Positions 1-64,000 of a stretch of 64,000 nucleotides of DNA are shown here, piece by piece (position 1 is the first letter of the stretch; every line of letters begins with the position of its first letter). This DNA comes from Flavobacterium sp. 83. GTDB lineage: Bacteria > Bacteroidota > Bacteroidia > Flavobacteriales > Flavobacteriaceae. The notes beneath the pieces were generated by a model. It worked only from the letters and a program-made list of their open reading frames with translations, did no database searches and was not told the DNA's origin. The position numbers and the translations under genes are program-made. The stretch is taken from contig NZ_JQMS01000001.1 of the NCBI RefSeq assembly GCF_000744835.1, positions 3,658,001 through 3,722,000 on the forward strand, written 5' to 3'.

Positions 1-1
1 T

Positions 2-445
2 TTAGCTGCCATTTTGAGCGTGATTTTTTACTTTTTCGGAAAAGAAGATGTATTGCTGATTATGGTTTTCCAAATATTGATTAGCATTTGTGCCGGCTGT
101 ATCTTCCCGTTAATTTGGTCTATGTATGCCGATAGTGCCGATTATTCCGAATGGAAACAAGGACGACGTGCTACCGGACTTGTATTCTCGGCTTCTTCAA
201 TGTCTCAAAAATTTGGATGGACTATTGGAGGTGCTGCTACAGGATGGCTTTTGGGGTATTATGGATTTCAGGCAAATATTGAGCAAACTGCAGTTACACA
301 AAACGGAATCCAACTGATGCTAAGCATTCTTCCAGCCGCCGCCGCTCTTATTTCAGTAATTTTCATCTTATTCTACCCGCTTACTGAAGAAAAACTACAG
401 ACTATTGAACAAGACCTTAACAACAAAAGAAATTTAACTAATTAA
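2..445 (+). CDS. GPH/MFS family sugar:cation symporter, C-terminal fragment
   Basis: This is the 3' end of a membrane transporter whose start lies before the window; the frame is open from base 2. The visible 147 residues contain hydrophobic helices and the stretch YADSADYSEWKQGRRATG, which I recognise from the glycoside-pentoside-hexuronide (MelB-like) symporters of Bacteroidetes. Family members import oligosaccharides across the inner membrane with a cation. The gene ends 23 bp before a GH130 phosphorylase, which in the known Bacteroides mannan pathway acts on the imported disaccharide. Mannobiose is therefore the likely substrate, but that is inference from context. Confidence 0.85.
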   Translation, partial: LAAILSVIFYFFGKEDVLLIMVFQILISICAGCIFPLIWSMYADSADYSEWKQGRRATGLVFSASSMSQKFGWTIGGAATGWLLGYYGFQANIEQTAVTQNGIQLMLSILPAAAALISVIFILFYPLTEEKLQTIEQDLNNKRNLTN

Positions 446-468
446 TACTTGATTTAGAACTTTCAATC

Positions 469-1662
469 ATGAATACAAAAACAATAAATACCGATTTCCA
501 AAAAAGAAAAATTGAAATTACAAATGAATTTCAACAACTAATTGAGCAAAAAAACGAGCCTCAATCTTCTGTTGGGAACGGTATATTCGAACGCTATAAA
601 AACCCTGTTTTAACAGCCAATCATGCTCCAATTGAATGGCGATATGATTTAAATGAGACTACCAATCCTTTGTTAATGGAACGAATTGGTGTGAATGCCA
701 CTCTAAATTCAGGGGCAATGAAATGGAATAATAAATACATTCTGGCTGTTCGCGTAGAAGGTTTTGACCGAAAATCATTTATTGCTATTGCCGAAAGTCC
801 AAATGGAGTGGATAATTTTATATTTTGGGATAAACCCTGCGTCTTACCACAAACGGAAGAACCGGATACGAATGTGTACGATATGCGATTGGTAAACCAC
901 GAAGACGGTTGGGTTTACGGTATTTTTTGTACCGAAAGAAAAGACCCAAATGCGCCTAAAGGAGATACTAGTTCCGCAATTGCCAATGCAGGAATTGTTC
1001 GTACCAAAGATTTAGTGAACTGGGAACGCTTGCCTGATTTGATTTCGAATACAGGACAACAAAGAAACGTAGTCTTTCACCCTGAATTTGTAAACGGAAA
1101 ATACGCCGTTTATACACGCCCACAAGATGGATTTATTGACATCGGAAATGGTGGTGGTGTAGGACTTGGTTATATTGATGACATGACAAATCCAATTGTA
1201 CTGGACGAAACTATCATCTACGGAAAACAATACCATACTGTTTACGAACTTAAAAATGGTCTTGGACCGGCTCCTATAAAAACAGCTAAAGGATGGTTGC
1301 ATTTGGCTCATGGTGTTAGAAATACTGCTGCCGGATTGCGTTATACCTTGTATATGTTCATGACGGATTTAAATGATATTTCAAAAGTAATCCATAAACC
1401 TGCCGGACATTTTATGGCTCCAGAAGGAATAGAAAGAGTGGGCGATGTTTCGAATGTGTTGTTTTCTAATGGCTGGATTGAAGACGAAGACGGAACCGTA
1501 TTTATCTATTATGCGTCTTCAGACACTAGAATGCATGTTGCCGTTTCATCCGTTGAAAAACTGATTGATTATGTCATGAATACTCCTGAAGATACTTTTA
1601 CATCAGCAGGTTCTGTAAATACAATTATTGAATTAGTAAATAAAAACAAAGTAATTTTATAA
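469..1662 (+). CDS. GH130 4-O-beta-mannosyl-glucose phosphorylase
   Basis: This 397-residue cytoplasmic enzyme has no signal peptide. It resembles GH130 subfamily 1, which phosphorolyses beta-1,4-mannosyl-glucose to mannose 1-phosphate and glucose (EC 2.4.1.281). The motif VYDMRL carries D138, the position of the family catalytic acid, and the length matches characterised enzymes of about 390 residues. It follows a sugar symporter, and a 2-epimerase gene starts 2 bp after its stop codon. This is the gene set of the mannobiose pathway described in Bacteroides fragilis. A mannooligosaccharide phosphorylase is the main alternative, but the adjacent epimerase favours mannosylglucose. Confidence 0.9.
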   Translation: MNTKTINTDFQKRKIEITNEFQQLIEQKNEPQSSVGNGIFERYKNPVLTANHAPIEWRYDLNETTNPLLMERIGVNATLNSGAMKWNNKYILAVRVEGFDRKSFIAIAESPNGVDNFIFWDKPCVLPQTEEPDTNVYDMRLVNHEDGWVYGIFCTERKDPNAPKGDTSSAIANAGIVRTKDLVNWERLPDLISNTGQQRNVVFHPEFVNGKYAVYTRPQDGFIDIGNGGGVGLGYIDDMTNPIVLDETIIYGKQYHTVYELKNGLGPAPIKTAKGWLHLAHGVRNTAAGLRYTLYMFMTDLNDISKVIHKPAGHFMAPEGIERVGDVSNVLFSNGWIEDEDGTVFIYYASSDTRMHVAVSSVEKLIDYVMNTPEDTFTSAGSVNTIIELVNKNKVIL

Positions 1663-1664
1663 AC

Positions 1665-2867
1665 GTGTCTTTACAATTAAAACTACTACAATCTGAACTT
1701 ACAACTGAACTCGATTCAATTCTTGGGTATTGGTCGAAGTTTACTATGGACACCAAAAACGGAGGTTTCATTGGTCAAATAGACTATAATAATCAAATTA
1801 ATTCGCAAGCAGAAAAAGGTTCGGTTTTAAATGCACGAATATTATGGACTTTTGCATCAGCATACCAACTGACCAAAAACGAAGCACATAGAAGGATAGC
1901 AAAAAGATCTTTTGATTATATTATAAAGCATTTTTATGATACTGAATTTGGCGGAATTTTTTGGAGTCTCCATTACGATGGAACTCCAAAAGACACCAAA
2001 AACCAAATCTATGCAATAGCATTTGTTATTTATGGAATGACTGAATATTATGCTGTTTCCAAAGAGGAGAAAGCACTGGAAGTTGCCATTGATTTGTACA
2101 AAAAGATTCAGGAACATAGTTATGATCCCATCAACAAAGGATATCTGGAAGCTTTTACCCGAGACTGGAAAAACATTGACGATTTACGTTTGAGCGATAA
2201 AGACGCTAACGAAAAGAAAACGATGAACACTCATTTGCATATTGTAGAAGGCTATGCCAATTTATATAAAGTATGGAAAAATGAAACCCTGCGCAAAGAC
2301 ATTGTTGAATTGCTAGAAGTGATTGACACCCATTTTATAAATGAAGAAACGGGGCATTTAAGACTATTTTTTGATGAAAACTGGGTAGAAAAACCAGATG
2401 TTATTTCGTATGGCCACGATATTGAAGCGGCTTGGCTCTTGTTGCAATGTGCCGAAATATCAGAAGATGAAGCTTTGATTGCACGTTATAAAAAACATGC
2501 GATTCAACTTACGGATGTCACCAAGGAAGGAATCGATGAAGATGGTGGTTTATGGTATGAATTGAAACCCGAAAGCAATGATTTAATTGCCGAAAAACAC
2601 TGGTGGCCACAAGCGGAATTGATGATTGGTTTTTTTAATGCTTATGAATTAACCGGAGATCAAGCCTATTTAGATGTAGTTCTAAAGAATTGGGAATTTA
2701 TAAAGAAATACATTCTTGATACAGAAAATGGGGAATGGCATTGGGGAATAAATGCAGATTATTCTTTAATACAAAAAGACAAAGCTGGTTTCTGGAAATG
2801 TCCCTATCACAATGGTCGCGCTTGCATTGAAGTCATTAATCGGATTAAGAATCAATTGACAAACTAA
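1665..2867 (+). CDS. Cellobiose/mannobiose 2-epimerase (AGE superfamily)
   Basis: This 400-residue (alpha/alpha)6-barrel enzyme belongs to the N-acylglucosamine 2-epimerase superfamily. It converts the reducing-end mannose of mannobiose to glucose (EC 5.1.3.11), which supplies the GH130 upstream. Likely active-site residues are visible as H190/H192 in NTHLHIVEGY, H251 and E254 in SYGHDIEAAW, and H382 in KCPYHNGRAC. The start is a GTG two bases after the GH130 stop, so the two genes are probably translationally coupled. No signal peptide is seen, consistent with cytoplasmic action. Confidence 0.9.
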   Translation: MSLQLKLLQSELTTELDSILGYWSKFTMDTKNGGFIGQIDYNNQINSQAEKGSVLNARILWTFASAYQLTKNEAHRRIAKRSFDYIIKHFYDTEFGGIFWSLHYDGTPKDTKNQIYAIAFVIYGMTEYYAVSKEEKALEVAIDLYKKIQEHSYDPINKGYLEAFTRDWKNIDDLRLSDKDANEKKTMNTHLHIVEGYANLYKVWKNETLRKDIVELLEVIDTHFINEETGHLRLFFDENWVEKPDVISYGHDIEAAWLLLQCAEISEDEALIARYKKHAIQLTDVTKEGIDEDGGLWYELKPESNDLIAEKHWWPQAELMIGFFNAYELTGDQAYLDVVLKNWEFIKKYILDTENGEWHWGINADYSLIQKDKAGFWKCPYHNGRACIEVINRIKNQLTN

Positions 2868-2909
2868 ATCGTTAAAAACAGTTATAAAATAAATTAATAT
2901 CAAATTCAA

Positions 2910-5753
2910 ATGAACCTACCAAAAACAAGTATATTGATTTTACTATTAATTTCTTTTTGTAACGTTTTGGCTCAAAATGATTATACAAAACTGATTGATG
3001 GTGTTGAAATAAAAACAAAAAACAGACAACGTAACGATGCCGAAGCTATAAAAATACAGGTTGTATCGAGTTCTATCTTACACATAACCGCTAGCCCAAC
3101 GGCAACATTTGACACCACTAAAAGTCTAATGCTTTTAGATCCAAAACAAAACACTGCAAAATTCAAGATTGAAAACTCAAACGATAGTGTTACCATTTCA
3201 ACAGAAACCTTAAGTGCATCAGTGTCAACACTCACTGGAGAAATTGTTTTTAAAGATATTTTTGGTAAAGTTCTTTTACAAGAAACTAAAGGTGGTGGTA
3301 AAACATTTAATGGAACAACTCTTGACGGAGCACAATCCTATACTGTAAGACAATCTTTTACCTCTGAAAATGATGAAGGTTTATATGGATTAGGACAGCA
3401 TCAAAATGGGATTTTCAATTACAAAGGAACTAAAGTTCTCTTGTCACAGTACAATACCGAAGTCGCTATTCCTTTTTTAATATCAAGCAAAAATTACGGG
3501 ATTTTATGGGATAATAATTCGATTACAAAATCTATTGACACTCAAAACTATGATAAATTATCAACTTTAAGACTTTTCTCTGATAAAGGAGACAAAGGTT
3601 GGCTTACAGCGACTTATACCAACAAAAAAGATCCGTCTAAAGTACTTTCCAGACCTGAATCTTTTATAGATTACAGCTATATCCCCTCTTTAAAAAACCT
3701 ACCTGACGGAATTAATCTTGAAAACACAACCGTTAAATGGGAAGGTGCTTTTGAAACCGATTTTTCAGGAGAACATCAATTTAATCTATGGTCATCAGGA
3801 TATGCAAACATTTATATTGACGATAAATTAGTGGCTGCAAGATGGAGACAAGGCTGGAACGCTACTAATGAACTCATTCGCATTTACTTAGAAAAAGGGG
3901 TGAAACACAAACTAAGGATCGAATGGGATCCTTTATCAAATGAGTCTTTTATCAGCTTAAAATGGTCAAAACCTTTGAGTCAGGAACAAAAAAACGAATT
4001 TGCATTCGAATCCGAAGCAAGTCAAAAAATCGATTACTTTTTTGTTTCCGGAAAAAATATGGACGAAGTAATCAGCGGATACAGAACCCTTACCGGAAAA
4101 GCTACGCTGATGCCTAAGTGGTCTATGGGATTTTGGCAAAGTCGTGAGCGTTACAAAACGCAAGATGAAATAGTAAACACTGTTGCCGAATTCAGAAAAA
4201 GAAAAATTGGCTTAGACAACATCGTTCTAGACTGGAGATACTGGAGAGAAGGACAATGGGGAAGTCAGGAATTTGACACTGATCGTTTTCCAGATGCAAA
4301 AGGAATGATGAAAACATTGCATGAAAAATACAATACCAATTTGATGATTTCAGTTTGGGCAAAATTCTATGAAGACACCCAAAACTACAAAAATCTGGAC
4401 GCAAAAGGATTCATATTGAAAAGAAACGTTGCAGAAGGAAGAAAAGACTGGCTAGGTTTTAAAAATGCAATTTATGATCCTTACAATCCCGAAGCGAGAA
4501 AAGCATTTTGGGAAATTATAAACAGTAAAATATATTCAATAGGAATTGATGCTTGGTGGATGGATGCCTCTGAGCCAGATGTACATAGCAATATGCCTCC
4601 GGAAGTCCGCACAGAAATGATCGGGAACAACTTCTTAGGAGCTCCAGAAAAAAATTACAATGCATTTTCTTTAATGAATGCCAAAGGAATTTATGAAGGA
4701 CAACGCAGCGTAGATCCAAACAAAAGAATATTTATGCTCACTCGCTCCGGTTTTGCAGGATTACAGCGCTATGCTGCGGCTACTTGGAGTGGCGATATTG
4801 GTTCAACATGGAAGGATCTAAAAAATCAAATTCCTGCCGGTTTGAACTTCTCAATGTCTGGGCTACCCTATTGGACTACCGATATTGGAGGATTTTCAGT
4901 AGAAACCCGTTATGAAAATGCTACTGGTGAAACTCTTGAAGAATGGAGAGAATTAAATGCCCGCTGGTATCAGTATGGAGCTTTTTGCCCTTTATTCAGA
5001 GCACACGGACAGTTTCCATACAGAGAAATATTCAATATTGCGCCCGAAAATCATCCGGCTTACAAAAGCATCTTATATTACAACAGACTTCGTTATAGAA
5101 TGATGCCTTATATCTATTCTTTAGCAGGGCAAATATATCACAACGATTATACGATGATGCGCGGTCTTCCAATGGATTTTAACACTGATAAAAAAGTATT
5201 AAATATTGCTGACCAATTTATGTTTGGACCTTCGTTACTTGTAAATCCTGTTTCAGAATACAAAAAACGCAATCGTGAGTTGTATTTACCAAACACAAAC
5301 GGTTGGTATAATTTCTATACCAGTGAATTTCTTGAAGGAGGACAAACCATTAATGCCGAAGCTACCTATGAACAAATACCTTTATATGTAAAAGAAGGTT
5401 CTATTCTTCCTTGTGGTCCAAATATCGAATTTACTTCTCAAAAATCAACAGAACCTTTAACAATTTATGTATACACAGGAAAAGATGCCCGTTTCACTTT
5501 GTATGAAGATGAAAACATCAATTATAACTACGAAAAAGACCAATTTTCAAATATTGAATTTGGCTACAACGAAGCACATAAAACACTGACAATTGGAAAT
5601 CGAAAAGGACATTTCAAAAGAATGTTAAAAAACAGAACATTTAATATTGTATTCATTGACAAAACTAAAAAAGCTACATTCAATTTGATTTCAAATTCAA
5701 ATGAAGGTAATAAAGTACGCTACAATGGAGCTGAAATAATTGTAAAACAGTAA
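2910..5753 (+). CDS. GH31 alpha-glycosidase with PA14 insert, secreted
   Basis: This 947-residue enzyme has an N-terminal signal peptide (cleavage probably after residue 22, VLAQ). The order is a GH31 N-terminal beta-domain, a PA14-like insert at about 245-355, the catalytic barrel, and C-terminal beta-domains. The nucleophile is D552 in WWMDASEPD and the acid/base is D629 in TWSGDIG. PA14-containing GH31 enzymes include xyloglucan alpha-xylosidases, while other GH31 members act as alpha-glucosidases or alpha-galactosidases. In this mannan-like locus the enzyme may remove an alpha-linked side chain. I cannot fix the substrate. The gene lies 42 bp after the epimerase and is probably co-transcribed. 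Confidence 0.85.
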   Translation: MNLPKTSILILLLISFCNVLAQNDYTKLIDGVEIKTKNRQRNDAEAIKIQVVSSSILHITASPTATFDTTKSLMLLDPKQNTAKFKIENSNDSVTISTETLSASVSTLTGEIVFKDIFGKVLLQETKGGGKTFNGTTLDGAQSYTVRQSFTSENDEGLYGLGQHQNGIFNYKGTKVLLSQYNTEVAIPFLISSKNYGILWDNNSITKSIDTQNYDKLSTLRLFSDKGDKGWLTATYTNKKDPSKVLSRPESFIDYSYIPSLKNLPDGINLENTTVKWEGAFETDFSGEHQFNLWSSGYANIYIDDKLVAARWRQGWNATNELIRIYLEKGVKHKLRIEWDPLSNESFISLKWSKPLSQEQKNEFAFESEASQKIDYFFVSGKNMDEVISGYRTLTGKATLMPKWSMGFWQSRERYKTQDEIVNTVAEFRKRKIGLDNIVLDWRYWREGQWGSQEFDTDRFPDAKGMMKTLHEKYNTNLMISVWAKFYEDTQNYKNLDAKGFILKRNVAEGRKDWLGFKNAIYDPYNPEARKAFWEIINSKIYSIGIDAWWMDASEPDVHSNMPPEVRTEMIGNNFLGAPEKNYNAFSLMNAKGIYEGQRSVDPNKRIFMLTRSGFAGLQRYAAATWSGDIGSTWKDLKNQIPAGLNFSMSGLPYWTTDIGGFSVETRYENATGETLEEWRELNARWYQYGAFCPLFRAHGQFPYREIFNIAPENHPAYKSILYYNRLRYRMMPYIYSLAGQIYHNDYTMMRGLPMDFNTDKKVLNIADQFMFGPSLLVNPVSEYKKRNRELYLPNTNGWYNFYTSEFLEGGQTINAEATYEQIPLYVKEGSILPCGPNIEFTSQKSTEPLTIYVYTGKDARFTLYEDENINYNYEKDQFSNIEFGYNEAHKTLTIGNRKGHFKRMLKNRTFNIVFIDKTKKATFNLISNSNEGNKVRYNGAEIIVKQ

Positions 5754-5932
5754 AAATAAATTACACTCAACGGATTAAGTAAAAAATTAATTTCACTTAT
5801 TTATAAGGTTTCGCATCATGTTATAAAAATCAAGCCACATTATGAATTCTAAGGGTTTACTTGTAGCAGATTCGATTCAAACAAAAATGCTTCAAGAATA
5901 ACAATTAGATAAAAAAACACCAATTTAAAAAC

Positions 5933-7222
5933 ATGAAAAAGACAATTACAAAAATAGCCTTGTTAACTTTTTGTTTGGCAAACTTAAATTGTTCGGCCCA
6001 AAAACAAGCGCCAATAACCGTAAAAGGGCCGCAATTTTACAAAGGTGACAAACCGTATTCGTATGTTGGCACCAATTACTGGTACGGAAGTTTATTGGCA
6101 TCTAAAAAAGTAGGCGATCGTAAACGATTGCTTCGTGAACTGGATTTAATGAAGAAAAACAGCATTGATAACTTGAGAATCCTAGTAGGTGCAGATGGCG
6201 GAACGTACGATTACACCGTTAGTCCGGCTTTGCAATACGAACAGGGAAAATACAATGCCGATTTGCTGGATGGTTTGGATTTCTTGATTTCCGAAATGGG
6301 AAAACGCAATATGTACGCAGTTTTGTACCTCAACAACAACTGGGAATGGTCTGGCGGGATGTCACAATATTTAGAATGGAATGGCTACGGTAAAATCCCG
6401 AATCCAAACATAAAACCAAATACTTGGCCACAGTTTATGGATTTTGTAAAGCAATACCACAGTTGTGAACCGTGTATGATGGCTTTTGAAAATCATATAA
6501 AATATATTTTGGGCCGAAAAAATGCCTATAATAAGCAAAAATATTCCGAAGATCCAGCAATTATGGCTTGGCAAGTAGGTAATGAACCCCGCGTTTTGAA
6601 TGTTGATAATGAAGAGAAATTTACTGCTTGGCTAAACAAAACGGTAGATTTAATTGATAGTTTAGACAAAAACCACTTGATTTCAACAGGTTCTGAAGGA
6701 AAAGCAGGCTCGAATGATGATTTGGCTACCTATGAACGCACGCATATGAATCCGAAAATTGATTATTTAACGATGCATATCTGGCCAAAAAACTGGGGTT
6801 GGTTCAAAGCTGATGACGCAAAAACTACTTTACCAATTGCCATAGAAAAAGCTACAGCATACATAAACGAGCATGTTGAAGTAGCTAAAAAATTAGGCAG
6901 ACCAATAGTTATTGAAGAATTTGGATTACCAAGAGCCAATGAAAGCCTGCTACCAAATTCCTCAGTAGTGGATCGAAATGCATTTTACAAAGCTTTCTTT
7001 GAAAGATTAGTAAAAAGCCGTAACAATAATGAGGCGTTACAAGGAATTAATTTTTGGGGTTTTGGTGGCGAAGGAAAAGCCGTTAACACCTCAGGGAAAT
7101 GGAATGCAGGTGATACTTTTACAGCTGATCCTCCTCAAGAACCACAAGGATTAAACAGCGTTTTTTCTTCAGATAAATTGACATTGGAATTGGTTAAAAT
7201 GTATAATTTAAAATTGAAATAA
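5933..7222 (+). CDS. GH5 endo-beta-1,4-mannanase (GH5_7-like), exported
   Basis: This 429-residue protein has a signal sequence of about 22 residues ending NCSAQ. A lipoprotein reading (Cys20) is possible, but the lipobox is poor. The catalytic acid/base is E218 in WQVGNEPR and the nucleophile is E329 in IVIEEFG. The overall pattern matches subfamily 7 mannanases, which cut internal beta-1,4-mannosyl bonds. The product mannobiose would feed the symporter, epimerase and phosphorylase upstream. A 179-bp gap separates it from the GH31 gene, and I see no clear promoter there. The gene ends in a perfect hairpin shared with the convergent gene. Confidence 0.9.
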   Translation: MKKTITKIALLTFCLANLNCSAQKQAPITVKGPQFYKGDKPYSYVGTNYWYGSLLASKKVGDRKRLLRELDLMKKNSIDNLRILVGADGGTYDYTVSPALQYEQGKYNADLLDGLDFLISEMGKRNMYAVLYLNNNWEWSGGMSQYLEWNGYGKIPNPNIKPNTWPQFMDFVKQYHSCEPCMMAFENHIKYILGRKNAYNKQKYSEDPAIMAWQVGNEPRVLNVDNEEKFTAWLNKTVDLIDSLDKNHLISTGSEGKAGSNDDLATYERTHMNPKIDYLTMHIWPKNWGWFKADDAKTTLPIAIEKATAYINEHVEVAKKLGRPIVIEEFGLPRANESLLPNSSVVDRNAFYKAFFERLVKSRNNNEALQGINFWGFGGEGKAVNTSGKWNAGDTFTADPPQEPQGLNSVFSSDKLTLELVKMYNLKLK

Positions 7223-7264
7223 TATAATGTAGAGACGCACTGTAGTGCGTCTCTACATTATATT
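7221..7264. terminator. Perfect 20-bp hairpin between convergent stop codons
   Basis: Bases 7221-7240 and 7245-7264 are exact reverse complements with a 4-nt loop (TGTA). The hairpin touches the stop codons of both convergent genes (stops at 7220-7222 and 7264-7266). Its core, GAGACGCAC-loop-GTGCGTCTC, is GC-rich in an AT-rich setting. The symmetric position suggests a bidirectional terminator. Its perfection and GC content also look like a dispersed palindromic repeat. Confidence 0.8.
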
Positions 7265-8220
7265 TATCCCAAAATACGTTCTATCTTTTTTAATTCATCA
7301 ACAGAAAAATCTAAATTCTGCAAACTGTCAATATTGTTATTCAACTGCCCTACTGAACTCGCCCCAATCAATACGGACGTGATTCGGTTGTCTTTTAATA
7401 ACCAAGCTAAAGCCATTTGTGCCAAGGATTGGTTTCTTTCTTTTGCAATTTCGTTCAAAGCTATTATCTTTTGAACTTTCACATCCGAAACTTCTTCTAA
7501 TTGCAAATGTCCATTCGGATTAAAAGCTCTGGAGTTCTCCGGAATTCCTGTCAGGTATTTATCCGTTAAAAGTCCTTGCGCCAAAGGCGAAAAAGCAATA
7601 CAGCCAACCCCTTTTTCTTCCAAAACATCTAGTAATCCTGCTTCTGGCTCTCGCACAAACATCGAATATTTCACTTGATGAATCAGGCAAGGTGTTCCCA
7701 ATCGTTTTAGGATTTCAGTAGCTTCTCTGGTTTGTTCTGCATTATAATTGGATATTCCTGCATACAACGCTTTTCCGCTTCGTACGGCATAATCAAGCGC
7801 CATCATGGTTTCTTCCAAAGGCGTTTCAGGATCAAACCGATGTGAATAAAAAATATCCACATAGTCCAAATTCATGCGCTTCAAACTTTGGTCTAAACTC
7901 GATAATAAATATTTTCGGGAACCCCAGTCACCATAAGGACCTTCCCACATCGTATAACCAGCTTTGGTTGAAATTACAATTTCATCACGCAGATTTCCTT
8001 GAAAATTATTCTTCAGGATTTTACCAAAATTAGTTTCTGCCGAACCTGGAACCGGACCATAATTGTTGGCCAAATCAAAATGCGTAATCCCTTTGTCAAA
8101 AGCGGCTTTGACAATATTTTCTCCGTTTTCAAAATGATCTACTGACCCGAAATTATGCCATAATCCAAGAGAAATTTGTGGTAGTAACAAACCACTTTTC
8201 CCGCATCTGTTGTATTTCAT
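7264..8220 (-). CDS. Aldo-keto reductase (YghZ/GpR-like)
   Basis: This 318-residue cytoplasmic NADPH-dependent reductase has the aldo-keto reductase catalytic tetrad: D49, Y54 (DLANNYGP), K86 (ISTKAGY) and H127 (SHRFD). The sequence resembles L-glyceraldehyde 3-phosphate reductases and the Kv-beta-like branch. Its physiological substrate is not evident. It is convergent to the mannanase and lies in the same direction as the downstream-numbered GH3 and esterase genes, so it may be the last gene of that minus-strand group, after a 100-bp gap. Confidence 0.88.
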   Translation of the reverse strand: MKYNRCGKSGLLLPQISLGLWHNFGSVDHFENGENIVKAAFDKGITHFDLANNYGPVPGSAETNFGKILKNNFQGNLRDEIVISTKAGYTMWEGPYGDWGSRKYLLSSLDQSLKRMNLDYVDIFYSHRFDPETPLEETMMALDYAVRSGKALYAGISNYNAEQTREATEILKRLGTPCLIHQVKYSMFVREPEAGLLDVLEEKGVGCIAFSPLAQGLLTDKYLTGIPENSRAFNPNGHLQLEEVSDVKVQKIIALNEIAKERNQSLAQMALAWLLKDNRITSVLIGASSVGQLNNNIDSLQNLDFSVDELKKIERILG

Positions 8221-8320
8221 TTAGTGTATTTAAAGATTGAAAAATAAAAGAATTTAAAGATAAAAAAAACACATAAAATTTAAAAATTCTATGTGTTTAA
8301 ATATATTTTAAAAATGTAAT

Positions 8321-10615
8321 TTATAGTAATTCAAACCCACTTTCTAATCCTTTGTCTGAGCTTCCTCCTACCATGATTTTGAAAGTTCCCGGTTCAACCA
8401 AATAATTTCCGTCATTGTCATAAAAACCAAGTTCTTTATCGGTTAATGTCAACGTTACTGTTTTAGTTTCGCCTTTTTTCAAGTCAATTAATTCAAAGCC
8501 TTTCAGTTCTTTTACCGGTCTGGCCAAACTTGCTGCATCATCATGAAGGTACAATTGCACCACCTCTTTTCCATCGTAATTTCCAGAATTGGTAACATCT
8601 ACTGAAACCACAACCGACTCCCCTTTTGCGAAAGCGGGTTTATTAATTCTCACGTTTTTATAATCGAAAGTCGTATAGCTTAATCCAAAACCAAAAGGAA
8701 ATTGTGGTGTTTTCTCCACATCTGTATAATGCGACCAAAAAACATTTCCCTCCCCGTTAGTAGGGCGTCCTGTGCTGTAATTGTTGTAATAAATAGGGCA
8801 TTGACCTACATTTCTTGGGAACGACATAGGCAATTTCCCGCTTGGATTGTAATCTCCGTACAATACCTGAGCCACAGCATTTCCGGTTTGTGTACCCAGA
8901 TGCCAAGCTTCGACAATGGCAGGTATATGTGCTGCTGCCCAAGGCAAAGCCAATGGTCTTCCGTTGTTTAAAACCAAAACAATATTTGGATTTACTTTAT
9001 AAATTTCTTCCAATAATTCCTGTTGTACGCCAGGCAAATCAAGATTAGTTCTGCTGCGTCCTTCTCCTGATTGAAAACCATGTTCTCCCAACACCATCAC
9101 TACTACATCAGCGCTGGCAGCAACTTTTTTGGCAGCATCAAATCCGCTTTTATCTGTCGTATTGAAAACCAATTCATCTACAAAAGCTGTTTTCCCAACC
9201 GTCAAATCGGCTCCTTTTTCAAAAGTCAATTGATTCCCTTTATACTGTTGCATTCCTTCCAATACAGAAACGGCCGTATTATCATCTGAGGCAATTCTCC
9301 AACTTCCCAAAGGGCTGTTTTTATCATTTGCCAAAGCTCCTATTAAAGCAATTTTTTGTCCAGATTTTTGTAGCGGAAGCAAGTTTTTTTCGTTTTTCAA
9401 CAACACGATTGATTTTTTAGCCATGTCCAAAACACCTGCAATATTAGCTTTACTTCCAATGGTCGCTTTTTCACGCTTTTCGTCACAATATCTATACGGA
9501 TCATCAAATAATCCCAACTCAAATTTCACTCTTAGAATTCGGCGAACCGCATCATCAACCAAAGCTTCTTTTACCTTACCGGTTTTAACCAAATTAGCTA
9601 ATTCAACCACATACAAATACGATTCCATATCCATATCAGAACCCGCAATTACTGCTTTTTGAGTCGCCTCTGCACCATCTTTAGCAAATCCATGCGCTAT
9701 CATTTCACGAACCGAAGCCCAGTCTGAAACTACAAATCCATCAAAATTCCATTTCCCTTTCAGAATATCTCTTTGCAAAAAACTGTTTCCCGTTGCGGGA
9801 ATTCCATTCAGAATATTAAAGGAATTCATAAACGTTCGCACTCCCGCTTCTGTTGCGGCATGAAAAGGCGGTAAAACTTCATTATACAACCTCGAATTAC
9901 TGATATCTACCGTATTATAATCCCTTCCTGCTTCAGCAAAACCATAGGCTGCAAAATGTTTGGCGCAAGCCGCAATCGTATTTACTTTAGCCAAATCTGC
10001 TCTGGTATCACCTTGAAAACCTGTAACTCGGGCAATGGCCACTTTACTTCCTAAATAGGCATCTTCACCCGCGCCTTCCATCACACGACCCCAACGCGCT
10101 TCATGAGAAACATCCACATTTGGACCAAAAGTCCAATTAATTCCCACCGCTGAGGCTTCGTCTGAGGCCACCTGAGCTGATTTTTTTATCGCTTCCATAT
10201 CCCAACTTGCCGCTTCTGCCAGCGGAATTGGACTCAAGGTTTTATATCCGTGAATCACGTCAAATCCTATGATTAAAGGAATCCCCAAACGCGTTTCTTC
10301 CACCGCAATTTTCTGTACCGCTTTTACTTGCTTCACCCCACGAACAGATAGCATCGAACCTACCCAACCGTCACGCAAATGTTTGTATTTCAACTCGGCA
10401 TTTCCTTCTTTTGGCGCTGGTCCAGTCACTTCCCAAAAGCCGTTATACTGGTTCATCTGCCCCACTTTTTCTTCCAGCGTCATTTGTTTCATCAACAAAT
10501 CAATACGCTCCTCAATCGGTTTGGTCTTATCTAAATGTGGCTTTTTCTGTGCATTCATAGTTGAAATGGTAATCAGGGAAAAAATCCCCGCAGTAATTAA
10601 TTTTTTTGTGTTCAT
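8321..10615 (-). CDS. GH3 beta-glucosidase (BglX-like), periplasmic
   Basis: This 764-residue enzyme has a signal peptide ending NAQKK. It has the GH3 TIM barrel, the alpha/beta sandwich, and a C-terminal fibronectin III-like domain (roughly residues 660-750). The nucleophile is D298 in FVVSDWAS, and the segment SGEGRSR in the second domain probably holds the acid/base. BglX-type enzymes release terminal beta-linked glucose, and sometimes other sugars, from oligosaccharides. In this locus it would suit glucomannan breakdown by removing glucose between mannosyl residues. Substrate assignment beyond a beta-glycosidase is inference. Confidence 0.9.
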   Translation of the reverse strand: MNTKKLITAGIFSLITISTMNAQKKPHLDKTKPIEERIDLLMKQMTLEEKVGQMNQYNGFWEVTGPAPKEGNAELKYKHLRDGWVGSMLSVRGVKQVKAVQKIAVEETRLGIPLIIGFDVIHGYKTLSPIPLAEAASWDMEAIKKSAQVASDEASAVGINWTFGPNVDVSHEARWGRVMEGAGEDAYLGSKVAIARVTGFQGDTRADLAKVNTIAACAKHFAAYGFAEAGRDYNTVDISNSRLYNEVLPPFHAATEAGVRTFMNSFNILNGIPATGNSFLQRDILKGKWNFDGFVVSDWASVREMIAHGFAKDGAEATQKAVIAGSDMDMESYLYVVELANLVKTGKVKEALVDDAVRRILRVKFELGLFDDPYRYCDEKREKATIGSKANIAGVLDMAKKSIVLLKNEKNLLPLQKSGQKIALIGALANDKNSPLGSWRIASDDNTAVSVLEGMQQYKGNQLTFEKGADLTVGKTAFVDELVFNTTDKSGFDAAKKVAASADVVVMVLGEHGFQSGEGRSRTNLDLPGVQQELLEEIYKVNPNIVLVLNNGRPLALPWAAAHIPAIVEAWHLGTQTGNAVAQVLYGDYNPSGKLPMSFPRNVGQCPIYYNNYSTGRPTNGEGNVFWSHYTDVEKTPQFPFGFGLSYTTFDYKNVRINKPAFAKGESVVVSVDVTNSGNYDGKEVVQLYLHDDAASLARPVKELKGFELIDLKKGETKTVTLTLTDKELGFYDNDGNYLVEPGTFKIMVGGSSDKGLESGFELL

Positions 10616-10640
10616 AATTTGGTTTGGTTTTTTAATTTTT

Positions 10641-10740
10641 GGTCGTGACGCTTTCCCTGAAAAAAATCAGGAAAAGCGTCGGGCTATACAGCTTTATCTC
10701 TTCGCTACGCTACGAGGATACCGCCTTCTATCCCTCACGC
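10641..10740 (+). repeat. Hairpin repeat element, type II, copy 1
   Basis: Between the GH3 and esterase genes lies a structured element on the strand opposite to both. It begins with a 14-bp stem (10647-10660 with 10667-10680, one mismatch). It then has GGGCTATACAGC, a second stem around TATCTC/GAGGATA, and ends ATCCCTCACGC. The same order, stem then GGGTTATCC, recurs at 35131-35177. The second half resembles the type I elements elsewhere in the window. The rest of the 213-bp gap (10741-10828) shows nothing I can name. Confidence 0.6.
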
Positions 10741-10828
10741 GACATCACGAGAGCTTTTTGGACTTTTACATTAGCTTCTACTTAAATGTCCTTATATTCC
10801 TTATGTGGTTAACTTGTTTAAAATTTTA

Positions 10829-12208
10829 TCATTCACTCAAAAATGACGAAGCAGGTAAATTCGCTTTATTAAACAACTCTGATTGTGCTGTGTTCGTCCA
10901 TGCAAAACGAACTTTGACAGGATGTGCCACCTTATCCGATTTTAAAATCACTGTGTTTTTTTTAATCACGGCTTCCGCTTCATAAAACACATTATCAGTT
11001 CCGGCAATTTCAAATTGATTTGATTTTTTTGTTTTAAAATACAATCCGTCGGCATAATCGAAAGCAACAACAACTTTATTTTTATCGATTTTCATGCTTT
11101 TGTAGAGCGGTCCGTGTATCAAATCTGAGTTGGTTTTATACATATTCACCAAAGCCAAATTCGCCAATCTTGTACCCACTGATTTCTTGTCTTTTGGGTG
11201 AATATCATCTATACGAGAAATATCGCTGGTCATCGCCATTCCGGTATTGGGAACTTCTTGCAATACTTTGCGTTGCGCATTTCTAATTTCAGCACCTCCA
11301 AAATGATTTTCTCCATATTGATAAGGTGCTATCTGGACATAATAAAACGGAAACTCATACTTCCATAATTTTCTCCAAGAAGTGATTAAAGCCGAAAAGG
11401 TTTTGTCATAAACCGTTGAACCCACATTCGATTCGCCTTGATACCAAATCACACCTGCAATTTTAAATTCCACCAAAGGATAAATCATCGCATTAAAAGC
11501 GCGTCCTGGTTGGTTGGGTCCATAGGATTCTTCTTTTCGGGTTTTGGCACTTTCCAGTAAAACCGCATCTTTTTGAATGACTTCTTCTGGCATCCAAATC
11601 TCCGCTGGCGTTCCACCCCAATTCGAACCAATCAAACCAATAGGTACATTTTTCAACTGTTCCTGTAAACGTTTAGCAAAGAAATAACCAGTTGCACTAA
11701 AATATTTCATCGTCTCTGGCGTGCATTCCGTCCAGTTTCCCGATACATTGTTTTGTGGTGCAGTTGCCGTCAATTTGGGAACCATAAAAAATCGGATATT
11801 CGGATTCGTGGCATTTTTCACCACTTCATCCCCGTTTTCAATGCCCCAACTCGCTGACATTTCCATATTGGATTGTCCCGAGCAAATCCACACTTCGCCA
11901 ATCAAAATATTCTTCAATACAATTTCATTGTATCCTTTTATGGAAATTGTATACGGTCCGCCTTCTTTTGGAGTTGGTATATTCATTTCCCATTTAGCCT
12001 GATTGCTGGCTTTGATTTTATACTCTTGATGATTCCAACTTGGAGTTATAACGACCTCTTCCTGTGGATTCGCCCAACCCCAAATCTTAACTTCGGAATT
12101 GCGTTGTAAAACCATATTGTCCGAAAGCACATTTGGAAGCGTAACATTTGCGAAAGCGGAATGTGACAGTATTAGAGAAAGAACAAAAACAATTATATTA
12201 TTTTTCAT
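10829..12208 (-). CDS. Sialate O-acetylesterase-family (SASA) acetylesterase, periplasmic
   Basis: This 459-residue SGNH-type esterase has a signal peptide (about 20 residues, SAFA). The nucleophile motif GQSNM holds S113, and D334/H337 in DDIHPKD complete the catalytic set. The family name comes from sialate 9-O-acetylesterase, but members in plant-glycan loci remove acetyl groups from xylan or mannan. It overlaps the preceding acetylesterase gene by 11 bp, which suggests coupled translation and a joint role in deacetylating the polymer before cutting. A true sialate substrate is unlikely here because no sialidase is nearby. Confidence 0.85.
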   Translation of the reverse strand: MKNNIIVFVLSLILSHSAFANVTLPNVLSDNMVLQRNSEVKIWGWANPQEEVVITPSWNHQEYKIKASNQAKWEMNIPTPKEGGPYTISIKGYNEIVLKNILIGEVWICSGQSNMEMSASWGIENGDEVVKNATNPNIRFFMVPKLTATAPQNNVSGNWTECTPETMKYFSATGYFFAKRLQEQLKNVPIGLIGSNWGGTPAEIWMPEEVIQKDAVLLESAKTRKEESYGPNQPGRAFNAMIYPLVEFKIAGVIWYQGESNVGSTVYDKTFSALITSWRKLWKYEFPFYYVQIAPYQYGENHFGGAEIRNAQRKVLQEVPNTGMAMTSDISRIDDIHPKDKKSVGTRLANLALVNMYKTNSDLIHGPLYKSMKIDKNKVVVAFDYADGLYFKTKKSNQFEIAGTDNVFYEAEAVIKKNTVILKSDKVAHPVKVRFAWTNTAQSELFNKANLPASSFLSE

Positions 12209-13289
12209 CTAGTAATTTTTTAAAGAAAGGAGTTAATTGGTCGGCCATTATTTTGTCGTCAGCAATATCCGGATGCGAACCACAACCGTTTGGTTTCATC
12301 GATTGAAATTCGAATAAGGCAATGGTTTTGTGTTGGGTATCATTTTCAAAAGCATGAATCACTTTTTTCAAACAACGCACCAAAGTTACATTTCTGTCTC
12401 CCGAAACCATCGGACTGTTCAACAATACTATTCTGGTATTTGGCGCATGTTTATAAACTGTTTTGATAAAATTGATGTAGTTTGAAACATATTTTTCTTC
12501 GTTAAAAGGCAATCGTTCTTTTTTTCCGTCACCATCCGAAAGGTCATTCGTTCCCAAACAAATACTAACCAAATCCGGTTGAAAAGCAAAATCATACGGT
12601 TTTGAATTGTCTTTATTCAAATACAAATTTTCATAAACATCAGGAATAATGGCTTCGTCTTTATGCTCGTCATTCCAGTTGCGATACATCCCAAATCCAG
12701 AAACGGAACTCAACACATAATCCACATTCAGACTACGAGAAACGATAGGTCCATACGCCCAATACGCATTATGCTGATCGTACCATTCTCCAGTTCCACA
12801 AGGAATTGCTGCCGTATCATTACCAAAACCACATGTAATAGAATCGCCTATGAGTTCTATTTTCTTTTTGTATTCAGGAGTGATTTGGGTTAGTCTGGCT
12901 GTAGTTCCACCAAATAAAACCCCACCATTCGAAGCTTCTGTAGCTTTATAAATGGTGAGACGGTGTGTTTTTTTCTTTTTGGAAATTACAATGGGAAAGG
13001 ACTGCAACACTCCTTTTTCAATTCGAACTCTTCCAATATAAGTACCATCTAATTCTAATGCAACATAATTTTGGTGTTCTTCAAGACTTTGTAACGAAAT
13101 AGAACACAAATCCCCTTTAAAATTAAACGAAACAGACGATGCGGAACCTATCAAAATCACTTTATCATCGGTAAGATGCTCCACTCTTCCGGAATAGAGA
13201 AAGGAACTGTTTTGCTCCGCTACTTTTTGAGCAAAGGAAACAAAGGAAAGGAATAGCAATACCAGTAAAAGGGATTTCTTTTTAAACAT
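12198..13289 (-). CDS. CE2-like SGNH acetylesterase, exported
   Basis: This 363-residue protein has an N-terminal jelly-roll domain (about 25-140) and a C-terminal SGNH hydrolase domain. S150 lies in LIGDSIT, a GTND block follows, and H339 lies in CGSHPD. This two-domain layout is that of carbohydrate esterase family 2, which deacetylates xylan and glucomannan. I start at the MFKKK methionine at 13289 because it begins a standard signal peptide; a longer reading from 13325 adds 12 residues that do not fit. A second, truncated copy of the 5' end lies at 15253-15503. Confidence 0.85.
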   Translation of the reverse strand: MFKKKSLLLVLLFLSFVSFAQKVAEQNSSFLYSGRVEHLTDDKVILIGSASSVSFNFKGDLCSISLQSLEEHQNYVALELDGTYIGRVRIEKGVLQSFPIVISKKKKTHRLTIYKATEASNGGVLFGGTTARLTQITPEYKKKIELIGDSITCGFGNDTAAIPCGTGEWYDQHNAYWAYGPIVSRSLNVDYVLSSVSGFGMYRNWNDEHKDEAIIPDVYENLYLNKDNSKPYDFAFQPDLVSICLGTNDLSDGDGKKERLPFNEEKYVSNYINFIKTVYKHAPNTRIVLLNSPMVSGDRNVTLVRCLKKVIHAFENDTQHKTIALFEFQSMKPNGCGSHPDIADDKIMADQLTPFFKKLLDEK

Positions 13290-13399
13290 TATAATGCGTT
13301 GGTTAAGATAAAACATAGAAAGCAAACGTATGCTTTTAATTGCTATTAGAAAGATACTAAAATGTCAAATGGTAATAAAAAAACACCAAAAGGTATTTT
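13148..13399 (-). repeat. Direct repeat, left copy (esterase 5' end and upstream region)
   Basis: About 250 bp covering the first 47 codons of the CE2 gene and some 110 bp upstream recur at 15253-15503 in the same orientation with roughly 93 percent identity by eye. The two copies bracket the Fic gene and its motif arrays. The upstream part probably contains the esterase promoter, since it is conserved in both copies. Confidence 0.85.
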
Positions 13400-13468
13400 C
13401 TATTGCGAAAGATTGTAATGCAATTTTAGGCAATAAAAATAGCTTTCAATACATTTAACTTTACCATT

Positions 13469-14959
13469 TTACAATTCAAAAATAGTTTGATATTCTTTCT
13501 CCATCAATTCTATTTCAGCATCGGTTATTTTTTCAAAATCTTTTCTTCTCCTTTTTGGAAATACTCCTTTATTTTGATGCAAAAATTGGATCATCAAATG
13601 AATTTCTCTGTCGGGCATATCAACAATTTCCTGAATAGAAAGTCTCAATTCATCGTATCTCATAATAAATTCAAGCTCATTCGGAATGTCTGTCATCACG
13701 GTTTCTTGAATTGTTTTTCCTAAAAAAGAAGTTTGAACGGTCAAATCAGGAAATCGGTAATAGCTTTCTATTTCCTCTAAATTTAAAACCTGAATTATTC
13801 CTTTATCATCTTTATCATAATCAATTATATGCATTAATTCTCTGGAAAAATCTTCCAAGACAGCATCATATTCCTTGAGATTATTCAGTATATGTGCCGA
13901 AACCGGTATAATCAAACCATCGGGAACCACTTTATCCCGAACTAAGGTGTCGTGTATCAAAAATCGGTGCAAACGCCCATTTCCATCTTCAAAAGGGTGA
14001 ATAAAAACAAAACCAAACGACAACACACTGGCTCGAACTAATGTTGAAGTGGTTCCCGTTTTTAAGGCAACTTGTTTTAAACCATCCATCAAAGAAGGAA
14101 CCAGTTCCGGTGGCGGGCATATATAATGTAGCATTTCCGAATAATTGGGAAGTGATTGCCCCACATAATTCTGAAAATCACGATAGCTTTTTACGGCAAA
14201 TCTTGGATCTACAATTTCATTTTGCAAAAGCGTTAAGTTTTTCTCTTCAAACATTTCCTCTTCCCCAATTGTTCCCGCTTTCATTAATAAGGAGACAAAG
14301 CGTTCTATGCGTTTTGGAGAAGGTTTTTCATGCTCAATTTCATAAGATGATTTTGTTTCTTTTCCGTATAGATAATTGGTTGCTCGATTAAAAATGTCTA
14401 ACGGATACTCTTTCCGTAATTGCGTTATTTGAGCTGAAATATCAATATTTTGAAAAGTTTCTATTTCGATTGTTTTTCTAACAATTGGGCAAAACTCTGG
14501 AGTTCCCAGCAAGTTGTCGTTGATTTTCCATTTAGAATTCTTAACCGTTTTTCCGACGATATATTTTTTTCTATCTAACAAATCAACATAATTTCCAGAA
14601 ATAACAAAGTCCAAATCGAGTGATTTATCCATCAGAAACTCATACAGAAAACCAATTTTTTTAGAGTATATTCCTGACGGAGAATTACCTATAAAATCAA
14701 TAATTTCTTTTTCAGGAATTTTTTTAAAAACAGATTTTATTAAATGAAAATCAAGATAGTCGTATTTCATTCCAAAAACAAGATGTTCCAGCGGATTGTT
14801 TTCAACAGCAAACTTACTGGATCTAAATACTTGAAGAACGACACCTTTCGAAGTCATTTCTATTCCATCCTTTTTTCCAATAAAGGATTGATGCTTCAAA
14901 GAACATTTGTTCAATTTATAAAATTCTTTCAACCAAGAAAACCCTATTTTTTGTTCCAT
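13469..14959 (-). CDS. Fic-domain protein (putative AMPylase)
   Basis: This 496-residue protein carries the canonical Fic motif HPFEDGNGR at residues 321-329. The full catalytic His and phosphate-binding residues are present, so it should be active in transferring AMP or a related group to a target. The N-terminal 200 residues and C-terminal 100 residues are not domains I recognise; the C-terminal part may be a helical DNA-binding region. The start ATG is 16 nt from the first of five motifs in an array that extends away from the gene. It is read alone and sits between direct repeats, so it looks acquired. A toxin or regulatory role is inference. Confidence 0.85.
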   Translation of the reverse strand: MEQKIGFSWLKEFYKLNKCSLKHQSFIGKKDGIEMTSKGVVLQVFRSSKFAVENNPLEHLVFGMKYDYLDFHLIKSVFKKIPEKEIIDFIGNSPSGIYSKKIGFLYEFLMDKSLDLDFVISGNYVDLLDRKKYIVGKTVKNSKWKINDNLLGTPEFCPIVRKTIEIETFQNIDISAQITQLRKEYPLDIFNRATNYLYGKETKSSYEIEHEKPSPKRIERFVSLLMKAGTIGEEEMFEEKNLTLLQNEIVDPRFAVKSYRDFQNYVGQSLPNYSEMLHYICPPPELVPSLMDGLKQVALKTGTTSTLVRASVLSFGFVFIHPFEDGNGRLHRFLIHDTLVRDKVVPDGLIIPVSAHILNNLKEYDAVLEDFSRELMHIIDYDKDDKGIIQVLNLEEIESYYRFPDLTVQTSFLGKTIQETVMTDIPNELEFIMRYDELRLSIQEIVDMPDREIHLMIQFLHQNKGVFPKRRRKDFEKITDAEIELMEKEYQTIFEL

Positions 14960-14974
14960 ACAAATCTATATTTT

Positions 14975-15105
14975 TGGAAAAACAATTATTACTCTGGAAA
15001 AACAATTAAAATTTAATACAAATATGGAAAAACAATTATTTAATTGCAATCAATTTTTAATAAATTTCATGGAAAAATAGTTATTTCTCTGGAAAAACAA
15101 TTATT
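14975..15105 (-). promoter_or_regulatory. Array 1: five TGGAAAAAC motifs upstream of the Fic gene
   Basis: Five copies of TGGAAAAACAATTATT or close variants start at 14975, 14995, 15025, 15070 and 15090 (steps 20, 30, 45, 20). On the Fic coding strand they read AATTGTTTTTCCA. The first ends directly before the leader of the gene. Near-whole-turn spacing suggests a multi-site operator bound by one protein, perhaps the Fic protein itself or a partner. Confidence 0.6.
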
Positions 15106-15114
15106 TCGAATGCT

Positions 15115-15251
15115 TTTTACGGTAAAACAGATAATAGTTACGGTAAAATTGATAAATCGGAAGGTTTTTACGGTAAAAACTATATCTACATTAAAAAGTC
15201 ATTTTGTTTTAATAAATTTTTACGGTAAAACAAATATTCGGCACGGTAAAA
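15115..15251 (-). promoter_or_regulatory. Array 2: five TTACGGTAAAA motifs with the same spacing pattern
   Basis: Five copies of TTTTACGGTAAAA or variants have their GGTAAAA cores at 15121, 15142, 15172, 15224 and 15245 (steps 21, 30, 52, 21). The motif is an almost perfect 13-bp dyad. Spacing order and a shared TTTAATAAATTT-like segment before the fourth site mirror array 1, so the two arrays appear to be diverged copies with different core motifs. The array runs up to the breakpoint of the right-hand direct repeat at 15253. Confidence 0.6.
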
Positions 15252-15252
15252 A

Positions 15253-15394
15253 CTATCAAAATCACTTTATCATCGGCTAGATGCTCCACTCTTCCTGAAT
15301 AGAGAAAGGAACTGTTTTGCTCCGCTACTTTTTGTGAGAATGAAGCAAAGGAAAGGAATAGCAATACTAGTAAAAGGGATTTCTTTTTAAACAT
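15253..15394 (-). pseudogene. Truncated 5' fragment of CE2 acetylesterase gene
   Basis: From an ATG at 15394 this encodes a signal peptide and about 47 residues closely matching the intact esterase gene that starts at 13289 (MFKKKSLLLVLLFLSF in both). Similarity stops at codon ILI, where array 2 begins. The reading then runs through the repeats to a stop at about 15209. It has no catalytic domain and is a duplication remnant. The upstream part of the duplicated segment extends to 15503. Confidence 0.85.
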
Positions 15395-15503
15395 TATAGT
15401 GGGTTGGTTAAAATAAAACATAGAAAGCAAACCTATGCTTGTAATTGCTATTAGAAAGATACTAAAATGTCAAATGGTAATAAAAAATGCCAAACGGTAT
15501 TTT
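15395..15503 (-). repeat. Direct repeat, right copy, upstream part
   Basis: This continues the duplication of the esterase upstream region (matching 13290-13399) and ends near the sequence GGTATTTT. Between 15504 and 15835 I see the hairpin at 15536-15557 and otherwise only AT-rich sequence without a supportable gene. Confidence 0.8.
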
Positions 15504-15535
15504 AAAATGACAAAATAACCAATCAAAATTTTCTC

Positions 15536-15557
15536 CTTTTACGGAAAACCGTAAAAG
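15536..15557. promoter_or_regulatory. CTTTTACGG-AAAA-CCGTAAAAG dyad
   Basis: A perfect 9-bp inverted repeat with a 4-nt loop. Its half-site TTTTACGG is the same as in array 2 a few hundred bases away, and TTACGG-N4-CCGTAA recurs at 56658-56673. It could be an operator for a shared regulator or a small hairpin in a transcript. There is no T-run, so a terminator is less likely. Confidence 0.45.
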
Positions 15558-15835
15558 ATGTTTAAAAAAGAGACCTTGGTTAACAATGGAAGAATTAACA
15601 ACGATTTTAAAAATAAAATCCTCCTAAAAATAAGTACTATAGCTAATATATAAAAACACAGGTTTTGCAAAATTGCAGTTTTTCGGATTAATTTGAAGTT
15701 GGCGTTATATTTAAATTAATAGTAATTATCCGAAAAATAAATCTTATTTTAGTGCCAAATTTAAACAAAGAAATGAGGTAGTTGTCCACAAAATGAGTCA
15801 AAACCCTTAAAAATAAAAAACAGAAATTAAAATTT

Positions 15836-16663
15836 ATGAGAAAGTATTTTATTCATAATGGGCAAAGTGAAATTGGTCCATTTGACTTTGAACAACTTAA
15901 AACATTGCAACTTAAAAATGAAACCCCAATTTGGTTTGAGGGATTGCAAAATTGGACTACTGCAAATAATGTAGAAGAATTAAAATCAATCGTACATTCA
16001 ACCATTTTACCTCCAAAATTTAAAAATTTCTCTGAAGAAAAATCAAATCCAAATCCACCAATATTTTCAAAACCAGTTTATGAAAATAACCAAAATTTTG
16101 CGCCGAAAAAGAAAAAAACATTACGAAATGTGCTAATTGGAGTTGGAGTTTTAGCAGTTTTATTTTTTGGACTAGTAATTTACGCATCAACAAATTCAGA
16201 ACAAAATTACAATGATAACGGTGAATTCATTTCGTCCAATAATCTTGATGATCAAGATGCAGAAAGAGATAGAATAAATGCAGAATTGACAGAAAAAAAT
16301 AGAAGTTATAGAAATAACATTGAACAATATGTTAGTGCAAGTACTAATCAGTATACTTATAATGAATTAGGAGGTATTAGTAACTTGGATATAATTGTAA
16401 CAAACAACACAGAGTACTTACTAAACGAAGTAAATGTAAATATTGATTATATCAAAGATAATGGCGGAATTTACAAGACTGAAATAGTAACAATTTATAA
16501 TATTCCAGCAAAACAAGATAAATCTGCATCAGCTCCAGAAAGCAACAGAGGAACTTCCGTTAATGCGAAAGTTCAATCAATTTCATCTAAAAAGCTACAT
16601 ATGTGTTATGATAATTCATTTGCACCAAAAGCGGGAGAAATTGACCCTTATTTTTGTAAATAA
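15836..16663 (+). CDS. GYF_2 (DUF4339) domain membrane protein
   Basis: This 275-residue protein starts with a GYF_2/DUF4339 domain (residues 1-50: YFIHNGQSEIGPFDFEQL then PIWFEGLQNW). A proline-rich linker, one transmembrane helix (about 98-118, LIGVGVLAVLFFGLVIYA) and a C-terminal domain of about 150 residues follow. The last of these would be periplasmic if the GYF domain is cytosolic. GYF_2 domains are thought to bind peptides or act in membrane-associated assemblies, but no function is known for this one. It stands alone, with a hairpin after it. Confidence 0.75.
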   Translation: MRKYFIHNGQSEIGPFDFEQLKTLQLKNETPIWFEGLQNWTTANNVEELKSIVHSTILPPKFKNFSEEKSNPNPPIFSKPVYENNQNFAPKKKKTLRNVLIGVGVLAVLFFGLVIYASTNSEQNYNDNGEFISSNNLDDQDAERDRINAELTEKNRSYRNNIEQYVSASTNQYTYNELGGISNLDIIVTNNTEYLLNEVNVNIDYIKDNGGIYKTEIVTIYNIPAKQDKSASAPESNRGTSVNAKVQSISSKKLHMCYDNSFAPKAGEIDPYFCK

Positions 16664-16712
16664 AAATACATCTAGAACAAATTGATTAAAAGAATTCAAG
16701 TTTAAAATGAAT

Positions 16713-16735
16713 AAACCACCTTCATCAGGTGGTTT
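16713..16735. terminator. Hairpin terminator between convergent genes
   Basis: AAACCACCT (16713-16721) pairs with AGGTGGTTT (16727-16735) around a 5-nt loop. It lies between the ends of the GYF_2 gene and the carboxylase gene and could serve both strands. The flanking T-rich tract on the plus strand is interrupted. Confidence 0.75.
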
Positions 16736-16751
16736 CTCTATTTATAAACAA

Positions 16752-18293
16752 TCACAAAGGAATATTCCCGTGTTTTCTATTGGGCGTAACGCTCACTTTA
16801 TTTTCGAGCATGCTAAAGGCTTTTATCAGTTTCCGTCTTGTGTCTTGTGGTAGGATTACCTCATCCACAAAACCACGTTGCGCTGCTATGTAGGGATTCG
16901 CAAATAAATCGGCATATTCAGCTTCTTTTTCCAAGAGTTTTGCCTCATGATCCTCGGCTTCGTTAATTTCTTTTTTGAAGATAATTTCCGAGGCTCCTTT
17001 GGTGCCCATTACGGCAATTTCAGCAGTCGGCCAGGCAAAATTCATATCGGCACCAATGTGTTTCGAGTTCATTACATCATAAGCACCACCATACGCTTTT
17101 CGGGTAATCACGGTTACTCTTGGCACGGTCGCTTCACTTAAAGCGTATAGCAATTTTGCTCCGTGAACGATAATCCCGCTCCACTCTTGATCGGTTCCCG
17201 GTAAAAAACCCGGTACGTCCACCAAAACCAATAACGGAATATTAAAACAATCGCAAAAACGGGTAAATCGAGCCGCTTTTTTCGAACTGTTCACATCGAG
17301 ACAACCGGCTAAAATCATCGGTTGGTTGGCTATAATCCCAATGCTTTTCCCTCCCAATCGAGCAAAACCCACCAGGATATTTTCGGCATAATTTTTATGA
17401 ATTTCAAAAAACGAATCTTCGTCAATAATCCCACCAATCACCTCGTGCATATCGTAGGGTTTGTTGGGATTATCCGGAATAATTGTCGCTAATTTGGTAC
17501 GAACCTCATCATTGAGTTCATAAGGTAAATTATGTGCTTTTTCTTTATTGCTTTGTGGCAAATAACTCAACAAGCGTTTCAAATCTTCCAGACATTCCAC
17601 ATCATTAGTAGAAGTAATGTGCGCCACACCAGATTTAGTAGAATGCGTACTAGCCCCACCCAATTCCTCCGAAGTTACGGTTTCATTGGTTACGGTTTTT
17701 ACCACATTCGGACCAGTTACAAACATATAACTGGTATCTTCAACCATCATGGTAAAATCAGTCATGGCTGGAGAATACACGGCACCACCGGCGCAGGGTC
17801 CCATAATTGCAGAAATCTGTGGAATTACTCCAGAGGCTTGTACATTTCTATAAAAAATATCAGCATAACCACCCAAAGAACGAACCCCTTCCTGAATACG
17901 TGCTCCACCAGAATCATTTAGTCCAATCATGGGCGCTCCCATTTTGACTGCCATATCCATCACTTTACAGATTTTCTCAGCATGGGTTTCAGATAAAGAA
18001 CCTCCAAAAACGGTAAAATCCTGAGCGAAAATATAAACTAATCGTCCGTTTATGGTTCCATATCCTGTGATTACACCATCACCATAATACAGTTCTTTTT
18101 CCATTCCAAAATCAGACGTTCGGTGCGTTACCAACATTCCAATTTCTTCAAAAGAACCTTCGTCCATCAAATAATTGACACGTTCTCTTGCGGTTAGTTT
18201 TTTATTCGAATGTTGTTTTTCGATACGTTTTTTACCGCCACCCAAATGAGCTTCGGCAATTTTATCGTTTAATGTATTTATTTTGTCTTTCAT
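16752..18293 (-). CDS. Acyl-CoA (propionyl-CoA) carboxylase, carboxyltransferase subunit
   Basis: This 513-residue protein is a carboxyltransferase of the PccB/MmdA type. It transfers the carboxyl group from biotin to an acyl-CoA, most likely propionyl-CoA to give methylmalonyl-CoA. Hallmarks are [24 protein letters not shown] and the C-terminal [15 protein letters not shown] block, which binds carboxybiotin. The biotin carboxylase and biotin carrier genes lie upstream on the same strand, so all three parts of the enzyme are encoded together. A 246-bp gap with a dispersed repeat separates it from the biotin carboxylase gene. Confidence 0.9.
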
Positions 18294-18358
18294 ACTTTGT
18301 TTTTTAACCGCTAAGTTTTAATATCCCTTTTGCTTTTGACTAAAGCCAGAATTTTTTT

Positions 18359-18435
18359 GCCACAGATTACACAGATTCACACAGATTTCATGCTCATTAT
18401 TAAAAGAATCTGTGAAAATCATTTTAATCAGTGGC
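18359..18435. repeat. GCCACAGATT palindromic intergenic repeat
   Basis: The element opens GCCACAGATTACACAGATT and closes AATCTGTG...AATCAGTGGC, forming a long imperfect palindrome. A further partial copy, GCCACAGATT, sits at 18457-18466. I recognise this sequence as a common intergenic repeat in flavobacterial genomes. It lies inside the carboxylase operon, between the biotin carboxylase and carboxyltransferase genes. The rest of the gap is AT-rich and holds no gene. Confidence 0.65.
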
Positions 18436-18539
18436 TAATTTATTCTTTTAATATTAGCCACAGATTCTAATAAAACCATTAAAGTTAAGTTTTACTTTTC
18501 TTAATGAAACTTAATCTCTTAATGGTTAAAAAAAAAAAA

Positions 18540-19979
18540 TTAATTCGGTAAGCGTACGATTTTTTGATCTTCAAAATACTGTTTCAAAGCGACCTTCGCA
18601 GCGATTTCGGCTTCTTGCGCTATTTGATTTTTTAACATTTCGGCACTGTAGTAATTCTTGACAAAATGCGTGTCAAATTTCCCGGAACGAAACGCCTCAT
18701 GTTCAAAAACAAATTTCCCAAAAGGCAATGTTGTCTGCACACCTTCCACTTGATAATTTTCAATGGCCTTAATCATAATTTGAATCGCTTCTTCTCGGGT
18801 TTCTCCATAAGTGATTAATTTGGCCAACATCGGATCGTAATAAATGGGAATATCCATGCCTTGCTCAAAACCGTTATCTACGCGAATTCCTTCACCAACC
18901 GGCAATTGATATACATCCAAATGACCCACACTCGGTAGGAAATCATTCATCGGATCTTCGGCATACACACGTAATTCCATCGCGTGCCCTTTTATTTTCA
19001 GGTCTTCTTGTTTGATTGCTAATGCTTCACCTCGAGCTACTCTGATTTGCAGCTCGACCAAATCGGTTCCGGTAATCCATTCGGTAACGGGATGTTCCAC
19101 TTGCAAACGAGTATTCATCTCCAAGAAGTAGAAATTATTATTTTCGTCCAATAAAAATTCTACAGTTCCAGCTCCTAAATAATCACAGGATTTGGCTACC
19201 AAAACGGCTGCCTCTCCCATTTTTTTTCGCAATTCCGGTGTTAAAACCGAAGAAGGCGCTTCTTCAATTACTTTTTGGTGACGACGCTGGATGCTGCATT
19301 CTCTTTCGAATAAATACAACACATTGCCATGACTGTCTGCCATAACCTGAATTTCGATATGTCTTGGCGAGCCCACATATTTTTCGATAAAAACAGAACC
19401 ATCTCCAAAAGCAGCAATCGCTTCACTAATAGCGCGATCCATTTGAGACTCGAAATCAGCTTCGCTTTCTACCACACGCATTCCTTTTCCACCGCCACCT
19501 GCTGAGGCTTTAATCAGTATTGGAAAACCAACTTCCTTGGCAACTACTTTTGCTTTTTCGACATCTGTAATGGCTTCGTCAAAACCGGGAACCATTGGAA
19601 TATTGTATTGCTTAACGGCTTCTTTGGCCGCTAATTTACTTCCCATGATTTTTATTGCTTTCGACTTTGGACCAATAAAAATGATGTTATTTTTTTCGGC
19701 TTCTTCAGCAAAATCAGCATTTTCACTCAAAAATCCATAACCGGGATGAATGGCATCCACATTTAAAGATTTGGCAACTTCTATAATTTTACTACCTAAT
19801 AAATAGGATTGACTTGAAGGAGCTTCTCCAATCCAAACGGCTTCATCGGCAAATTTTACGTGAGGTGCATTTCTATCCGCAGTAGAATATACCGCCACGG
19901 TTTTAATCCCCATTTTTTGTGCAGTTTTCATCACCCTAATGGCAATTTCCCCTCTATTGGCAACTAATATTTTTTTCAT
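18540..19979 (-). CDS. Biotin carboxylase subunit of acyl-CoA carboxylase
   Basis: This 479-residue ATP-grasp enzyme carboxylates biotin on the carrier protein using bicarbonate and ATP. Visible are the N-terminal KILVANRGEIAIRV, the glycine-rich ATP loop KASAGGGGKGMR, and EMNTRLQVEHPVTE near the active site. I start at the MKKIL methionine at 19979, four bases after the carrier gene stop; a longer reading from 19997 would overlap that gene and add six atypical residues. It is the middle gene of a carrier, biotin carboxylase, carboxyltransferase operon. Confidence 0.93.
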   Translation of the reverse strand: MKKILVANRGEIAIRVMKTAQKMGIKTVAVYSTADRNAPHVKFADEAVWIGEAPSSQSYLLGSKIIEVAKSLNVDAIHPGYGFLSENADFAEEAEKNNIIFIGPKSKAIKIMGSKLAAKEAVKQYNIPMVPGFDEAITDVEKAKVVAKEVGFPILIKASAGGGGKGMRVVESEADFESQMDRAISEAIAAFGDGSVFIEKYVGSPRHIEIQVMADSHGNVLYLFERECSIQRRHQKVIEEAPSSVLTPELRKKMGEAAVLVAKSCDYLGAGTVEFLLDENNNFYFLEMNTRLQVEHPVTEWITGTDLVELQIRVARGEALAIKQEDLKIKGHAMELRVYAEDPMNDFLPSVGHLDVYQLPVGEGIRVDNGFEQGMDIPIYYDPMLAKLITYGETREEAIQIMIKAIENYQVEGVQTTLPFGKFVFEHEAFRSGKFDTHFVKNYYSAEMLKNQIAQEAEIAAKVALKQYFEDQKIVRLPN

Positions 19980-19983
19980 AGTC

Positions 19984-20469
19984 TTATTCAAATTCAATTA
20001 ACAACTGACCTTTATCTACTGCATCTCCCATAGCAACCGAAATGGTTTTGATAACGCCATCTTTTGGAGAAAGAAAACTGTTTTCCATTTTCATGGCGCC
20101 CAAAATAATCAGGTTGTCATTTTCTTTTACCTCTTGCCCCACCACAACACTTATTTCGAGAATCAATCCGGGCATAGGTGCTTTGATAAAATTGACTTGT
20201 TTGGTAAGTCCTGTTTCAAACCCCATTTCTTTGATAAGAATATCCAAAGGATTTGAAATTGCCACAACATAGGTGTTGTTATTCACTTTTACCGTATAGC
20301 TTTTTTTAAGAAAATCAGAAGTTAGGATTTCCGCTTTATAAGGGGTATTTTGATGTAGTATATGAAATTTATTAGCTTCCACACTCACTGCATCCAGTTG
20401 TGAAATACTTTCCTTTTCAAAATCAAAATGAAAAGTATCATTGACATTTACTTTATAACCAATACTCAT
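19984..20469 (-). CDS. Biotin carboxyl carrier protein of acyl-CoA carboxylase
   Basis: This 161-residue protein has a C-terminal biotinyl domain with the modified lysine K127 in GAMKMENS. The N-terminal 90 residues are a linker domain seen in separate carriers of Bacteroidetes propionyl- or acetyl-CoA carboxylases. It is the first gene of the three-gene carboxylase operon, with 4 bp to the biotin carboxylase start. The downstream PccB-like subunit points to propionyl-CoA as substrate. Confidence 0.9.
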   Translation of the reverse strand: MSIGYKVNVNDTFHFDFEKESISQLDAVSVEANKFHILHQNTPYKAEILTSDFLKKSYTVKVNNNTYVVAISNPLDILIKEMGFETGLTKQVNFIKAPMPGLILEISVVVGQEVKENDNLIILGAMKMENSFLSPKDGVIKTISVAMGDAVDKGQLLIEFE

Positions 20470-20573
20470 ACGTGTATTTATTTAATTGGTTGTAAAAATA
20501 AGTAAAGAAAACGTTTTCGTAATCGAAAAATAAAAGTTTTATGCTAATTTAATATAGTTATCGTGAAATAAAT

Positions 20574-22796
20574 CTACAACACTAATAATCCAAATTCTCT
20601 CAAAGTTTTAATTGGTTTTGAATACCAAAATAATTCAAAGTCTTCTAAATTTGATTCAAAATCAGCTTTAACTTCCTGAAAAGTGTAGATTTTAACCTTA
20701 GAAACAGAAATTTTCAAAAGAATTTCTACCAGCCATTCTCCTTCTAGTCTATTGGTTTGAATATTGAAACTTTCTTTCTTATCATGGAAAGTCAAAGTCA
20801 TCATTTCCCAGGAATTTCCTTTTTTGGATTTCGTAAAATGTTCTACAAATGGTTTTCCGCCTAACCAAACGATTTTGGCTGTAGGTTTACTGTTGAAATC
20901 CTCCTCTTCCTGTAAAGCGTCAAATATAAAATCAGGGGAGATTTTAGTCTTTGGAATTTTAAATTCAAACCAATCCTGCAACTCATAATCAAAACAGATT
21001 CCGTGCATAAAATTGAACAAGGATTTCTTCAATCCAAAACTGAATTTATCATGATCGATTCCTGTTGAGTCGGTATAATTAATATCGTTATTAGCAAAAG
21101 TTCCCAAGATTTCGGTTTCTTTTACCACACCAAATCTCTCCGGATACAAGCCCACGGGACTGTGTGCCGTCATGGCAAACTGGTGCCAAAATCCCGATTG
21201 CAATACACCAACTTCAAATAACTGACGTACCATTTCGAGACTATCCACGGTTTCCTGAATAGTTTGTGTAGGATAACCATACATCAAATAGGCATGAACC
21301 ATTACGCCGGCTTCGGTGAAATTTCGGGTAACTTTTGCTACTTGCTCGACCGTAACACCTTTGTCAATTAATTTTAATAATCTGTCCGAAGCAACTTCCA
21401 AACCACCAGAAACGGCGATACAACCAGATGCTTTAAGAAGCAAACATAAATCTTTGGTAAAACTTTTTTCGAATCGAATGTTTGTCCACCACGTCACTGC
21501 TAATTTCCTGCGAAGAATTTCGAGAGCTAAAGCACGCATCAATGCCGGAGGTGCCGCTTCATCTACAAAATGAAATCCGTTCTCACCTGTTTGGGCAATC
21601 ATTTCCTCCATCCTGTCGCACAATAAATTGGCGGCAACGGGTTCATACACTTTGATATAATCCAAAGAAATATCACAAAAAGTACATTTCCCCCAATAGC
21701 AACCATGCGCCATGGTGAGTTTGTTCCAGCGGCCATCGCTCCACATACGGTGCATGGGATTCACAATTTCGATAACCGAAATGTATTTATCCAAAAGCAA
21801 ATCAGAGTAATCAGGCGTGCCCACTTGCGATTGTTTGTAATCGTGTTTTACGGAATTATTTTTGTAAACTACTTTTCCATCTTCCAACAGAAAGGTTCGT
21901 TTATATTGCTTCTCGCCCCTCGACTGCGCTCGGGAAGACAAGCTCGAAGTGACCGCATTTATTAATTCTTCGATTGGTGCTTCACCATCATCCAACGTGA
22001 TAAAATCGAAAAACTCAAAAACGCGTGTATCTGAAAGCGAACGCAGTTCCGTATTTGGGAAACCACCACCCATTGAAATCTTGATATTTGGATGATGCTT
22101 TTTCACCCATTGTGCGGAACGAAAAGCCGAATATAAGTTTCCTGGAAATGGAACCGAAATAAGGAATAATGTAGGTTCAATCGTTTCTATTCTCTCTTTT
22201 AAAATCGAAAGCAAGATTCCATCAATATACGTCGGTTCTTGTTGCAAGGCTTCGTACAATTCGTCAAAAGAATTGGCGCTTCGCCCTAAACGTTCCGCAT
22301 AGCGGCTGAAACCAAAATTAGCGTCGACACATTCCACTATAAAATCTGAAATATCTTCGAGATACAAAGTCGCCAAATGTTTCGCTTTGTCCTGTGTTCC
22401 CATGGTTCCAAAAGCCCAATCCAATTCTTCCAATTGTACAAATCGGGACGCTTCCGGCAAGAAATCTTCCTGACAAATTTGAAGTGCCAATGTTGGATTT
22501 ATTCCTTGCAAAAAAGCAATTACGGGATTGATGGTTTTAAGATATTCTTCTTGTAAAGCGAAAATACGTTTTGAATTTTCTGAAATTTCTCCAGCATTAA
22601 ACGTTGAACTTGCAACGGTAAATAAACTTTGCAAACCTTCTTTCGAAAACAATTTCAAAATCACTTCGATTCCCAAATCGGCCTGAACCGATTCAATGTT
22701 TTTGGTATTCAGAAACCCTTTGATATATGCAGTTGCTGGATACGGTGTATTCAGTTGGGTAAAAGGAGGCGTAATGAGGAAAAGTTTCGTTTTCAA
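20574..22796 (-). CDS. B12-binding domain radical SAM protein
   Basis: This 740-residue protein has an N-terminal cobalamin-binding region (about 1-280, with MGGGFPNTELR) followed by a radical SAM domain. The 4Fe-4S cysteines are C366, C371 and C374 in CYWGKCTFC. Such proteins catalyse methylations or rearrangements; the target of this subfamily is unknown to me. Residues about 281-297 are encoded by a dispersed GC-rich repeat that sits exactly in the linker between the two domains. It stands alone between the carboxylase operon and a divergent surface-protein gene. Confidence 0.88.
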   Translation of the reverse strand: MKTKLFLITPPFTQLNTPYPATAYIKGFLNTKNIESVQADLGIEVILKLFSKEGLQSLFTVASSTFNAGEISENSKRIFALQEEYLKTINPVIAFLQGINPTLALQICQEDFLPEASRFVQLEELDWAFGTMGTQDKAKHLATLYLEDISDFIVECVDANFGFSRYAERLGRSANSFDELYEALQQEPTYIDGILLSILKERIETIEPTLFLISVPFPGNLYSAFRSAQWVKKHHPNIKISMGGGFPNTELRSLSDTRVFEFFDFITLDDGEAPIEELINAVTSSLSSRAQSRGEKQYKRTFLLEDGKVVYKNNSVKHDYKQSQVGTPDYSDLLLDKYISVIEIVNPMHRMWSDGRWNKLTMAHGCYWGKCTFCDISLDYIKVYEPVAANLLCDRMEEMIAQTGENGFHFVDEAAPPALMRALALEILRRKLAVTWWTNIRFEKSFTKDLCLLLKASGCIAVSGGLEVASDRLLKLIDKGVTVEQVAKVTRNFTEAGVMVHAYLMYGYPTQTIQETVDSLEMVRQLFEVGVLQSGFWHQFAMTAHSPVGLYPERFGVVKETEILGTFANNDINYTDSTGIDHDKFSFGLKKSLFNFMHGICFDYELQDWFEFKIPKTKISPDFIFDALQEEEDFNSKPTAKIVWLGGKPFVEHFTKSKKGNSWEMMTLTFHDKKESFNIQTNRLEGEWLVEILLKISVSKVKIYTFQEVKADFESNLEDFELFWYSKPIKTLREFGLLVL
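21910..21954 (-). repeat. Dispersed repeat inserted in frame in the radical SAM gene
   Basis: On the coding strand the element starts GTCACTTCGAGC and ends with GCGCAGTCGAGG, then GGCGAGAAG. It is GC-rich against its surroundings and adds residues VTSSLSSRAQSRGEK. A shorter relative with the same start and reading frame lies in the GT2 gene at 39374-39398. I recognise the core as a repeat common in Flavobacterium intergenic DNA. Confidence 0.7.
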
Positions 22797-22940
22797 AAGA
22801 AATAGTTTGGTGCAAAAATAAGGGATAATTCTATTCTTTTCAGGAAAAGATTTTTGAGGTTCTATTTCATTTATATTGTTTGATATTTGGATTTATTTTG
22901 TAGATATTTAATTACATTTACCTCGCTATAAATCTTACTT

Positions 22941-25900
22941 ATGAAGCGAATTTTACTTTTTTTATTTTTTATATCTTCTTTTGCAACTTACTCTCAATAT
23001 ACCTTAATTCCTGATCAAAATTTCGAATGGTTTTTGATTCGTCAAGGTTATGACAGCGGTTCTATTGATGGAAAAGTGTTAACTTCAAATATAAATACAG
23101 TTACTAAACTTGATTTTTTTACTGGAGGCCAAAATTTTATTGCCAGCCTTAAAGGAATAGAAGATTTCACGGCTTTAACTGAACTTTCTATTATTGATGG
23201 CAGCTTGCTTACGAGTTTAGATGTTTCAAAAAATTTAGCTTTAACCAAATTAATTTGTTCCTCTAATAGATTATCAAGTTTGGATATTTCTAAAAACATT
23301 GCTTTAACAGAATTAAATTGTAGCTTTAATAACATATCTAGTTTAGATATTACGAAAAACACTAATCTAAAATACTTATCGGCTTCATCTAACCAATTAA
23401 CTACTTTAGAACTTTCAAACTGCCCCTTATTAGAAACTGTGCAGTTAAATAATAATTCATTAACAGCTATTAATGTTACTAATGCAATTAATTTAAATTT
23501 CCTAAGCTGTGGTGAGAATCGATTGACAAATTTAGACGTTACAAAAAACACTATGCTTTCTATTTTTGCCTGCGGGACAAATAAACTTTCAACTTTGGAT
23601 ATTTCAAATAACATACAGCTAAAGTCATTTTCATGCGAATACAATGATTTGATTAATTTAGATTTCACCACCAATACTAAACTAGAGTATTTTAGATGCT
23701 TAAACAACAAATTACTTAATTTAGATTTCTCTCACAATCCTTCGCTACACGAAGTACACTGCTCTAATAATCAATTAACTAATATAGACATTTCTAAAAA
23801 CACCAACTTATATTCATTAATTTGCAACTTTAATGATTTAACTAATTTAGACACTTCAAAAAATACTGCTCTAAACTTTTTGAATTGCGAATACAACCAA
23901 ATAACAAGTTTAGATGTTTCAAAAAACAACAACCTAGGACTTCTTAGATGTAATAATAACCAACTAATATCCTTAGATTTAAGAAGTTCAGTTAGTTGGA
24001 CTTGGTGGAATGATTATAACAGCTGGGTAAATAATCCCAACTTAAAATGTATAAATGTTCCTAATGCATACTTTTTTGGTTATTATTGGAATGGACGTAA
24101 AGATGCAACAGCAAGCTTCATTGATGATATTCCACCAAAATTTGAGTCAGCGAATCAAACAATATGTTCTAAGCAAAATCCAACAATAAGCGATATTACA
24201 GTCGAGGGATACGGAATCAAATGGTTCAATTCTGAAAGCAACTTAATCGAACTTCCATTTAACACTCTTTTAGTTGAAGGGAAAACTTATTACGCTATGA
24301 ATACAGCAGGAAATTGTGAAGGACCACGATCTTCTGTCACAATAAGTCTAAAAACAACTACTATACCTTTGGCAGTATCTCCGCAAAATTTATGCAATAT
24401 AGTCAACCCTACTTTGGCCAATTTAGAAATTACAGGAAATAACATTAAGTGGTACAATTCTCTGCTTGGAGGAAATTCTATCCCTATTACAACTTCTTTA
24501 ATGACTGGTTTTTCATACTATGCCTCGCAAAGTTCAAATGGTTGTGAAAGTGAAAGAGTATCTGTATTTGTCAATCTTTTAAATATTGTAAAGCCTTCAT
24601 CTTTTTCACCTCAAACCTTCTGTATCCAACAAAATGCCACTTTAAACAATATAACTATAACTGGTCAAAACATAAAATGGTATGATGCTTTAGCAAATGG
24701 AACACTTTTATCAAACACAACTCAATTGCAAAACGGAATAACTTATTATGCTTCACAAACCATAAACGGTTGTGAAAGCGACAGAACACCTGTTTTAATC
24801 AATATCCAAAATACTCCTGCCCCAACAGGAAATACAACTCAAACTTTTTGCACAAGTCAAAATCCAACTTTAGTTACTATTGTAGTTTCTGGAACTGCAA
24901 TAAAATGGTATACTAGTGCTGGAGCTCTTTTGTCAAATTCAACTACTTTACAAGATGGGGTGACCTATTATGCTTCGCAAACAGAAAACGGCTGCGAAAG
25001 CCCTAATAAATTAGCTGTTACAATTTCACTTATAAGCACTTTACCCGCAAATGATTATACCGAATTATTTTGTGATGACTTGAATGATGGTTCTGAGAAA
25101 GTGAATTTATCCGATTATAACACGAAGTTAATCTCCAATACTACTGGTTATACTTTTTCTTATTATTCGACTTTTTCAAGTGCAGAAAATCAATTGGCAG
25201 CCAATCAAATTACTAATTTTTCGAATTATAAGTTAGCTTTGGGCGAAAACAAAATCTACGTTCGTATCAATTCAAATACGCCATGCTACGCTATAGTTGA
25301 ATTAAAACTAACCCTTTTATCCAAACCTAAAATAACGATTCCAGATGTTGTTCCCATTTGTGAAAATAATACAATCTCAATTGATGCCGGTTCAGGTTTC
25401 GATTCTTATTTATGGTCAAACGGCGCAACAACATCTTCTATAATTGTTGCAAATCCAGGAAATTATTTCGTTACAGTTACCAATAATTATAGCACTATTT
25501 CTTGCTCGAGTACAAAGACTTTTGAAGTACGAAAATCAAATATTGCAACCATTACTTCAATTGATACCCAAGACTGGACGGATAATCAAAATACAATAAG
25601 CATTTTTGTAACCGGTGCAGGCGATTTTGAATATGCTATCGACGGAATTCATTTTCAGGATAGCAATCAATTTTCAAACTTAATCAGCGGTCAATATACC
25701 GTTTCTGTCAGAGACAAAAACGGTTGCGGAACTGCAACTGATGAAGTCTATTTATTGATGTATCCAAAATTCTTTACCCCAAACGGAGACGGTTTTAACG
25801 ATACTTGGAAAATCAAATTTTCAGATATTGAAGTTGGACTAACCGTCAAAATATTCGATCGTTATGGGAAATTCATTACCGAATTACAAAATAACATCGG

Positions 25901-26009
25901 TTGGAATGCAACTGTTAATGGTCATGAACTTCCTGCTACAGATTATTGGTTTGTTGTTATAAGAGCGAATGGAAAAGAATATCGAGGTCATTTTAGTTTA
26001 AAGAGATAG
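22941..26009 (+). CDS. Secreted LRR and Ig-like repeat protein with T9SS type B sorting domain
   Basis: This 1022-residue surface protein begins with a signal peptide (ends TYSQ). It then has about 13 leucine-rich repeats of 21 residues (roughly 73-345) of the form LxxLxCSxNxLTSLDxSKNxx. Four Ig-like repeats of about 75-80 residues follow (from about 399, 476, 552 and 627), each with NPT...IKWY and TYYASQ...NGCES. A further Ig/PKD-like segment lies near 800-860, and the last 85 residues are a gliding-motility-type C-terminal domain (FFTPNGDGFNDTWKI). That domain directs type IX secretion. The role is probably adhesion or glycan contact, by inference. Confidence 0.9.
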   Translation: MKRILLFLFFISSFATYSQYTLIPDQNFEWFLIRQGYDSGSIDGKVLTSNINTVTKLDFFTGGQNFIASLKGIEDFTALTELSIIDGSLLTSLDVSKNLALTKLICSSNRLSSLDISKNIALTELNCSFNNISSLDITKNTNLKYLSASSNQLTTLELSNCPLLETVQLNNNSLTAINVTNAINLNFLSCGENRLTNLDVTKNTMLSIFACGTNKLSTLDISNNIQLKSFSCEYNDLINLDFTTNTKLEYFRCLNNKLLNLDFSHNPSLHEVHCSNNQLTNIDISKNTNLYSLICNFNDLTNLDTSKNTALNFLNCEYNQITSLDVSKNNNLGLLRCNNNQLISLDLRSSVSWTWWNDYNSWVNNPNLKCINVPNAYFFGYYWNGRKDATASFIDDIPPKFESANQTICSKQNPTISDITVEGYGIKWFNSESNLIELPFNTLLVEGKTYYAMNTAGNCEGPRSSVTISLKTTTIPLAVSPQNLCNIVNPTLANLEITGNNIKWYNSLLGGNSIPITTSLMTGFSYYASQSSNGCESERVSVFVNLLNIVKPSSFSPQTFCIQQNATLNNITITGQNIKWYDALANGTLLSNTTQLQNGITYYASQTINGCESDRTPVLINIQNTPAPTGNTTQTFCTSQNPTLVTIVVSGTAIKWYTSAGALLSNSTTLQDGVTYYASQTENGCESPNKLAVTISLISTLPANDYTELFCDDLNDGSEKVNLSDYNTKLISNTTGYTFSYYSTFSSAENQLAANQITNFSNYKLALGENKIYVRINSNTPCYAIVELKLTLLSKPKITIPDVVPICENNTISIDAGSGFDSYLWSNGATTSSIIVANPGNYFVTVTNNYSTISCSSTKTFEVRKSNIATITSIDTQDWTDNQNTISIFVTGAGDFEYAIDGIHFQDSNQFSNLISGQYTVSVRDKNGCGTATDEVYLLMYPKFFTPNGDGFNDTWKIKFSDIEVGLTVKIFDRYGKFITELQNNIGWNATVNGHELPATDYWFVVIRANGKEYRGHFSLKR

Positions 26010-26016
26010 TAAATCA

Positions 26017-27300
26017 TTAAAACTTATGTTCTTCTTTGCTAATCATCAACAACGAAAATAAAGAGATACAGGCTGCGGTACTCAAATAAAAACCAACATA
26101 CGTCAAACTATATTGCGTCGCCAACCAAATCGCAATCATAGGCGCAAAAGCTGCTCCGATGATTCCTGCCAAATTAAATGCCAGAGAGGTACCCGAATAA
26201 CGAACGGTAGTAGGAAACAATTCCGACAAGAAAGTACCCAAAGGACCATACGTAAATCCCATCAAAGCCATACCAACACATAAAAACAAAGTCACTAGAA
26301 TGGTACTGCCTGAGTTTAAGAAAAAAGAAAATGCAAAACCAAAAATAGCAATAGCAATTGTAGCATAAAGAAGCATTTTTCTTCGTCCTATTCTATCTGC
26401 AATTAAAGCAGAAACTGGAATAAAAAGCGCAAAAAATAATACCGAAAACAATTGCATCAATAAAAAATCTCTTTTAGAATAACCCAAATCTGATGTTGCC
26501 CAACTTAGCGTAAATACCGTCATAAGATAAAATACTAAGAAAGTAGTTATAGCTGCAAATGTGCCAAAAATTAACTGATTTTTATAAAACTTCAATAAAG
26601 TGAAAAATGGGATTTTCACTTCTTCTTGTTCTTTTTTAGAATTTTCGAAAGCAGGAGTTTCAGTAATTTTTAATCGAATATAAAAACCTACAACAACCAA
26701 TAACGAACTCGCTATAAACGGAATTCTCCATCCATAATCAAGAAAAGCATCGGCACTCATCGTATCGGTCAAAATCAAGAAAGTTCCTCCCGAAAGCAAC
26801 AAACCTATTGGAGCTCCTAATTGTGGAAACATACCGTACCAAGCACGTTTATTAGGCGGAGCATTTTCTATCGCCAACAATACCGCTCCACCCCATTCGC
26901 CACCTAAACCAACTCCCTGACCAAAACGGCACAACATTAATAATAAGGGAGCAGCTATTCCAATGCTGGAATAACTGGGCAAGAAACCAATACTTACCGT
27001 TGAAATACCCATCGTCAACAAAGCAATTACTAAAGTTGTCTTACGACCGATTTTATCTCCATAATGACCAAAAACCGCTGAACCGAGAGGTCTAGAAAGA
27101 AACGCAATCGAAAACGTCGCTAAGGATAACAAAACCGAATTGGTACTATCTGTTGAAGGAAAAAACAATTGAGGAAAAACCAAAACTGCGGCATTTGCAT
27201 AAATATAAAAATCAAAAAACTCTATAGTTGTACCTATTAAACTGCCAAAAAGAACATGTTTTAATGAATTTTCTGTATTAGGTTTTAAATTATCTTTCAT
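26017..27300 (-). CDS. MFS transporter, metabolite:proton symporter (MHS) family
   Basis: This 427-residue protein has about 12 hydrophobic helices and the MHS-family N-terminus GTTIEFFDFYIYA. The intracellular loop motif FGHYGDKIGRKTTL is also present. Relatives import proline/betaine, citrate, shikimate or similar small metabolites with protons. Nothing nearby points to the substrate. It ends 7 bp from the end of the convergent surface-protein gene, so the two transcripts must overlap or terminate tightly. Confidence 0.88.
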   Translation of the reverse strand: MKDNLKPNTENSLKHVLFGSLIGTTIEFFDFYIYANAAVLVFPQLFFPSTDSTNSVLLSLATFSIAFLSRPLGSAVFGHYGDKIGRKTTLVIALLTMGISTVSIGFLPSYSSIGIAAPLLLMLCRFGQGVGLGGEWGGAVLLAIENAPPNKRAWYGMFPQLGAPIGLLLSGGTFLILTDTMSADAFLDYGWRIPFIASSLLVVVGFYIRLKITETPAFENSKKEQEEVKIPFFTLLKFYKNQLIFGTFAAITTFLVFYLMTVFTLSWATSDLGYSKRDFLLMQLFSVLFFALFIPVSALIADRIGRRKMLLYATIAIAIFGFAFSFFLNSGSTILVTLFLCVGMALMGFTYGPLGTFLSELFPTTVRYSGTSLAFNLAGIIGAAFAPMIAIWLATQYSLTYVGFYLSTAACISLFSLLMISKEEHKF

Positions 27301-27404
27301 AGTAATGTTAAAATATTTCGATAAAATTGATACTATTTTTCGAAAGTAACAAATATTATAGTTCCAATTATTATTGGTAAATTAGCAACATATAAAACTT
27401 TATT

Positions 27405-28994
27405 ATGCCAACCGACTGTATCAGCTATCAGAATTCCGGATATTTCTCTCCTTTGATGAATGATTATTTAGCTCAAAAAACAAACTTACAATCCTTATAT
27501 AACAGATTTCCAACGCTTGAAAACTTTGAAGGGCAAATTCAGGAGAAGCATGCAAATTTTAATGACACATCCAGAAAAACATTAGTTTCCGTTTTACAAA
27601 AACAATATTTGAATATTGAAGCTTCGGTTTTAACGAAACAAAATATTGATGCTTTAAGTAATACAAATACATTTACAGTCACTACAGGACATCAATTAAA
27701 TTTATTCAGCGGTCCTCTTTACTTTTTATATAAGATAATTTCGACTATTAATTTAACAACCGAATTAAAAGTAAAATATCCAACCTACAACTTCGTTCCC
27801 ATTTATTGGATGGCAACCGAAGACCATGACTTTGAAGAAATTAATTATTTCAATTTTAAAGGAAAAAAATTCAGATGGAATACTGAAAGTACTGGGCCTG
27901 TTGGTCGATTATCCACTGAAAGTCTAGATGAATTTCTTGAAATATTTACATTAGAAATTGGTTCCAGTTTGAATGCAAATACCATAAAAAAACTATTTGA
28001 GGATTCTTATATCAAACATGATAATCTAGCCGATGCTACAAGATTTTTGGCAAATGCATTGTTTGGAACTTACGGCTTAGTAATTTTGGATGCTGATAAT
28101 CAAGAATTAAAACGCAACTTTATTCCTTTTGTAAAAGAAGAATTACTGCACCAATCCTCACATCCATTGGTACTTGAAACTGCCGAAAAACTAAAAGAGT
28201 ATACCATTCAAGTAAACCCTCGAGAAATCAATTTATTTTATATCGAGGATACACTTCGCGAACGCATCGTTTTTGAAAATAACACATACAAAGTAAACCA
28301 TACTAAAATTGAATTTTCGGAGGCTGAAATTCTGGCACTTTTAGAAAACCATCCAGAAAAATTCAGCCCTAATGTGATTATGCGTCCGTTGTATCAGGAA
28401 GTAATTTTACCCAATTTATGTTACATTGGCGGAGGCGGAGAAATTGCGTATTGGCTGGAACTGAAATCATTTTTTGCTGCTGCAAAAGTCCCTTTTCCAA
28501 TACTCTTACTTCGAAATTCAGTGTTATTAGCAACCGAAAAACAAGCTAAAAAAGCAGACAAACTGAATTTAACTTGGACTGATTTATTTTCAAAACAAGC
28601 CGATTTAATTAATAATAAAACGAAGCAATTATCGGAATTTCCAATCGATTTAACCAATCTGAAAGAGCAACTTAAAACACAATTTGAAGTACTTTATGAA
28701 GTTGCAAATAAAACGGATGAATCTTTCATTGGAGCAGTAAAAGCACAGGAAGTAAAGCAAAATAAGGGATTAGAAAATCTTGAAAAACGATTGTTAAAGG
28801 CTCAAAAAAGAAAATTAACCGATATTTTACAACGTATTATTGACTTACAAAACGAATTGTTTCCTAACCAAAGTTTACAAGAACGTCAAGCAAATTTCTC
28901 AGAATTCTATTTGGAAAATGGCGAAAATCTGATTCCAACACTAGTCAAAAAACTCAAGCCATTGAACAATAGATTCGAAACTATTGAACTATAA
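27405..28994 (+). CDS. bshC: Bacillithiol biosynthesis cysteine-adding enzyme
   Basis: This 529-residue protein matches BshC, which joins cysteine to glucosaminyl-malate in the last step of bacillithiol synthesis. Recognisable blocks are TTGHQLNLFSGPLYFLYK and WMATEDHDFEEINYF in the Rossmann core, plus a C-terminal coiled coil (about 380-470) used for dimer formation. Length fits the family. Other bacillithiol genes are not in the window. It is expressed separately, divergent from the MFS gene. Confidence 0.92.
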   Translation: MPTDCISYQNSGYFSPLMNDYLAQKTNLQSLYNRFPTLENFEGQIQEKHANFNDTSRKTLVSVLQKQYLNIEASVLTKQNIDALSNTNTFTVTTGHQLNLFSGPLYFLYKIISTINLTTELKVKYPTYNFVPIYWMATEDHDFEEINYFNFKGKKFRWNTESTGPVGRLSTESLDEFLEIFTLEIGSSLNANTIKKLFEDSYIKHDNLADATRFLANALFGTYGLVILDADNQELKRNFIPFVKEELLHQSSHPLVLETAEKLKEYTIQVNPREINLFYIEDTLRERIVFENNTYKVNHTKIEFSEAEILALLENHPEKFSPNVIMRPLYQEVILPNLCYIGGGGEIAYWLELKSFFAAAKVPFPILLLRNSVLLATEKQAKKADKLNLTWTDLFSKQADLINNKTKQLSEFPIDLTNLKEQLKTQFEVLYEVANKTDESFIGAVKAQEVKQNKGLENLEKRLLKAQKRKLTDILQRIIDLQNELFPNQSLQERQANFSEFYLENGENLIPTLVKKLKPLNNRFETIEL

Positions 28995-29049
28995 CCAGAT
29001 TATTGTTGTTTGAATACCAAATTTGTAAAAAAAATCAATAAAAAAATAC

Positions 29050-29057
29050 TAATTTTG
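29050..29057 (+). promoter_or_regulatory. TAATTTTG -7 box upstream of ndk
   Basis: TAATTTTG fits the Bacteroidetes -7 consensus TAnnTTTG and lies 24 bp before the ndk start. A TTTG at 29022-29025 might serve as the -33 element, though the 24-nt spacing is longer than usual. Confidence 0.5.
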
Positions 29058-29080
29058 CACAAAATTTAAAAAACGAAAAA

Positions 29081-29500
29081 ATGGCTACAAATAGAACTTT
29101 TACAATGATTAAACCTGACGCTGTTGCTAACGGACACATCGGGAACATACTTGCTATGATTACTACTGCAGGTTTCAAAATCATTTCTTTGAAATTAACA
29201 CAATTAACTGTTGCTGATGCTCAAACATTTTATGAAGTTCACGCTGCAAGACCTTTTTACGGTGAATTAGTTGAATTCATGTCAAGAGGACCAATTGTTG
29301 CTGCTATTTTAGAAAAAGACAACGCTGTTGAAGATTTCAGAACTTTAATTGGTGCTACAAATCCTGCCGAAGCTGCGGAAGGGACTATCCGTAAAGCATA
29401 TGCAACTTCTATTGGAGAAAATGCAGTTCACGGTTCTGATAGCGATGAAAATGCAGCTATAGAAGGTGCTTTCCATTTTGCTGGAAGAGAGCAATTTTAA
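29081..29500 (+). CDS. ndk: Nucleoside diphosphate kinase
   Basis: This 139-residue enzyme moves the terminal phosphate of ATP to other nucleoside diphosphates through a phosphohistidine. The catalytic H117 lies in ENAVHGSDS, and [15 protein letters not shown] is the usual family block. The length is standard. It is a single-gene unit with its own -7 box and a strong terminator after it. Confidence 0.97.
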
Positions 29501-29543
29501 TTATAGATCTTAGATTTTTAGACTTCTTAGATTCTTTAAAAAT

Positions 29544-29577
29544 AAAACCCGCTTCAATGAAGCGGGTTTTATTTTTT
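29544..29577. terminator. Strong rho-independent terminator after ndk
   Basis: Bases 29544-29556 pair perfectly with 29558-29570 (core ACCCGCTTC/GAAGCGGGT) and are flanked by A-runs and T-runs. It can act for ndk and for the convergent DUF721 gene. A second, wider inverted repeat (29517-29532 with 29653-29668, TTAGACTTCTTAGATT) brackets it; the space between is AT-rich. Confidence 0.9.
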
Positions 29578-29664
29578 ATCTAATTTTTGTTTTCTTTTAA
29601 AATGTTGTTTTTCTAAAAATCTTAATATCTAACAATCGAAAATATCTAATCTAATCTAAGAAGT

Positions 29665-29961
29665 CTAACGCAAAACAACATCTTTAACCACATCCCGACG
29701 CAGTTCCTCATTAATCATGGCGACGATTTTTGACCTCCCATGACTTAATTCTTCCCTTAATACTGACGACGTTAACTCCACATACAACGTACTACCTTTC
29801 AAAACCACATTATTAGTATAACTATTCACACCATTGCCCATAAGATTTTTCCATGCATCTTTAACGTCAATCTGATCCATTCCTGGTTGTAGTTTATTCA
29901 CTTGAATAATTTGTTTCAAAACATCCCCTATCGTACTCTGATTATTTAACCTTTTTGCCAT
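29665..29961 (-). CDS. DUF721 (DciA-like) protein
   Basis: This 98-residue protein belongs to the DUF721 family, related to DciA, which helps load the replicative helicase in many bacteria that lack DnaC. The pattern WKNLMGNGVNSYTNNVVLKGSTLYVELTSSVLREEL is typical of the KH-like domain. The Bacteroidetes versions are short like this one. It overlaps the upstream lipoprotein gene by 20 bp. A role in replication initiation is inferred from the family. Confidence 0.8.
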   Translation of the reverse strand: MAKRLNNQSTIGDVLKQIIQVNKLQPGMDQIDVKDAWKNLMGNGVNSYTNNVVLKGSTLYVELTSSVLREELSHGRSKIVAMINEELRRDVVKDVVLR

Positions 29962-30385
29962 CGCCCAGTAAATTTATTGGTCCAGTTTTCTTGTAATGAT
30001 ACTCCTTTTTCTCTGCATTCAGCAATACTAATTCATCATCCTTTAACGTGATTAATTCCTCACTCCATTTTGTAAAAGGAGTCGAATAATCAATATATGT
30101 CTTGTCATCTGCAAATCGCACCGCGACATTTTCATAAGCATCATTCACTAAAAAAGTCCCGTCCAATTGTGGCATCACTTTCTTCCTAATTCCTTTATTA
30201 TTTTTGTCTATTTTAAAATAGTCATAACTTTCATTAATACTATAATCCTTATCTTTTTCCTTCTCAAAAGAAACCTTCTCGATTTCCCAATATCCATTTA
30301 ATTTCGCAACATCGGCAGGGTTTATCTTTTGCTGACAAGCCACAAAAAAGAATGCTATAAAAAGAATGCTAAATGTGTTTTTCAT
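29942..30385 (-). CDS. Lipocalin-like lipoprotein
   Basis: This 147-residue protein has a lipoprotein signal ending FFFVAC, so it should be lipid-anchored. The remainder has the spaced aromatic and strand pattern of a small beta-barrel (LNGYWEIEKVSFE...), as in lipocalin-like families of Bacteroidetes. Its function is not known. It overlaps the DUF721 gene, forming a two-gene unit. Confidence 0.7.
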   Translation of the reverse strand: MKNTFSILFIAFFFVACQQKINPADVAKLNGYWEIEKVSFEKEKDKDYSINESYDYFKIDKNNKGIRKKVMPQLDGTFLVNDAYENVAVRFADDKTYIDYSTPFTKWSEELITLKDDELVLLNAEKKEYHYKKTGPINLLGDGKKVK

Positions 30386-30401
30386 ATTTAATTTATTTTT
30401 T

Positions 30402-30494
30402 AGGAGCTATTTCCTGCTGTCCGTTATATCTTTTTCTTGAGCTTCTTCCTTCGTCAGAAGCGCAAGAAAAAGGATGCCACTTCCATCAGGGCTA
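30402..30494 (+). ncRNA. Hairpin repeat element, type I (Flavo-1-like), copy 1
   Basis: The element begins GGAGCTATTTCCTGCTGTCC and ends AGGATGCCAC...CATCAGGGCTA. The ends pair (AGC with GCT, CCTG with CAGG), and an inner stem joins ATCTTTTTCTTG with CAAGAAAAAGGAT. Four more copies are in the window. From memory this resembles the Rfam Flavo-1 RNA motif, but I could not run a covariance search. It lies in the divergent gap between a lipoprotein and a hydrolase gene; the rest of that gap is AT-rich. Confidence 0.6.
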
Positions 30495-30628
30495 TACCAT
30501 TTGAGCTAAAAAGAAGCACTAGTTCAAGGACAAAGTTAACCTTAATAAATTCAAACAAAAACAAAAAATTCAAAACACATTAAACTATTTTCTATATTTT
30601 TGGTCTTACCCTACAAAACAGCCAAAAC

Positions 30629-31705
30629 ATGTCAAAAAAAATCTACAGCCTGCTTTTCGCGTTTTTATGCATGAGTTGCAGTTCAGAATCTACTGTCCCA
30701 GCTCCCATACCTACTCCAACAGAATCTCTGTATTTTCCACCGTTAACAGGAACAACCTGGGAAACAAAATCAATTGCAAGTTTGAGTTGGAAACAAGCCG
30801 CTGTTCAAGCACTTCTAGATTATTTAGAACTAAAACATACCAAAAGCTTCATGATTTTAGTCAATGGCCGCATTGTTATGGAAAATTATTTCAACGGACA
30901 TTCAGCAACCAGCAATTGGTATTGGGCAAGTGCCGGAAAAACTTTAACGTCAACTCTAACAGGGATTGCACAACAAGAAAGTCTTTTAAACATCAACAAT
31001 AAAGTTTCACAATACATTGGAATAGGTTGGACAAGCGAAACATTGGCCAAAGAAAATCTAATTACCTGCAAAAACTTACTCACTATGACTTCCGGTATTG
31101 AAGATATTGCAAATGGCGATGATATCTCACCGGCAAGTCTGCAATACAAAGCCGATGCAGGAACGCGTTGGGCTTATCATAACGTCTATGTAAAACTCCA
31201 AGATATTATCGCTCAAGCCTCCGGAAAAACTTGGAACACTTATTTCAATACCAAATTAAGAGACAAAATAGGAATGGATGGTACATGGATTCAATCTGGA
31301 AACAATTCTGTTTACGCAAGTACAACGCGAAGTATGGCACGTTTTGGTTTATTAATGTACAATAAAGGAAAATGGGACAATACCATAATTTTGAATGAAA
31401 ACTACTTTACTGAAGCAACTACAACTTCACAAAATATTAATTTAGGATATGGCTATTTGTGGTGGATAAATGGAAAAGCCAGTTATCATTTACCGCAATC
31501 ACAACTTACATTACCCGGAAGCATAATCAAGTCCGCACCAAACGATATGTTTATGGCTTTAGGGAAAAATGATCAAAAAATATACGTAATTCCAAGCAAG
31601 AACATGGTAGTAATCAGAATGGGTGACGCAGCCGATAATGTAAATTTGGCATTATCTGATTTTGACGATGTTTTATGGCAAAAAATCAATGCCTTATATC
31701 AGTAA
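30629..31705 (+). CDS. Serine hydrolase (beta-lactamase/penicillin-binding fold) lipoprotein
   Basis: This 358-residue protein has a lipoprotein signal (CMSCSS, lipidated at C17). Its catalytic domain belongs to the class C beta-lactamase-like superfamily: S101-x-x-K104 in WASAGKTL and Y183-x-N185 in WAYHNVY. Members include esterases, peptidases and DD-peptidases. Actual antibiotic hydrolysis is not implied. It stands alone and is convergent with the ftsY unit. Confidence 0.85.
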   Translation: MSKKIYSLLFAFLCMSCSSESTVPAPIPTPTESLYFPPLTGTTWETKSIASLSWKQAAVQALLDYLELKHTKSFMILVNGRIVMENYFNGHSATSNWYWASAGKTLTSTLTGIAQQESLLNINNKVSQYIGIGWTSETLAKENLITCKNLLTMTSGIEDIANGDDISPASLQYKADAGTRWAYHNVYVKLQDIIAQASGKTWNTYFNTKLRDKIGMDGTWIQSGNNSVYASTTRSMARFGLLMYNKGKWDNTIILNENYFTEATTTSQNINLGYGYLWWINGKASYHLPQSQLTLPGSIIKSAPNDMFMALGKNDQKIYVIPSKNMVVIRMGDAADNVNLALSDFDDVLWQKINALYQ

Positions 31706-31706
31706 A

Positions 31707-31883
31707 CTATTTTGTCTTTAATCGTTTCATAAAACCTAAAACAAAGAAAACCAAACCAATTACCAACAAAAAATAATAGAAACCAATACTTTTATCACGC
31801 ATAAAATTCGCCAATACAAAAGCAATAATACTTACAAAATAAAAATAAATAGGGTTACTATTTTTAAAAGAAGAAAAATTCAT
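31707..31883 (-). CDS. Small two-helix membrane protein
   Basis: A 58-residue reading frame starts at an ATG 9 bp after the ftsY stop, on the same strand. It encodes two hydrophobic helices (IYFYFVSIIAFVLANFM and FYYFLLVIGLVFFVLGFM) joined by a short charged loop, ending in KRLKTK. The tight spacing and the amphipathic composition support a real gene co-transcribed with ftsY. Its function is unknown. It ends 1 bp from the end of the convergent hydrolase gene. Confidence 0.7.
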   Translation of the reverse strand: MNFSSFKNSNPIYFYFVSIIAFVLANFMRDKSIGFYYFLLVIGLVFFVLGFMKRLKTK

Positions 31884-31892
31884 AAACGTATT

Positions 31893-32846
31893 TTATTTAA
31901 AAAAGCTGTCAACAAATTCATACTTGTTAAAAACTTGCAAATCTTCGATTCCTTCTCCAACACCTATATATTTTACAGGAATTTTAAATTGGTCAGAGAT
32001 TCCTATTACCACTCCACCTTTAGCAGTACCGTCCAGTTTAGTAACAGCAAGTGCCGTTACTTCTGTAGCAGCAGTGAACTGTTTAGCCTGTTCAAAAGCA
32101 TTTTGACCAGTAGAACCATCCAAAACTAATAATACATCGTGTGGCGCTTCGCCAACAACTTTTTGCATTACTCGTTTTACTTTGGTTAATTCATTCATCA
32201 AATTAATTTTATTATGCAAACGTCCGGCAGTATCAATAATTACAATATCTGCATTTTGAGCTACCGCTGATTGTAAGGTATCAAAAGCCACTGAAGCAGG
32301 ATCACTTCCCATATCTTGACGAACAATAGGAACACCTACTCTATCCGCCCATATTTGCAATTGATCAATAGCTGCAGCACGAAAAGTATCAGCAGCACCA
32401 AGAACAACTTTGTAACCTTGTTTTTTAAACTGATAAGCTAACTTACCTATTGTGGTAGTTTTACCAACACCATTTACGCCAACCACCATCAAAACGTAAG
32501 GCTTAGTTTTAATTGGAATCACAAATTCAGTAGCTTCACCTGCATTTGTTTCAGATAACAGAGCGGCAATTTCTTCTCGCAGAATTCCATTCAGTTCCTC
32601 TATTCCTAGATATTTATCTGAAGCAACACGATTTTCTATTCGGGTGATTATTTTCAATGTGGTATTTACACCCACATCTGAGGCAACAAGGATTTCCTCT
32701 AAATTATCTAAAACTTCATCATCAACTTTCGACTTTCCGGCAACGGCTTTAGTTAGCTTTGAAAAGAAATTTGTTTTTGACTTTTCAAGACCTTTGTCTA
32801 ATGTTTCCTTTTTCTCTGAAGAAAATATTCTTTTAAAAAAACTCAT
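31893..32846 (-). CDS. ftsY: Signal recognition particle receptor FtsY
   Basis: This 317-residue GTPase docks ribosome-SRP complexes at the membrane. The P-loop is G123-T131 (GVNGVGKTT), followed by DTFRAAA, DTAGR and TKLDGTAKGG. The acidic N-terminal A domain is very short, as usual in Bacteroidetes. It is the fourth gene of the rpmB-rpmG-DUF4295-ftsY group. Confidence 0.96.
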   Translation of the reverse strand: MSFFKRIFSSEKKETLDKGLEKSKTNFFSKLTKAVAGKSKVDDEVLDNLEEILVASDVGVNTTLKIITRIENRVASDKYLGIEELNGILREEIAALLSETNAGEATEFVIPIKTKPYVLMVVGVNGVGKTTTIGKLAYQFKKQGYKVVLGAADTFRAAAIDQLQIWADRVGVPIVRQDMGSDPASVAFDTLQSAVAQNADIVIIDTAGRLHNKINLMNELTKVKRVMQKVVGEAPHDVLLVLDGSTGQNAFEQAKQFTAATEVTALAVTKLDGTAKGGVVIGISDQFKIPVKYIGVGEGIEDLQVFNKYEFVDSFFK

Positions 32847-32974
32847 CGTATTTGTGGTATAAAAAAATGATGCATGAGCCCTAAAAACCCCATACTTTTT
32901 CTAATTGGTAAATATAGAAAATAAAAAAGCTACTTCCGAATGAAAGTAGCTTTTCTATATAATATGCTTGTGAA

Positions 32975-33127
32975 TTATTTCTTTTTCAAGAATTCATCAA
33001 CTGCTTCTGGAGCCATAATAGATTCTACGAATGTATATGCACCTGTTTTAGGAGATTTTACCATTTTGATGGCTTTTGATAATCTCTTAGAAGATGTTTG
33101 TAACGATGCTACGGTTTTCTTTGCCAT
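32975..33127 (-). CDS. DUF4295 small protein
   Basis: This 50-residue basic protein starts MAKKTVASLQTSSKRLSKAI and ends EAVDEFLKKK. I recognise it as DUF4295, a Bacteroidetes-specific family always placed between the L33 gene and ftsY. The position and high lysine content suggest a ribosome-associated role, but no function is established. The gene lies 74 bp after rpmG. Confidence 0.88.
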   Translation of the reverse strand: MAKKTVASLQTSSKRLSKAIKMVKSPKTGAYTFVESIMAPEAVDEFLKKK

Positions 33128-33201
33128 GATTCAATTGTTATTGTATTTAAATAAAATCTCCAAACGTAATCATTTGAAATTTTTATTAAAATCTCTAATT
33201 A

Positions 33202-33384
33202 TTACTTAATTTCTTTGTGAACAGTTACACGTTTCAAGATTGGATTAAATTTTTTAATCTCTAATCTGTCTGGAGTATTTTTTTTGTTCTTTGTTGTTAT
33301 GTATCTTGAAGTCCCTGCAACACCTGATGTTTTGTGTTCAGTACATTCTAAAATTACCTGGATTCTATTACCTTTCTTTGCCAT
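33202..33384 (-). CDS. rpmG: 50S ribosomal protein L33
   Basis: This 60-residue protein has the L33 pattern ([14 protein letters not shown], then [21 protein letters not shown]). Only one of the zinc-binding cysteines of the four-Cys form remains, so it is the Cys-minus type. It follows the L28 gene by 27 bp in the same operon. Confidence 0.96.
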
Positions 33385-33411
33385 CTTGCTATTTATTTAT
33401 TTTGGAAAAGA

Positions 33412-33648
33412 TTATTTAATAAATCCTTCTGACTGCGCTTTTTTCAAAACTGCAGCTATTCCATTTTTGTTAATTGTTTTTATCGTAGATGCTGCTACTC
33501 TAAGAGTAATCCATCTATCTTCTTCTGGAAGATAAAAACGCTTTTTTACTAAGTTTACAGAAAATTTTCTCTTAGTTTTATTCATAGCGTGAGAAACGTT
33601 ATTTCCTACCATCGCTCTTTTACCTGTAAGGTCACAAACTCTTGACAT
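33412..33648 (-). CDS. rpmB: 50S ribosomal protein L28
   Basis: This 78-residue protein begins [20 protein letters not shown], the standard L28 N-terminus, and ends [16 protein letters not shown]. It opens the rpmB-rpmG-DUF4295-ftsY group, 72 bp after the cinA stop, which is the usual order in Flavobacteriia. Confidence 0.97.
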
Positions 33649-33720
33649 TATACTTATCTTTTATCGTTATTCAAAATCAGGGTGCAAAGAAAAGAAAAAT
33701 AAACCTATTAAGCAACAAAT

Positions 33721-34974
33721 TTATCGCACATTTTTCAAAATTTCTTTCTGCAACAGCTCTAAACTTTTAATTACTGCCCTATCTATCACTTTTTCACGGG
33801 GTTGACCAAAATTAAATTCTTCAACAATTACTTCAGTCGGGGTAGCCAATGCGATAAAAACGCTGCCAACTTCTGCATTAGAATCACCTTTTGAAGGTCC
33901 TGCATTTCCAGTTGTTGCAATTGCGTAATCGGTTTTCATCATCTTTTTAACACTCAACGCCATAGCAGAAACTACTTCACGACTCACAACAGAATATTCA
34001 TTTATAATACTTTCTGAAATCCCTAAAACGTCTATTTTCACTTCAGTAGCATAAGAAACTATACTACCTTTAAAATAATTTGAGGCTCCGGGAACCGATG
34101 TTAGTACCTCTGCAATTTTTCCTCCTGTACAGCTCTCAGCAGTCGACACCGTTTTATTTTGTTTTGCAAGCATTTCCCCTACAACAACCTCCAAAGTCTC
34201 ATCATCATCAAAACCAACAATAATATCATGAATTATAACATCTAGTGATTTCACATTTTCCTCGATAGCGGCTTCTAATTTTTCTTTGTCAGTCCCACGA
34301 GCCGAAAGACGCAAACGAACTCTTCCCGGTGCAGGTAAATAAGCTAATTTTATAAATTTAGGAAGGTTATTTTCCCACTCTTCAATCCGTTCAGCAACCA
34401 TACTTTCTCCTTGACCGTAAGTAAGAATTGTTTTATGAATAATATAAGGCCGTTTGTATTCATGGACTACTTTTGGAATTATTTCATGCTCTACTAAATA
34501 TTTCATTTCAAAAGGAACTCCAGGCAGCGAAATAAATACTGTATTTTCTTTTTTCATCCACATGCCCGGCGCAGTACCTACCTGATTATGAAGCACCGTA
34601 CATCTAGACGGAACAAGCGCCTGATCTTTATTAATCTGGGTAATAGTTCGTTTATAAAAACCTTCAATAAGTTGCGTAACATGAGCAAGCACCTTTTGAT
34701 CTACCACTAATTTATCTTCAAAATAATCGCAAAATGTTTTCTTAGTAACATCATCTTTTGTCGGGCCTAAACCGCCGGTAATAACGACCAAATCTACTGT
34801 ATTTTGAAGCTTAGCAAACGTATCTAAAATATGTTTTTTATCATCGCTTATAGAAATCATTTCGTTGATTTCAACTCCAATTTTATCTAACGATTTAGCA
34901 ATAAATCCCGAATTCGTATCGACAATTTGGCCTATTAAAATTTCGTCACCTATAGTAATTATTGTTGCTTTCAT
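33721..34974 (-). CDS. cinA: CinA family NMN amidohydrolase-like protein
   Basis: This 417-residue protein has an N-terminal molybdopterin-binding-like domain ([29 protein letters not shown]) and a C-terminal CinA/PncC domain from about residue 255 ([26 protein letters not shown]). The C-terminal domain hydrolyses nicotinamide mononucleotide in related proteins, recycling pyridine nucleotides. It precedes the L28 gene. Full length for the family. Confidence 0.93.
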
Positions 34975-35011
34975 TTTTTTTAAGTGAAGTTTTTTTGTGA
35001 GATTTTAATCT

Positions 35012-35048
35012 AAAAAAGGAATGTATAAATTTATTACATTCCTTTTTT
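35012..35048. terminator. Perfect 14-bp hairpin with A- and T-runs
   Basis: AAAAAAGGAATGTA (35012-35025) pairs exactly with TACATTCCTTTTTT (35035-35048). It lies upstream of cinA and downstream of the Hpt gene on the minus strand and would end transcription of the FAH-Hpt unit. It is the second of two hairpins in tandem. Confidence 0.8.
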
Positions 35049-35065
35049 ACTTGAGAGATAACAGT

Positions 35066-35092
35066 AAAAAAATCCCGGTTTTTCTTCGGGAA
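35066..35092 (-). terminator. TCCCG/CGGGA hairpin followed by T-run on the minus strand
   Basis: A 5-bp GC-rich stem (35073-35077 with 35087-35091) is followed on the minus strand by seven Ts. It is the first terminator-like hairpin met by transcripts of the Hpt gene. Confidence 0.65.
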
Positions 35093-35130
35093 AATTTTTA
35101 CATAATATTTTTAAAGAATTCAGTGAACTT

Positions 35131-35177
35131 AGTTTTCAACGGATAACCCAACCTACCTTTTAGCAGGTCACACCCAA
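35131..35177 (-). repeat. Hairpin repeat element, type II, truncated copy 2
   Basis: Directly after the Hpt stop, the minus strand reads GGGTGTGACCTGC, a short loop, GGTAGGTTGGGTTATCCGTTG. The stem and following GGGTTATCC match the first half of the element at 10641-10740. The second half is missing. Confidence 0.5.
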
Positions 35178-35180
35178 ATT

Positions 35181-35525
35181 TTACAAATCAAAGTCCTTTT
35201 TTATTTCTTTGATCGCATCATTGACTTGATTTTTAACGCTCTTGAAAGTTTCTTTGATATCTTTCTTTTTACCTTCACCTTTAGTCCAGGCTTCAATTTG
35301 AAGAATTTCCTCGAAAGCTACATTTAATCCCATTAAATCAAGTGTTGGCTTTATTTTGTGCGCATAGGAATAAGCGTGCTTATGGTCTTTCTTTTTTATT
35401 CCTTCTTTGATTTGCAATAAATCTTCTGGAACTTCAGTAACAAACAAAGTCAAAATTTCATTCACAAATTCCGGATCGTTGTCTGAAAGTGCGTACACTT
35501 TTGAAAGGTTGTAGTTTATAGCCAT
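35181..35525 (-). CDS. Hpt domain protein (histidine phosphotransfer)
   Basis: This 114-residue single-domain protein carries the phosphorylatable H56 in AYSYAHKIKPTLDLMG, the HxxKP pattern of Hpt domains. It would relay phosphate in a multi-step two-component pathway, but no kinase or regulator gene is nearby. Its ATG overlaps the stop of the FAH-family gene by one base, so the two are translationally coupled. The reason for pairing with a metabolic hydrolase is unclear. Confidence 0.88.
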   Translation of the reverse strand: MAINYNLSKVYALSDNDPEFVNEILTLFVTEVPEDLLQIKEGIKKKDHKHAYSYAHKIKPTLDLMGLNVAFEEILQIEAWTKGEGKKKDIKETFKSVKNQVNDAIKEIKKDFDL

Positions 35526-36136
35526 TATTTTACCTGTATTCTAAATAGTTGTTGTCCTTCTAAAAATCCTTCCAAAACGTCATCCGGCTTTACTGCTGCA
35601 ACTCCTTCAGGAGTCCCCGTAAAAATAATATCACCAATTTTTAACGTGAAATACTGAGAAACATAAGAAATAAGTTCGTCAATTTTCCACAACATATTAC
35701 TGGAATTACCAATTTGAACCGTTTTATTGTTGTTGGTTAATTCAAAAGTAATATTTTCTAATGAACTAAATTGATTTTTTGGCAAAAATTCTCCTATAAC
35801 AGCAGAACCATCAAACGCTTTGGCTTTTTCCCAAGGCAAACCTTTCGCTTTTAACTTATCTTGCAAGTCGCGTGCAGTAAAATCGATTCCCACACTAATT
35901 TCGTCATAATATTTATGAGCAAACTTAGGCTCGATATATTTACCTACCTTATTTATTTTGACAATAATTTCAATTTCGTGATGAATGTCTTCCGAAAATT
36001 CAGGAATTACAAATGGATGTTGTTTTAATAAAACAGCCGAATCCGGCTTCATAAAAACCACTGGCTCAGTAGGTCTTTCGTTATGCAACTCCTCTATGTG
36101 ATTGGTATAATTTCTACCGATGCAGATTATTTTCAT
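35525..36136 (-). CDS. Fumarylacetoacetate hydrolase (FAH) family protein
   Basis: This 203-residue protein starts at the MKIICIGRNYTNHIEEL methionine; a longer reading to 36187 adds 17 unlikely residues. Metal-binding acidic residues are visible as HHEIEIIVKI and the D of VGIDFTARDLQ, and the end has TGTPEGVAAVKPDD. Members hydrolyse or decarboxylate acylpyruvates and related oxo acids; acylpyruvase or oxaloacetate decarboxylase activity is plausible. Cytoplasmic. Confidence 0.9.
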   Translation of the reverse strand: MKIICIGRNYTNHIEELHNERPTEPVVFMKPDSAVLLKQHPFVIPEFSEDIHHEIEIIVKINKVGKYIEPKFAHKYYDEISVGIDFTARDLQDKLKAKGLPWEKAKAFDGSAVIGEFLPKNQFSSLENITFELTNNNKTVQIGNSSNMLWKIDELISYVSQYFTLKIGDIIFTGTPEGVAAVKPDDVLEGFLEGQQLFRIQVK

Positions 36137-36227
36137 TTTCTTTTGAGTGAATCGTGAGTTGTGAAATATGAGCGAAAAAGTAACCATTCACTGTTTACCA
36201 CGCACAAATTCACTTAAAATATTCAGT

Positions 36228-37001
36228 TTAATTTTTCGTATTCAGTTTTCGAAGTTTAATTGCCGTTAAAACTTTCTTGGTATACAAAGGAAAATCCGCA
36301 TTTTGTATCCAACTAAAATAACCCGGCTCAGTTTCCAGAATTTTATCGACTTTCACTCCTTTGTGTTTTCCAAAAGTAAAAATCTCTTGATTATCTTTAT
36401 CAAAAGCAATCATTCCGGCAAAATCAGCAATTTTCTTTCTTGTGGTAAATTCCGATAATGATTTCATATCGTTTTCCAATTCAGGATAACGGTCTAATTG
36501 CGCTTTTAATATTTCGTAAGTGGCCATAGTATCCGCTTCAGCAGAATGTGCATTTTCGAGTGTTTTTCCACAATAAAATTTGTGCGCAGCACCTAATGTA
36601 CGTTCTTCCATTTTATGAAAAACGGTTTGCACATCTACAGAAACCCTGCCTTTCATATCAAAATCCACTCCGGCTCTCAACATTTCTTCGGCTAACAATG
36701 GAATATCAAATCGATCAGAATTAAATCCAGCCAAATCGCTGTCTTTAATCATATTATAAACTTGCGTCGCTAATTCATTAAAAGTAGGTTCATTAGCTAC
36801 TTTTTCATCGGTAATTCCGTGAACAGCGGTTGTTTGAGGTGGAATTGGAATGGTTGGATTCACTAACCAAGTTTTACTTTCTTTATTTCCGTTCGGAAAA
36901 ACTTTGAATATTGAGATTTCTACAATCCTATCTTTTCCTATGTCAATTCCTGTGGTTTCAAGATCGAAAAAGCAAATTGGTTTATTGAGTTTAAGTTCCA
37001 T
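36228..37001 (-). CDS. DEDDh 3'-5' exonuclease (DnaQ-like)
   Basis: This 257-residue protein has the exonuclease motifs FFDLETTGID (D and E of ExoI), NSDRFDIPLL (ExoII) and HSAEADTMATYEIL (ExoIII with the catalytic His). It resembles the epsilon-type exonucleases used for proofreading or repair. A C-terminal region (about 180-257, GKHKGVKVDKILETEPGYFSW) is a small extra domain often found in these proteins. A -7 box lies 21 bp upstream. Confidence 0.9.
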   Translation of the reverse strand: MELKLNKPICFFDLETTGIDIGKDRIVEISIFKVFPNGNKESKTWLVNPTIPIPPQTTAVHGITDEKVANEPTFNELATQVYNMIKDSDLAGFNSDRFDIPLLAEEMLRAGVDFDMKGRVSVDVQTVFHKMEERTLGAAHKFYCGKTLENAHSAEADTMATYEILKAQLDRYPELENDMKSLSEFTTRKKIADFAGMIAFDKDNQEIFTFGKHKGVKVDKILETEPGYFSWIQNADFPLYTKKVLTAIKLRKLNTKN

Positions 37002-37021
37002 TTTTAAATTTTGTGTGACTA

Positions 37022-37029
37022 CAAATATA
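37022..37029 (-). promoter_or_regulatory. TATATTTG -7 box upstream of exonuclease gene
   Basis: On the minus strand TATATTTG fits TAnnTTTG, 21 bp before the start codon. No convincing -33 TTG is at the usual distance. Confidence 0.45.
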
Positions 37030-37079
37030 GAAATTTGGGTTTGATTTTGTTTAAAGTTCCCAAAAATAATCCAAAAACA

Positions 37080-37115
37080 AAACCCGATTAATTTTCAAAA
37101 AAACTAATCGGGTTT
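37080..37115 (-). terminator. Terminator after the E2 gene
   Basis: Bases 37080-37090 (AAACCCGATTA) pair perfectly with 37105-37115 (TAATCGGGTTT). It lies 20 bp past the E2 stop codon on the minus strand, upstream of the exonuclease promoter. Confidence 0.8.
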
Positions 37116-37134
37116 AAATTGCATTTATGTGTGT

Positions 37135-38436
37135 TTAGAAATCTCTGTCGATATCAAAAGCTTCTAAGTATTCAGCTACTCGTTTTACAAAACTTCCTCC
37201 CAATGCACCATCTACAACTCTATGATCATAACTGTGAGACAGAAACATTTTTTGACGAATCCCGATAAAATCTCCTTCAGGAGTTTCGATTACTGCCGGC
37301 ATTTTACGAATTGCTCCAAGAGCTAAAATTCCAACTTGCGGCTGATTAATAATTGGCGTACCAAAAACACTTCCAAAAGTTCCCACATTCGTAACGGTAT
37401 AGGTTCCTCCTTGCGTATCGTCCGGTTTTAGTTTTCCTGCTTTTGCACGACCTCCTAAATCGTTTACTGCTTTTGCCATTCCAACTAAATTCAATTGATC
37501 TGCATTTTTAATAACCGGAACAATTAAGTTTCCGTTAGGTAATGAAGCCGCCATTCCAAGATTGATATTTTTCTTCTTGATGATAAAATCACCATCTACA
37601 GAAATATTCATTCCTGGGAAATCTTTCAGTGCTTTTGCAACTGCTTCCATGAAAATTGGAGTATAAGTCAACTTTTCTCCTTCTCTTTTTTCGAAAGCAA
37701 TTTTATTTTTTTCTCTCCATTTTACAATATTCGTCACGTCGACTTCGATGAACGATTGTACGTGAGCAGATGTTTGTACTGAAGCTGTCATATATCCAGC
37801 AATCAGCTTACGCATTCTGTCCATTTCTATGATTTCATCTCCACCACTTACAGATACCGGAGCTGCCTTTTGAGCAACTGGAACTGGAACTGTTTTTTGA
37901 ACTACAGCAACCGGAGTAGATACTACTGGCTGGCTAGTTCTATTTTTTACGTATTCTAAAATATCGTTTTTAGTAACTCTTCCTTCTTTACCTGTACCAG
38001 AAATTAATTCTAATTCAGCTATAGAAACCCCTTCTTCTTTGGCTATATTTTTAACCAATGGGGATAAGAATTTTTCAGAATTTGAGAAATCTACTGGAGC
38101 TGCAACACTTTCTTTGACTGCCTCCAAAGTTTTTTCAATTACCTCAACAGCAACTGGAGCTGAAATTTCTGCTACAGCTTCTGAAACAGTTGCTCCATCG
38201 GTCTCAATAATAGCGATGGTTTGTCCTACTTGAACCAAATCATCTTTACCAAACAATTGTTCCACTAAAACACCTGAAACTTCACTTGGCACTTCACTAT
38301 CGACTTTATCAGTAGCTATTTCAAGTACCGCTTCATCGGCTTCAATTTTGTCACCAACTTGTTTCAACCAATTTGTAATGGTCGCTTCTGCAACGCTTTC
38401 TCCCATTTTCGGAAGCTTTAATTCAAATCTTGCCAT
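37135..38436 (-). CDS. 2-oxo acid dehydrogenase E2 (dihydrolipoamide acyltransferase)
   Basis: This 433-residue protein has one lipoyl domain (lipoylated K44 in EIATDKVDSEVPS), an Ala/Val/Pro-rich linker, and an E3-binding domain (about 120-165, LVKNIAKEEGVSI...RVTKNDILEYV). The catalytic acyltransferase domain has H405 and D409 in DHRVVDGA. It is the core of a pyruvate, 2-oxoglutarate or branched-chain complex. The TDKVDSEVPS lipoyl motif and genes standing alone fit the branched-chain or 2-oxoglutarate type in Flavobacteriia. I cannot choose. Confidence 0.93.
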   Translation of the reverse strand: MARFELKLPKMGESVAEATITNWLKQVGDKIEADEAVLEIATDKVDSEVPSEVSGVLVEQLFGKDDLVQVGQTIAIIETDGATVSEAVAEISAPVAVEVIEKTLEAVKESVAAPVDFSNSEKFLSPLVKNIAKEEGVSIAELELISGTGKEGRVTKNDILEYVKNRTSQPVVSTPVAVVQKTVPVPVAQKAAPVSVSGGDEIIEMDRMRKLIAGYMTASVQTSAHVQSFIEVDVTNIVKWREKNKIAFEKREGEKLTYTPIFMEAVAKALKDFPGMNISVDGDFIIKKKNINLGMAASLPNGNLIVPVIKNADQLNLVGMAKAVNDLGGRAKAGKLKPDDTQGGTYTVTNVGTFGSVFGTPIINQPQVGILALGAIRKMPAVIETPEGDFIGIRQKMFLSHSYDHRVVDGALGGSFVKRVAEYLEAFDIDRDF

Positions 38437-38519
38437 ATTGTTAACCTAAAAGGTAATTTTGATTTTCAGTTTGCGAAATTACTAAATATTTTAAACATAA
38501 ATTACATTTAATGTAATTT

Positions 38520-39707
38520 TTACTCTATTTTTATAATCTCACCTCTTTCGTTACTATTATTACTTCCAATTAAAAAATTAGCGTTTTTTGGTATGATTTT
38601 AAAAGTAAATCCTTTATTCCTTGAAGATTCGAGAATTGCGATACATTCCTTGAAAGGAACGAATTCATTATCCAAAATAATTTCGGTTCCAGCCTTATTT
38701 CTTACCAATGACGAAATTACCATTTTTTCTGTTTTCAAATCATGAAATGCAACTTTTTTTTGCAAAATCAACTCTAATTTACTCCCCAATTTGTCATTTG
38801 ATGAATACAATAAGAATGATTTTGAATGGTTTTTTACTGCTGGGTTTCGAGAGGGCTTTCCTTGCAACATTTTTACAAAAGAAAAAAAGACAATTCCCAT
38901 CCTCATAAAAACAGTAAAAAATTCAGAAACTTTAAAATGCTTTTTATAGAAGAAATCCATCGCTTGCTGAAAGCGTTTCATGTAGGTTCCATCCTTAATT
39001 GTACTTTCTCCTTTATAATGAATTACTGTAGTTTCATGGAAATAATAATTGGACTTACCTTTTTGTAAAACCATATAAGACAAGTCAATATCATCTGAAT
39101 ACATGAAACAATCTTCATCAAAACCTCCCACTTCAAGATACAAATCTCTTTTCATGAACATAAATGCTCCTACAAGTATATCTACTTTTCCTGTTTGGTT
39201 TTCGTTTAAATGTGATGCGTAATATTTTCCGAATGTTTCTGACTTAGGAAACAACTGATACAAACCCATAATTTTTGTAAAAGCAACCCAAGGTGTAGGA
39301 ATGCCACGTTTACTTTCCGGCAGGAACTTCCCTGTTCCATCGATCAATTTACAGCCTAGGATTCCTAAATTATTCTTCTCGACTGCACTCGAAGTGACAA
39401 AATTTAAGATTTTAACAAACGTATCTTCGGCAACAACGGTATCTGGATTGAGAATGCAAATGTATTCCCCTTGCGCTTGGGCTACACCAATATTATTGCC
39501 TTTTGGGAAACCTACATTTTCTTTGTTTTTAATGAGTTTAACGTTTGAAAAACGCCGCTCCATCATTTCGCAACTATCATCTTTGGAATTATTATCGATT
39601 ACAATAATTTCGGCGTCAATGGTTTTCAATGCATTTTGAACACTTAACACACAGAGCTCCAGAAAGTAGCGAACGTTATAATTGAGAATAATGACGGATA
39701 GTTGCAT
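38520..39707 (-). CDS. Family 2 glycosyltransferase
   Basis: This 395-residue enzyme has the GT-A start VIILNYNVRYFLELCVLSV, IVIDNNSKDDS and NVGFPKGNNIG, typical of rhamnosyl-type GT2 transferases. DxD-like residues are in LNPDTVV, and GGFDEDCFMYSDDIDLSYMV is the usual acceptor-side motif. A hydrophobic helix lies near 265-280. It would transfer a sugar to a cell-surface polymer. Residues 104-112 (VTSSAVEKN) are encoded by a dispersed repeat. Confidence 0.9.
   Translation of the reverse strand: MQLSVIILNYNVRYFLELCVLSVQNALKTIDAEIIVIDNNSKDDSCEMMERRFSNVKLIKNKENVGFPKGNNIGVAQAQGEYICILNPDTVVAEDTFVKILNFVTSSAVEKNNLGILGCKLIDGTGKFLPESKRGIPTPWVAFTKIMGLYQLFPKSETFGKYYASHLNENQTGKVDILVGAFMFMKRDLYLEVGGFDEDCFMYSDDIDLSYMVLQKGKSNYYFHETTVIHYKGESTIKDGTYMKRFQQAMDFFYKKHFKVSEFFTVFMRMGIVFFSFVKMLQGKPSRNPAVKNHSKSFLLYSSNDKLGSKLELILQKKVAFHDLKTEKMVISSLVRNKAGTEIILDNEFVPFKECIAILESSRNKGFTFKIIPKNANFLIGSNNSNERGEIIKIE
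39374..39398 (-). repeat. Dispersed repeat inserted in frame in the GT2 gene
   Basis: On the coding strand GTCACTTCGAGTGCAGTCGA is followed by GAAGAA. It shares its first 11 bases and reading frame (VTSS) with the longer element inside the radical SAM gene. It is GC-richer than its surroundings. Confidence 0.6.
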
Positions 39708-39780
39708 TTTTCAAAGATATATTTTAAGATGCAAAGTCACAAAGATTCAAAGTTTAAAAAATACAAAAACATGCTTCTCC

Positions 39781-39856
39781 TTAGCCCCGATGGAAGGGAA
39801 AATCCTTTTTGTTCTTTCTTTAAGAACAAAAAGATTGGAATGACAGCGGGAACAAT
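39781..39856 (-). ncRNA. Hairpin repeat element, type I, copy 2
   Basis: On the minus strand this reads TTCCCGCTGTC ... AATCTTTTTGTTCTT, a loop, AAGAACAAAAAGGATT, then CCATCGGGGCTAAGG. The inner stem is perfect for about 15 bp. It lies in the 320-bp divergent gap between the GT2 and ABC-F genes. The remaining gap holds the ABC-F promoter and the simple repeat CAGTTTTCAG; the short frame at 39702-39956 overlaps this element and is not a gene. Confidence 0.6.
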
Positions 39857-39936
39857 ATGTCTAAATCAAAACAGATTATTCGGTCCTAAAATTAACCCAA
39901 AGTTTTCAGTTTTCAGATTACTTGAACCTCAAAAAC

Positions 39937-39966
39937 TTGAAACTTGGTATAAATGAATTACTTTTG
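39937..39966 (+). promoter_or_regulatory. Promoter of the ABC-F gene
   Basis: TTG (39937-39939), a 19-nt spacer and TACTTTTG (39959-39966) fit the Bacteroidetes -33/-7 promoter. The -7 box is 61 bp before the GTG start. Confidence 0.6.
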
Positions 39967-40027
39967 CAAAAAAGTTATGTTTCGCAACGAACTCATAGCT
40001 TCTAATTTATAACTCATACCCTACAAA

Positions 40028-41890
40028 GTGAATTACTTATCCGTAGAAAACATCTCGAAATCTTTTGGTGAACGTACATTGTTTAAAGACATCTCGTTTG
40101 GAATTAATAAAGATCAAAAAATTGCATTCATAGCCAAAAACGGCTCTGGAAAAACAACTATTATGAGTATCATTAACGGTTTGGAAGAATCGGATACAGG
40201 GAAAGTTGTTTTGAGAAAAGGCATAAAAATGGCTTTCCTATCGCAAAATAATAATTTGCAGGACGAATTGACTATTGAAGAAAGTATTTTCGCCTCGGAT
40301 AATGAGACGTTGAAAGTGATTGAAGCGTATGAAAAAGCGTTAGAAAATCCTGAAGATGAAGAAGCGTACCAAAAAGCTTTTGACGGAATGGATCAGCACA
40401 ATGCGTGGGATTTTGAGACACAGTACAAGCAAATTTTGTTCAAACTGAAGTTGGAAAATTTCAAACTGAAAGTAAAAAATCTTTCGGGTGGACAGAAAAA
40501 ACGTTTGTCATTAGCTATCATTTTGATTAATCGTCCTGATTTATTGATTCTGGATGAACCTACGAATCACTTGGATTTAGAGATGATTGAATGGCTGGAA
40601 AGCTATTTTGCCAAAGAAAATATTACCTTGTTTATGGTTACTCACGACCGTTTCTTCCTGGAGCGTGTTTGTAATGAAATCATTGAATTAGACAACGGAA
40701 AATTATACCAATACAAAGGAAATTACTCCTATTATTTAGAGAAAAAGGAAGAACGCATCGCATCTGAGAATTCTAGCGTGGATAAAGCGCAGAATCTTTT
40801 TGTAAAAGAACTGGAATGGATGCGTCGTCAGCCGAAAGCGAGAACGACAAAATCGAAATCGCGTCAGGATGATTTTTATGAAATTAAAGAAAAAGCACAA
40901 AGCCGTCGTCGTGAAAATAAAGTAGAGCTTGAAATTAACATGGAACGTATGGGAAGCAAGATTATTGAGCTTCACAAAATTTCCAAAAAATTCAAGGATC
41001 ATGTGATCATGGATAATTTCAGTTTTGATTTTCAACGTGGTGAACGCATTGGAATTATTGGTAAAAATGGAACCGGAAAATCGACTTTCTTGAATCTATT
41101 GACAGGAACTTTACCACTTGATGGCGGAAAAGTAGTGATTGGCGAAACAATAAAAGTGGGTTACTATACGCAAAGCGGAATCAACCCAAAACCGGGTCAG
41201 CGTGTGATTGATGTAATTAAAGAATACGGAGAATTTATTCCGTTGATGAAAGGGAAATTGATTTCGGCTTCACAATTGTTAGAGCGTTTCTTGTTTGATG
41301 CTAAAAAACAATATGATTTTGTCGATCGATTGAGTGGTGGAGAATTGAAACGTTTGTACTTGTGTACGGTTTTGATTCAGAATCCAAACTTCCTGATTCT
41401 GGATGAACCTACGAATGATTTGGATATCGTGACGCTTAATGTTTTAGAAAGCTTCCTTTTGGATTATCCGGGTTGTCTTTTAGTGGTTTCTCACGACCGA
41501 TATTTCATGGATAAAATCGTGGATCACTTGTTCATTTTTAGAGGTGATGGTGTGGTCGAGGATTTTCCTGGAAATTATTCTGATTTCAGAGCCTATGAAG
41601 ACAGCACAGATGTGGCTCAAAAAGAGGAAAACAAAGCCGAAAAGAAAGACTGGAAACAAAACAATCCAACTGGAAACCTGACATTCAACGAGCAAAAAGA
41701 ATTCCAGAAAACGGAACGAGAAATAAAAGATTTAGAGATTCAGAAAACAACTATTGAGCAACTGTTCTCAGATGGAAAAATTGCCGAAGCTGATATTGAA
41801 AAGAAAGCTAACGAATTGAAAAACATCATCAATAAAATTGAAGAGAAAGAAGAACGCTGGTTTGAGCTAAGTGCTAAGATAGAAGGATAA
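40028..41890 (+). CDS. ABC-F family ATPase (Uup/YfmR-like)
   Basis: This 620-residue cytoplasmic protein has two ABC cassettes: Walker A AKNGSGKTT and GKNGTGKST, signatures LSGGQKKR and LSGGELKR, Walker B LLILDEPTNHLD and FLILDEPTNDLD. A linker of about 80 residues lies between them, and a C-terminal coiled coil starts at about 545. ABC-F proteins act on the ribosome to resolve stalled translation. It starts at a GTG and has no membrane domain. Confidence 0.93.
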   Translation: MNYLSVENISKSFGERTLFKDISFGINKDQKIAFIAKNGSGKTTIMSIINGLEESDTGKVVLRKGIKMAFLSQNNNLQDELTIEESIFASDNETLKVIEAYEKALENPEDEEAYQKAFDGMDQHNAWDFETQYKQILFKLKLENFKLKVKNLSGGQKKRLSLAIILINRPDLLILDEPTNHLDLEMIEWLESYFAKENITLFMVTHDRFFLERVCNEIIELDNGKLYQYKGNYSYYLEKKEERIASENSSVDKAQNLFVKELEWMRRQPKARTTKSKSRQDDFYEIKEKAQSRRRENKVELEINMERMGSKIIELHKISKKFKDHVIMDNFSFDFQRGERIGIIGKNGTGKSTFLNLLTGTLPLDGGKVVIGETIKVGYYTQSGINPKPGQRVIDVIKEYGEFIPLMKGKLISASQLLERFLFDAKKQYDFVDRLSGGELKRLYLCTVLIQNPNFLILDEPTNDLDIVTLNVLESFLLDYPGCLLVVSHDRYFMDKIVDHLFIFRGDGVVEDFPGNYSDFRAYEDSTDVAQKEENKAEKKDWKQNNPTGNLTFNEQKEFQKTEREIKDLEIQKTTIEQLFSDGKIAEADIEKKANELKNIINKIEEKEERWFELSAKIEG

Positions 41891-41951
41891 AATTAGTATT
41901 CAGTGTTCAGTCTCAGTTTTCAGTACCGAACATCAATACTATTGAGTTTAC

Positions 41952-41992
41952 ACCCACAACAGAATTTTGATTTTGTTGTGGGTTTGTTTTTT
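41952..41992 (+). terminator. Terminator after ABC-F (CCACAACA family, inverted copy)
   Basis: ACCCACAACA (41952-41961) pairs with TGTTGTGGGT (41974-41983), followed by a T-rich run. The reverse complement of this hairpin, including the loop, nearly matches the terminators at 45342-45376 and 45941-45976. Confidence 0.8.
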
Positions 41993-42060
41993 GTAATAAA
42001 CTAATTCTAAATTCGTAAGAAAAATTAGAATTAATCAAAAGTCAGATTGGTGTTTTGTAG

Positions 42061-42129
42061 TTTATTTTATATATTTTTGAGAAAAGATAATGTATGCCTT
42101 TTATCAAACTTATATATAAGTTAGTGGCA
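42061..42129. repeat. Candidate cassette boundary 1 (leader plus GTTAGTGGCA)
   Basis: This segment ends ACTTATATATAAGTTAGTGG, then CAATTTT. A matching leader precedes the accessory gene at 56877 (ACCTATATACAAGTTGGCAG). The terminal GTTAGTGGCA (42120-42129) is the inverse of TGCCACTAAC found after the gene that follows. Confidence 0.5.
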
Positions 42130-42593
42130 ATTTTGCCGGAGCATTTAATTTAAAAAATAAACAATCACGCAATTCATCTAAAAAATTATATTTTAAGGAC
42201 TTAAAAGATTTTATAAAGAATACAATTTCATCAATTAGTATAGCAATTATTGAGAGTCAGGAGGAATTAAAAGATTATGGCGTAATTGTAAATCCTGAAA
42301 AAGTTGAGATCGGCAAAAGTGGTGAAAAACTTTTGAGAAGTGATGGATGGCGTTACATTCAAAACTTAGAATTTGATATTTTGGTAGGTGTTGAAGAACA
42401 GCAGAATGGAAATGGAAAAGCGGAATTGAAAGTCGCTGGATTTTTAAATATTGGAGGCGGAATTACAGACCAAAGCACAAGTCAAAATCAGAATCGCATA
42501 AAATTCAATATTCCTGTAGCATTTTCTACAACTGAAACTCCAGAAAATTACAAAGCAAAAAGTATAAAAGTTAAATCGTCAACAGTTTTATAA
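42120..42593 (+). CDS. Trypco2-like (trypsin-co-occurring) domain protein, start unclear
   Basis: The frame is open from the stop at 42117-42119 to 42593 (157 codons). It contains FKDLKDFIKNTISSISIAII, then EELKDYGVIVNPEKV and LEFDILVGVEE, and ends in a strand-rich RIKFNIPVAFS. This matches my memory of trypco2-type proteins, which occur in bacterial conflict and surveillance systems. No ATG, GTG or TTG occurs before the TTG at 42333, which would cut the domain in half. So either an unusual start codon is used or the 5' end was lost at the cassette boundary. The function is unknown. Confidence 0.5.
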   Translation, partial: VSGNFAGAFNLKNKQSRNSSKKLYFKDLKDFIKNTISSISIAIIESQEELKDYGVIVNPEKVEIGKSGEKLLRSDGWRYIQNLEFDILVGVEEQQNGNGKAELKVAGFLNIGGGITDQSTSQNQNRIKFNIPVAFSTTETPENYKAKSIKVKSSTVL

Positions 42594-42595
42594 AC

Positions 42596-42623
42596 TGCCA
42601 CTAACTGCCAAACGTTAGTGGCA
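42596..42623. repeat. Candidate cassette boundary 2 (attC-like hairpin)
   Basis: TGCCACTAAC (42596-42605) and GTTAGTGGCA (42614-42623) form a perfect 10-bp stem around an 8-nt loop. It starts 2 bp after the stop of the preceding gene. The arrangement of inverse core then core resembles an integron attC site, although the core does not match the classical GTTRRRY. Confidence 0.6.
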
Positions 42624-42660
42624 CTTTAAGCATAAAAAAAAAAAAATTAAAACAAACAAA

Positions 42661-43455
42661 ATGAAAAAAATTACATCTTTATTTTTATTTCTTATTACAT
42701 TCACAGTATTTGGACAAGAACAATTTTTCGTTGGGAAAGATGCTGATTTATTAATCGGTAAATCTGTTACGGTAAAAGAAGGAATTTCTTATTATTCTGG
42801 ATTTTACAAAAATGCCGAAATGACAAAAATATTATTCAAAAAAGGTACAGGAAATGACCCTGAAAAACTTATGGGAATAACATTTTCAGTTATTGGTTCT
42901 ATGAAACATCCGATAACATACAAAAATGATATTGTGCTTATTCTTGAAAATAAAGAGTTAGAAAAAGTATATTATTCATACGACCCAAAATATTCTGATT
43001 TATTTTTATTAAATGTAGTTGGTGGTTTTACTCCACCTGATAATTTTCTTTGCACAAGATTAATTTCTGAAAAAGATAAATTTTCATCGAAATTAACGAC
43101 AAATACCCCAACAGAATATGAATATTCAATAACCAAAGTAGAAGAAAATGGAGAAACAAGAATCTATTTAACATTACAATCATACGGAACAACATTAAAT
43201 ATTAATCAAAAAGGTCTTAAAATATTATTTTCTGACGGAACAGTTTTAACAAAACCTGACGCTAAAATTGATTACAAAATTGAAAGTCGCTTAAAAGGTT
43301 ACACCTACAGTTGCTTCTTAAAATTAGAAAAAGAAGACATTGTTGAATTCACAAATAAAACTATAACTGATTATTCATTATATATTTACGAAAGAAAATT
43401 AAAAAATTCAAATGCTTTTCAGTTAAAAGAATATTTAAAGTGTTTAGCAAGATAA
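42661..43455 (+). CDS. Secreted protein of unknown function
   Basis: I do not recognise this 264-residue protein. It has a signal peptide (MKKITSLFLFLITFTVFGQE) and a mature region rich in Lys, Thr and aromatic residues with strand-like alternation, including a repeat of GTTLNINQKGLKILFSDGT type. It has no membrane helix after the signal. The gene sits alone between two candidate cassette boundaries, with its stop 2 bp before the next boundary, and it begins right after an A-rich run. It should be periplasmic or surface-located. Confidence 0.75.
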   Translation: MKKITSLFLFLITFTVFGQEQFFVGKDADLLIGKSVTVKEGISYYSGFYKNAEMTKILFKKGTGNDPEKLMGITFSVIGSMKHPITYKNDIVLILENKELEKVYYSYDPKYSDLFLLNVVGGFTPPDNFLCTRLISEKDKFSSKLTTNTPTEYEYSITKVEENGETRIYLTLQSYGTTLNINQKGLKILFSDGTVLTKPDAKIDYKIESRLKGYTYSCFLKLEKEDIVEFTNKTITDYSLYIYERKLKNSNAFQLKEYLKCLAR

Positions 43456-43457
43456 AC

Positions 43458-43595
43458 TGCCACTAATCGCAATTTGGTAATGGCGAGTTTAGGCTTAATT
43501 TAAAGCTGATTTTGTACTTGAAAAATCAGTGTTTAACCGAAAATTAAGGCTTCCTTAATCCGGCAAATCGCCAAGTTGCCAAATGTTGTGCGTAA
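43458..43595. repeat. Candidate cassette boundary 3 (long imperfect palindrome)
   Basis: TGCCACTAAT (43458-43467) opens a region that folds back on itself: TGGCGAGTTTAGG with the later CAAATCGCCA, GGCTTAATTT with AAATTAAGGC, and CTGATTTT with AAAATCAG near the centre. It closes with GTTGTGCGTAA (43585-43595), whose inverse TACGCACAA appears at 45258-45266 at the end of the next gene. Length and symmetry are attC-like. Confidence 0.5.
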
Positions 43596-43605
43596 TTTGA
43601 CCAAA

Positions 43606-45300
43606 ATGACGAAAGAACCAATTGACATATTTATTTCTTCAGATTTAGAAAATTATATTTCTTCAAATTTAATTGAGGAAAACATTATTATTCGCGGAGA
43701 ACATTTAAGAAAACTCGAAGGAATAAAAACTATTAATGGATTTCTTGGAATATGTGATTCTTCAATTGAAAATCTAGGAGAATTAGTAGAAGTTAAAGGC
43801 GATTTTTGGACAAGTTTTCATTCGATTGCTTCACCATTAAAATCATTAAATAATCTAGAAAAAATTGGCGGAGATGCATTAATGAGATATTCAAACATTA
43901 ACGATTTAGGTAATTTGTCTTATGTTGGTGGAAAATTAAGTTTAAGAGATACTAAAATTAAAAATTTAGGAAAACTTAGATATGTTGGAGGAGATTTATT
44001 TTTACCAAAGCATTTAAAAGATTCAATAGATTTGAGTAATATTGAAGTTATTGGAAAAATTCAATTTTGGAATGACAAAAAAAATAGAACTGAAATAATT
44101 GAAAAAGAAAACCTAGGTTTATCAAAATCAGAACTAAATGTTCCATATTGGAAACACCAATATATATATTCGCCTGAAGAAATTACAAATGCTAATCAAG
44201 AACAAAAAAGTTTTTATTCATATTTCAAGAAAAGTTTTGAAAATGATAAATTCATAGATCTAGAGGGAAATGATAATTATTCTTTCGTCCTTTATTATGA
44301 TTTATTATCACAATATTATAATCATAGACAAATAAATAAACTTCAAAATCAGTTTTCAAAAATTGAAAAATATTATCCAAAAACTGGGAATTACATTTCG
44401 CTTTCTATTATTCAAGTGTTTGAAAAAAATGAAGATTTCGAAAGTGCTTGGGCGTTTATAAATAAACGTGAGTATCTATCGGTTAAAACAGTTTGGGAAT
44501 ATCAAAACAAATTAAAAAGGAGAACTTTAAACGGAGATATTATTTCAAAATTAGCAGGATTTAGTCATTTGACATTATTCGGACAAAATAATATTGAAGA
44601 TATAAAAACACATATAATTGAGTATTTAGAAACTTACGAAAAAGAGAATAATTCAATGTTTTTCGACATGTTTTTTGATGACAAACAGTTATTCAAACTA
44701 ACAAACTCAACTAATTATAATTCAGAATATTATTCAAAATATTATTTATCTGAAAGAGAGTATAATTATTACAAAGAAATAGATGATAATCAAGAAAAAA
44801 TCGGATTTGAAAATTCAGGATTAAAACACGTTGTTGAAAAAGCAATATTAAACCAATTTCGATTTATAATTAAAAAGGCAGAAGATATTTATAGAGAGAA
44901 AATTGGTATGCCAAAAATTGGCGAAGGTTGGATAAGCGAAACAGAATTATTTTACAAAATAACAGAACATTTTAAAGAAATATATGTTATTCATCATGGA
45001 AAACCAAAATGGTTAGGAAGACAACATATTGATATTTATTTCCCAGAACTAAATATTGCAATTGAATATCAAGGCTCACAACATTATGAACCAATCGATT
45101 TTTTTGGTGGTATTGAGGCTTTTGAAAAAACTAAAGAAAGAGATGAGAATAAACGCAAAATATGTTTAGAAAATAATTGTATATTAATTTACGTTAATGA
45201 AAAATATGAATTTGAGGTAATAAAACTAGAAATTGAACAAGCAATACATAAACAAACTACGCACAATCGAGTAGACGGCTCCGCTCTTCGAAGTTTATAA
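43606..45300 (+). CDS. Repeat protein fused to PD-(D/E)XK-type nuclease domain
   Basis: This 564-residue protein starts at the MTKEPIDIFI methionine, since an upstream TTG would lie inside the boundary palindrome. Residues about 25-150 contain degenerate leucine/glycine repeats (IENLGELVEVKGDFW, NLSYVGGKLSLRDTKI, NLGKLRYVGGDLF). The C-terminal 110 residues carry a nuclease-like core with D476 in HIDIYFP, E487 and Q489 in AIEYQGSQHY, then RDENKRKICLENN. The repeats could sense a ligand and the nuclease could act on DNA, which would suit a defence role; that is inference. The last residues (TTHNRVDGSALRSL) are encoded across the cassette boundary. Confidence 0.65.
   Translation: MTKEPIDIFISSDLENYISSNLIEENIIIRGEHLRKLEGIKTINGFLGICDSSIENLGELVEVKGDFWTSFHSIASPLKSLNNLEKIGGDALMRYSNINDLGNLSYVGGKLSLRDTKIKNLGKLRYVGGDLFLPKHLKDSIDLSNIEVIGKIQFWNDKKNRTEIIEKENLGLSKSELNVPYWKHQYIYSPEEITNANQEQKSFYSYFKKSFENDKFIDLEGNDNYSFVLYYDLLSQYYNHRQINKLQNQFSKIEKYYPKTGNYISLSIIQVFEKNEDFESAWAFINKREYLSVKTVWEYQNKLKRRTLNGDIISKLAGFSHLTLFGQNNIEDIKTHIIEYLETYEKENNSMFFDMFFDDKQLFKLTNSTNYNSEYYSKYYLSEREYNYYKEIDDNQEKIGFENSGLKHVVEKAILNQFRFIIKKAEDIYREKIGMPKIGEGWISETELFYKITEHFKEIYVIHHGKPKWLGRQHIDIYFPELNIAIEYQGSQHYEPIDFFGGIEAFEKTKERDENKRKICLENNCILIYVNEKYEFEVIKLEIEQAIHKQTTHNRVDGSALRSL
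45258..45266. repeat. Candidate cassette boundary 4 (TACGCACAA)
   Basis: TACGCACAA is the exact inverse of TTGTGCGTA at 43586-43594, so the nuclease gene is bracketed by inverted boundary sequences. Here the boundary lies inside the 3' end of the coding frame, 34 bp before its stop. Confidence 0.45.
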
Positions 45301-45341
45301 TAGTTCTTGGTTAAGCTGAACAACATGAGCAACAAAATAAT

Positions 45342-45376
45342 AAACCACAACAAAATCAAATTCTGTTGTGGTTTTC
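45342..45376. terminator. CCACAACA-family terminator, copy 2
   Basis: AAACCACAACA (45342-45352) pairs with TGTTGTGGTTT (45364-45374), followed by T-rich sequence. It lies between the convergent nuclease gene and the 45401-45706 gene. The loop AAATCAAATTC is shared with the other copies. Confidence 0.75.
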
Positions 45377-45400
45377 ATTTTATAAACTCGTATAAATGGT

Positions 45401-45706
45401 TTATGCCATAAACAAGGTCTTTTTATGATAGTTGTATAAATTTGAATTGTAAAGGGTTACTTTAGGCGCAACTTTTTCTGTAGCAGCATCAAACTTGATA
45501 CCGTTGTGTTTACGGAACAAGTAAACTTCTTTTAAACAATTAGCCAAGCTCTTATGGATGAATGTCCTAAAAGTTGGTAATTGCTTGTCCCCTACCAATA
45601 AATCAATTTGGTAATTCGAACTTGTTTTCGATATATTATTTCCGATGATTTTTATAGTAAATTTTGTCGGAATTCCGTTTTGCTGCCCTTGATACTCTAT
45701 TACCAT
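45401..45706 (-). CDS. Conserved-looking hypothetical protein
   Basis: I do not recognise this 101-residue protein. It has no signal or membrane helix, is rich in Lys, Thr and Asn, and alternates polar and hydrophobic residues (TKFTIKIIGNNISK...YQIDLLVGDKQLPTF), suggesting a small beta-rich fold. It has a standard ATG start and terminator hairpins on both sides. The 291-bp gap after its start (45707-45997) is AT-rich with one hairpin at its far end and nothing else I can name. Confidence 0.6.
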   Translation of the reverse strand: MVIEYQGQQNGIPTKFTIKIIGNNISKTSSNYQIDLLVGDKQLPTFRTFIHKSLANCLKEVYLFRKHNGIKFDAATEKVAPKVTLYNSNLYNYHKKTLFMA

Positions 45707-45940
45707 AGTATTTAAAATTAAAATGTGATTAAATAAAATAATGTCTCTACTAATATTTTGCTAAATTCTTTATTAAAGATACTAATAAAAAGAAAACTGC
45801 ACAATAACAGCCCTTAAATTATTAATTTACAACAAAACTAATTAATAAAATAGTTTCAAACCCCATATAAAACTCTAAAAATTTCATAAATTATGAGGTT
45901 ATACAGATTTATATTCCGTAACAGTAAAACAGGCCAACAA

Positions 45941-45976
45941 AAAACCACAACAAAATCTAATTCGGTTGTGGTTTTT
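45941..45976. terminator. CCACAACA-family terminator, copy 3
   Basis: AAAACCACAAC (45941-45951) pairs with GTTGTGGTTTT (45965-45975). It lies 22 bp past the end of the SDR gene and is nearly identical to the hairpin at 45342-45376. Confidence 0.75.
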
Positions 45977-45997
45977 AATTTTATAAATAAATAATTC

Positions 45998-47548
45998 CTA
46001 CCAGGGAATCGGATTATAATCTTTCAAGAACTTTCCACACCAGTGTTTTCCAGTATTAATTCCGTCAAACAACGGATCCATAACCCGGGCAGCACCATCT
46101 ACAATATCCAATGGAGGTTGAAAATCTTCTTCTTCCTGTTTTCTTTTGGCTAATTCTGCGGGATCTTCGTCAGTAACCCAACCGGTATCAACCGCATTCA
46201 TAAAAATCCCATCTTTAGCCAAAGTTCCTGAGGAAGTGTGCGTTAGCATATTCAAAGCGGCTTTGGCCATATTGGTATGCGGATGACGGTCTTCTTTGAA
46301 AAAACGATGAAACTTCCCTTCCATTGCCGACACATTAATGATATGCTTTTGCCCCGTGTTTTCTTTCTTCATCACTTCGGAAAGGCGGTTGCACAATACA
46401 AAAGGTGCCACTGAATTCACCAACTGCACTTCAATCATTTCGGTGGTTTCTATTTGTCCCAATCGCAAGCGCCAGCTGTTGGTTTTTCTTAAATCCACTT
46501 GCTGTAAATCGGCATCAAGTTCTCCTTCAGGGAAAACTTCATTTGCGACCAATGCATTATCAAAAGAATATGGAATCTGAGATAATTTGGCGGAAGCACG
46601 TAAACCAATTCCTGGTTCTGGCCCATGCCAAGTCACCGGCATATTTTGATTGGAGGAAGCTCCTGATGTCAATACTTTTAATTCATCCAAACAATTAGTA
46701 TGATCCAATAATAATTCCTGTGCTTGCTGTGGTAAAGAAGCAATTGAACGCTCCTCGTTTTCTATTAAATGGGTATAGAATCCGGCAGGACGTCTTACGG
46801 TTTGTGCTGCATTATTAATTAGAATATCCAATCGTTCATATTTTTGCTCTATGAAATTGCAAAAAATCTCCACACTCGGAATGTGTCGTAAATCCAATCC
46901 GTGAATTTTTAAACGATGTCCCCAATCCATAAAATCGGGTTCTTTAGAAAATCGCAATGCTGAATCCACCGGAAAACGAGTCGTTGCAATAACAGTCGCA
47001 CCTCCGCGCAAGAGCATCAACGTAATGTGATACCCAATTTTTAAGCGCGAACCTGTAATAACGGCAACTTGTCCCTTTACATCTGCGGTTTGAAAACGTT
47101 TCGCGTAATTAAAATCCCCACAATCCGTACACATCGTATCATAAAAGTGGTGCATTTTAGTAAACTCGGTTTTACATACATAACAATTTCTAGGAGTTTC
47201 CAGTTCTAATTGCTCTTTGTGGGCGAGATCATGCGAAGCCAATAGTTTTGGCGCCACAAAAATACTCGCTTCACGGGCGTGACGGATTCCGGTTTCCTTA
47301 CGGGCGGTTCGGTCCCTCTTTTCCATTTTACGTTTGGCCGCCACTTTCCCGTCTTTTTTTCTTCTGGAAAGTTCGTCACGATCTGGTCTGGAAAACATTC
47401 CTGCCGCTTTAATTAAAGCCGTTCGTTGTTCTTTTGGAATATCAAATATTTGGTCGGTATCGGTATTCAATTGTGCCAAAATAGCGATGCATCGGTCAAT
47501 TTCTTCCGAGCTTATGGCACTTATATTTTCTATTTGTTCAATCATCAT
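45998..47548 (-). CDS. SDR-family protein with N-terminal Cys4 zinc-ribbon-like segment
   Basis: This 516-residue protein has a helical N-terminus, a CxxC...CxxC pair (CYVCKTEF and MCTDCGDF, about residues 122-145), and then a Rossmann domain with [11 protein letters not shown] binding NAD(P). NNAAQT is the usual SDR NNAG-like turn. The position of the catalytic YxxxK reads [11 protein letters not shown], so Lys is kept but Tyr is replaced by Thr. The protein may use another residue or act without oxidoreductase chemistry. Long insertions make it larger than a classical SDR. Confidence 0.8.
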
Positions 47549-47589
47549 TGTAAAAAATGGATATTATTCTTCTGCAAATTCCAAGGGCG

Positions 47590-47623
47590 CAAAGATAGAC
47601 TTTTAAAGTCGTAAAGTTTCAAA
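47590..47623 (-). promoter_or_regulatory. Promoter of the SDR gene
   Basis: On the minus strand TTTG (47623-47620), 22 nt and TATCTTTG (47597-47590) match the Bacteroidetes promoter pattern, 41 bp before the start codon. The -33 part lies within a run of AAGTCGAAAG-type simple repeats (47601-47690) that fills the divergent gap. Confidence 0.5.
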
Positions 47624-47731
47624 GTCGAAAGTCGTAAAGTCTTTGCTTTTGATTTTGTCACTTTCTGCTTTAAGACGTTTGACTTTCGACTATTATCTTA
47701 GTATCTTCGCGCTTACTTTGCAAATGTTTCT

Positions 47732-48538
47732 ATGTTATTCCAAATAAAATCGTACTTACAATTCCTTTGGCACTCAAAAAATGAGCATGCGGTACATTCA
47801 CCATTTGTGTTTACTTTATTGACAAAATGTTTTTATGATAACAAGTCAAAACCCGAATATGTTGTTCTAAAGAATTACAGAAAATCGCTTTTAAAAAACA
47901 ACAATACGATTGAAGTAACTGATTTTGGTGCCGGTTCGAAAGTTTTCAAATCGAATACAAGAGTAATTTCCAAGATTGCAAAAACTGCTGGAATTTCTCC
48001 AAAACGAGCCGAATTATTATTTAGAATCACGAATTATTTGCAACCTGATTCAAGCCATAGTGAACAAGCAAAGCATTTTATTTTAGAAATTGGCACTTCA
48101 TTAGGATTAGCGACTTCTGCACTTTCTTTAGGCAATTTAAAATCCAAAATAACTACACTCGAAGGTTGTCCTGAAACGGCAAAAATTGCTCAAGAACAAT
48201 TTCAAAAATTCAATTTCAAGAATGTAACTAGTGAAGTTTCTGAATTCACCAGTTATTTGAGTGACTTTCGACTTTCGACTTTAAACTTTCGACTCATTTA
48301 CTTCGACGGCAATCACTCCAAAAAAGCAACATTGGACTATTTCGAGCTTTTGTTGCCAACGATTACCAATGAAACTGTTTGGATTTTCGATGACATTCAT
48401 TGGTCGGTAGAAATGGAACAAGTTTGGAAAATCATCCAAAAACATCCCAAAGTGACTGTTACTATTGATACGTTTCAATGGGGATTGGTTTTTTTTAGAA
48501 GAGAACAACCGAAAGAACATTTTGTAATTCGAATTTAG
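47732..48538 (+). CDS. Class I SAM-dependent methyltransferase
   Basis: This 268-residue protein has the SAM-binding LEIGTSLGLATSAL motif (residues about 117-130), TTLEGCPETAKIAQE as the acidic motif II, and IYFDGNHSKKATLDYFE plus WIFDDIHWSVEMEQ. These resemble small-molecule O-methyltransferases. The substrate is unknown. Residues 178-188 (DFRLSTLNFRL) are encoded by a GACTTTCGACTTT simple repeat of the same type as the intergenic run upstream. Confidence 0.85.
   Translation: MLFQIKSYLQFLWHSKNEHAVHSPFVFTLLTKCFYDNKSKPEYVVLKNYRKSLLKNNNTIEVTDFGAGSKVFKSNTRVISKIAKTAGISPKRAELLFRITNYLQPDSSHSEQAKHFILEIGTSLGLATSALSLGNLKSKITTLEGCPETAKIAQEQFQKFNFKNVTSEVSEFTSYLSDFRLSTLNFRLIYFDGNHSKKATLDYFELLLPTITNETVWIFDDIHWSVEMEQVWKIIQKHPKVTVTIDTFQWGLVFFRREQPKEHFVIRI
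48263..48294 (+). repeat. GACTTTCGACTTT repeat inside the methyltransferase gene
   Basis: Near-perfect tandem units of GACTTTC(A/G) sit in frame just before the IYFDGNH motif. The intergenic stretch at 47601-47690 is built from the same units in both orientations (AAGTCGAAAGTCG, GACTTTCGAC). Confidence 0.65.
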
Positions 48539-48564
48539 ATTTTGTACATTTAAAATATCACCAC

Positions 48565-49194
48565 ATGGACATCAAACAAATTTTTGAAAATAATCGCAAC
48601 TGGATTGCCAAACAACTTCAAGCTGACGAAAATTATTTTGAAAAACTATCAGAAGGACAATCTCCGGAATTCCTTTATATCGGTTGTTCTGATAGTCGTG
48701 TTTCTGCCGAAGAACTAATGGGTTTACAACCTGGACAGGTTTTTGTGCACCGAAACATTGCCAATATGGTTCCTAATACTGACCTGAACTCCATGTCAGT
48801 TATTAATTATGCCGTAGTACATCTAAAAGTAAATCATATTGTTGTTTGTGGACATTATGTTTGTGGCGGTGTTCATGCGGCAATGCAACAATCTGATTTG
48901 GGTATTTTAAATCCTTGGTTAAGAAACATTCGCGATGTATACCGAATTCACAGGAAAGAACTGAACTCCATAACAAATGAAGGAGAAAAGTACAAAAGAC
49001 TCGTGGAATTGAATGTACAGGAACAATGTATCAATATCATCAAAACAGCCGAAGTTCAAAAAGCAAACAGCGAACGTAATTTAAAAGTTTATGGATGGAT
49101 TTTTGACATTCATACCGGCACACTAGTTGACCTAAAAATAAACTTTGATGAAATATTAAAAGATATTACAGAAATTTATAAAATAGTGACCTAA
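48565..49194 (+). CDS. can: Beta-class carbonic anhydrase
   Basis: This 209-residue zinc enzyme interconverts CO2 and bicarbonate. Zinc ligands are C41 (YIGCSDSR), H97 and C100 (VCGHYVCGG), and D43-R45 form the usual dyad. Length and lack of a signal peptide fit the cytoplasmic Can type. It supplies bicarbonate for carboxylases, such as the biotin-dependent one in this window. It follows the methyltransferase gene by 26 bp. Confidence 0.95.
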   Translation: MDIKQIFENNRNWIAKQLQADENYFEKLSEGQSPEFLYIGCSDSRVSAEELMGLQPGQVFVHRNIANMVPNTDLNSMSVINYAVVHLKVNHIVVCGHYVCGGVHAAMQQSDLGILNPWLRNIRDVYRIHRKELNSITNEGEKYKRLVELNVQEQCINIIKTAEVQKANSERNLKVYGWIFDIHTGTLVDLKINFDEILKDITEIYKIVT

Positions 49195-49242
49195 TTGACC
49201 GTTCGCGACATTACCCATTAAATTACACCCTTTAGGATTGTA

Positions 49243-49272
49243 TAAAAAAAAAGACAGCCATTACTGACTGTC
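49243..49272 (-). terminator. Terminator of the 49298-49972 lipoprotein gene
   Basis: An 8-bp stem with one mismatch (49253-49260 with 49265-49272, GACAG core) is followed on the minus strand by nine Ts. Confidence 0.65.
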
Positions 49273-49297
49273 ATCTTTCCATTGAATTAGTAATTTC

Positions 49298-49972
49298 TTA
49301 TTCTTTTGCTCTTTTCATTTCTCCTGATTTTGCTCCCATTCTATTCAATGTATACATTGGTGCAAATTTCAATTTTAAACCAGCAATTTTTCTGTTATCT
49401 TCAGACGAAAGTCCTTCTTTTTCAACAGTATTTTTTCTACTGTCCAATGCTTCATACATTAATTTAACTTCATCCCAGTCTTCACGAGAGTATTTATCTT
49501 TATTGTCCTCCACAGCATGCACAAATTGTTGGTAAACTCTATGAATGTTAGCTGCATTTACCCAGTTAAAATTCATATCATCCCCTATTTTTCCTTCACC
49601 AAACAGAGCATTTCTTAGTTGCTGTTTTGGATTTGCAACCACTATAACTTTTTGTTCAGCTGTTTTTTCAGCTTCAACTTTAGCTTTCAAGGCTTCGTAT
49701 TTTGCATTGGCCGCATCAAGACGTTCCTGCATTTTTGCATTATCTTTCATATTTGTCAAAGCTGCTTGTGCTTCTCCATTTCTTATTTGATATGTCGCTT
49801 CAATACCTTGCCAATTTTCTTTAGCATCCTTAGCTTCTACATTACCTAATGAATCTACATACATTACATAGGTATCAACTGTTTTTTCTGCTTGTTCTGC
49901 TTTTTCATCCTTACAAGATGTAAATCCTAAAGCGATTACCGCTAATCCTAACAACAACTTTGTATTTTCCAT
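49298..49972 (-). CDS. Coiled-coil lipoprotein of unknown function
   Basis: This 224-residue protein has a lipoprotein signal (LALGFTSC-like, lipidated at C20 in GFTSCKDEK). A charged, mainly helical region rich in Lys, Glu and Ala (KMQERLDAANAKYEALKAKVE) follows. I know similar lipoproteins from Flavobacterium, but no function. It is convergent with the carbonic anhydrase gene. Confidence 0.7.
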   Translation of the reverse strand: MENTKLLLGLAVIALGFTSCKDEKAEQAEKTVDTYVMYVDSLGNVEAKDAKENWQGIEATYQIRNGEAQAALTNMKDNAKMQERLDAANAKYEALKAKVEAEKTAEQKVIVVANPKQQLRNALFGEGKIGDDMNFNWVNAANIHRVYQQFVHAVEDNKDKYSREDWDEVKLMYEALDSRKNTVEKEGLSSEDNRKIAGLKLKFAPMYTLNRMGAKSGEMKRAKE

Positions 49973-50344
49973 AATTACTTGATTTTATTAAATATTACAC
50001 ATACAAATGTAATCAGCACTGCAACATTTTTAATAAAAAACCAAAAATTATGAAATAAATCAAATTAATTGTGAAATAAAAAATAAAATAATGTGAATTA
50101 TACAAATTATGACTAAAATAATATAAAACCTCAAAAAGTAATTATGCGTATTAAAATAGTATTTGAAGTAAAAAACACAATTCTTCAAATTCTACAAATC
50201 ACTTTACTCTTTTAAATTGATTCTAAAAATGTAACAATTTTAAAAAAACAACTACTTATTAATAATTCAAAAGTCTTTTGTACTTTTAAAATCTAATCTA
50301 ATAGTTCCCTAAGCGATGCTCAAGGGTGAAAATCTAAAATACCA
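49973..50344. other. 372-bp AT-rich intergenic region
   Basis: This divergent gap should hold two promoters. Near the ABC gene, TACTTTTA at about 50280 is one base off the -7 consensus, with TTTG just upstream, so it is not a clean match. CCCT...AGGG (50307-50326) could form a small hairpin in the leader of the ABC gene. I see no gene or repeat. Confidence 0.4.
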
Positions 50345-51031
50345 ATGGCAAACCCGTTAATAAAAATAACCAATATCAAACGAGACTTTATACTCGGAAA
50401 CGAAATCGTTTATGTACTAAAAGGCATTGATTTACAAATAAATAAAGGGGAATATGTTGCATTAATGGGACCATCCGGATCTGGAAAATCAACTCTAATG
50501 AATTTACTAGGTTGTTTGGACACGCCTACTTCAGGGAGTTATATTCTTAACGGAAAAGATGTCAGCCAGATGAAAGATGATGAATTAGCTGAAATTCGTA
50601 ATAAAGAAATTGGTTTCGTTTTCCAGACTTTCAACCTTTTGCCCAGAACAACCGCCTTAGATAATGTAGCCTTACCTATGATTTATGCAGGATTTTCTAA
50701 ATCCGAGAGAAATGCCCGAGCTACCGAAGTATTAGAACAGGTAAATCTTGCTGACAGAATGGATCATCAACCCAACCAACTTTCAGGTGGACAACGGCAA
50801 CGTGTGGCAATTGCCCGTGCATTGGTCAACAAACCGTCCATTATCCTTGCTGATGAGCCTACAGGAAATCTAGACAGTAAAACATCCGTTGAGATAATGA
50901 AGCTTTTTGGCGACATTCATGCCAATGGAAATACAGTGATTTTAGTAACTCACGAAGAGGAAATTGCTGCTTACGCCAATAGAATTATCCGTTTAAGAGA
51001 TGGCCTTATAGAAAGCGACACTACAAAATAG
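50345..51031 (+). CDS. ABC transporter ATP-binding protein (MacB/LolD-like)
   Basis: This 228-residue ATPase has Walker [10 protein letters not shown], the Q-loop VFQTFNLLP, signature [15 protein letters not shown], Walker [12 protein letters not shown] and the H-loop VTHEEE. The sequence groups with the MacB/LolD branch, which drives mechanotransmission-type permeases in export or lipoprotein release. No permease gene lies next to it, which is unusual; a partner elsewhere is likely. Confidence 0.92.
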
Positions 51032-51040
51032 TTTTTTTTA

Positions 51041-51132
51041 GAAGCTATTCCGGCTATTCGCTTGTATCTCTTTATGTGATTCTTTCTTCGTCTGAATAAC
51101 ATAAAAGAGGATACCGCTGCTATCCGGGCTAG
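51041..51132 (+). ncRNA. Hairpin repeat element, type I, copy 3
   Basis: It begins GAAGCTATTCCGGCTATTCG and ends GGATACCGCTGCTATCCGGG, then CTAG. The ends pair (AGC/GCT, CCGG/CCGG), and an inner stem joins TATCTCTTTATG with CATAAAAGAGGATA. It lies between the ABC ATPase stop and the ATP-grasp gene, 52 bp before the latter. Confidence 0.6.
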
Positions 51133-51184
51133 GAAATCCCACTAAAAATGCTATATAAAATTCCAAATAACATCTGCAACCAAA

Positions 51185-52042
51185 ATGAAAATTGCTTTAC
51201 TGACCTGCGAAAAACTTCCTGATTTAACTCCCGAAGATCAAAAATTAATTCCTGAATTAGCCAAGCATAATATAGAAGCCAAAGCTGTGATTTGGAGTGA
51301 CAAAACCATCAACTGGAGCGATTTCGACTATTTAATTTTTCGCAATACATGGGATTATTTCGAAAAAGAAACCGAATTTACTATTTGGCTCGACCAAATA
51401 GAAAAATCAGGAATTAAAACGCTTAACCCTATTGGAGTAATCAAACAAAATATACATAAGTTTTATCTAAGAGAAATGGAAAAACGGGAGATAAAAATCC
51501 TCCCAACTGTTTTCATAGACAAAACGAGCAATCTTGATCTCGCAATGCTAATTCCAACTAAATGGAAAAAAGCAGTTATAAAACCAGCATTTTCCGCGGG
51601 TTCTTATCTAACTGAAGTTTTTGAAAGATCAGACATTCCTAGAATAAACAAACAATACAAAACTATCGCTTCGGAGAAAGAATTGCTTTTGCAGGAATTC
51701 ATGCCTCAAATTCAAACATTGGGCGAAACCTCTTTTATCTTTTTCAATAAAAAATTCTCCCATTGTGTCAATAAAAAACCTGTAGACGGGGATTTTAGAG
51801 TACAATCTCAATTTGGAGGAAAATACAATTTGGTTCAACCAAGTCAGGAGCTTATTGAAAAAGCACAAAAAATAACGGAGACATTCCCAGAGAATTTATT
51901 GTATGCAAGAGTGGACGGAATAGTAATTGACAATGATTTGTACTTAATGGAGATGGAATGCATAGAACCCGATTTGTATTTCAATCTTAGTCCTGATTCA
52001 CTGGAACGATTTGTAGCTGCAATAGTGGAATTAATACCTTAA
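51185..52042 (+). CDS. ATP-grasp domain protein
   Basis: This 285-residue protein has an N-terminal pre-ATP-grasp region (DFDYLIFRNTWDYFEK) and an ATP-grasp core. The core has KAVIKPAFSAGSY as the nucleotide lysine segment, LLLQEFMPQIQTLGETSFIFF, and the metal-site end YLMEMECIEPDLYF. It resembles the RimK/glutathione-synthetase-like group, which ligates amino acids or amines to carboxylates. The substrate is unknown. It may be co-transcribed with the adenosyltransferase gene 31 bp downstream. Confidence 0.82.
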   Translation: MKIALLTCEKLPDLTPEDQKLIPELAKHNIEAKAVIWSDKTINWSDFDYLIFRNTWDYFEKETEFTIWLDQIEKSGIKTLNPIGVIKQNIHKFYLREMEKREIKILPTVFIDKTSNLDLAMLIPTKWKKAVIKPAFSAGSYLTEVFERSDIPRINKQYKTIASEKELLLQEFMPQIQTLGETSFIFFNKKFSHCVNKKPVDGDFRVQSQFGGKYNLVQPSQELIEKAQKITETFPENLLYARVDGIVIDNDLYLMEMECIEPDLYFNLSPDSLERFVAAIVELIP

Positions 52043-52073
52043 ATTTGTTCTTTTAAAATCAAATAAACGGTAG

Positions 52074-52643
52074 ATGAAAGTATATACAAAGACTGGAGAT
52101 AAAGGAACAACAGCACTTTTTGGCGGAACCAGAGTCCCGAAAGACCATGCCCGTATAGAAAGTTATGGCACTATTGACGAATTGAATTCCTATATAGGAT
52201 TAATTCGGGATCAGGAAATGAATAGCCATTATAAAGAAATCCTTATTGAAATTCAAGATCGATTATTCACTGTTGGAGCAATTCTTGCTACGCCTCCGGA
52301 AAAAGAGGTGATGAAAAACGGAGAGTTGCGTTTAAAAAAATTAGGTATTATCGAATCCGATATTGAATTATTGGAAAATGAAATTGATGCTATGGAAGAA
52401 GCATTGCCACCCATGACTCATTTTGTACTTCCTGGGGGACACACAACTGTGTCATATTGTCATATAGCGCGTTGCGTTTGTCGCAGAGCAGAGCGTTTAG
52501 CAGTCCATTTAAGCCATAATGAACCCGTTGCTGAGATCGCAATCAAGTACCTAAACCGACTTTCTGACTACCTCTTTGTGTTGGCACGAAAGTTGTCTCA
52601 TGATTTGAACGCTGCGGAGGTCAAATGGATTCCAAGGAAGTAG
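52074..52643 (+). CDS. Cob(I)yrinic acid a,c-diamide adenosyltransferase, PduO type
   Basis: This 189-residue enzyme attaches the adenosyl group of ATP to cob(I)alamin to form coenzyme B12. The N-terminal TKTGDKGTTALFGGTRVPK binds ATP, and RCVCRRAERLAVHL is the family signature. Adenosylcobalamin would serve methylmalonyl-CoA mutase, which links with the propionyl-CoA carboxylase encoded in this window; that link is inference. Confidence 0.93.
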   Translation: MKVYTKTGDKGTTALFGGTRVPKDHARIESYGTIDELNSYIGLIRDQEMNSHYKEILIEIQDRLFTVGAILATPPEKEVMKNGELRLKKLGIIESDIELLENEIDAMEEALPPMTHFVLPGGHTTVSYCHIARCVCRRAERLAVHLSHNEPVAEIAIKYLNRLSDYLFVLARKLSHDLNAAEVKWIPRK

Positions 52644-52766
52644 TTTATAATATGCAGCGGTCAGTTTTCAGCTGTATTTCAGGTTAAAAAAAATTAAACT
52701 TTTAAACCTTAAACTTTAAACAAAAAAGACGTTCTTAACTTTAACTAAAAATAAATGATTTTTTAC

Positions 52767-52796
52767 TTGTATTTTTCAGTAAAAAATTTATTTTTG
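52767..52796 (+). promoter_or_regulatory. Promoter of the DUF2795 gene
   Basis: TTG (52767-52769), 19 nt and TATTTTTG (52789-52796) match the Bacteroidetes promoter with ideal spacing, 22 bp before the ATG. Confidence 0.7.
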
Positions 52797-52818
52797 CACA
52801 AAACTAAATCGACAACAG

Positions 52819-53040
52819 ATGTATTGGACATTAGAATTAGCATCCTATTTAAGTGATGCACCGTGGCCTGCTAACAAAGACGAACTTATTGACTACGCTA
52901 TTAGAGCAGGAGCTCCATTAGAAGTAGTAGAAAACCTTCAATCTATTGAGGACGAAGGCGAAATATATGAATCAATGGAAGAAATTTGGCCAGATTATCC
53001 TACAGACGAAGATTATCTTTGGAATGAGGATGAATATTAA
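52819..53040 (+). CDS. Small acidic DUF2795-family protein
   Basis: This 73-residue acidic protein (MYWTLELASYLSDAPWPANK, then DELIDYAIRAGAPLEVVENL, tail rich in Glu, Asp and Tyr) is a form I know from Flavobacteriia, next to secA. Its function is unknown. It has its own promoter and a terminator 14 bp after its stop, so it is a single-gene transcript with likely high expression. Confidence 0.85.
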   Translation: MYWTLELASYLSDAPWPANKDELIDYAIRAGAPLEVVENLQSIEDEGEIYESMEEIWPDYPTDEDYLWNEDEY

Positions 53041-53053
53041 AAAGTAAACCAAG

Positions 53054-53081
53054 AAAAAGTCTCAAAAGAGGCTTTTTTTTT
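53054..53081 (+). terminator. Terminator after the DUF2795 gene
   Basis: AAAAAGTCTC (53054-53063) pairs with GAGGCTTTTT (53068-53077, one G-U pair) and runs into nine or more Ts. Confidence 0.88.
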
Positions 53082-53124
53082 GTTTAAATTTACAGAATTA
53101 CACAAATAGAAATAAAAACATATT

Positions 53125-56100
53125 ATGAGTTTTATAAACAGTATCATTAAAGTCTTTGTTGGAGATAAATCTCAAAAAGATGTAAAAGCCTTACAGCCTT
53201 ATCTTAACAAAATTAAAACTTTTGAAAATCCTCTAATGGCATTATCTAATGATGAACTTAGAGCACGTACCGTATTTTTCAAAGACAAAATAAAACAAGC
53301 CCGTTCTGAAAAAGATGCAAAAATAAACGCATTGAAACAGGAAGTGGAAAGCATTGAAGACATTGATAAAAGAGAAGATATTTATATCGCTATTGATGCG
53401 CTGGAAAAAGAAGCTTACGAAATTTCGGAGAAAACGCTGATGGAAATCCTTCCTGAAGCATTTGCAGTAGTAAAAGAAACTGCAAGACGATTTAAAGACA
53501 ACACTCAAATCGTTGTTACGGCAACTGCAAAAGATCGTGAATTTTCAGCAACTAAAAGCTATATCACTTTAGATGGTGACAACGCAATTTGGGCTAATTC
53601 CTGGAGTGCTGCCGGTAAAGAAATTACTTGGGACATGATTCACTATGACGTACAGTTAATAGGTGGAATGGTTTTGCATGAAGGAAAAGTAGCTGAAATG
53701 CAAACAGGTGAAGGAAAAACATTGGTGGCAACTTTGCCTCTTTATTTAAATGCTTTGACTGGAAACGGTGTACATTTAGTTACTGTGAATGATTACTTAG
53801 CTAAACGTGATAGTACATGGAAAGCACCTTTATTCGAATTTCATGGCTTAACTGTTGAATGTATTGACAATTACCAACCAAGTTCTGAAGGAAGAAAAAA
53901 AGCATACAATGCTGACATCACTTACGGAACGAATAATGAATTTGGATTTGACTACTTAAGAGATAACATGGCACATACGCCAGACGAATTAGTTCAGAGA
54001 AAACACAATTATGCTATTGTCGATGAAGTCGATTCAGTTTTGATTGATGATGCCAGAACACCGTTGATTATTTCAGGACCAGTTCCGCAAGGTGATCGCC
54101 ATGAGTTCATGGAAATGAAACCGAAAATTGAAAACTTAGTTAGTTTGCAACGTCAATTAGCTAACAGTTTCTTATCTGAAGCTAAAAAATTAATCAAAGA
54201 AGGAAATACTAAAGAAGGCGGTTTCTTATTATTAAGAGCCTACAGAAGTTTACCTAAAAATAAAGCTTTAATTAAATTTTTGAGTGAAGAAGGAATCAAA
54301 CAATTGCTTCAAAAAACGGAGAATCAATACATGCAGGACAACAATCGTGAAATGCATAAGATTGATGAAGCCTTGTATTTTGTAATTGAAGAAAAAAACA
54401 ACCAAGTTGAATTGACTGATAACGGAATCAAATTCCTTTCAGGAGATACAGATGCTGACTTTTTTGTACTTCCAGATATTGGAACTGAAATTGCAGCTAT
54501 CGAAAAGAAAAAACTGGATAAAGACGCAGAGGCAGAGGAAAAAGAAAGATTATTCCAAGATTTTGGTGTAAAAAGTGAGCGCATTCACACATTGACTCAA
54601 CTTTTGAAAGCTTACTCTTTATTCGAAAAAGACGTAGAATATGTAATCATGGATAACAAAATCATGATTGTTGATGAACAGACAGGTCGTATTATGGATG
54701 GTCGTCGTTATTCTGATGGATTGCACCAAGCTATTGAAGCCAAAGAAAATGTAAAAATTGAAGCTGCAACACAAACATTTGCAACAGTAACTTTACAAAA
54801 TTATTTCAGAATGTACAGCAAACTAGGCGGTATGACTGGAACTGCAGTTACTGAAGCGGGTGAGTTATGGCAAATATACAAACTGGATGTGGTAGAAATT
54901 CCTACCAACAGAGGAATGGCTAGATTAGACAAAGAAGATTTTATATATAAAACTACTCGTGAAAAATTCAATGCCGTAATTGAGGATGTAACCCAATTAT
55001 CAAATGCAGGAAGACCTGTACTTATTGGTACAACTTCTGTAGAGATTTCAGAATTGTTAAGCCGAATGTTGAAAATGAGAGGTGTTGCACACAATGTCTT
55101 GAATGCAAAAATGCACAAACAAGAAGCTCAAATCGTTGAAGAAGCAGGAAAACCTGGTGTCGTAACAATTGCAACAAACATGGCTGGTCGTGGTACCGAT
55201 ATCAAATTATCTGCCGAAGTAAAAGCCGCTGGTGGATTAGCGATTGTAGGAACAGAACGTCATGATTCACGTCGTGTTGACCGTCAGTTACGTGGTCGTG
55301 CAGGTCGTCAAGGTGACCCGGGAAGTTCTCAATTTTATGTTTCTCTTGAAGACAACCTAATGCGTTTGTTTGGTTCTGACAGAGTGGCTAAAGTGATGGA
55401 CAGAATGGGATTGCAGGAAGGTGAAGTGATTCAGCATTCTATGATGACAAAATCTATCGAACGTGCTCAGAAAAAAGTAGAAGAAAATAACTTTGGTGTT
55501 CGTAAACGTTTATTGGAATATGATGATGTTATGAATGCACAACGTGAAGTAGTTTACAAACGTCGTCGTCATGCTTTGTTTGGAGAGCGTTTGAAATTGG
55601 ATATTGCCAACATGCTCTACGATACTTGCGAATTGATTGTTGACGAAAACAAAGCAACAAATAATTTCAAGAACTTTGAATTCGAATTAATTCGTTATTT
55701 CTCTATCACTTCTCCGGTTACCGAAAGTGAGTTTGTGAAATTAACTGAAATGGAATTAACTGGTAAAGTGTATAAAGCGACACTAGAATTTTATACAGAG
55801 AAAACAGAAAGAAGCGCCAGAGAAGCGTTCCCTATAATAAAAGATGTTTACGAAGATAAAAACAATCAATTTGAGCGTATTGTAGTTCCATTCACTGACG
55901 GAATCAAAACCTTAAGTGTGGTTACTGATTTGAAAAAAGCGTATGAAACTCAAGGAGCGCAACTTGTTGCTGATTTTGAGAAAAACATCACTTTATCTAT
56001 AGTTGACGAGGCTTGGAAAAAACACTTGCGTAAAATGGACGAGTTGAAACAATCAGTTCAATTGGCCGTTCACGAACAAAAAGATCCATTGCTTATTTAC

Positions 56101-56493
56101 AAACTGGAAGCATTCAATTTGTTTAGAGGAATGCTTGACAATGTAAATAAAGAAGTTATTTCATTCTTGTTTAAAGGTGATTTACCAGCACAAGAGAATC
56201 AACAAATTCAGGAAGCGAAAGAAGTTCGTCAACAAGAAGACTATAAACTGAGTAAAGACGAAATTCCAAATAGTGAAAGTGCGAATCGCGAAGCGGGAGA
56301 CTCGAGCGCAAGCGAACAGGCGAAGCAAACCCAACAACGACAAGTAACAGAAACTATCGTGAGAGATATGCCAAAAATCAATCGCAATGACAACGTTACA
56401 ATTCAAAACGTGGCTAACGGACAAACACAAGAAATGAAATACAAAAAAGCCGAAAGCTTAATCGCTTCAGGGCAATGGGTTATCGTTAACTAA
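53125..56493 (+). CDS. secA: Preprotein translocase ATPase SecA
   Basis: This 1122-residue motor drives proteins through SecYEG. Walker A is MQTGEGKTLVAT, DEAD-like VDEVDSVLIDDARTP follows, and motif VI is QLRGRAGRQGDPGSSQFY. The length, with an insert near residues 330-490, is normal for Bacteroidetes. The C-terminus lacks the zinc-binding Cys cluster and ends KAESLIASGQWVIVN. The linker at about 1050-1075 (SESANREAGDSSASEQ) is GC-rich at DNA level and may be a captured repeat. Confidence 0.96.
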   Translation: MSFINSIIKVFVGDKSQKDVKALQPYLNKIKTFENPLMALSNDELRARTVFFKDKIKQARSEKDAKINALKQEVESIEDIDKREDIYIAIDALEKEAYEISEKTLMEILPEAFAVVKETARRFKDNTQIVVTATAKDREFSATKSYITLDGDNAIWANSWSAAGKEITWDMIHYDVQLIGGMVLHEGKVAEMQTGEGKTLVATLPLYLNALTGNGVHLVTVNDYLAKRDSTWKAPLFEFHGLTVECIDNYQPSSEGRKKAYNADITYGTNNEFGFDYLRDNMAHTPDELVQRKHNYAIVDEVDSVLIDDARTPLIISGPVPQGDRHEFMEMKPKIENLVSLQRQLANSFLSEAKKLIKEGNTKEGGFLLLRAYRSLPKNKALIKFLSEEGIKQLLQKTENQYMQDNNREMHKIDEALYFVIEEKNNQVELTDNGIKFLSGDTDADFFVLPDIGTEIAAIEKKKLDKDAEAEEKERLFQDFGVKSERIHTLTQLLKAYSLFEKDVEYVIMDNKIMIVDEQTGRIMDGRRYSDGLHQAIEAKENVKIEAATQTFATVTLQNYFRMYSKLGGMTGTAVTEAGELWQIYKLDVVEIPTNRGMARLDKEDFIYKTTREKFNAVIEDVTQLSNAGRPVLIGTTSVEISELLSRMLKMRGVAHNVLNAKMHKQEAQIVEEAGKPGVVTIATNMAGRGTDIKLSAEVKAAGGLAIVGTERHDSRRVDRQLRGRAGRQGDPGSSQFYVSLEDNLMRLFGSDRVAKVMDRMGLQEGEVIQHSMMTKSIERAQKKVEENNFGVRKRLLEYDDVMNAQREVVYKRRRHALFGERLKLDIANMLYDTCELIVDENKATNNFKNFEFELIRYFSITSPVTESEFVKLTEMELTGKVYKATLEFYTEKTERSAREAFPIIKDVYEDKNNQFERIVVPFTDGIKTLSVVTDLKKAYETQGAQLVADFEKNITLSIVDEAWKKHLRKMDELKQSVQLAVHEQKDPLLIYKLEAFNLFRGMLDNVNKEVISFLFKGDLPAQENQQIQEAKEVRQQEDYKLSKDEIPNSESANREAGDSSASEQAKQTQQRQVTETIVRDMPKINRNDNVTIQNVANGQTQEMKYKKAESLIASGQWVIVN

Positions 56494-56519
56494 TAACCGT
56501 TAGATTCCTTAAATTAAAT

Positions 56520-56554
56520 TCCTCAATTACGAAAGTAGTTGGGGATTTTTTTTT
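56520..56554 (+). terminator. Terminator after secA
   Basis: TCCTCAATTAC (56520-56530) pairs with GTAGTTGGGGA (56535-56545, three G-U pairs) around a GAAA loop and is followed by nine Ts. Confidence 0.88.
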
Positions 56555-56635
56555 GGAGCTATTCCCGCCATACGTTTCAATCTTGTGGGGCAAAACGAAA
56601 GCCCCACAAGGATTTCCACTGCTGTCGGGGCTAGG
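56555..56635 (+). ncRNA. Hairpin repeat element, type I, copy 4
   Basis: It begins GGAGCTATTCCCGCC and ends GGATTTCCACTGCTGTCGGG, then GCTAGG. The inner stem is CTTGTGGGGC with GCCCCACAAG, with loop AAAACGAAA. It follows the secA terminator directly. Between here and 56774 are a TTACGG-N4-CCGTAA dyad (56658-56673) and AT-rich sequence. Confidence 0.6.
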
Positions 56636-56657
56636 GATTTGCGATAAATAACTCCGT

Positions 56658-56673
56658 TTACGGTTTACCGTAA
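56658..56673. promoter_or_regulatory. TTACGG-N4-CCGTAA dyad
   Basis: A 6-bp perfect inverted repeat with a 4-nt spacer and the same half-site as the dyad at 15536-15557 and array 2. It lies upstream of the accessory gene at 56877. An operator role is inference. Confidence 0.4.
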
Positions 56674-56774
56674 TGATCCTGTAATCAAAGAATATATCTT
56701 TGAAGATAAATTAAGTAGTAATTCTTATTTATAAGATTTTTCAGTGATTAATTTATATATTTGAAAATAAATAA

Positions 56775-56859
56775 AGTCTAACGTTTATCAGACCTACCTT
56801 CTCAATTTTGGGATGATAAGTCTAATGCTGTCAGACCTATATACAAGTTGGCAGTAATG
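56775..56859. repeat. Candidate cassette boundary 5 with leader direct repeats
   Basis: AGTCTAACG...TCAGACCTA (56775-56796) and AGTCTAATG...TCAGACCTA (56819-56839) are direct repeats. Then comes TATACAAGTTGGCAGTAATG, whose GTTGGCAGTAATG (56847-56859) resembles the boundary at 42120. The inverse, CACTACTCCCCAATG, is at 57697-57711 after the two genes that follow. Confidence 0.45.
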
Positions 56860-56876
56860 TAAAAAAAAAAAACGGA

Positions 56877-57491
56877 ATGAGTAGAAATAATCAAATGCCT
56901 TTGGGTTGCTATTTAATAATCATTGTAATAGCAATTCCTTTTTTTATAGTAAATACCTGTAATGATAAAATACGTGATAACGAAAAACAAAAAGAGTATG
57001 ATGAATTATCCGAACAAAGAAAAACATACTTAAAGCAATTTGATTTTAATTTTGAAGAAATTGTGAAGGATATTGAAAATGTCAATCTTCAAAATATTCA
57101 AAAGTCAATTCCAAGAAAACCAATTCTCATATTTCAAAAAAGGGTTTATGATACAAAAAAAGAAATATTTTTTAACTACCAATTAAATACTAAACTTAAA
57201 AATAAATATATGTCATTTAAAAATAGCGAAATAAATACAATCGTTTTAATAAGTGATACTTTAATTAACATAGGTCATTATTCTAGAACAAATAAAGTTG
57301 GATTTAAAAATAACATAATTATAACTTATATCGATAAAAAAACAAATGAAGTGATTTATAAGAAAACAATTGAAGGGGAAAAACCTCCCGACGAAATAAG
57401 GTATTATGAAAATGATGATTCAAATGAAGTTTATGGAACACGACCAAGTGACTTAGAAATTTATGAAAATATACTTAACAATATAAAATAA
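56877..57491 (+). CDS. Membrane-anchored protein of unknown function
   Basis: I do not recognise this 204-residue protein. It has one N-terminal membrane helix (about 8-25, CYLIIIVIAIPFFIVNTC), so the rest is probably periplasmic. The body is rich in Lys, Asn and Ile and includes a short acidic C-terminal part. Codon use is very AT-rich, as for the neighbouring small gene. It starts just after a boundary-like sequence and an A-run, like the gene at 42661. Confidence 0.7.
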   Translation: MSRNNQMPLGCYLIIIVIAIPFFIVNTCNDKIRDNEKQKEYDELSEQRKTYLKQFDFNFEEIVKDIENVNLQNIQKSIPRKPILIFQKRVYDTKKEIFFNYQLNTKLKNKYMSFKNSEINTIVLISDTLINIGHYSRTNKVGFKNNIIITYIDKKTNEVIYKKTIEGEKPPDEIRYYENDDSNEVYGTRPSDLEIYENILNNIK

Positions 57492-57494
57492 AAA

Positions 57495-57692
57495 ATGGAA
57501 AATTTTAAAATAAATTTGAATCAAAATTTATGGGCCCTAATTGTAGCATTGTTAACATTAGGAAGTTCAGAATATTTCAATTTAAAAACATCATATTATT
57601 TTGGACTTTTTCTTTCCATTTTAACGAGTATTTCAGTTGTATTTTCATTATACTTTTATACTAAAAATTATATTCAAAATAAATCCACATAA
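57495..57692 (+). CDS. Small two-helix membrane protein
   Basis: This 65-residue protein begins 3 bp after the stop of the preceding gene and has two hydrophobic helices (LWALIVALLTLGS and YYFGLFLSILTSISVVFSLYFY). Tight spacing suggests it works with the upstream membrane-anchored protein. The function is unknown, and its stop is 5 bp before the presumed cassette end. Confidence 0.65.
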   Translation: MENFKINLNQNLWALIVALLTLGSSEYFNLKTSYYFGLFLSILTSISVVFSLYFYTKNYIQNKST

Positions 57693-57696
57693 AAAA

Positions 57697-57790
57697 CACT
57701 ACTCCCCAATGTCTGGTGCTCGTTTGCAACGAGTACCATTTTAATTTGGAGCACCATCGTAGCGTTTGTAACGCGGTTTCTTAAACTAAA
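57697..57790. repeat. Candidate cassette end and GTGCTCGTT/AACGAGTAC hairpins
   Basis: CACTACTCCCCAATG (57697-57711) is a near inverse of the boundary at 56847. GGTGCTCGTT pairs with AACGAGTACC just after it, and GCGTT pairs with AACGC near 57765. This second motif resembles REP-type repeats. From here to 57896 nothing else is recognisable. Confidence 0.45.
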
Positions 57791-57896
57791 AACTACACAC
57801 TTCCGCAAACTTGTCAACTACTTTATCGAAATAATGGATGATATTCTTCCATCGTCTAAAAGGCAAGATTATAATATAGGATGAAAATATTTTTTG

Positions 57897-57904
57897 TAAC
57901 TTTG
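57897..57904 (+). promoter_or_regulatory. TAACTTTG -7 box of the toxin-antitoxin operon
   Basis: TAACTTTG fits TAnnTTTG, 19 bp before the antitoxin ATG. No clear -33 element is present. Confidence 0.5.
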
Positions 57905-57923
57905 AATTTAAGAAATAAATATT

Positions 57924-58142
57924 ATGGATATTCAAACTTCTAAAATAGAATTGGTAAAAATGATTCTCAACATTGAGAATGATAAATTCATCGAAAAAAT
58001 CACAGAATTCATACAAAGAGAAAAAGTTGATTTTTGGGATGAATTGAGTGTACCCGAACAAGAAGAAATTGAAAAAGGGATAAAAGAGTTAAATAAAGGA
58101 AAAAAAGTTGCGTTCAATGACTTTTTGAAAAAAATCTCTTAG
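57924..58142 (+). CDS. Antitoxin of a ParE/RelE-type module
   Basis: This 72-residue protein has a helical N-terminus (IQTSKIELVKMILNIEN) and a second half DFWDELSVPEQEEIEKGIKE typical of addiction-module antitoxins next to RelE/ParE toxins in Bacteroidetes. It would neutralise the toxin by binding it and may repress the operon. Its stop overlaps the GTG start of the toxin by one base. Confidence 0.82.
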   Translation: MDIQTSKIELVKMILNIENDKFIEKITEFIQREKVDFWDELSVPEQEEIEKGIKELNKGKKVAFNDFLKKIS

Positions 58143-58447
58143 TGAAAGTATTTTTATCCGAATTAGCTGAAAATAAACTTTTAAAATTGAATGATTTTCT
58201 TTTAGAGAATTGGAATTTGAAAGTTCGAAATGATTTTATTAAAAAGCTAACTTCTAAAATTGAACAAATTTCAAATCAACCTGAAAGTTGCCCGCAATCT
58301 TCCGTATTTCAAGGGCTTTTTAGATGTGTTGTAACAAAACAAACCTCTTTCTACTACAGAATAAACTTTGACAAAAAAGAAGTCGAGATTATCACCGTTT
58401 TTGACACAAGACAGAATCCAGACCAATTAGAAAAGGACATACGATAA
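58142..58447 (+). CDS. RelE/ParE-family toxin
   Basis: This 101-residue protein has the ParE/RelE fold pattern: LSELAENKLLKLNDFLLENW helices, then FRCVVTKQTSFYYRINFDKKEVEIITVFDTRQNP strands. It starts at a GTG that overlaps the antitoxin stop. ParE types poison gyrase and RelE types cut mRNA at the ribosome; I cannot tell which this is. It sits in an accessory block. Confidence 0.85.
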   Translation: MKVFLSELAENKLLKLNDFLLENWNLKVRNDFIKKLTSKIEQISNQPESCPQSSVFQGLFRCVVTKQTSFYYRINFDKKEVEIITVFDTRQNPDQLEKDIR

Positions 58448-58517
58448 GTTTGAAAAGTATGCTCCTATTGGTATTTATAACATTTTTTTTAATTTGGAAT
58501 CCATAAATAAATCCAAT

Positions 58518-59180
58518 CTACTTCGGGTTCTCTTCAAAATATCGTTCCTCTATTCTTTTGATATCTTTTATGGAATTTTTGGCCCAAGCCAATCTTTTTA
58601 CTAAAATTTCTTCTTCGGATAAATGCCAATCAATGTTTGAATTTCGCAATCGATTTGTCAAGTTTTGAATAATGATTGCCGCTGAAACCGAGATATTCAA
58701 ACTTTCGGTAAAACCTACCATGGGAATTTTTAGAAAACCATCGGCACGTTGTAAAATTTCTTCTGACAACCCGTCTCTTTCGGTTCCAAAAAACAAAGCG
58801 CTTGGTTTCGAAATATCAAAATCGTCCATCAAACAATCATTCTCGTGAGGGGTTGTGGCAATGATTTGATATCCTTTAGCTTTCAAAGTATCAACACAGT
58901 TCGTAATGCTGTCGAAGGTATTGATGTCGACCCATTTTTGAGCGCCCATCGCAATTTCCTTATCGATACTTTTTCCGTACCGTTGCTCAATCACATTCAA
59001 TTCCTGAATCCCAAAAACCTCGCAACTGCGCATTACCGCACTAGTATTGTGCATCTGGAAAATATCTTCAACGGCAATGGTAAAATGATTGGTTCTGTTT
59101 TCCAATACTTTTAGAAATTTTTCTTTTCGGTTATCAGTCAGAATATTTTCAAGAAAATTAAGATAATCGATATCAATCAT
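58518..59180 (-). CDS. TrmH-family (SpoU) RNA 2'-O-methyltransferase
   Basis: This 220-residue knotted methyltransferase has the three SpoU motifs: NTSAVMRSCEVFGI, FFGTERDGLSEEIL and IPMVGFTESLNISVSAAIII. It probably methylates a ribose in tRNA, most likely guanosine 18, as in TrmH. On the minus strand TATTTTTG (59206-59199) is a -7 box 18 bp before the start. Confidence 0.92.
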   Translation of the reverse strand: MIDIDYLNFLENILTDNRKEKFLKVLENRTNHFTIAVEDIFQMHNTSAVMRSCEVFGIQELNVIEQRYGKSIDKEIAMGAQKWVDINTFDSITNCVDTLKAKGYQIIATTPHENDCLMDDFDISKPSALFFGTERDGLSEEILQRADGFLKIPMVGFTESLNISVSAAIIIQNLTNRLRNSNIDWHLSEEEILVKRLAWAKNSIKDIKRIEERYFEENPK

Positions 59181-59245
59181 TGTGGGTTATTTTTTTGGCA
59201 AAAATACTAAAAAAGAGTAGTTTTATCTCCTAATGCATTTTACAA

Positions 59246-59938
59246 ATGAAAAAGAAATTAGTGGTTCTGACTGGTGCTGGAATTAGTGCGGAAAGTGGCA
59301 TCAAAACTTTTCGGGATAGTGACGGACTTTGGGAAGGACATAACGTTATGGATGTCGCAACTCCGGAAGGCTGGCATAAAAATCCCGCTTTAGTGCTGGA
59401 TTTTTATAATCAAAGACGAAAACAACTTAAAGAAGTACAACCAAATTTAGGTCATCAAATTTTAGCAGAATTAGAAAATGAATTTGATGTTTTTATTATC
59501 ACACAAAATGTTGACGATTTACATGAACGCGCCGGAAGTTCGAATGTGTTGCATTTGCATGGCGAATTATTAAAAGTAAGAAGCACAAAAAATCAAAACT
59601 ATATCTTGGATTGGGAGAATGATTTGAATTTTGGTGATTTCGATAATAATCAAAACCAATTACGACCTCATATTGTTTGGTTTGGAGAGGAAGTTCCTGC
59701 GCTTGACGAAGCTATTGCAATAACACAGACTGCAGATTATTTTGCTGTTATCGGTACTTCGTTGCAAGTGTATCCAGCGGCAGGATTAATTGATTTTACA
59801 AAGCGCGAAACGCCCGTTTTTTATATTGATCCAAAACCTATAAAAATCCCAAATCTTAAAAATCCATTGGAAGTAATTCCAGAAGTAGCTTCAGAAGGAG
59901 TGAAAACACTAAAAAAGAAGCTAATCGGACTTATTTAA
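59246..59938 (+). CDS. Sir2-family NAD-dependent deacylase, class III-like
   Basis: This 230-residue enzyme has GAGISAESGIKTFRD and TQNVDDLHERAG for NAD binding and the catalytic H105 in LHLHGEL. Y54 and R57 in FYNQRRKQ match the Tyr-x-x-Arg pair that sirtuin class III (SIRT5, CobB) uses to bind succinyl- or malonyl-lysine, so desuccinylation is likely. The zinc-binding cysteines are missing: the region after the catalytic His has none. Confidence 0.9.
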   Translation: MKKKLVVLTGAGISAESGIKTFRDSDGLWEGHNVMDVATPEGWHKNPALVLDFYNQRRKQLKEVQPNLGHQILAELENEFDVFIITQNVDDLHERAGSSNVLHLHGELLKVRSTKNQNYILDWENDLNFGDFDNNQNQLRPHIVWFGEEVPALDEAIAITQTADYFAVIGTSLQVYPAAGLIDFTKRETPVFYIDPKPIKIPNLKNPLEVIPEVASEGVKTLKKKLIGLI

Positions 59939-59972
59939 AAACCATTCGTTTTCTATTTTGTCTCGAAAGGTT

Positions 59973-59980
59973 TATATTTG
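59973..59980 (+). promoter_or_regulatory. TATATTTG -7 box of purB
   Basis: TATATTTG fits TAnnTTTG and lies 25 bp before the purB ATG at 60006. This supports that start over an upstream in-frame TTG, which would lie before the transcript start. Confidence 0.55.
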
Positions 59981-60005
59981 TGCTTTTCCAATAAATAACA
60001 CGACA

Positions 60006-61352
60006 ATGACTACTTTAAACGAATTGAATGCTATTTCTCCTATTGATGGAAGATATAGAAGTAAAACCCTTTCTCTAGCTCCATTTTTCTCTGAAGAAGC
60101 TTTAATCAAATACCGCGTATTAGTTGAAATTGAATATTTTATTGCTTTGTGCGAAGTTCCTTTACCACAACTAAAAAATGTAAACCCGAATTTATTCGAA
60201 AGTTTACGCGACATTTATAAAAATTTCTCTACCGAAGATGCTCTTTGGATTAAAGAAACAGAAAAAGTAACCAACCACGACGTAAAAGCGGTTGAATACT
60301 TTATCAAAGATGCTTTTGAAAAATTAGGCCTATCTGAATACAAAGAGTTTATCCACTTTGGATTGACTTCTCAAGATATTAACAACACTGCGATTCCGCT
60401 TTCTACAAAAGAAGCTTTCGAGAAAGTGTACATGCCTTCTTTGATTACTTTAACTTCAAAATTGAAAGAGTTAAGTATTGAATGGGCGGCTATACCAATG
60501 CTTGCTCGTACACATGGACAGCCTGCTTCACCAACTCGTTTGGGTAAAGAAATTGGTGTTTTTGTAGAGCGTTTAGAAGAGCAAATGCGTTTGTTATTTA
60601 ATGTCCCTTTTGCGGCTAAATTTGGCGGAGCAACAGGAAATTATAACGCACATCATGTGGCATATCCACAAATTGACTGGAGAAAATTCGGAGGGAAATT
60701 CGTTGAAGAAAATCTTGGTTTGCACCACTCCTTCCCTACTACACAAATTGAACATTACGATCATTTCGCTGCATTTTTTGATGCGTTGAAAAGAATAAAT
60801 ACCATCATCATTGATTTAGACAGAGATATTTGGACATATGTTTCGATGGAATATTTCAAGCAAAAAATCAAAGCGGGAGAAATAGGATCTTCAGCGATGC
60901 CACACAAAGTAAACCCTATTGATTTTGAAAATTCAGAAGGAAATTTAGGAATAGCCAATGCTATTTTCGAACATCTATCAGCTAAATTACCATTGTCAAG
61001 ATTGCAACGCGATTTAACAGACAGTACGGTTTTGAGAAACATTGGCGTACCAATGGGACATACGTTAATCGCTTTTGAAGCAACTTTGAAAGGATTAAAC
61101 AAATTGTTATTGAATGAACCAAAATTCCACGAAGATTTAGAGAAAAACTGGGCAGTTGTTGCTGAAGCAATTCAAACAATTTTACGTCGTGAAGCCTATC
61201 CTAATCCGTATGAAGCGTTGAAAGGATTAACCAGAACCAATGAAGCGATTGACAAAAATGCGATTCACGGATTTATAGCTACTTTAGACGTTTCGGATGC
61301 CATTAAAGCCGAATTAATGCAAATCACTCCAAGTAATTTCTTGGGAATTTAA
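60006..61352 (+). CDS. purB: Adenylosuccinate lyase
   Basis: This 448-residue enzyme cleaves fumarate from SAICAR and adenylosuccinate in purine synthesis. The signature GSSAMPHKVNPIDFENSEGN contains the catalytic S295, and QPASPTRLGKEI and THGQPA lie in the other active-site loop. I start at MTTLNELNAISPIDGRY because it matches the family N-terminus and follows a -7 box. The length is normal. Confidence 0.96.
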   Translation: MTTLNELNAISPIDGRYRSKTLSLAPFFSEEALIKYRVLVEIEYFIALCEVPLPQLKNVNPNLFESLRDIYKNFSTEDALWIKETEKVTNHDVKAVEYFIKDAFEKLGLSEYKEFIHFGLTSQDINNTAIPLSTKEAFEKVYMPSLITLTSKLKELSIEWAAIPMLARTHGQPASPTRLGKEIGVFVERLEEQMRLLFNVPFAAKFGGATGNYNAHHVAYPQIDWRKFGGKFVEENLGLHHSFPTTQIEHYDHFAAFFDALKRINTIIIDLDRDIWTYVSMEYFKQKIKAGEIGSSAMPHKVNPIDFENSEGNLGIANAIFEHLSAKLPLSRLQRDLTDSTVLRNIGVPMGHTLIAFEATLKGLNKLLLNEPKFHEDLEKNWAVVAEAIQTILRREAYPNPYEALKGLTRTNEAIDKNAIHGFIATLDVSDAIKAELMQITPSNFLGI

Positions 61353-61371
61353 ATAAAACCACATCTATAAA

Positions 61372-62157
61372 GTGCAAAGTAATAAGAACAACAAAATCTT
61401 CAAATTCATATTACTTTGTACTTTTTTTTTATTTTCTTGTGAAAATAAAACTACTTCTCAAAAAAGCAATGCTAAAGAGATTAATCCTGGAGTTGTAATC
61501 TCATTTGACGACACAAGTATTAATGAATGGTATCAAGCAGATAAAATATTAAGTAAATATTCTTGGAAAGCTACTTTTTGTGTTTCCAAAATAAATACGC
61601 TATCTCATTCTGAAATAAAAGAACTCAAGCAATTACAAAAAGAGGGACATGAAATTGCGGGACATGGCTTCCATCATTTTAATGCTCCTAAATTTGTTGC
61701 AAAAAACGGAGTTGATGCCTACATCAATCAGGAAATCAACCCGATGCTTACTTTAATGCACTTTTATAATTTTAAAGTAACTTCATTTGCCTATCCATTT
61801 GGTTTTAGAAATACTAACATTGATAAAGCACTTTTTAAAAAGTTTAAAATCATCAGAGGAACTACTTACGGTGCGGAAGATCCCTTTTTTCAAAACTGCT
61901 ATTTCAATAACTCCAGACTAGTCTATGGAATAGGGATTGATACGGATCATCCCAATTTCAGTATTCCGTATCTTCTAAAATTATTGGATTATGCTGAACG
62001 AAAGCACAAAATTCTGGTATTGTTTGGTCATAAACCAGTGCAAAACATAACCGCTAATTATCAGACTAAAATGGAAACATTACAACTGATTTGCAGTTAT
62101 GTCAAACAACACAACATGACCTTTTACACTTTATCGGAATTAAACAATATAAAATAA
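61372..62157 (+). CDS. Polysaccharide deacetylase (NodB-like) lipoprotein
   Basis: This 261-residue protein starts at a GTG and has a lipoprotein signal ending FLFSC. The NodB-homology domain is seen as VVISFDDTS (catalytic and metal Asp), HEIAGHGFHHFN (metal histidines) and VTSFAYPFGFRN. Such enzymes remove acetyl groups from N-acetylhexosamine polymers or act on related glycans. It starts 20 bp after purB and may share its transcript. Confidence 0.85.
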   Translation: MQSNKNNKIFKFILLCTFFLFSCENKTTSQKSNAKEINPGVVISFDDTSINEWYQADKILSKYSWKATFCVSKINTLSHSEIKELKQLQKEGHEIAGHGFHHFNAPKFVAKNGVDAYINQEINPMLTLMHFYNFKVTSFAYPFGFRNTNIDKALFKKFKIIRGTTYGAEDPFFQNCYFNNSRLVYGIGIDTDHPNFSIPYLLKLLDYAERKHKILVLFGHKPVQNITANYQTKMETLQLICSYVKQHNMTFYTLSELNNIK

Positions 62158-62218
62158 GATTTCATTACAACTGCAAAAAGTGTTAATTTTATAAAAGCAC
62201 AAATGCTTCGGGTTAAAT

Positions 62219-62358
62219 AGCCCAGACAGGAGTGAAAAGCGTTGAGGAAATAAAGCTATTTTTTTTGTCCTTACAGAGCGACCAGAAAAAGTTCCTGAAA
62301 GCACAATAGAAAAAAAATCATTAGCGAGAGCTTGAAATTTAAGGCTGTAATAGCTCCT
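62219..62358 (-). ncRNA. Hairpin repeat element, type I, copy 5 (long, divergent)
   Basis: On the minus strand the segment begins AGGAGCTATTACAGCC and ends CTCCTGTCTGGGCTA, matching the ends of the other type I copies. The interior is longer and more diverged. It lies in the 385-bp gap between the deacetylase and antiporter genes; the remainder of that gap is AT-rich with no gene I can support. Confidence 0.45.
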
Positions 62359-62542
62359 AAAAAACTCAAATAGTTTATTTATTTATTTAAAAAAAGGTAA
62401 CGGAAAACCAATTGGATTTTAACTTTTACAGGATAATAATTTTTATAAATTTATCTTAAAACTAATGCTTAACAGGAGTGTTTTTTAAAATTTTATCTAT
62501 ATTACAAGAATAGAAAAAACCATACAAATAAAGTACTCGCCT

Positions 62543-64000
62543 ATGAATCCAACAGAAACTGTATCACAAGCTGCACACCATTTAGAACCACTGATTAGCG
62601 ATTTAGGATTAATCCTAATGACAGCAGGAGTTGCTGTTTTGTTGTTTAAAAAAATAAAACAACCACTTGTTTTGGGTTATTTGATTGCAGGTTTTTTAGC
62701 AGGAAATCATTTTAATTTTTTCCCATCAGTAACAGATATTAAAAGTGTGGAGGTTTGGGCAGAAATTGGTGTAATCTTTTTATTATTCAGTTTGGGTCTG
62801 GAATTTAGCTTTAAAAAATTGATGAAAGTAGGTGGTACAGCCTCTATTACCGCGATTACTCAAATTTTCACGATGGTATTGGTGGGTTTTCTAGTAGGTC
62901 AGTGGATGGATTGGTCGAAAATGGACAGTATCTTTTTAGGTGTTATTCTTTCGATTTCATCAACAACAATCATTCTCAAAACCTTTGATGAATTAGGCGT
63001 AAAAGCACAAAAATTTGCAGGTATTGTAATAGGCTCGCTCATTGTTCAAGATATAATTGCCATTTTGATGATGGTTTTACTTTCGACAGTTGCTGTGAGC
63101 CAACAATTTTCGGGAAGTGAATTATTCCTATCTGTTTTAAAATTGGTGTTTTTCTTAACAATCTGGTTTATTGGAGGCATCTTTTTTATTCCTACATTAC
63201 TCAAAAGAGCAAAACATTTATTATCAGATGAAATGTTGCTTATTATTTCGCTTGCTTTATGTTTGATGATGGTAATTCTAGCAGCAGATGTTGGTTTTTC
63301 ACCTGCTCTAGGTGCTTTTATCATGGGGTCCATTATTGCCGAAACAACTCAAGCAGAACATATTGAGCATTTAGTAAAGCCTGTTAAGGATTTATTTGGA
63401 GCAATTTTCTTCGTATCTGTAGGAATGTTAATCAATCCACAAACCTTATATGCACATGCTATTCCCGTAATGATTTTGACTATCGTTACCATTTTTGGAC
63501 AATCCATAAGTTCTACAATTGGGGCATTACTTTCCGGGCAACCGTTAAAACAATCTGTACAAACGGGAATGAGTTTGTCACAAATTGGTGAATTTTCGTT
63601 TATCATTGCAACGTTAGGAATGACATTGAACGTAACAAGCTCTTTTTTATATCCTATAGTGGTGGCAGTTTCGGCAGTTACTACCTTTACTACTCCGTTT
63701 ATGATAAAAATGTCTACGCCATTTTCAGAATATTTATCTAGAAAATTACCTAGAAAATGGACCAAAAGCATTGAGCGTTACAGCGCTAATGCTCAGTCAA
63801 TTAAATCAGTTAGCAATTGGCAGATTGTAATCAACGCCTATATTGTTCAAGTTGTCGTTTACTCCGTAATTATATTTGCCGCCATTTTACTTTCGTCAAA
63901 ATATCTTTTACCAATGGTTACTGATTTTAAATTTGGAAATGCTTTAGGCGCATTAATTACGTTAGTAGTACTTTCTCCTTTTTTATGGGCGCTGTCATTA
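62543..64000 (+). CDS. CPA2-family cation:proton antiporter, N-terminal part
   Basis: The frame is open for 486 codons to the window end. It has about 12 or more hydrophobic helices, with the family motif LLFSLGLEFSFKKL, IGSLIVQDIIAILMM and DLFGAIFFVSVGMLINP. These belong to the KefB/KefC-like (monovalent cation:proton antiporter-2) group, which exchanges potassium or sodium for protons. The regulatory C-terminal domain, usually TrkA-N, would lie beyond the window. I start at ATG 62543 (MNPTETVSQAA). Confidence 0.92.
   Translation, partial: MNPTETVSQAAHHLEPLISDLGLILMTAGVAVLLFKKIKQPLVLGYLIAGFLAGNHFNFFPSVTDIKSVEVWAEIGVIFLLFSLGLEFSFKKLMKVGGTASITAITQIFTMVLVGFLVGQWMDWSKMDSIFLGVILSISSTTIILKTFDELGVKAQKFAGIVIGSLIVQDIIAILMMVLLSTVAVSQQFSGSELFLSVLKLVFFLTIWFIGGIFFIPTLLKRAKHLLSDEMLLIISLALCLMMVILAADVGFSPALGAFIMGSIIAETTQAEHIEHLVKPVKDLFGAIFFVSVGMLINPQTLYAHAIPVMILTIVTIFGQSISSTIGALLSGQPLKQSVQTGMSLSQIGEFSFIIATLGMTLNVTSSFLYPIVVAVSAVTTFTTPFMIKMSTPFSEYLSRKLPRKWTKSIERYSANAQSIKSVSNWQIVINAYIVQVVVYSVIIFAAILLSSKYLLPMVTDFKFGNALGALITLVVLSPFLWALSL

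Follow-up and report, generated by a model that had tools for sequence, protein, structure and literature searches.

In a stretch of 64,000 nucleotides from Flavobacterium sp. 83 (the window), a Fic-family gene is preceded by arrays of short sites that its own product probably reads. In the reading to which we give a probability of roughly 0.7, an N-terminal reader acts on its own operator array, the gene is autorepressed, and the specificity is replaced with old arrays left behind. The N-terminal domain (residues 1-150) would recognise a short core, usually a T-tract with variable flanks. Copies of this core, arranged in triples with steps of 30 and 20 bp, would form the operator array upstream of the gene that encodes the protein. 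These distances are about three and two helical turns, so several protein copies could align on one face of the DNA. Binding would most likely repress the gene and so hold down the level of an AMP-transferring enzyme that could be toxic. The array and the domain that reads it would change together on the same catalytic part, and an array of an earlier specificity could stay behind upstream. Protein-DNA binding, autorepression, AMP transfer and phage defence are what we infer here.

The Fic gene, its arrays and the cassette edges

The window protein matched PF02661 with 44.6 bits against a cut-off of 24, and the strict motif HPFx[DE]GN[GK]R was present in 113 of the 123 homologue frames. It also matched PADLOC PDLC04966 (PDC-S24) over its full length (residues 1-495, 569 bits, E 1.8e-171; the library gives no cut-off and no description for this profile) and is, on this match, a candidate phage-defence protein. 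A full-text literature search for the name PDC-S24 returned no paper. PDC-S24 thus corresponds to the window protein along its whole length; it differs in that nothing is stated there on an operator array. Ahead of the Fic core the protein reads S-YEIE-H, with S and E placed as in (S/T)xxxE(G/N) and H where G or N is usual, and a relaxed inhibitory-helix motif allowing H was found in 101/123 homologue frames. The protein is best read as a class-II-like Fic enzyme, which would transfer AMP. With the SoFic equivalog NCBIfam NF046030 it scored 26.3 bits, far below the cut-off of 550; unlike SoFic and class II Fic proteins, it has an extra N-terminal 150 residues and the array. Comparison with the gene of a 90% relative gave dN 0.056 and dS 0.58, pointing to purifying selection.

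13469..14959, minus strand: Fic-family gene, 496 aa, active site HPFEDGNGR, candidate PDC-S24 (Pfam, PADLOC)
13952..14197, minus strand: Fic/DOC catalytic domain, residues 255-336 (Pfam PF02661)
14510..14959, minus strand: N-terminal domain, residues 1-150, proposed DNA reader (covariation, AlphaFold2)
14585..14638, minus strand: residues 108-125, best predictor of the array core among the stretches tested (covariation)
15253..15503, minus strand: partial copy of the 5' part of an esterase gene, 93% identical, abutting array 2 (sequence comparison)
13148..13399, minus strand: corresponding segment of the complete CE2/GDSL esterase gene, which lies past the other end of the Fic gene (sequence comparison)

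An earlier note on this DNA had described two five-site arrays with matching spacing, close to the Fic start codon and each with a like sequence ahead of site 4. Sequence reading and a pattern search located both arrays at the positions below, with these sequences, which are AT-rich, in place and the first site beginning about 15 nt from the Fic ATG.

14975..14986, minus strand: array 1 site 1, ATTGTTTTTCCA (sequence, pattern search)
14995..15006, minus strand: array 1 site 2 (sequence, pattern search)
15025..15036, minus strand: array 1 site 3 (sequence, pattern search)
about 15055..15068, no strand: AT-rich TTTTTAATAAATTT ahead of array 1 site 4 (sequence)
15070..15081, minus strand: array 1 site 4, variant ACTATTTTTCCA (sequence)
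15090..15101, minus strand: array 1 site 5 (sequence, pattern search)
15117..15127, minus strand: array 2 site 1, TTTTACCGTAA (sequence, pattern search)
15138..15148, minus strand: array 2 site 2 (pattern search)
15168..15178, minus strand: array 2 site 3 (pattern search)
about 15207..15219, no strand: AT-rich TTTTAATAAATTT ahead of array 2 site 4 (sequence)
15220..15230, minus strand: array 2 site 4 (pattern search)
15243..15251, minus strand: array 2 site 5, core only, right at the esterase-copy junction (sequence)

Array 1 consists of ATTGTTTTTCCA read on the minus strand toward the gene, exact at 14975, 14995, 15025 and 15090 and variant at 15070 (steps 20, 30, 45, 20). Array 2 has four exact minus-strand sites of TTTTACCGTAA plus ACGGTAAAA at 15243, with core steps of 21, 30, 52 and 21. 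Site 1 of array 2 lies 30 nt from site 5 of array 1 and thus completes a second 30/20 triple of array 1. With at most one mismatch, the array-2 core was matched 12 times in the window (3.2 expected; 0/100 shuffles reached 12), three sites being counted on both strands because the core is nearly palindromic. The array-1 core had 9 matches (2.7 expected), a number reached by 1/100 shuffles. When the window was compared with its 90% relative L224, 43/45 positions of the array 1 cores and 31/40 of the array 2 cores were identical. On the best reading of these sequences, array 1 (TTTTTCCA) would be the better maintained array and array 2 (TTTTACCG) an older, decaying one. The core type of array 2 is that of relatives 54-57% identical. 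Outside the arrays, a tandem repeat with a 20-nt unit in 2.5 copies is present at 15464-15514.

The Fic gene and its arrays are flanked in the window by a direct repeat of 252 columns, 93% identical. Flanking direct repeats of at least 40 bp were found at 10/100 Fic loci against 2/223 control placements, taken in loci with room for them; some are multi-copy (L005, L231). Insertion of restriction-modification genes with long target duplication likewise leaves a cassette between long direct repeats; the Fic loci differ in that such repeats were seen at those 10/100 loci, some of them multi-copy. At L224 the cassette adjoins the same carboxylase gene, without the esterase. Either the Fic cassette or the esterase cluster could have moved.

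A family-wide 30/20 geometry with variable letters

Homologues were gathered from genomes, together with a small number of viral contigs. The search gave 159 matched frames, 146 of them long enough; after removal of 23 near-duplicates 123 homologues were left, 120 with at least 200 nt upstream. Recurring 8-mers were counted upstream with no motif supplied. They recurred at 20 nt in 65/120 loci (dinucleotide-shuffle mean 6.5, z 22), at 30 nt in 69/120 (z 32) and at 50 nt in 62/120 (z 23), with about 6 in the dinucleotide shuffles for the latter two. The next commonest distances were 49 nt (22 loci) and 29 nt (19 loci), and in a control stretch within the gene repeats at 20, 30 and 50 nt occurred in 4, 20 and 11 loci. 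The 30/20 triple exceeded all 60 shuffles in 96/121 loci, with about 2 expected, and with 40 shuffles it did so in 93/120. Control regions gave 7/120 inside the gene, 5/116 downstream and 5/113 at 640-900 nt upstream (about 3 expected). In the same upstream regions other triples sharing a 20, 30 or 50 step gave 12 to 28 of 120, and a 24/36 triple, which shares no step, 4/120. The earlier note had held that its idea would fail if homologous genes lacked arrays or if the spacing match vanished with more examples; with arrays at 96/121 loci, neither turned out to be the case. The geometry and its conservation across homologues are thus observed features of this family.

Toward the gene the order is 30 then 20 in 80/87 loci, and several loci have two triples, 23 to 57 nt apart. 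The core varies by locus and is usually a T-tract with variable bases on either side, examples from different loci being AAACCTGTTTTTCC, TAAGTGTTTTTCA, GCGCACGTTTTTT, TTTTACAGTAA and ATTCGACA. According to record titles, the 96 array loci span 11 named phyla, six with one locus each; many are in metagenome-assembled genomes, and the genomes of 54 of the 96 are placed by kinship only or without rank. Among 7998 candidates scored, 5382 were Fic relatives at E 1e-30 or better. A very large Fic family thus seems to carry a readable DNA code in which the geometry is fixed and the letters are free. An autoregulated toxin-like gene with operators is of a known kind; the design of constant geometry and variable letters is unusual, and literature searches, which led to papers on SoFic, AbiEi and toxin-antitoxin systems, found no name for a fixed-geometry, variable-letter array of Fic genes.

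The arrays are not a by-product of conserved coding sequence, since 83/87 triples lie wholly before the first in-frame ATG. When the analysis was confined to DNA before that ATG, the distances of 20, 30 and 50 nt recurred in 59, 66 and 60 of 120 loci and the triples beat all shuffles in 92/120; before any in-frame ATG, GTG or TTG they did so in 83/120. Even with only the DNA ahead of the nearest upstream in-frame stop, which cannot be part of the coding sequence, triples beat the shuffles in 68/119. Four loci (L185, L186, L187, L208) have two sites each inside the reading frame.

Loci held out from the analysis gave 8/12 arrays beating 200 shuffles. This set comprised 8 plasmids, chosen from 20 listed of 306 records, and 4 new genome loci, and it is partly dependent in that the N-terminal domains of L234, L236 and L304 are at least 90% identical to those of earlier loci. 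In 299 same-genus genomes a degenerate triple pattern matched 10 times. The matches fall in 7 genomes, of which two are near-duplicates, and each match has a Fic homologue next to it; a reversed control pattern matched once. At one of these loci, L244, the motif script had raised no Fic flag and the next frame is a Fic homologue. Relatives with 60-85% identity that are known as proteins only (P0003-P0007) were not returned by the same-genus genome searches. At L232 (G850:C4:345010-349279) two Fic homologues stand in tandem, each with a triple array.

Joint replacement, stacked arrays and phage arrays

The array and the N-terminal domain have been replaced together on the same catalytic part. 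Over 159 pairs with catalytic identity of at least 70%, core similarity correlated with the N-terminal domain at rho 0.69 and with the catalytic part at 0.30; without the four in-frame loci (142 pairs) the values were 0.66 and 0.26. The clearest pair, L204 and L208, comes from two genomes of the window's genus. From gene nt 540 on, their DNA is 97-100% identical; identity falls to 57-73% over nt 60-480, is 88% over the first 60 nt and drops to 40-50% over the array region from -300 to -60, and the two are nearly identical again just outside the array. Similar, less sharp drops were seen for L211/L213 and L203/L006. Both L204 and L208 stand at the same place, right after hsdS, and hsdR follows L204, indicating a restriction-modification locus. 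In a type I restriction-modification locus, a further Fic homologue, L296 (G908), sits between hsdS and hsdR.

Arrays are also stacked. Before its ATG, L208 has ACCT, the core of L204, at -268 and -248; GCGTG at -202, -173 and -153; and AAGTG at -96 and -66, plus two related sites inside the frame. L208 is a case of three stacked cores and the window a second stacked case, its distal array apparently decaying. A scan for core classes found two or more at 4/117 loci and at 0/585 shuffled regions; the window and its relative L224 were counted as one case and L208 as another. A candidate stack at L226 was set aside, as its two classes look like one overlapping core. In the first codons of L208 and L204, array-like sites AAGCGTTTTTCAC occur 20 nt apart and in two reading frames; either conservation of the protein or extension of the array into the coding sequence could account for them. 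The loci offer a concrete example of specificity turnover in which older operators would be left as strata.

These stacks bear on the origin of the window arrays. The earlier note had seen in them a duplicated regulatory region whose motif had changed, as if two related modules had once been side by side. The changed motif and the side-by-side modules are upheld by the L208 stack; local duplication, as read from the spacing match, is not, because most of the family shares the 30/20 spacing and the match alone is no proof of it. If one array had simply been duplicated in tandem and its core had then drifted, this would explain why number, spacing and AT-rich spacer are alike in both arrays. The same spacing, however, occurs in most of the family, the array-2 core is similar to the core of the 54-57% relatives, and the L208 stack has cores that elsewhere belong to other reader types. 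Such duplication seems doubtful, and as the whole story it was discarded on the family-wide spacing.

Arrays of this geometry were also found, unexpectedly, in viral contigs, where the degenerate triple pattern occurred in 31 stretches, 20 intergenic and 11 in long frames. Control spacings gave 7 stretches at 25/25, all plain 25-nt tandem repeats; 9 at 27/23, which belong to two families, four of them coding and the other five lying 45% within a long frame; and none at 33/17. One of the 20 intergenic stretches (L268) is of low complexity, and the others fall by eye into seven or eight groups, with L251:11840-11960 and L256:10340-10460 as examples. Four sites in the order 30-20-30 were present in L251, L253, L256, L257, L261, L263 and L276. 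Beside the array in L251, L257, L272 and L276 a second core, TTTTATGCA, occurs twice at exactly 20 nt, as it also does in L311 from a reversed-order scan; TTTTATGCA is of the core type seen at the Fic homologue L016. A search for phage arrays built on the TTTTACNG core found none, either at 30/20 or at the control spacing. No Fic motif was detected downstream of the 31 stretches (up to 2.4 kb or the end of the available stretch), the reader domain was found in 0/18 array-carrying phage records, which are fragments, and similarity searches for the hosts of these phages gave no clear answer. The phage arrays could be decoys, operators of an unseen regulator or remains of an old cassette. If they are decoys, they would represent a protein-free anti-defence strategy that can be searched for in other systems.

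Such arrays would also fit a main role in tethering in place of repression. The arrays would then be DNA antidotes: Fic docked on its cognate array would be inactive and be freed when a phage destroys or shuts off the host DNA, arrays of other specificities would be kept against rival Fic cassettes, and phage arrays, some with two cores side by side, would be protein-free decoys that neutralise this defence. Several loci do have two triples, which exceeds what simple repression would require; arrays with other cores are kept upstream, and phage DNA carries such arrays. The kept arrays can, however, be mere relics, and array 2 decays. We consider tethering unlikely, and autorepression by the N-terminal reader is retained as the preferred reading.

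Covariation of the core with the N-terminal domain

The core covaries with the N-terminal domain and not with the Fic or C-terminal parts. At the 87 loci with refined arrays, core similarity was set against protein identity in successive windows. Controlled for the rest of the protein, the partial correlation was 0.07 at residues 1-25 and 0.10 to 0.30 in windows 11-145, peaked at 101-125 and lay between -0.13 and 0.09 beyond 145. Partial Mantel tests gave r 0.333 for residues 108-125 and 0.303 for residues 1-150 (0/500 permutations each), and 0.120 for residues 66-95 (4/500). At the same 87 loci neither the Fic part (-0.10) nor the C-terminal part (-0.06) covaried positively with the core. Without the four loci with in-frame sites the values were 0.328 (108-125), 0.294 (1-150), -0.094 (Fic) and -0.054 (C-terminal), and when the window was entered with array 1 instead of array 2 they were 0.335 (108-125) and 0.271 (1-150). 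The covariation between core and part of the Fic protein that the earlier note had proposed to look for is therefore present, in residues 1-150; the C-terminal region it had named as the possible reader was rejected at a partial r of -0.06. These results suggest that the Fic protein reads its own array and that its reading code keeps being replaced.

Covariation could also arise by linkage only, if another host protein read the array and the N-terminal domain followed through adjacency and co-exchange. Array and N-terminal codons are indeed adjacent, and the array is replaced along with the 5' part of the gene. Without the four in-frame loci, however, the residues closest to the array (1-25) were not significant (0.055; 45/300 permutations reached it), and the peak was at 108-125 (0.328, 0/300). 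In pairs under 45% identity, residues 108-125 gave 0.285 against 0.03 for residues 31-65. A shared host reader would moreover need to follow each gene, because cores differ among homologues of one genus. Linkage as the sole cause is quite improbable. It is very improbable that the array acts as RNA, its repeat transcript silencing the Fic enzyme in the manner of type III toxin-antitoxin systems, where a repeat-built RNA keeps the toxin inactive: repeats of single orientation do lie directly upstream of a toxin-like gene, and the predicted folding of the window array is slightly better than that of shuffles (z -1.86; 9/200 as good), but steps in multiples of ten bases with sequence-free spacers would be expected for DNA helix phasing, and the window array had no Rfam match at the gathering score.

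Within the proposed N-terminal reader, columns 123 and 122 ranked first among the single columns tested, followed by 145 and 18. By eye, 'IK' at 121-122 goes with ACCT cores, 'KR' with GCGCACG and W144 with TTTTAC. K122 without an insert was accompanied by a CCT core in 8/10 cases against 3/77, and one of the two misses, L214, has ACCT in its core, outside the positions read by the rule. W144 was accompanied by a TTTA[CT] core in 10/12 cases against 4/75, the two exceptions being the window and its 90% relative. On a tree built from the catalytic part alone, K122 shows 9 changes of state, and the independent pairs are too few for significance. A rule linking an insert between residues 122 and 123 to GCG cores was dropped as weak (4/10 vs 6/77), with mixed independent pairs. 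The family offers a natural series of protein-DNA specificities, with residues 118-124 and 143-146 as candidate determinants.

Residues 1-150 had no Pfam family above cut-off. The AlphaFold2 model of this domain has a pLDDT of 95.4, and in the models residues 96-109 form a helix that is followed by a loop and short strands. This helix-loop-strand part would suit a putative winged-helix-like reader, but no solved fold matched clearly; Foldseek with the N-terminal domain found none at E 0.001 or better. Homology to AbiEi, raised by the fold ranking, was not supported by profile comparison (hhalign probability 0.3%), and the AbiEi family was absent from the Pfam matches of 30 N-terminal domains. 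The AbiEi and Rv2827c type IV antitoxins belong to a separate two-gene system with inverted 23-bp repeats, and no match to their profile was found here.

Parallels are also offered by the immunity regions of temperate phages and the C-protein operators of restriction-modification systems, in which regulator and operators change specificity together as a swappable module. Joint change of specificity and modular swap are common to these systems and the Fic loci. The Fic loci differ in that the presumed regulator is fused to the Fic enzyme, and in that their operators are phased triples whose core varies freely.

In a search limited to short proteins, 708 matched the N-terminal domain profile, and among 120 listed (e.g. 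P0250, P0252) several are named partial Fic genes. Some of the short matches come from contigs of great length and could be stand-alone readers.
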